Source: Aldrovandia affinis (Eukaryota > Chordata > Actinopteri > Notacanthiformes > Halosauridae). From it: a stretch of DNA of 64,000 nucleotides. Position 1 is the first letter of the stretch. Each line of letters begins with the position of its first letter. The DNA is taken from assembly GCA_029706075.1 (NCBI GenBank), contig JAINUG010000256.1, positions 806,001-870,000 of the forward strand, written 5' to 3'. Shown piece by piece: positions 1-64,000 of the stretch. The notes below the pieces were generated by a model that was not told the origin of the DNA, searched no databases, and saw only the letters and a list, made by a program, of their open reading frames with translations. The translations under genes and the position numbers were made by a program.

Positions 1-239
1 GAGGGCTTAAAAATGTATAAACATACTTCCCAAGTCGTTATTATCAAGTCAGAATCCAAACAGCTTTTTGTCAATTGACCTTAAACAAGTTTTCAGGAAA
101 TTAGAACGCAGATGGTGCTCTACCAATTTAGAGGTTTTTCGCTCTGCTTAGAAGGACAGCCTCATAGAATACAAGCACGCTCTTACTACAGCTATGTCAT
201 CCTACTTTGCTAAATTAATTGACCAGAATAAAAACAACC

Positions 240-724
240 TGTCACGACTCGACCGGCAAACGGGCATTTCCCCCAAGCCCCAATCAGGAGAAGTGAAAGG
301 AATGCCAGGAATGTGCAATCCCAGTCAAGACAATGACTGGCAGCTGTTAGCCCTGAAGGGTATTTAACCTGCTAGCTTCCCTTGCACTGTGCTTGAACAT
401 TCACTGCCCTGAGTTTACCTTACCTGTTGTGTTTGTGTTCTCGCCTCCTTGAAAAGCTTGTCCTCGTTTGTTTGGTAGTTCCTAGTGTTTAGTGTATTCC
501 GTTCCCTGGAATACGTTTTGAGTTTTACTGTTTCGCTTGTTTTGTTTTCTCCTGCTCGTTTGTTGTTTTGGTTTATTTGTAAGTTTTGCTCCATGTCTGT
601 TCAGACACTGTTTTGCCGTTTCCTATTATCTACGTTTAAGGAAAATAAAGCACCTTAAACGTCTCTCTGCATCCTGGGTCTCTCTCTCCTGCAATTGGTT
701 CCCAAACCCACTACATTCCTGACA
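240..724 (+). mobile_element. Solo LTR, Gypsy (sushi-like) family, inserted in the L2
   Basis: A 485-bp LTR bounded by TG and CA with a perfect 5-bp target duplication CAACC (235-239 and 725-729). Its start (cacgactcgaccggcaa), its T-rich middle and its end (ttcctgaca) resemble the LTRs of the Gypsy element at 3041-8381, so it belongs to a related subfamily. No internal region remains, as expected after recombination between two LTRs. It splits the L2 between its NKNN and PRFLF codons. It is a fossil with no coding capacity. Sequence differences from the neighbouring Gypsy LTRs suggest an older, separate insertion. Confidence 0.85.
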
Positions 725-1545
725 CAACCCAAGATTTCTATTTAACATGGTAGCTAAGCTGACAAAAAAACTGTCCTCAGATTACAGCAATTATCCTCCT
801 TACAATTATAGTTATGACTTCATGAACTCGTTGTTTTTAAAAATGTCTCCGATATCTAGTACTCCAACTCCTGAGATGGCACAGGGCTATCAGGAGCAGG
901 GTTACGTAGAGACCCTTTAGTTTTTCGCTCCCTTGAATCTGGACAAATTTCATAAACTGGTTATGTCCTCCAAACCATCTACATGCCTGTTAGACCCCAT
1001 ACCAACAAAGCTTATTAAAGAGCTTTTACCTGTGCTAGGCCAGCCCATGTTAGATATTATAAACACATCCCTATTATTGGGTTACGTACCTAAATCTTTA
1101 AAAGTGGCAGTAATCAAGCCTCTTCTAAAGAAACCAAATCTTGATCCTGATAATCTGAAGAACTATAGGCCCATTTTCGGATTTTTTTCAAATCTTACCT
1201 TTTTCTTACAATTTTTTGAGAAATCTGTAAAACTGCTTTCCTAAAAACAAATAATCTGTATGAAACACTACAGTCAGGTTTTAGACCAAATCATAGCACT
1301 GAGACAGCACTTATTAAAGTTGTAAATGACTTACTGTTAGCATAGGATTCTGGTTGTGTTTCTATTCTAGTGCTCCTTGGCATAAATGCTGCTTTTGACA
1401 CTATTGACCACCAGATTCTCCTTTACAGGGGAGAAAACCTGGTTGGTTTGTGTGGAAGGGCACTCTCATGGTTTAACTCATACCTATCAGACAGGTTTCA
1501 GTTTGTGCAATTAGATCAAGAGTTATCTGACTACTCTCAGGTTAA
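725..1545 (+). mobile_element. L2-like LINE block: first half of reverse transcriptase
   Basis: The block encodes the N-terminal RT region: PSTCLLDPIPTKLIKE, then LKVAVIKPLLKKPNLDP and NYRPI. After a short disturbed stretch it continues into DTIDHQILL and SWFNSYLSDRFQFVQ. At least two frame changes and a stop separate these motifs, so no long open frame survives. It is bordered on the left by the solo LTR's CAACC duplication and on the right by the TTAA of the piggyBac-like insert. Confidence 0.8.
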
Positions 1546-1964
1546 AACCCTTCTGTATGTTAGAAAGTTGTTTCTGTCCCGTGTGTTTGCGGGTCAATTT
1601 TGACCCATGATTTAACTCAGTCCAAAACACTAAAAAACAATGACTATCATCCAATATTGTTTTTACTACATCATAACTAACTTATTATGCATTCATAACC
1701 ATACAATCCTGTTGTAATATTATTTTATGGCCCCAAGACACATTATTTCAATGCACTGCTGGGTTTTCCTGGACCCGAACACCAAAGCATACACTTTTTT
1801 TTAGAGAGACCTTCAGAATTGTCTAAAATGGTCAAAATCTATTTGGTAGTGTTTATATAGCTGTTGTGGAGGATATCATGAAGCCTTGTTCCAAAAAAAA
1901 CAACTAGATGGTAGTTATTATATAATTTTTAACTTGAAACGGACCCTAACATAACAGAAGGGTT
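1546..1964. mobile_element. piggyBac-like MITE inserted in the L2 reverse transcriptase
   Basis: A 419-bp non-coding element flanked by TTAA on both sides (1542-1545 and 1965-1968), the hallmark duplication of piggyBac transposases. The ends are inverted repeats: the left begins AACCCTTCTGTATGTTAG and the right end, reverse-complemented, begins AACCCTTCTGTTATGTTAG. An internal short palindrome (gggtcaattttgaccc) lies near the left end. Removing the element with one TTAA rejoins the L2 codons into the conserved [13 protein letters not shown] motif. No transposase is encoded, so it must have been moved by a piggyBac enzyme acting in trans. Confidence 0.85.
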
Positions 1965-2331
1965 TTAAATATGGTACTCCACAAGGCTCAGTGCTGGGAC
2001 CATTACTGTTCTCATTATACTTGCTACCACTGGGTAATGTTATTTGTAAACATGGTGTAAATTTCCATTGCTTTGCAAATGATACAGAGCTGTACATCAA
2101 TGAAACCAAGTGAAATACTTCAACTCACTCAGTTAGAGGCCTGTATCTCTGATATGAAGAATTGGATGACAGTACATTTCCTGCTTTGGAATTCAGATAA
2201 AACAGAGATGATGGTCTTGGGTCCCAAAAAATTAAGGAATAAGTTGGATCTGCAGATAAATGCAGGTGATTGCCTGGTTGCATCAAATCTGATGGTGTTA
2301 TTATTGATCAGGATCTTACATTTGATGCTCA
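1965..2331 (+). mobile_element. L2-like LINE block: RT catalytic core remainder
   Basis: It continues the L2 from the TTAA with [17 protein letters not shown], then a catalytic-site region that reads FANDTELY where ADDT is expected. It ends with LLWNSDKTEMMVLGPKK and the FDA of the FDAH motif. The missing aspartate is one sign of decay. The block stops at the CTCA duplication of the larger solo LTR. Confidence 0.8.
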
Positions 2332-3040
2332 TGTAACAGGTATGACCGGTGACAGTGCTCAGCCACACCCCTATCTGGTCTTCTCCCACACCTCTACCTG
2401 GAGCTAGGTTGGCCCTTTAAATATGCACTTCCCTTGTGAATCAAGGAGCCCGCGAATTCATTGTTTGGTATTCTTTCGCTGCGTTTCTTTGTCCTCGCTG
2501 GAAGAGTTGTGCTGGTTATCCCTAGCTGGAAAAGCAAATTCGGTTTTGGCTTAACTCTTTCTTTGGCAGCAATTCTGGTTAGTATAGCGATATGCATGCC
2601 CTGGCGAAAACTGTTAGTTGTAGTTTACAATCGTCGGTCCCGTAGCAGTCTCCCGGCCACAGATTGTAAACTACTGTGTTTTAATGTTTATCCATGCATG
2701 CTATTGTGTGTTTTATTGTATTAAATCATACCCCTATTTCACTGTAGACGCAGCTGGTGCACTACGTAGCCTATGCCCTCTGTAGCTACATTAAGGCCAG
2801 GAATGCACTATAGTTTAAAATAAAAACACAGTGTCTTATGTTTTATAACCATAGTGAAGATAGGGCTGTGTGCTCCACACTAGTGAAATGTTTGGGTTTT
2901 CATGCTGTATCATTGTCATGCATTTCTTTATTGTGGTATGTTTCATGATGCTTATGAAATCAGTCATGTGTTTTGTCAATGCCATTTTGTATGTTTTGAT
3001 AACATGGAGTTATCGAGATCAAGTCTGATTAGTTTAAAGG

Positions 3041-3541
3041 TGTAACAATTCGACCGGCAATCAGAAATTTCCCCAAGCGCCAATCAGGAGGAGTAAAAGA
3101 CACGGCAAGAATGCACCTAGCTAATCAAAGTCATTACAGACAGCTGTGTCATCATTTACCGGGAGGACATTTTACCAGATGAATTTCTCTGTTCCTTGCT
3201 TGGACAATATCTTGCTTGCTTTGTCGAAACCTCTATTGCCTAGTGTGCTTGCCTCTCGTGACATTGTTTATTCGTGTTCTTGTTTGTTTTCTTTGATTGC
3301 CAGTGTTTTGTTTATTCCGTGTTTCTGGAATACGTTTTGGAGTTTCTTATTAGCTAGTTTGGTTTGTTCCGGGTCGTTTGTTTATTTTGTTTTGTTTTGT
3401 TAGTTCTCTGTGTTTTCGCGACACGGTTTTGCTTTCGTTCCTGCCAGCGTTAAGATTAAATAAATATTCTTAACGCATCTACGCATTCTGGGTCTCTCTC
3501 TCTCTCTCGCACTTGGTTCCACACCTACTAAAACCCTGACA
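3041..3541 (+). repeat. 5' LTR of the Gypsy chromovirus
   Basis: A 501-bp direct repeat of 7882-8381, bounded by TG and CA. It contains an AT-rich block with AATAAA-like signals near 3457-3465 and a short CT run near its end. The base before it closes the AAAGG target duplication. Confidence 0.93.
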
Positions 3542-3543
3542 GA

Positions 3544-5200
3544 ATGTCCAAGCCTACAACGGAACCAGCAGAAACCGAGGCGACTCAGAGCTTCCTGCGC
3601 ACGACAATCCAGAACCAGGAAGTTTCCATCAGACGGCAGGATCAGGCTATTGCTCTGCTGACAGAACAACTCAACACTTTCAGCCAGCAAACATCCAGCC
3701 AATTCAACACCATCACAAAGCTGCTTCAAACTACACTCCCTACTGCCGTTTCTCAGCCTCAACAGGAACCCATGATCAACACCCAAGCCAGCCTGTCTCG
3801 CGAACCACGGCTCCCGGCGCCAGAGTGCTACGACGGCAACCCCACAGTTTCCTCACTCAGTGCTCACTGGCTTTTGAACTTCAACCTGCACAATTACCCA
3901 GCAATCGCTCCCGGATAGCTTATATCATCTCCTTTCTTAAAGGAACCGCTCTGCAATGGGCGACTGCTATCTGGGAGGAACAGGGACACATCTGCGACAG
4001 CTACCTTCAATTAAGTTCCGAGTTGAGGAAGGTGTTCGACCATCCGTTCCGGGGTCGTGAAGCAGCTAACCAGCTGCTCCGGATCTAGCAGGGAGGTCGA
4101 ACAGTGGCAGCTTACGCTATCGAGTTCCGCACCCTGGCCGCAGAGAGCCGCTGGAATAATGAGGCATTGATAGCAGCGTTTCGGCAAGGTCTCAGCGAGG
4201 GGCTGAAGGACGAACTCGTGATCCATGGGCATATTGAGCAATGGGAAGAACTCATAGATTTAGCCATACAGCTGGATAATCGTCACCAGGAACGCATGCT
4301 CGAGCGCCGTAACAACAACCCCATTCCTCGACCTCGGACATCACTCTCACTACGAACTGAATCACTCCCGTCAGTTTTCCATTCACAGCCTCAAGCTCTT
4401 CCCAGTAAACAAGAGGAACCCATGCAGTTGGGTAGAACCCGCCTCTCTACCATGGAAAGGAACGACGCCGGAGGGAAAACTGCTGTATGTACTGTGGTCA
4501 TTTTGGGCATTTCCGGGGTTCCTGTCCGGAGTTACAGGGAAATACCAATGCTTCTACCACACCGGAAGCAGTCACTCCCGGTTCTGAACACCTCACGGGG
4601 TTGGTGCTACCGATCTTCCTGCGCTGGAACAGCTCGCAACACTCATCTCCAGCCCTCATTGATTCTGGAGCAGCAGGGGATTTCATTGATTTGAATTTTG
4701 CCCGGCAACTTCAAATTCCTCTGGTGACGTTGGACTCCCCTCTGTCCGTCACAGCCCTGGACGGCAAACCACTGGGATCCGGTGCAGTCACACAGCGGAC
4801 TATTCCCATCCAAGTCACCATCGGGGAGAACCACACCGAGCGGATGGAGTTTTTTGTCACACAATCTCCCCAGCTACCCCTCGTGCTTGGCTACCCCTGG
4901 CTAAGCAGGCACAACCCCCACATCGACTGGAACGCAGAGAAAATACTGGGCTGGGGTTTAGCTTGTCAGGGCACATGTCTACTGCCTCACCCTTCCACTG
5001 CCATTTCACGCTGGGAACCAGAAATCCAGGAGTGGGCCCGAGTGCCGCCGGTGTACCGTGACCTCCAGGCGGTGTTCAGCAGGCAACACACCTCCATTCT
5101 GCCACCTCACCATCCCTACGACTGTGCCATCGATCTACTGCCGGGAACCAGTCCCCCCCGGGGCAAGATCTTTTCACTGTCCAGAACGGAGACGATGGCG
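3544..5200 (+). mobile_element. Gypsy fossil: gag and protease part
   Basis: The part begins with a gag-like acidic and glutamine-rich region, followed by a capsid-like segment. A CCHC zinc knuckle lies near 4485-4530. The aspartic protease motif DSGA lies near 4660. The order is that of chromovirus gag and the start of pol. The frame is broken in several places, so no gag protein is expected. Confidence 0.8.
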
Positions 5201-5269
5201 ATGACTACCTACATCCGGGAGGCACTGGGCCCGGGCACATTCGTCCTTCCACCTTGCCGGCGGGAGCAG

Positions 5270-7714
5270 GGTTTTCTTTGTGGAGAAGAAGGATGGGGGT
5301 CTGCGGCCATGTATCGACTACCGAGGCCTCAACAACATCACTGTGAAGAACAGGTACCCTCTTCCTCTCATGTCCACGGCCTTCGAGATGCTCCAGGGCG
5401 CTACCGTATTTTCCAAACTAGACCTCAGGTGTGCATACAACCTAGTGCGCATTCGCGAAGGGGATGAATGGAAAACCGCCTTCAACACGCCGACGGGGCA
5501 TTACGAGTATCTCATCATGCCGTTTGGGCTCTCCAACAGTCCGTAAGTGTTCCAAGCACTGATTAACGACGTATTGAGAGAGGCACTCAACCGCTTTGTG
5601 TTTGTGTACCTGGACGACATTCTCATTTTCTCCAGGAATGTCCAGGACCACGAACAACATGTGCGACATGTCCTTCAGCTGCTCCTAAAGAACCAACTGT
5701 ATGTTAAACTGGAGAAGAGTGAGTTCCACTCTTCCACGGTCACTTTTCTTGGATTCATTTTACACGCAGGCAGCATCCAAATGGATCCAACCAAGACCCA
5801 GGCGGTCAGAGACTGGCCACGCCCCACCTCCGTCAAACAGGTGCAATGTTTCCTTGGCTTCGCCAATTTTTACCGACGATTCATCCGGGATTTCGGAACG
5901 GTGGCGGTTCCACTCACCAACCTGACCCGGGGTAAGGAAAAAGCATTCATCTGGACACCCGCAGCTGAACAAGCCTTCCTACGTCTCAAACAGCGCTTCA
6001 CCTCAGCACCCATCCTGACTATTCCGGACCCATCTCTGCCCTTCGTGGTTGAGGTAGACGCTTCCAACACAGGCATCGGAGCCGTCCTATCTCAACGGAT
6101 TAAGCCAGACAACAAACTCCGCCCATGTGCCTTCCTGTCACACCGCTTGACACCCACCGAGTGCAACTACGACATTGGGGACCGCGAATTACTGGCGGTG
6201 AAAAAAGCACTGGAGGAGTGGCGTCACTGGCTGGAGGGTTCAGTCCACCCATTCACTGTTTGGACCGATCATAAGAACTTGGAATACCTACAGCAGGCCA
6301 AGTGGCTGAACCCCCGGCAAGCTAGGTGGGCATTGTTTTTCAACCGGTTTCAGTTCACACTTTCCTACCGTCCGGGGTCTAAGAATCAGAAACCCGACTC
6401 TCTCTCCCAGATCTTTGAAGCCCCTGACACCGTCGCCCCTGTGGAGACCATCCTCTCACCAAGCCGCATCGTCGCCCCGGTCCAGTGGGGCATTGACACC
6501 GTGGTTCGTCGGGCTTTACGAACGGAACCTGACCCAGGCAATGGCCCACCTAACCGTTGTTTTGTACCCTCAGCCGTTCGGAACCAAGTACTACAATGGG
6601 GTCACGCCTCTTGTCTCACCGGACATCCAGGGGTGACTCGCACCCTGGAGTTTCTTAGTCGACGGTTCTGGTGGCCCAAGATGGAAGAGGAGGTCCGGTC
6701 ATTCGTTCTGGCTTGCGCTGTGTGCACCCAGCACAAAAACCCCCGGACACGTCCCCAAGGGCTACTCCATCCTCTGCCCATTCCCCGCCGCCCATGGTCC
6801 CACATCTCCATGGACTCCATGGGCTACCCCATTCGCACGGTCAAACTGCGGTTTTCGTGGTTGTGGACCGTTTTTCCAAGGCCTGCCGTTTCATTCCTCT
6901 GCCCAAACTGCCCTCGGCCCAGGAGACTGCTGAACTGGTGGTCGAACATGTGTTTCGGGTGTTTGGTCTTCCCTCCAACATCGTGTCCGACCGTGGTCCT
7001 CAATTTACTGCCCGGTTCTGGAAGGCATTCTGCACACTCCTTGGAGCCACAGCCAGCCTCTCATCAGGATACCACCCCCAGTCCAACGGGCAGACAGAGC
7101 GGGTTAACCAGGACATGGAGACGACTCTGCGGTGCCTATCGGCATCCAACCCCAAGTCCTGGAGCCGCAATCTTCCTTGGGCTGAATACGCCCACAACAC
7201 CCTTTGCTGCTCCGCCACCGGGATGTCACCCTTCGAGGCTCAGTTCGGCTACCAGCCTCCTCTCTTCCCTGACCAGGAGAGGGAAACCGTGGTTCCTTCG
7301 GCAGAACTTCATGTGCGACGATGCAAACAAGCCTGGAAGAGAGCCAGGTTAGTCATCGAACGCACCACCCAACAACACCGTAAGCAAGCCGACCGTCTCC
7401 GTCGTCCAGCACTCACATTTCACCCTGGCCAGAGGGTCTGGTTATCAACACGGGATCTACCCCTCAAGGTGGAGAACCGCAAGTTGGCTCCACGTTTTGT
7501 AGGTCCCTTCAAAGTGGTCCGCCGGGTTAATCCGGTAGTTTATCATCTCTCACTGCCTCCAGAGATGCGCCGTGTACACCCTACATTCCACGTCTCCCGT
7601 CTTCGGCCACTGCTCGTTGGGGCACACACACCACCGGCTAAGCCTCCTCCCGCCCCTTGTCTCATCAACGGCCACCCGGCGTACACCGTTCGCCATCTGC
7701 TCCAATCCCGTTGA
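5270..7714 (+). mobile_element. Gypsy fossil: RT, RNase H and integrase part
   Basis: Reverse transcriptase motifs include [17 protein letters not shown] and the catalytic YLDD near 5608-5620. RNase H follows with [17 protein letters not shown] near 6045. The integrase zinc-binding region ([10 protein letters not shown], then C..C near 6715) comes next, then the catalytic core with DRFSKACRF and the [15 protein letters not shown] motif near 7070. The order RT, RNase H, integrase is diagnostic of Gypsy rather than Copia. The region is interrupted and not expected to make a working polyprotein. Confidence 0.9.
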
Positions 7715-7865
7715 GTGCAGTCAGGAGTCCAGTACCTGGTGGACTGGGAGGGATACGGACCGGCGGATCGGTCCTGGATTCCGGCAAAGCAGATTCTGGA
7801 TCCGGCTCTCATCCGGGACTTCAAGGCTCAGCAGGCGGCTCTTCCTGGACCGTCGGGAGTCGGTC
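7715..7865 (+). mobile_element. Gypsy fossil: chromodomain
   Basis: The segment encodes a chromodomain core ([17 protein letters not shown]) directly after the integrase C-terminal region. In chromoviruses this domain is thought to steer integration towards marked chromatin. It supports the subfamily call. Confidence 0.88.
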
Positions 7866-7881
7866 CTAGGGGGGGGGGTTC

Positions 7882-8381
7882 TGTAACGATTCGACCGGCA
7901 ATCAGAAATTTCCCCCAGCGCCAATCAGGAGGAGTAAAAAGACACGGCAAGAATGCACCTAGCTAATCAAAGTCATTACAGACAGCTGTGATCATTTACC
8001 GGGAGGACATTTTACCAGCTGAATTTCTCTGTTCCTTGCTTGGACAATATCTTGCTTGCTTTGTCGAAACCTCTATTGCCTAGTGTGCTTGCCTCTCGTG
8101 ACATTGTTTATTCGTGTTCTTGTTTGTTTTCTTAGATTGCCAGTGTTTTGTTTATTCCGTGTTTCTGGAATACGTTTTGGAGTTTCTTATTAGCTAGTTT
8201 GGTTTGTTCCGGGTCGTTTGTTTATTTTGTTTTGTTTTGTTAGTTCTCTGTGTTTTCGCGACATGGTTTTGCTTTCGTTCCTGCCAGCGTTAAGATTAAA
8301 TAAATATTCTTAACGCATCTACGCATTCTGGGTCTCTCTCTCTCTCTCGCACTTGGTTCCACACCTACTAAAACCCTGACA
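7882..8381 (+). repeat. 3' LTR of the Gypsy chromovirus
   Basis: A 500-bp repeat of 3041-3541 with about eight differences seen by eye. A G-rich polypurine tract sits immediately before it. It ends CCTGACA, followed by the AAAGG target duplication. Confidence 0.93.
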
Positions 8382-8824
8382 AAAGGGATGGTGTATTCCA
8401 CCCTAATTCTGTGGTTTTAAGATTAATAATGAAAGGATGTGTATTGTAATTGTGATGTTCTGAGTATGGCCAGAGGCGGCACTGAGCTAGCTTTGCTTCT
8501 GTTTTAGGACTTGCCTGTACGGTTTACCACTAAAATATTGTTAACACCAATGTAAGGCAGAGCACATTTATGTGTTGATTATTTTGTTTGACCTTTTTGT
8601 TATTGTTTTGCCTAAACCACCTCCCCCCTCGCCTACCCCTTGTCCCAGATAGGAGACTTGGCCCCCATTCTCTGTGCCTCTGTAGAACACTAGGGTCCCA
8701 GCCCCTGGATCTTTCCTCCACTCCTGGTTTCCGTTGCCCATTAGAGGGGTATACTTTACTTTGCTGTGCACAAAGATAATCACAACCCCTAAAGAGTGCC
8801 CATAGCAGGGTGTATTCTATTTAT

Positions 8825-9313
8825 AATTACGATGTGATAATCACAGGGCTGGCGATCAGACCAAGGAATTACGCTCAGGCTACGAAAGGGGCCACGTCGG
8901 TGAACGGTGTAGTAGAACACGAGGAGACAACCGAGGAACAGGTAACAGCGTTCCTTCGGGGCAAAAACATGGTGATTGACAGGGAATGTATTGAAGCATG
9001 TCACACACTGCCAGCCAGGGATCCGAAAAACAAGCCTGCCATAATCATACGTTTTGCAAATAGGAAACATAAAGTTGATCTGCTTAGGCAGGGAAGGAAG
9101 CTGAAAGGCTCTAATGTTTATATCAATGAGCACCTCACCAAGAGAAATGCAGATATAGCTTGGAAAGCAAGGTTACTCAGGAAACAGGGTAAGATTCAAT
9201 CTACTTGGACCATCAGCTGCAAAGTCTTTATCAAACCAAAGGGTGCACAAGAGAACGCCAAAGGGCTGTGTATCAGGAGCTTAGACCAACTGGACAGGTT
9301 CGATAGAGACTAG
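8825..9313 (+). mobile_element. LINE ORF1 remnant
   Basis: An open stretch of about 160 codons encoding DVIITGLAIRPRNYA, then FLRGKNMVIDRECIEACHTL, AIIIRFANRKHKVDLLRQGR and VYINEHLTKRNADIAWKAR. The pattern resembles the RRM-like RNA-binding ORF1 proteins of fish LINEs. An upstream coiled-coil part is missing. The stop at 9311-9313 is followed after about 40 bases by the ORF2 start. Confidence 0.7.
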
Positions 9314-9352
9314 TAGCAGGTGTGTTCATAGGGTATAGAAAGATAGGCTACT

Positions 9353-10065
9353 ATGCCCATCATGGATTTTGAACGAGAGATAGACCCAGATTATAATCTA
9401 TTGGACAATATCAACACCAATTGCTGCTATTACACAGAGCAACAGTTTAATTCAAGTATTACATATGAACATGGTATATCTATAGTTCATTTCAACAGTA
9501 GAAGTTTGTATGCAAATTTTCAGAAAATAAAAGATTATTTAGGACATTTTAAAAACCCTTTAATATCATAGCTGTGTCAGAAACATGGATCGATGAAGAC
9601 AGGGGATCCGATTTTGTTCTACAAGGATATGGTTTTCATTGCATCAGCAGAGGGAATGGAAAGGGTGGTGGTGTGGCTGAAGGTCTCTCATATAAGGTTG
9701 TTGATAACATGTCAACAGTCATTGATGATGTGATGGAATGTATTACTGTTGAGATAACTATGGAAAGAATGAAAAATGTAAGTGTGAGCTGTGTGTATAG
9801 AAAACCAGGATCTAACATTGACACATTCATGGCAAATATGGAAAGGTTGTTTTCCACATCAAAGCAAAAGGTTAAGTATGTATGTGGGGATTTTAACATC
9901 GATCTGCTGAATCCAAACAAACATGGAAAAACAGATGAATTCATTGAAGTAATGTACAGTATGAGCCTTTTTCCAACAATTACAAGACCTAGTAGAATAA
10001 CATCCGAATGTGCTTCCCTAATCGATAACATATTTACAAACAATATGGAAAGTAATATGATAAGC
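9353..10065 (+). mobile_element. LINE ORF2: AP endonuclease, first part
   Basis: It starts MPIMDFEREIDPDYN and shows endonuclease motifs HFNSRSLYANF, VSETWIDEDRG, CVYRKPGS and CGDFNIDLL. One frame change lies near 9565-9575, between FKNP and IAVSETW. The domain is cut at 10,065 by the hAT insertion and resumes at 12,836 with LLIEDISDHLPVF, the conserved endonuclease C-terminal motif. Confidence 0.82.
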
Positions 10066-10734
10066 CAGGGGTGTCAAACTCATTTCACATCGTGGGCCAC
10101 ATACGGCCTAGGTAGATGTCAAGTGGGCCGGACCATTAAAATTATACCATACTCTGCTATAAATAACCAAAATATCATGTCTTTCCTTTGTTTTGGTGTA
10201 AAGAAGCACAAGAACATTAGGAAAATCTTGAAATTTAATGAACAATCCTTTTACAAAACATTTCACGAAACACCTCATATTTCCTTAGACAAATGTGCAA
10301 TTTACTTTTATCATTCACATATATGCATTGCAACTGATCCCACTGATTGTACAAAGGCACAAAACTTTAACAAGTAATTGGTATTGAAAAATATAGTAAT
10401 GCACTTTAAGATTAAATGAGACTTATAAAGAAAGGAATTTTTAAACCATTTACACATGTGCATATAAAATCTAAATTGAATCCCTGCCTACACCTTACAA
10501 ACTAAGGAGAGTGCTATTAAATGTGTAAAGAAGAAAGTATTCACCTGTCCTGTAAATGTGTAAACTTCATACATGAAACATACATACACATACAATACAT
10601 ACTGAAAATGTATGGAGTTGCATGAACAGTAGAATTCCACCATACTCTTTTGTAGTGAAGCTGCTGACTAACATTAAATTGCACATTTTTTTAATCACCA
10701 CAGTAAGGATTCATCTTCACAGAGCTGTATTCTT

Positions 10735-11280
10735 TCAATGAAAACAGTATCTAAGGCAGCATTTTAAAGGCGTTAGTCTAGTCTGGACTTGTTTTGTTCC
10801 TGAAACTTGGCATCTTTTGGCCTGTACAAGTGCATCAACACCAGGTGTCATGTCCTGACTAGCTGTCACTTTCAGAATGTCATTTAAGTGCTTGTTTGTG
10901 AGCTTTGAACGCATTTTTGTTTTATTGATATTCATTACTGAGAAAATTTGTTCACAAAGGTAGGTTGTCCCAAACATGCACAAAATTTTAGCAGCCAGGG
11001 CTGTTAATTTGGGGTACCCTGGTAGTAGATACTGATAAAATTTGTCCAGACCTACGGAGGCAAATTTGCCCTTCAAATCTGCATCACATTGCAAATCAAT
11101 TATTTCTAGCTGGATGTCGACCGGCAGATCAGAAGCTTTAACTGTGAAAGGTGAGCGAAAAACTGAAAATTCTGTCTCAAGTTCACCAAATACCTGAAAA
11201 CGTTTCTCAAACTCCCACAGTAATCCTGCAATCTTGTCTTTGTACCGTTTCACGTCCGCATCAGGTCTGGTCACACACAT
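10735..11280 (-). pseudogene. hAT transposase C-terminal dimerisation region
   Basis: Open for 181 codons in the same frame as the catalytic part. It includes FEKRFQVFGELETEFSVFRS, LPGYPKLTALAAKILCMFG and the hATC-type motif YLCEQIFSVMNINKTKMRS followed by NKHLNDIL. The last residues run into non-family sequence near the element's end. Confidence 0.82.
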
Positions 11281-11283
11281 CTC

Positions 11284-12072
11284 TCAGACAGGGAAATGAG
11301 CAGGGTCGCCACTTGCCAGTTGCGTCTCCCACAAAGTCAGCTTCAACTTAAATGCATGTATGTTGTCAGAAAACTGTGTGACAACTTTTTTGCGGCCTTG
11401 CAACATTTTGTTCAGATTGTTCAAGTGTTCAGTAATATCAACCAAAAATGCAAGGTCCTGTACCCATTCCTGAGATTGTAATTCCAACACCGGTTTTCCT
11501 TTTTTCTCCATGAACTGTCCGATTTCCTCTCGTAGATCAAAGAAATGCCTCAGCACAGCGCCTCGGCTTAACCATCTCACTTCAGTGTGGTATGGCAGGC
11601 TGTGGGTAATGTTGCTGTCGCTGAGAAGTTTGTCAAACTGACGATGGTTCAGACCTCTGGCTCGGATGAAATTTACAGTGCGAACAACCACCTCCATGAC
11701 GTGGTCCATTTTCAAGGACTTGCAACACAATGCCTCCTGGTGCAAAATACAGTGAAATGTCCAGAAACGATCTCCTCCATTAAGGGCTTGTACTTTCTCT
11801 CTGAACTTTGTCGCAACACCTGCTTTCTTTCCGACCATGGATGGTGCGCCGTCTGTAGCCAGGCTGACAGCACGGGACCAGTCCACTCCAACTCTGTCCA
11901 GTGCAGCAACGACAGAGTCGAAAATGTCCTTGGCTGTTGTGGTGTCCATCATTGGCACCAACTCAAGAAACTCTTCAGTAACAGTCAATGTCTCATCAAC
12001 TCCACGAATAAATATGGCCAGTTGAGCCACGTCTGTGATGTCAGTGCTCGTCAATTGCAACGGAAAATGCAA
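11284..12072 (-). pseudogene. hAT transposase catalytic region
   Basis: About 262 codons open on the minus strand: DVAQLAIFIRGVDETLTVTE, ELVPMMDTTTAKDIFD, WSRAVSLATDGAPSMVGKKA, FHCILHQEALC and VRWLSRGAVL. These are hallmarks of the GTF2IRD2/EPM2AIP1/ZBED5-like hAT group. The frame ends at a TGA (11,284-11,286). The following codons remain in frame and continue the family pattern, so this is a simple nonsense lesion. Confidence 0.85.
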
Positions 12073-12165
12073 TAAATGACTTGACTCTCTGTTTCAATTG
12101 GCTGTCTAAATCTGCCGATAGTTCGAAATCCTCTCTGCTATAGTATTCTCGTCAGGCTAATATTG

Positions 12166-12590
12166 TCAAAAGCTTGTCGCTTCGGGACATACAAGTTCAG
12201 CCGCCTTCATCATGCATCGTTTAACAAAGTCACCGTCGGAATACGGCTTTGATGCCAATGCTATTTCGCTAGCAATTAGGTAGCTGGCTTTTACCGCTGC
12301 TTCACTGACTTCTCGGCTCTGGGTGAAAGTTGACTGCTGTTTCCTCAGACCCGCCAGCAATTCGTCTCGTAGTGGCGTCGAATATTATATTCCTTCAATA
12401 CCGAAACTTGTTGCAAACACACCAAGCACAAAGGTTTCCCGTGCATCTCTGTAAATAAATAGGACGTGGTCCATTTTTCTTTGAAAATTCTACACTCCTT
12501 ATCTACTTTTCTCCGTTTGGATAACGACATTTTGGCTAATGAGGGTGTAGCGGGGAGGTAGAGACCAGGGTAGAAACAACGTCGTAACAA
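12166..12590 (-). pseudogene. hAT transposase N-terminal part (zinc finger), broken
   Basis: The minus strand encodes MSLSKRRKVDKECRIFKEKW, then LCLVCLQQVSVLKEYNIRRH followed by YETNC, a BED-like C2HC zinc finger of the kind used for DNA binding by hAT transposases. The frame then shifts into KQQSTFTQSREVSEAAVKAS and ELVCPEATSF. At least one frameshift separates the two parts (near 12,345-12,360), and more damage precedes the catalytic region. Confidence 0.75.
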
Positions 12591-12835
12591 GCAGCAGATG
12601 GCGCATTGATACCGTCTGCTGTGTTCGGTCTGTCTCAGTGATGCGGCTTGTCTTCTACTCTGATCAAAACAGTGCGCCCCCTAGCGGATAATCAATCATT
12701 GCAGCTAATTAAAAATATTAAATCCGTGTCTTTTATGCATTTTTTCACTTTCAAATTATCCTGCGGGCCTGATCGAACCTCCTTGGGGGCCGGTTCCGGC
12801 CCGCGGGCCGTATGTTTGACACCCCTGTGATAAGC

Positions 12836-14300
12836 GGACTATTAATTGAAGATATTAGTGATCACTTGCCTGTGTTTTCAGTTTACGAATGTAATTATAA
12901 GAAGAAGAGGGAGTTAAAGGAAACAAAATATAAGAGAATAAGAACTGACGAAACTATATCTGCTTTTAGAAATGAGTTATTGCAATGCAATTGGAAGAGT
13001 ATATGTGATGAATCTGATGTTGACAAAGCTTATGGGTTATTTCTAGATAAATTTAAAGTCCTATATGTCAAAAACTGCCCACTGAAACAGTGTAGCAATA
13101 AAAACAAGTATGTAGAAAATCCGTGGATGTCCAAAGGCATACAAAATGCATGCAAAAAAAAAGAATACTCTATATAAGATATTTATTAAAGACAAAACAA
13201 AAGAGGCAGAGCTAAAATACAAGAAATATAAAAACAAATTAATTAGTATTATGAGGAGATGCAAGAAGGATTATTATACCAAATTATTAGATAAAAATAA
13301 AAATAATGTTAAAGGAATATGGAACATATTAAATAATATTATTAGAAATAGACAAACCAACTCAAATTACCCTGATTACTTCATAGAAAAAGACAGAAAG
13401 ATTTCTCTTATAAATGAGGTAGTGGATGGGTTTAATAAATTTTTCGTTGATGTGGGCCCAAATCTAGCCAAAGAAATATGCAATTCTGGAAAGAGTTTTG
13501 CAGTAGAAGATTTTGGAGAGAGAAACTCCATTTCAATGTCATTGGGAACTGTGGAGAAAGAGGAAATTATTGATATGGTAAACAAATGCATGAATAAAAC
13601 CTCCAAAGATGGGGATGATATTGATATGTCTCTTGTAAAGAATATTATTGAGGGAATTGTGGAGCCACTAACGCATATATACAATTTGTCATTCAAAAGG
13701 GGAACATTCCCAGAAAAAATGAAAATTGCAAAAGTTATTCCATTATTTAAAGCTGGAGACAAACATCTCTTCACAAATTATAGACCGATATCTCTGTTAT
13801 CACAATTCTCAAAGATACTTGAAAAACTATATGTTACAAGATTGGACAACTTCATTGAAAAACATAATCTACTAATGGACTGCCAGTATGGGTTTAGAAC
13901 AGCTAGATCTACCTCCATGGCATTAATGGAGCTTGTAGAGGAAATAACCGACTGCATAGAGAAAAAAAGTACGTACTAGGAATATTTATTGACCTAAAAA
14001 AGCTTTTGACACAATAGATCATGAGATACTACTGAAAAAGATGGACAAGTTGGGTGTCAGAGGGGTTGCTCTGGAATGGATGAAAAGCTATATTAGTAGC
14101 AGGCAGCAATTCGTACAGATGGGCCAGCACAAGTCAGAACTTTTAAACACTACCTGTGGTGTCCCACAGGGTCAGTATTGGGACCCAAACTGTTCATTTT
14201 ATATATAAACGATATCTGTAAAGTGTCTGACATATTCAAACTTGTTGTCTTTGCGGACGACACAAATATTTTATGTTCGGGGATGACCTGCAGCAGCTTT
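12836..14300 (+). mobile_element. LINE ORF2: endonuclease end and reverse transcriptase
   Basis: It resumes directly after the hAT target duplication with GLLIEDISDHLPVFSVYE. A linker rich in lysine follows. The RT begins near 13,700 with FPEKMKIAKVIPLFKAGDK, NYRPISLL, YGFRTARSTSMAL, a broken FIDL..KAFDTIDHEI near 13,990, CGVPQGS near 14,155 and VVFADDTNIL near 14,250-14,272. Frame changes lie near 13,160, 13,975, 14,000 and 14,175. The FADD catalytic residues remain readable. Confidence 0.8.
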
Positions 14301-15514
14301 TAGAGGTGGCAAAGAAAGAAATGGAAAAATTAAAATGTTGGTTCGACACAAATAAGCTGTCACTCAACTTGAAAAAACCAACTTCATATTATTTGGAAAT
14401 CGAAAAATAAACACTGAACCTCGTCTGAAATTGACAATGTACAAATTGAGAGAGTATATGAAAACAAGTTTCTAGGGGTTTTAGTAGACCACAAACTCTG
14501 CTGGAAACCTCACATAAAGTATCTGTGTCCAAAGATAGCAAGAAGTATTGGAATACTGGGTAAGACTAGATATATCTTGAATCAGAAAACTCTATATACA
14601 CTGTACTGTACACTCATTGTACCATATCTGTCATACTGTGTTGAAGTCTGGGGAATACATATAAAAGCAACTTACAAAAGATATGCACACTACAAAAAAG
14701 AGCCATACGGATAGTTCATCACGGTAGATATCTAGATCACACAAATGGTTTGTTTATAAAGAGTCAAACATTGAAATTCATGGACTTAGTCAAATTCAAA
14801 CTGCACAAATTATGTTTTTAGCAATAAAAACATATTACCAAGCAACATTCAAAAATTTTATAGGTAGAGAGGGGGTTATAATTTAAGAGGGACACTGATG
14901 TTAAAACAACCTACTTTACGTACGACTCTTAAAAGTATGTGCATTTCAGTTTGTGGGGTATCACTCTGGAATGGTCTGGATGGGAGCATAAAGTTGAGCA
15001 ATAACATTAAACACTTTAAAGGCAGCTATAAACAAGCAATTATGGACAAGTACAAGAAAGAGGAGCTTGAGCAGTAATGCGACTGCTTAATAAGATAAGA
15101 TAAGTTAGACCTTTATAAATATATATAATATAAATAAATATAGATAATATAAATGAATATATATAATATAAATATAATATATTTTTGTTATATTTGTTAT
15201 ACTTAATATATAAATAGATTTTTTTGTTATTTTTGTTATATTTGTGATACTTAAATGTACTGATATATTTTTGTTATATTTGTTATACTTAGGTTTAGAA
15301 AGAAACTGTATTTTATTTTCATATAATGTAAAATATTGTAAGGAAGGGGCAGGACTGGATAAGTGTTTTACTTCCTCCTGTCCCTTCTCGAACGCTTTTT
15401 TAGGACTGTATGGAAATAGTTTGTTAGACTATTTACCATTTTTAACTTGTTTCTATGTCTTCTATGTTCGAGACAAATAAAGATCAAATCAAATCAAATC
15501 AAATCAAATCAAAT
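14300..15514 (+). mobile_element. LINE 3' part: ORF2 C-terminus, AT-rich tail and AAATC repeats
   Basis: Broken coding sequence continues to about 15,077 (KLCWKPHIKYLCPKIARSI region near 14,500, then the last codons DKYKKEELEQ). It is followed by about 190 bases of ATA-rich sequence, with repeated tttttgttatatttgttata motifs near 15,180-15,290. Six or so AAATC units at 15,484-15,514 form the terminal repeat, after an AATAAA at 15,476-15,481. Confidence 0.75.
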
Positions 15515-15923
15515 CCCTACAGATTGACGCCCTGGTGCCACCCCTTGTACTGTTCCCCTTAGTGCCTTGCTGGCTCCTGTGGGTGAGCGTTGTCCTGGGC
15601 CTTGCTCCTTCCCCCCCCCACCTCCTTCCCTGTTCTATTAAGGGAGGTGGTACCTTCCCTTTTCAGTTGATTTGTTTTGTGCCTACCATTCTTTGTATCC
15701 AACACTCTGTCTCCAATGAGCCTCTAAAAAATGACAACCAAGACGAGACAAATAAATACATTTAGTATTTTTGTACTACAGCCTCTGTCTAAGTTCATTT
15801 AATTGAACCTCCTTGTGCGGGGAAGTATTTACCAAGTCAGGATCTCTCACCTATCAAATGAGACGGGCGTAGTCACTATCTTCATTGGTTAATTGCCAGG
15901 GCATAGCGACCCGGCAGATTACA

Positions 15924-16312
15924 CTCATATTAAAGACACTTCCAGAGTGGCTTTCTTTCACCTAAGAAACATCGTTAAAATTAGGTACTTTCTGTCATTA
16001 GAGGATGCAAAAATGTTTATGCATACTTTTGTCGCATCGAGGCTAGACTATTGTAATGCCTTACTATCTGGCTGCTCTAGTAGCTCTCTTAAGAGTCTTC
16101 AACTAGTACAGAATACAGCAGCACGTATTTTGACAAGATGTAAGAAGGATGAGCACATTACTCCTATGTTAGCATCACTACATCGGCTTCCTGTTCAATA
16201 TCGGGCTGATTATAATGTACTGCTGCTAACTTTTAAATCAGTGCATGGACTTGCACCTATATATCTGACCGAAAAGATTATCCCTTATAAGCCGACGACA
16301 CGACTGTTTAGT
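15924..16312 (+). mobile_element. L2-like LINE block: ORF2 C-terminal part
   Basis: After the CTCA duplication the L2 resumes with HIKDTSRVAFFHLRNIVKIR. It continues with HTFVASRLDYCNALLSGC, LQLVQNTAARILTR and LHRLPVQYRADYNVLLLTFK. It is open throughout and ends near PYKPTTRLF, where it abuts an antisense L2 of another subfamily. The usual LWNSLP segment and 3' end are missing from this copy. Confidence 0.82.
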
Positions 16313-18030
16313 TGATTTAATTTGATTGAACACCAGACGTGCCGCAGCATTCTGGACCAGTTGTAGTGGCTTGATGGCACAGGCCGGTAGACCTGCCAAC
16401 AAGGAATTGCAGTAGTCCAGACGTGAGATCACCAGGGCCTGGACCAGGAGTTGTGTGGCCTCTTGGGTGAGGAACGGTCTGATCCTCCGGATGTTATGGA
16501 GGGAGAATCGGCAGGTCCGGGTGATCGCTGCAATATGGCCCGGGAAGTACAGCTGGTCGTCCAGGGTCACTCCAAGACTCCTGGCAGACTGGGACGGAGA
16601 CACTATGGCGCCACTATATATTGCTGAGTTGTTTGTCCCATATACCACAACAAGGTATATATGCTTCTAGACTCTGGAATAGCCTCCCCTCTTATATTCG
16701 ATCCGCTGAATCAGTCTCAGCTTTAAATCTCATCTAATCTTGAAACTCATTTTTACAGATTGACTTTCCCCAATGTATGATTTATTATATTGATTGTGCA
16801 TTTTTACTTGTTTTAGTTTTTATATTAGTATCCATTGTTATGTTTTTCTTTTATTGCCCTTTGTTCTCTGCTATTTTACTGTCTTTTGTCAAGCACCTTG
16901 TGCTCATAGCTAGAAAGGTGCTCTATAAATAAACATATTATTATTATTATTATTATTATTATGGAGCCTTCCATGGTGATTGAAGCATCACTGGGAGGAA
17001 GAGCAGCTCTGTCTCCTCCAGGTTCAGCTTCAGGTGGTGGGTGGACATCCAGGCAGAGATGTCTGCCAGGCATGCAGAGATCTGCGCCGGGACCTGGGTC
17101 TCAGAAGGAGTGAAGGAGAGAAAGAGTTGAGTGTCTTCAGCATAACAGTGATAAGAAAAACCATGAGCAGAGACGACAGAACCAAGTGATTTGGTGTACA
17201 GGGAGAATAGGAGGGGGCCTACCACCGAGCCCTGTGGGACTCCAGTGGAGAACGTGTGGGGAGAGGGGAGGGATCTTCTCCAGGCCACCTGGTAGGATCG
17301 GTCAGCTCAGTATGACTTGAACAATGTCAGTGCAGATCCAGAAATTCCCATCTCGACGAGAGATAAGAGCAGGATCTGGTGGTCCAGAATGCAGCTGACA
17401 GGTCGAGGAGGAGGAGGACAGAGCTGAGAGATTGGGATGTAATTGTACAGCCTCAGTGACTGTGAGCAGGGCAGTCTCTGTGGAGTGGCCTGCCTTGAAC
17501 CCAGATTGGTTAGGATCAAGCAGGTCATTCTGTAGGAGATAGGCAGACAGTTGGTTATGTACAGCCCGCTCTAGTGTTTTGGAAAGGAATGAGAGGAGAG
17601 AGACAGGTCGGTAATTAGAAATGACAGCAGGATTCAGAGAGGGTTTGAGGAGGGGGATGACATGGGCGCTTTTGAGGAGAGAGGGGACAGAGCCAGAGGA
17701 AAGAGAGGAGTTGATATCATTGGAGACAAAGGGGAGGATATCCATAGCGATGGACTGGAAAAGGGGGGAAGGAATGAGATCGAGAGGGCAGTTGGTAAGA
17801 CGGTGGGAGTGAACATGAAGGATGTCAGAGTCAGGGTGAGAAGGAAGACAGGGGGGTGAGAGGTTACACAGCGAGATGGCTGAGGGAGGGTTAGGTGCGG
17901 GAGGGGATGGGGGGAAGGAGTTGCGAATGTCACCGACCTTGTGAAAGAAGGATGAAAAGTTGTCCGCGGTTAGAGAGCAGGGGGTGGAGGAGTAGGAGGG
18001 GTGAGGAGAGAGGAAAACGTACTCTGGTTT
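16313..18030 (-). mobile_element. Antisense L2-like LINE fragment, split by a short L2
   Basis: A minus-strand L2 of a GC-rich subfamily. Block 16,961-about 18,030 encodes the [57 protein letters not shown] and YHCYAEDTQLFLSF. Block 16,313-16,612 continues with SPSQSARSLGVTLDDQ, CRFSLHNIRRIRPFLTQEAT and SRLDYCNSLLAGL. A frameshift near 17,300-17,450 and an AEDT in place of ADDT show decay. Both ends are truncated. Its missing 3' end faces the missing 3' end of the plus-strand L2 at 16,312. Confidence 0.83.
16613..16960 (+). mobile_element. Short 5'-truncated L2 3' end inserted in the antisense L2
   Basis: The sequence encodes the L2 tail motif SRLWNSLPSYIRSAESVSA with a short frame disturbance. 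It continues through a 3' UTR (gtgctctataaataaaca) into ATT repeats ending at 16,960. Near-identical 8-mers flank it: ATGGCGCC at 16,605-16,612 and ATGGAGCC at 16,961-16,968, a likely target duplication. Removing it joins the two antisense L2 blocks near their SPSQSARS motif. Confidence 0.72.
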
Positions 18031-18595
18031 TGAGCACTTTATGAAGGCTAACAGTTTGTATGTACCTGTCAGTGCTGGGCATACTGTATGTATTTAGATG
18101 TATTTAGGAAACTTGTGTATGTATGTACAGAATGTATGCATGTATGTATGTGTAATGATTGATCTATTGGAATAAATTCATACCATGTCATCCTTATTGG
18201 ACATGGATGCTCTCTTTTTGATGTGTGGCTCCAGGAAGCTCAGACACCTCAGAATCCACTCCTGACTTGCAGTCTTCCCCCAGCACTCCCAGATGGTGGC
18301 ATCTTGGAGTAGCAGTTGTATTGCGTTCTAGGTTAATGCATTTTCTCGTTCACTTTGACTTGTTGACTTTATCTGCAATTAAATATTTCATGTTATTATT
18401 CATTCACATGAAAATAAATCATTAGTTGTCATCATGATAACAATTCCCAAGGTGACTCATTCTCTTAACATTTGCGACTCTGAGACTAGTGTGGTCTCCT
18501 TTCACTTAGTAATCTTCCCATCTAATGTTACAGGTTAAATTTGGGTTCTGTGTTGTGTGGCCATATCAGTCTAGAAATCATCTCAATCTTTTTTT
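18031..18595. other. Intergenic sequence, no gene seen
   Basis: AT-rich unique-looking DNA with a short GTAT/GTATGTAT run near 18,115-18,155. Open frames here are short and show no recognisable motif. Confidence 0.5.
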
Positions 18596-19110
18596 TCTTC
18601 ACAAAATCATATTAGCTATCCAAAGCTATAGCAGACTTACTTCTGTAGGCAGACTTACTGGGTAGGCAAGGTAGATGCCAATAAATACAAAGCTATGCTG
18701 AGTGATCGCCTTCATCCTATGGTGAAGCATTTCTATCCTCATGGGAGTGGTCTCTTCCAGGATGACAATGCCCCCATCCACAGGGCACAAGTGGTTACTG
18801 AATGGTTTGATGAGCATGAAAACGATGTAAATAATATGCCATGGTCCTCTCAGTCACCAGATCTCCAATTGAACACTTATGGGATATTCTGGAGCAGCGC
18901 CTGACACAGCGTTTTCCACCACCATCAACAAACCACCAAATGATGGAATTTATTGTGGAATAATGGTGTTGCATCCCTCCAATATTTCAATTCTACAAGT
19001 AGCTGGAACTCTATGTCAAAGCACATTGAAGCTGCTTTGGCGGCTCATGGCCCAACACCCTATTAAGACACTTTATGTTGGTGTTTCCTTCATTTTGGCA
19101 GTTACCTGTA
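18596..19110 (+). mobile_element. Tc1/mariner remnant, 3' third of the transposase and one end
   Basis: The plus strand encodes the Tc1 catalytic end: MLSDRLHPMVKHFYPHG, FQDDNAPIHRAQVVTEWFDE, then MPWSSQSPDL and, after a shift, LWDILEQRLTQRFPPPS. The second catalytic aspartate (QDDNAP) is kept. The right terminal repeat reads ggaaacaccaacataaagtg on the opposite strand and ends at TACAGGTAACTGCC, next to a TA. No matching left end was found, so the copy is 5' truncated. Its left limit is approximate. Confidence 0.82.
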
Positions 19111-21397
19111 ATGGGTTTCATGACTTTCAGAAATGTGTCTGATTATACTTCTTGTTCAGTTACTTGCATCCCTCTGCAGAGAAGTCATTTGTATTGTGCA
19201 GCACACAATAAATAAACAATGGGTCTGCCAGTGCTCTGGAACACATCGTTTTAAATATTTATCGCTTTGTCAAAAGGAAGAAGAAAAAAAATACTGAGGG
19301 AACAAAACATTTAAGATCTATCTGGGTAAACTGGAAACATTAGGTTATTTGATTTCAGTTAAAATAAAGAGCCTAGTATATTCAAGAACATTCTGCCAGG
19401 GAAATCAACTCTCTCAATACCAAATATCAGTGAGCCTTGCCGGTTCTTAGACAGAGACAATGTGTGTTTAAAGACATTTCCAACTCCCATGGTCCAGAAA
19501 TAAGTGCAGCATGTTTGAAAAGCCTTTTGGCAGTTCAGGTTCTATGAGACAGCTGAACAGTATTCACTATGTAACAGCTGTAAGACATACATAGTCCATT
19601 TATACTGCTTTGCTTTTATTCAATTACCCCATCTGAAAGGTATATTCAACGTGGCACAAAATGCAGGTTTGAGATGTTTCAAAGTTCCCAAGAAAGTAGC
19701 ACAAATCACTGACTTTTATTTTAAACCTACAGTATGTTTTGTATGATAGTTGGGGTTTTGCATGTGCTTATGCGGTACAACAGCTCATGGTTGTGTGTCA
19801 AATTGAACCACAGAGACCCTGGTCTGTGGCCAAGGCAGGTAGGGATGGCCAGGGCTCTTAAGCTCTCTGAAGCCAAACTCCATGGCAGTCAACAGCAACT
19901 GTTTCCACAGGATAGCAGAGGGCATCTGAAAGGGAGGGCAGAGGAATTTGGAGGAGGATCAAATGTAATGTGAACCACATTATTTATATTGTAATAAATA
20001 TTTTTTGGGAAACTGAAAATCTCCCTAGTACCCCTGTGCGTGCCTGAAAGATAAAGTATCGAATAAATACGCTTCAATCAAGACTTTTGTTCTGTCACAG
20101 CTGTGCTGTATACTTTAGATAATGGCAGCACGACACCTGCAGCAGTAAGGCCAGTCCATTATCAGGCATTGTGTGCATTATTCAACAGTAGTTTGCTTAA
20201 ATGCTGCTTCCAAGGGAAATGGAAAAATTAAAATCCCATTTGACCATGTGGGGCGTTCCTATCAGACAGGCAGACTAATGCAGATATGTGATCTAGACTA
20301 ACATTTCCCCCCCCCCCCCGCTGACCCCATTTACAGAAGAAGCAACTGGTGAATTACAGTTCCTCAGATGGGAACCAATCTGAGATGATATCACTGGAGA
20401 GCTGGGGTCCTGACATCTGCCATTAGTGTCTCAGTTGCACTGCTTCTATAATAGACCCGGCTGATGAGATGAGAGTTGATGAGAGCTGACAAAGAGGAGA
20501 ATGTACCTTATGGCTCCCCTTCCACAGGTTATCAGAAACAGGCTTTTTATTCAGCAAAGATTTGAAACAGAAAATTAGATTATTTGGTTGGGTTGGGTTG
20601 TTTTGCATATTTATTGAGTCAGGAACTGGGATCTTAGTTATACATACACGTAAGTGAGCTGAACAAAAATACACAGAGCCTGGCGCTGTTTACACAAAGT
20701 GAAGACAGGAAAATGTGGTTCCAAAATTCACTAACACTGAGTTTTTGTTGAAATCAATGTATTTACAGAAAGTGAGGAAGAGAACCGAGACATGTAAGAA
20801 CCCCCCCGCCCCTCCCCCCACAGGCACACACACACGCACACACAAAGATGGGGTTCAGAGCCATTTCATCAGAAGAGCCATTTCCAGTCCCTCTGTCACT
20901 GAGATTTCAGTGTGATATCTGTGGGGTCAGCTGCCTGTGGTAACTGCATCAAAATTCAGAATCTGTAGTTTTCAGAATCAGTAGATCATCAAGGCAAAAA
21001 CCTGCTTGCTTGGTTTTCCATTTTCTATTCTCTGTTTGCTAGTATAACCCCTGTTATGAAGCTGCATTTATATCAAATACCCTAGCCCCAAATGTAGGAT
21101 TATGGTTTCACTCAAATTTGGTCCAGTGAACAGTCTACATGTACAGTTTATACTAAATGTACTCATGGAATAACATTTATAGTTTTATGGTTATGTTAAT
21201 ACAACATTCACAATAGAAAATTCAACATATTGACCTATGAGGAGCTAAAAAAAATATGTATAAATATAAATAGCATTCTGGCAATTTAACTACTGACACA
21301 CTAGAAAATACTACAAAACAACAGCTTTGTACAAAAAATATGCAATCTTCCATGGTACAGCCAGTATGCTCGCTTACATTGATTTGATTCTGAAGTA
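19111..21397. other. Sequence between the Tc1 remnant and sema3d
   Basis: No coding region was recognised. It holds a poly-C run near 20,308-20,319 and a CA microsatellite near 20,823-20,845. Part may be extended sema3d 3' UTR, since further AATAAA-like signals occur on the minus strand (for example near 20,608). Confidence 0.45.
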
Positions 21398-21403
21398 TTT
21401 ATT
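21398..21403 (-). promoter_or_regulatory. sema3d: Candidate sema3d polyadenylation signal
   Basis: AATAAA on the minus strand, about 215 bases after the sema3d stop codon. Class 3 semaphorin genes often have longer 3' UTRs, so other signals further left may be used. This is an inference from the hexamer only. Confidence 0.35.
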
Positions 21404-21616
21404 ACTCAATCAAAACTAAAGCACACATGGTCCCCTGTACAAGGTAATCTGATTATTTACAAATATTCAATATGAAAACATTTTCGTCAAGGGTTATAGC
21501 ACAGCCGCTCTAAGCTTACAGTAAAGTCTGGCCATTCTCTCACAGTTTGGGACAGCGTTTCCCAGGTGGCTGCATTATGTTTATGTGCCATGGCCCAGCC
21601 CTGTGGTCCCAGGGAT

Positions 21617-54483
<32,867 letters not shown>

Positions 54484-54513
54484 CTAAGAGAGGAGAGACA
54501 CTTAGATTACTTC

Positions 54514-54516
<3 letters not shown>

Positions 54517-54559
<43 letters not shown>
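54517..54559. repeat. AC microsatellite next to the exon 2 acceptor
   Basis: About 21 AC units. On the sema3d strand it is a GT run ending 31 bases before the exon 2 acceptor AG. Confidence 0.95.
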
Positions 54560-54566
<7 letters not shown>

Positions 54567-54598
54567 AATAACTCATACAAACACACTGCCCCCACGCA

Positions 54599-54714
<116 letters not shown>

Positions 54715-54829
54715 CATTCCACCCACGGTCAAATTCACTTAGGTCACATTTCTTCCCCATTCTGATTTTTGGTCTGAACAACAACAACCTCTTGATCATG
54801 TCTGCATTTTTTTATACACTGAGATGCTG

Positions 54830-54916
54830 CCACGTGATTGGCTGATTAGATCATTGCAAAAACAAGCGGGTGTACAGGTGCACCTGATAAAGTGGCCACT
54901 GAGTGTATGTACACAA
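54830..54916. repeat. Short dispersed repeat fragment
   Basis: The sequence caggtgcacctgataaagtg gives way to gccactgagtgta, a motif I know as recurrent in fish transposon ends. The family is not identified and no duplication was found. Confidence 0.4.
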
Positions 54917-54952
54917 CATACACTATTACATACAGTATATAGACACACATAC

Positions 54953-55834
54953 TGTAGTGTCCCTTGGAGTGGGGGGGACACTCATGGACCTTTTCAGAGG
55001 GTGTAGGCCATTGAATAATCCAAAGGAGGCAGTATTCAAAACAAAACAAGGATTTTATTTAATTAATATTGTCAAAAAACACATAAAGATGGCTACTCTG
55101 GGAATTCAGAACACGTACAGTCCGCAATCTGTTTCTCATTGTCTTCGTCCGTAATCCAAGTCGTTATCCAATACGGTTCAAACAATCCAAAGTTGATGCA
55201 CAAACAGGTTTCTCAAAACAATCCAATTCCATTCCAAACAGCAATCCAAAACAATTCCCTCTCTCACCCCACTCTCCACTACTCCAATAAACCAACCTAC
55301 ACCCTCCCCCCAATGTGACAACAAAAAGTCCTTTATACATCTCCAAATTGACATCAGCTTCTCTTCCTCAAGAGACTCAAACCCCACCTTTTCAGACTCC
55401 ACTACCACTGAATTCTGTACATCTAGCTAATTGTCATCACCACTGCCTACTTGCTCAACACTTTGTATCCCTGCTTACTCAATAAAAAAAAATTAATAAC
55501 CTTTTCCTTCCCAGTATTACAGGTATGGAACGCAGCTGCCTACAATGATTTATATCGCTGTATTACTGCACTGATCTCTTGCGCAAACTATGATTGTTCC
55601 TACTATGTATTTATGCACATCTTGTAAGTCGCTCTGGATAAGAGCATCTGCTAAATGCTTAAAATTTAAAAATTTAAATGTAGCTGCCGCAGTCCTCATT
55701 TCTTATGGGTTTCAGCTGGTAGTCCAGTGTAGGACTGCAGGCTGCTGAGAATTGTAGTCCTCTTGGCTTTAGTCGCTCCTAAGAGTTAAAGGAGCAGGCA
55801 GATATTTCCTTGTCCTGCCTCTTGAGGTGCCACA
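54953..55834 (-). mobile_element. Solo LTR, minus strand, with a nested short repeat
   Basis: On the plus strand it starts TGTAGTGTCCC and ends GGTGCCACA, consistent with TG/CA ends in either direction. A 4-bp duplication ATAC flanks it (54,949-54,952 and 55,835-55,838). The AATAAA-type signal near 55,053 reads on the minus strand, which gives the orientation. No internal coding part remains. It is a fossil of unknown family, split by a short repeat at 55,541-55,681. Confidence 0.65.
55541..55681 (+). repeat. Short repeat nested in the solo LTR
   Basis: It ends with the gtcgctctggataagagca and tctgctaaatgcttaaaatt tail shared with 28,745-28,825. It is flanked by a 7-bp duplication AGCTGCC (55,534-55,540 and 55,682-55,688), so it moved as a unit about 141 bases long. 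Confidence 0.75.
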
Positions 55835-55918
55835 ATACCCTCACTCATACACACTTACACGCACGCACACATACACACACGCACACACACACAGACACAC
55901 ACAGATGTGATGCTCATA

Positions 55919-58900
55919 TCAGCTTCCTGCATAATGTCATATTCACGATTGCATGGTTTATATCTTCATCGGGAACAATTCCTTTCACCATGGTACGGTT
56001 AACAGTCATGCCCAGATGGCTTTTTAAAGGGCCTGCTGCTCAGGAACAAAATGGGTTCTTGTCAGGGTTTTGACTTTTTACAGGAATGGAAAGTTTTTAA
56101 TTTAAGTATGGAGACAAATATCCAAGGCGTTCCACCATGTAGTCTCCCTCGGCTGGTGTTAAGAACCAGACCATGAGATTACTGATGTGTGGCTATGAAG
56201 ATACAGGCTTATCATGAAGGCATGCAGGACAAGGGAAATATCGTTGTAACACATGCAGTCCCAGGCCATATTACAATGCAGGTGTTGACATATATTAATG
56301 CAGGTATTAATAGTGCTAACAGCAATGCCACTGATAACCATTGCATCAGGGTGTAAGAGATGGGAAACCTCCTGCCCTGGCCAGTCAGTCCAGCCTTGGC
56401 CAGAGATATAATGGTCTTCTCTCACTCCACTGCACTTAAAGATCAACATGACCCTGCATAGCTTCTGGGTATGTCTGTCAGGCAGGAGTGCAGATTCTAT
56501 CACAATCAAAGTACCCACTGTGATACCAGAGACTCTGAAAAGACACATCCACCATAAATGGTTAGCTTTTATAGTACGGGGCTAATCTCTCCGACAGAGA
56601 AACCACATCTCCTCTGGCGATAGCTATCTGCTTATAACCTGAAAGTGAACCTGATTTTGACATGCTTGAACCTGACTGGCATGACCACAGATTGTCATCA
56701 ACTTGGTGCTTTGGTTCCTCAGAGGGAAAATGAGCTGTTGTATCTGCTCAATGTTGCTTGTGGATAACCTGAGGCAAACTCTTTCTGAATGAATACTTGA
56801 TGATCAACACCTTGATTGTTGAGCACCAGTTGATAACCCGAATGATAACCTCACTGTTTTCAGATATGACAGTTTTTCTCAATTGTTGACACACTAGCAC
56901 ACTAACATCAAAATTCTAAACTATTTCTGCAACACTACAAACACCTGTTCCTTGTTTTCACTCAAATTGTACTTCCAAATCACACTTTCTCAAAACACTT
57001 CACACACACCTCTATTTTGCACAATTTTCATAATAAAGTGGCTTGTGTTTCCAGTTGGTAATCAATCACCTGTGCATATACTATTTTCATAATTTACCTA
57101 GCTGTCAGAACCATGTCAATATTTTTTAAAGTTTTGCAGAAAATATTTTTTTCTTTTTTCATTTGTACTGTAATGTAATGGTTGAACAGGGGTAAATATC
57201 TTTTTTTGATAGTGTAAAACAATGAATTCATGTGAGTAACAAGTAACATGATTGGACGAGCACATTATGATGGTTATATTACACTATGTTTCTATTTACA
57301 TATTGCATGCGTGAGAAGTTTATTTCCTAATGTAATTTACCGGATTCGTGTATTTTAAGATGCTGATCAAAAATATGCAAAACATATCCTATCACCATTA
57401 TTTGAGATTGTTTCCCTTTTTTATAGCTGACTTTCAATGCTGAATGTGGACTTTATCACACTGTGAAAGGTCAGTGGTTAAAATGTTCAGGGGTAACTCT
57501 CCCAATTGGCAAAACATGAAGTTAAATAAATTTAAAAAAAGTTTATCTCAAGACATACATTTTAATAAGCCACTAACCCAACTATGTTATGACATAATCA
57601 AAAGCAATTACTGATCAGCTGTAATTCCATAATATCCAAAAAGCAATACTAATCTACAAGGATACATCTATTATATGATCTGTATTGTCTTCAAAGTCAG
57701 AATTCAATGCTTCAATCAAGCTAGTTACAGTTTGTTGAATAAATCCTGTCAGAATCAAATATTTACAGCTAAGTCATTTGCTTTCAGGGGTTTGCAGCTT
57801 GATCCCTTTCAAACAATGTCTGACTGTGAGCCAGCTGGAGAACTAATCACCTGTTTCAGGATTTCAGCCTGAACTGCGAGGACAACCAACCTTCTTTTGC
57901 ACATCTAGCATAAAAAGCCAATTTGGTAGCTACAAGGTGTGATTAGAGTCTCTTGACGGGTCATTCACTGCGATCCGCTTAACATGGAGACCTTTTGGGC
58001 CTATCTGTGTGGTGTCTGCAGAGGCCATGACCAGAAAACTCTGAGAGCTCTGTGTGGAGTCATGTACCAATCACAGAAACATACCGGAAAAAAAATCACC
58101 ACGGCAACACCACAAAAGGTAGGCGCAAGCTGAAAGGACAGACACCGCAATTAGCCCCAGGGGCGCAAGGGGCTTAAGCGGGTTTTTCACGATCAATATT
58201 TGCACATGCATGCTTCCTCCCCTCTGGTAAACCACTGACTGATTAGCTGAGCAGGACTTGGTCTAATCTACTTTGTAAACACGCTGAGCAAAGAGCCTGT
58301 GAAAGACTACTTAAGAGACCCGCTCCAGCTGACACTTTATCTAAAGGGCTCCCGCAGGACACAACTTTTCATAGTAATTCAACATCCTCTGATTAACGCT
58401 CCCATTGAAGACATAATCCTTCCATTTATTTGTACAAGATAACGTCCCACACTGCTGCTTGGCTGATAATGGGCCTTGGGCAGAGAGACCAATCGCAGGC
58501 CCCCTCTTTGAGAAATAGTTCCGGTGACAAAAGTCATGGGTTTTTTTCTTAGCTGTTACTAAGAGGCTTGTTCTGAAATACATGCTGCTCTCTGTGCTGG
58601 AATTAGGATTGATGTTAAAATATGCTTCACATACAGGGATATACATTAGATATTGAACTCTTGAGCACTGTTTAAAGAGCACCATAATATATGTGGAATA
58701 CCAAACCAATTGCATTGCTGATCAAATGTGGCTTCAAAATTCAGGGTGGGTTTAGCTTTCTGAAACTTGAACGACAATGACATACTGTATCAAAATCCTC
58801 CAGAGAAATATGACAAATCTCATATGGCATTCCAATTAGCATGCTGGAAAAATCATGACTATTCTGCAGTAGGCTGTGAATGAATTGTAGGCCCAGTTGA

Positions 58901-60570
58901 AGTGTTTTCATCTGAATATTATGTTTTGCCAAACCCACTGGTTTGAAAAGAACAGCTTACAACACAACCCATGATAATTCTGATAATGTCCTTGCATTAT
59001 TCAGTATAGCAGTACTCAAATACTTCAGAGAAGGCCTGCCACGATAGGAATCAAACCAACAGCCGGTTTCATTATCCCATATCACAGCATACCAAAGGAA
59101 TGCCACCCACTGTCTGAAATGGAATAGGGACAGGAAGGGAAAGCCGGGCATTCATCCTGGATCAAAGAGATGGACAGGAGTTTTTTATGGGTTTCACTTG
59201 GGATGCGGGATTCCACTGTATAAATAGGACTGAGGTGGAGCAGATGTCCCTTTATCATGTAATCCTTCCAAACACAAAAAAGGATTGGGCAAGCAACTTA
59301 CTGAATGGCTACACAGTTGCTTTTCTATAACAATCTGAACTGCAATGAATTTTCTGGTTGGGTTATGCAGGTTAAAAACTGGGATGATATCCAAAGAGTG
59401 GTCAAGCTGGTGGTTTGGTGATTCCTGTTTACAATAAAACCTTATACTTACTAACAGTTCTTACAACAAGTTGTTTTCTGTCATTTGTCATTTTTAGAAA
59501 GTGAAAACCTATAGTTTTTTCTGGAAAATGGAACAATCCAATTATGCACAATTCTTAATAAAACACAATTGCTGCTGTAAAAAGGAGGAACACTGGTTCC
59601 TAACTGTAGCTGTATTCACAAACACAAAGTCTGAGTAACATTTTCAGGTATTGCCTCTATAAATTGTGTATCATCTTGCACAGAGCCCACCTGACTCTAC
59701 AACTCTAAAAGGTTTTTGAGTCAGATTAAAATAGAGAAACACAAAGACAGGTGAAATGCTTATTAAACTATAAATACATTATATTTGTTTGCGTTGTCCC
59801 TGAAGTGCAATCACACCACTTGTCAAGAGTGCTTTCCAGAAATACCCATTGAGGACTTGGGCTCAACTTCAAGATTTAGACCAAAAACTTTTTTTTTTTT
59901 TTCAAAATGATGCGGTTTCCCTGGGTCCCATTGTGCAATGGCAGCTTCAAACAGTCTAACAGCCAGTGTGTTGAGTGCCAAATAGTCTCCTAGGTGCCTG
60001 GAGAGGGAGAATAATGGAATGACATAAATATCCACAAGATCTACCACTCCTGCTCACCTATCAGAGTCAAACAGAAATGGCTGCAAAAAGGGAAAATTGA
60101 GGAATGATGCTTGAAGGTTGGAAGAGTCTATACCCTACAACACATTTGTATTGTCACAGGATACTTCAATAAGCATTTCTTGACATGTGCATTCTGCAAA
60201 TACTGCATGTGATTTCAGGCAGGTATTAAACAATGTGACAACTGTGAAAATATGTGGAATTCTTACCACCAAGTCTCTGAGCGAGGAAGGATTGGAGCAT
60301 CAGTGAAAAAAAAAAAGCATTGAATCAATTGTTGTTCTACTAAACAGAACTCTTGAGCAAAAGATATGAACATTTTTCCCTGAGATGTTCTTAGGGTAAT
60401 TGGTTTGAAGACTTCAGTAAAAGCACACATTGAAGCAAGTCGGGTAGCATTCTTGGCTCAGAGGGGCATGCTGTTTTTGAAACGTGCATTGACACAGAGA
60501 TGATGGATTAAAAAGGGAAAACTTATTTTGTCCTGTAAGATAGGCAATGGTCAGGGCTTCAAACCAATAA
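55919..60570. other. Upstream or intronic sequence, no element seen
   Basis: AT-rich sequence with a CA-rich stretch at its left edge (55,850-55,900). No exon, RNA gene or repeat family was recognised. Confidence 0.5.
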
Positions 60571-60575
60571 TTGTG

Positions 60576-61350
60576 GTTCACAGGGGCTTGGATAGTATCA
60601 ATGCTGAGTGCTTTAACACCAGTCAATGCACTGATGGAATCTTTTTTATAGTTTTTTTCCCTTTCATTTTGTCTGGACTATCAATCATCGTTAAACCAAT
60701 TCTTTAGGGTTTGAGAAACAACAGTGTGTTGGAATACACATGAGAGTTTGCACTCCATCTAATCCCCCTTTTTGTGTGTCTTCCCCCCTGACATGTCTAA
60801 GACAATGGTGCCATTTGGTGCCCCAGTCCTCCCCCCAGTTCAGTTCCTCTCTCCTTCCCCAGGTGTACTCTCCTGTCTTTGAAACCTCATCTTATTTGAG
60901 TGTGAGATGTGATTAGCATCAGAAAGAAGGGTGTGGGAGACCCATTACAAAGTATAAAGCACCAGCATTCTGTTTACATCTTTGGTTATTTGTCAATCTG
61001 TACTTGAGGGGACTGTATCAGAGCGATGTGCTCTAATAAAGTGTTTGCAACCTTGAAAACCAAGCCATTTGTTTTTTCTCTGCAAACACCACAGTTCACA
61101 GGGGCTTGGATAGTATCAATGCTGAGTGCTTTAACACCAGTCAATGCACTGATGGAATCTTTTTATTGTTTTTTCCCTTTCATTTTGTCTGGACTATCAA
61201 TCATCGTTAAACCAATTCTTTAGGGTTTGAAACAGTGTGTTGGAATACACATGAGAGTTTGCACTCCATCTAATCCCCTTTTTTGTGTCTTCCCCTGAAC
61301 CCAGTATGCATTCTGTTTACATCTTTGGTTATTTGTCAATTCTCTACTCT
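60576..61350. repeat. Partial tandem duplication
   Basis: The block starting gttcacaggggcttggatag at 60,576 recurs at 61,094 and stays nearly identical for about 200 bases. A second shared stretch (gcattctgtttacatctttg) is at 60,965 and 61,308. The offset drops from 518 to 343 bases, so the right copy lacks about 175 internal bases. Confidence 0.9.
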
Positions 61351-62782
61351 ATTAAAGAAATACATTTTGAAACACGGAAACAAAGACTTCAGCCTGCATT
61401 AATTTTTCTACTAACAAAGGTACGAAGGAACAACTTTAACTCTTTTTAAAGGAAATTCCACATCACAGTGCACACAAAAACATATAAAATTATGGAAACA
61501 ACCACATTCATTTTCCATTCTTCACTTCTGTCAGATTTTTCTTCCAATAACTTCAGGCAACAACAGCAACAGTTTTTTAAGCTATCATGCAGCTATAAAC
61601 TAGCGGAACGTCCTCAAAAATAAAACCAGATGATGAATGCTGAATTAAGATTAGGAATACTTGTAGCAACTATGTATTGTACTGCCACTATAGATGACAG
61701 AATACATATTTCCAAAAGGAATATCATTTTTTGATAATGTATTTCTTTGTAATATCAATACGTATTTGTTCATACACAGGTATTATGATCTTTGTGTGGT
61801 CCTACACATACGAAGCTTTCACTTAGCTTAGGGCTCAAGGGGTTCAAATAGTGTATTATAGCAAAGACAAGTCAATATTTCGATGCAATGACATGAGTAA
61901 CAAATCATGTCAGAGTACTCGTATGCCAATTTTAATTAACTCCTGTGTAAAATAAAAACAACTCACTTTTGTGATGCATGTTTTCCCCACTTGTCATCGC
62001 TGCCATTAATAACAGTGTTGCCACGGTGACATGTAAAGTGATTTATCCAGCCACAGAGGGTTCCATCACTGAGGAGTTATGGCTGCTAAACAGCATGTTA
62101 AATACAGTCTAACACACTCCCTCAAACTTTACTACCTGAGGCCCCAATCTGTCATGCTCACATTTGCAAACTATCAGAGACTACCAACTACATCCAGGAT
62201 AGATTCAGATATAATCCTTTCTACCTCATCTATCATTACATTAAAGACAATCAATTGTTCAGCATTTACCTGACCTCCAGCAATAATACTGATAGTCGAC
62301 ACACTCCCTGGCAGTCCCCCATAAGGACTGGACCACTGTTTTGCAGGACTGTAAACAGTGGTTTGACAATTATTTTGAGGGCCCCATCTGTCAAGTCGGT
62401 AGCTTGAATTGGCAGCATAAGAAAGGAATACTGGCTGCCAATGTTGGCTCCAGACAAAATTATATGCATATATGTATATATACAGTATATATACATGAAG
62501 AATACGTGACAGCCACATAGCCACATAGGCTAGGTGGGGGAAAGACCACCGTAGCTGTTGATAATCTTTCTGTGTGAATTTTAAACTTTCATGTACACAA
62601 AAGATAGCCGGCTTTGGCCTAGGCTATAAATCACTCTTGGGTTGAGCCTGTGAGGTTATTCTGAGCATATACAGGGGACACAGTCCCTCTGGCATCTCTG
62701 TTACATGCACCATCTGGCCCACTCCTGCAGCTGAGATTCCATTAAACTTAGAAACCACAGTCCCATATACAGTATATATGTA

Positions 62783-63950
62783 CAGTACACAGCATAAATG
62801 AGTACACCCCCTCTGAACATAAAGATATATTTCTATTTCTAAATGATCACCATTACAATGAATGGGAAGATGACACAATTGAAATGTATGAAACATATAC
62901 TTAATAACAACATAGAAAGACATCATCAATATCTATAAGATAAGTAAATTAGGCAACTTTGCTTAAACCAAGGGTTGCAAAAATGAGTACACCCTTGAGT
63001 AAATTCAACAAATATGTAATATTCTAGTACTTAGTATGTCCTCCGTTACTTTTAAGTACTGCACTGACCCTTCTTGGCATCGAGTGTACAAGTTCACAAC
63101 ATATTGTCTATCCTGTTCCACTCCTGGAGGATGACCTCCTTGAGTGCCTTGACGTTTTATGGGGAGTGCTGCTCAACTTGTCTCTTCAAAATTCCCCACA
63201 GGTGCTCAATAGGGTTGAGGTCGGGTGCAGTGGCAGTGGCCTTGGAAGAATGTTGAAAAGGCCATTGTCATGTTGAAAAAGTACCCGACGACCCAGGGTG
63301 TGGAGAGAGGGTAGCATCTTCTCTTTCAAGATTTTGCAGTACATCTGCAAATTCATGATGTCATCGATGAAGTACAATTCCCCCACACCTTCAGCACTCA
63401 TACAACCCCATATAAGAACTTTACCACTGCCGTACTTCACTGTGGGGACCATGCACTTCTCACTGTACTCCTCCCCCTAGCGAAGCCATACAGTTTGGAT
63501 GCCATCAGATCCAAAAAGATTGACTTTGGTCTCATCAGACCAGAGTATGAATTCCCAAAAGTGTTCAACTTGTCAATATGGGCCTTGGCAAAGGCTAAAT
63601 GGGCTTTCTTGTGCGTTGGCTTCAGCAGTGGCTTCCTGCGTGGACAATATCCATGCATTCCACTTCTATGCAGGGTGCGTCTTACTGTGTGAGATGAAAC
63701 AGTCATTCCAGTTTGGCTTTCCACAGCTTTTGCCAGCTCTGAGGTACTTCGCCAATCCTCTTGTACCGTTGTCCTCTTTTGTGCAATGAAATAATTCCAG
63801 ACAATTCTCTCCCATGTGGTGCCATTGTTGTCAGCATTAAGTCTGAGAGTAATTCAATGGTAATTCAAGTACCACTTTTAATTGTCAACCAATTACACCT
63901 GTTTGAGTGTGATAGTTCAACAGAATCATCTGCTGATCAATTGCCCTTAA
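62783..63950 (-). mobile_element. Tc1-like transposon fragment
   Basis: A terminal-repeat-like end with gcataaatgagtacacccc lies near 62,790, next to a TA. The minus strand encodes [20 protein letters not shown] and [20 protein letters not shown] (63,437-63,724), then [20 protein letters not shown] and VLFQHDNG (63,186-63,452). The second catalytic aspartate survives. The first is disturbed ([12 protein letters not shown] for SDETK). No N-terminal end or second terminal repeat was seen by 63,950, so it is truncated or diverges there. Confidence 0.85.
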
Positions 63951-64000
63951 CCCCCTGAGGTCGACTGGATTGCCGATGATCCGAGCAGCAATAAAAGTAT

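Follow-up and report, generated by a model that had tools for sequence, protein, structure and literature searches.

The window analysed here, 64,000 nucleotides of the genome of Aldrovandia affinis (C1734:806,001-870,000), opens with a nest of transposable elements, whose members are listed in Table 1. The outermost host is a minus-strand LINE, LINE-B. Inserted into it is L2-A, which we provisionally assign to the L2 clade after an earlier reading of the same DNA, hereafter the sequence-only reading. L2-A harbors a solo LTR (LTR1), a short piggyBac-like element and a long LTR (LTR-long); LTR-long holds a Gypsy-type retrotransposon and a second LINE, LINE-C, and LINE-C is itself interrupted by a hAT element. 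The nest is real: at every site for which a target duplication had been quoted in the sequence-only reading, the host is uninterrupted in its relatives, and each inner element breaks a host that is unbroken in other copies.

Table 1. Elements of the nest, from the outermost host inwards. Positions are those of the window unless a contig position (C1734) is given.
Element	Position	Strand	Ends, duplications and other marks
LINE-B, outermost host	16,322-17,983	-	similarity to relatives at 16,322-16,612 and 16,960-17,983; right end provisional
Short insert with ATT tail, in LINE-B	16,613-16,959	+	duplication TATGGCGCC/TATGGAGCC, 8 of 9
L2-A, inserted in LINE-B	1-16,321, with its start at C1734:803,771 (2,230 bp beyond the left edge of the window)	+	TTGATTG duplication
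L2-A, body pieces	1-239, 725-1,545, 1,965-2,331, 15,924-16,306, then a short TTTGAT-like tail	+	
LTR1, solo LTR, in L2-A	240-724	+	CAACC duplication; about 67% alike to the Gypsy LTRs at 3,041-8,381
piggyBac-like short element, in L2-A	1,546-1,964		inverted ends AACCCTTCTG/CAGAAGGGTT; flanked by TTAA on either side
LTR-long, read as a solo LTR, in L2-A	2,332-15,923	+	TGTAAC...TTACA ends; CTCA duplication
LTR-long, own sequence	2,332-3,040, 8,382-~8,820, ~15,507-15,923	+	
Gypsy-type LTR retrotransposon, in LTR-long	3,041-8,381; LTRs 3,041-3,541 and 7,882-8,381	+	AAAGG duplication
LINE-C, 5'-truncated LINE in the minisatellite of LTR-long	8,829-15,515	+	endonuclease-like and RT pieces; (CAAAT)n tail
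hAT, in LINE-C	10,066-12,827	-	inverted ends with 14 identical bp; TGATAAGC duplication

Relatives were sought in an assembly of 1,222,302,279 bases in 2,576 contigs; they are near, best-scoring copies (the best 40 candidates at most per search) and not a random sample. At each insertion site, the overlap of the host flanks was determined in relatives without the insert, counting only copies that span the site. For the inserts in L2-A, the L2-A pieces of the window were set against 27 L2 copies (L002-L008, L027-L046). The overlap at the LTR1 site was 5 bp in all seven spanning copies (20 of the 27 did not span), at the piggyBac-like site 4 bp in 14 of 15 and 5 bp in one (12 not spanning), and at the LTR-long site 4 bp in 20 of 22 and 6 bp in two (5 not spanning). 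The Gypsy site was compared in 29 relatives of LTR-long and gave 5 bp in 17 of 17 spanning copies, 12 not spanning; the hAT site gave 8 bp in both LINE-C relatives fetched, each of which spans it. CAACC, TTAA, CTCA, AAAGG and TGATAAGC, the five duplications quoted earlier, indeed flank their elements and have a matching overlap in nearly all spanning relatives, and the proposed chain of a hAT in a LINE in a solo LTR in an L2 is borne out. Altogether, target duplications were seen for L2-A, LTR1, the piggyBac-like element, LTR-long, Gypsy and hAT; that of the short insert has one mismatch in nine positions, and for LINE-C no clean one was found.

What lies beneath L2-A became apparent only outside the window. 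A Pfam match to RVT_1 falls in the LINE-B region (17,305-18,093). LINE-B relatives match from 16,322 and then continue into sequence that is absent there in the window; this 3' part of LINE-B is found at C1734:803,553-803,770 (L025 7,553-7,770), 2.2 kb left of the window. In the assembly, 18.55 kb separate the two parts, a stretch that holds L2-A together with everything inserted in it, and in 15 of 15 LINE-B relatives the parts join with a 7-bp overlap, TTGATTG; copies of this heptamer stand at 16,322-16,328 and at C1734:803,764-803,770. Since the LINE-B parts are contiguous in all 15 relatives, L2-A is an insertion in LINE-B, and the deepest point of the nest therefore comprises five layers (hAT, LINE-C, LTR-long, L2-A, LINE-B) rather than the four counted before. 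The sequence-only reading had placed one L2 at the base of the stack and had taken the minus-strand LINE as a seventh insertion, which is the reverse of the relation found; it missed the outer host because the other part of LINE-B sits outside the window. The nest also shows that the edge of a window can make the order of nesting come out reversed.

The body of L2-A ends at about 16,306, and seven of seven relatives inspected there run on into a 3' region that the window lacks. In the three copies measured (L006, L025, L004), the TTTGAT-repeat tail lies 0.77-0.92 kb from the equivalent of 16,287, so that about 0.75-0.9 kb have gone from the 3' region of L2-A; the exact TTTGAT-repeat tail is missing in two of six relatives inspected. 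The earlier claim that taking out an insert always brings back the frame or motif of the host is not upheld for this L2. We also considered that a deletion might have joined the L2 to LINE-B at 16,306-16,322, and gave this up once the absent part of LINE-B had turned up to the left of the window. Within the left part of L2-A lies a 205-bp hAT-like element (L025 8,817-9,021; C1734:804,817-805,021) with inverted ends CAGGGGTGGGCAATC, flanked on both sides by ATCTAGAC. Both families, L2-A and LINE-B, have other members in plus orientation in the 10 kb left of the window (L025 1-1,346 and 5,410-6,755), and L025 ~6,880-7,250, near the left stop of the LINE-B 3' part, reads like what we take to be a fragment of a Harbinger-type transposase.

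The short ATT-tailed insert also interrupts LINE-B. It probably represents an L2 from a different family, truncated at its 5' end. It had been regarded as the tail of the same L2, but it has no match to the L2-A relatives. The last bases of its duplication, TATGGCGCC versus TATGGAGCC, merge into the ATT tail on one side. By script, the expected overlap was obtained in 11 of 15 LINE-B relatives and a gap of 8-9 in three, one copy not spanning; for the gap cases L019 and L024 an alignment from the first base exists too, and the script chose the smaller absolute number. Inspected by eye, LINE-B is unbroken at this site in 14 of the 15 relatives, the exception being L021.

Relatives of LTR1 carry 5-bp duplications of their own, for example CTTAT and GTTGT. 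The piggyBac-like element (419 bp) combines a TTAA target with CCC-type inverted ends, and we presume from these that it belongs to the piggyBac superfamily; the open-reading-frame scan gave no frame of at least 150 aa in it.

The own 4-bp duplications of LTR-long relatives are exact in seven of the nine copies with both ends placed and agree at three of four positions in the other two. LTR-long gave no paired LTRs, and no second LTR was found in the roughly 9.2 kb past the shared flank described below. The terminal motifs (TGTAAC/GTTACA) would also suit a DNA transposon, a possibility that we regard as less likely: among 21 LTR-long relatives, one pair (L066, L071) has a common 3' flank, which favours an LTR although no second LTR was found. 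This flank, about 0.7 kb long and 81% identical, begins about 60 bp after the LTR and appears gag-like by eye; two of its frames gave no Pfam match. The Gypsy element within LTR-long has its coding region split into separate frames with Pfam matches to RVP_2, RVT_1, RT_RNaseH and Integrase_H2C2. Two LTRs, a short duplication and predicted protease, RT, RNase H and integrase in this order are what would be expected of a Gypsy/Ty3 element.

Relatives of LTR-long run from 8,822 to 15,507 through the minisatellite without LINE-C. The preceding piece of LTR-long is taken to end at about 8,820 because both LINE-C relatives already hold bases from about 8,829. Compared with the relatives, the insertion site of LINE-C revealed no clean target duplication; about 20-25 bp of target were apparently lost and about 8 bp gained, figures that are uncertain within the minisatellite. 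Here, too, removal of the insert fails to restore the host, contrary to what had been claimed for every element. LINE-C has many close copies: 17 of the 39 other matches listed reach 97% across the full query and exceed it in length by 10-12 bases, and in two aligned relatives this length difference explains most of the shortfall in identity. Over about 2.7 kb, 5 substitutions distinguish the window copy from one of these two and 4 from the other, and among the three copies compared 4-8 substitutions were counted per 2.7-3.0 kb. The LINE-C family, which numbers 17 close copies or more, may be active now. The inner hAT has the 8-bp duplication and the terminal inverted repeats of its superfamily. 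Its putative transposase frame (10,735-12,093) holds one internal stop; the match to Dimer_Tnp_hAT reaches 21.2 bits, just below the curated 21.4, and the larger frame gave no Pfam match.

The arrangement is almost certainly an ordinary nest that arose from independent insertions, each by the usual mechanism of its family. It is barely credible that the minus-strand LINE at 16.3-18.0 kb instead inserted into or beside one L2, with four layers in all and the tail of that L2 at 16.66-16.96 kb. Judged by eye and inside the window alone, L2-like sequence does seem to flank 16,310-16,660, but past 16,306 the L2 relatives continue with their different 3' region, several with a TTTGAT-repeat tail, the ATT-tailed piece breaks a LINE-B that runs straight on in 14 of 15 relatives, and the remainder of LINE-B lies left of L2-A, joined across the 7-bp overlap in all 15 relatives. 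That part of the arrangement is a rearrangement or a mis-assembly among repeats, and not serial insertion, is very improbable as well. Near-identical relatives such as those of LINE-C are where assemblers err, and extra copies of LINE-B and L2-A are present within 10 kb to the left; however, matching duplications at six sites are unlike the products of mis-joins, the contig is 1.29 Mb long with no N in the window or in the 10 kb left of it, and LINE-C in the window differs by 12 bases in length from its nearest relatives.

On this reading of serial insertion, LINE-B was in place first. L2-A then entered it, leaving the TTGATTG duplication, and separately the short ATT-tailed element entered LINE-B. 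L2-A received LTR1, the piggyBac-like element, LTR-long and, left of the window, the small hAT-like element; LTR-long received Gypsy and LINE-C, and LINE-C the hAT. The enzymes presumed to have driven each step are those to which end motifs and duplication lengths point, and LTR1 and LTR-long would have become solo by recombination between paired LTRs. Nesting yields a partial order only: LTR1, the piggyBac-like element and LTR-long are siblings within L2-A, and Gypsy and LINE-C are siblings within LTR-long. Of the proposal that seven insertions can be ordered, the partial order holds, and the full order and the seventh insertion do not.

The sequence-only reading had called so complete a stratigraphy in 16 kb uncommon. 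Nesting of transposable elements has been described as widespread (PMC2672092, PMC2517846), and REANNOTATE resolves nested elements, which are seen across eukaryotes (PMC2672092). As in the nests treated there, an older element is split by a younger one, the interruption gives the order and LTR divergence serves as an independent clock; different from there, the present case is one locus with several element classes and with contiguous relatives for each step. The interruption analysis of mammalian genomes likewise lets younger elements that interrupt older ones give the relative age of families, but it is genome-wide and not confined to one locus (PMC2517846). A nest in a fish genome is also known from medaka, where Rex1 lies inside Izanagi at dmrt1bY; that nest has a regulatory role (PMC5789577). 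Such nests, and the idea of reading them as a clock, are thus far from new (PMC2672092, PMC2517846), and nothing here is new in kind; what the locus offers is one well-anchored partial order for several transposon families in this genome.

It had been proposed to compare divergence ranks with the nesting order. We did so with private changes instead of distances to a consensus, and the figures are rough because the relatives are best-scoring copies and no random sample. For LINE-B, L2-A and LTR-long, a change was counted only where at least 80% of at least five aligned copies agree; LTR1 was analysed by parsimony with five relatives and LINE-C against two. Private changes amounted to 30/759 (3.95%, interval 2.7-5.6) in LINE-B, 61/1477 (4.13%, interval 3.2-5.3) in L2-A and 59/1330 (4.44%, interval 3.4-5.7) in LTR-long, so that the three oldest layers are nominally reversed from the outside in, with widely overlapping intervals. 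LTR1 has 6/479 (1.3%), 5 of 499 sites separate the two LTRs of Gypsy (K2P 1.0%, about 0.5% per LTR) and LINE-C has 1/2718 (0.04%); the best relative of the piggyBac-like element among the matches listed is 97% identical over 385 bases. Divergence agrees with nesting for L2-A and LTR1, for LTR-long and Gypsy and for LTR-long and LINE-C, and weakly for L2-A and the piggyBac-like element; it gives no order for LINE-B and L2-A or for L2-A and LTR-long, the intervals overlapping. Among the siblings, LTR1 is younger than LTR-long, and Gypsy is probably older than LINE-C.

The layers split into old ones, with about 4% private change, and recent ones, from 1.3% down to 0.04%. Since LINE-C has one private change in 2718 sites and the hAT lies inside it, the hAT should be younger still. 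It is tempting to speculate that both are so young that they are still segregating, a supposition that we consider plausible though slightly doubtful. If it is true, empty alleles of the locus exist in the population, and the hAT family is still moving, its damaged copies being carried by an intact relative.
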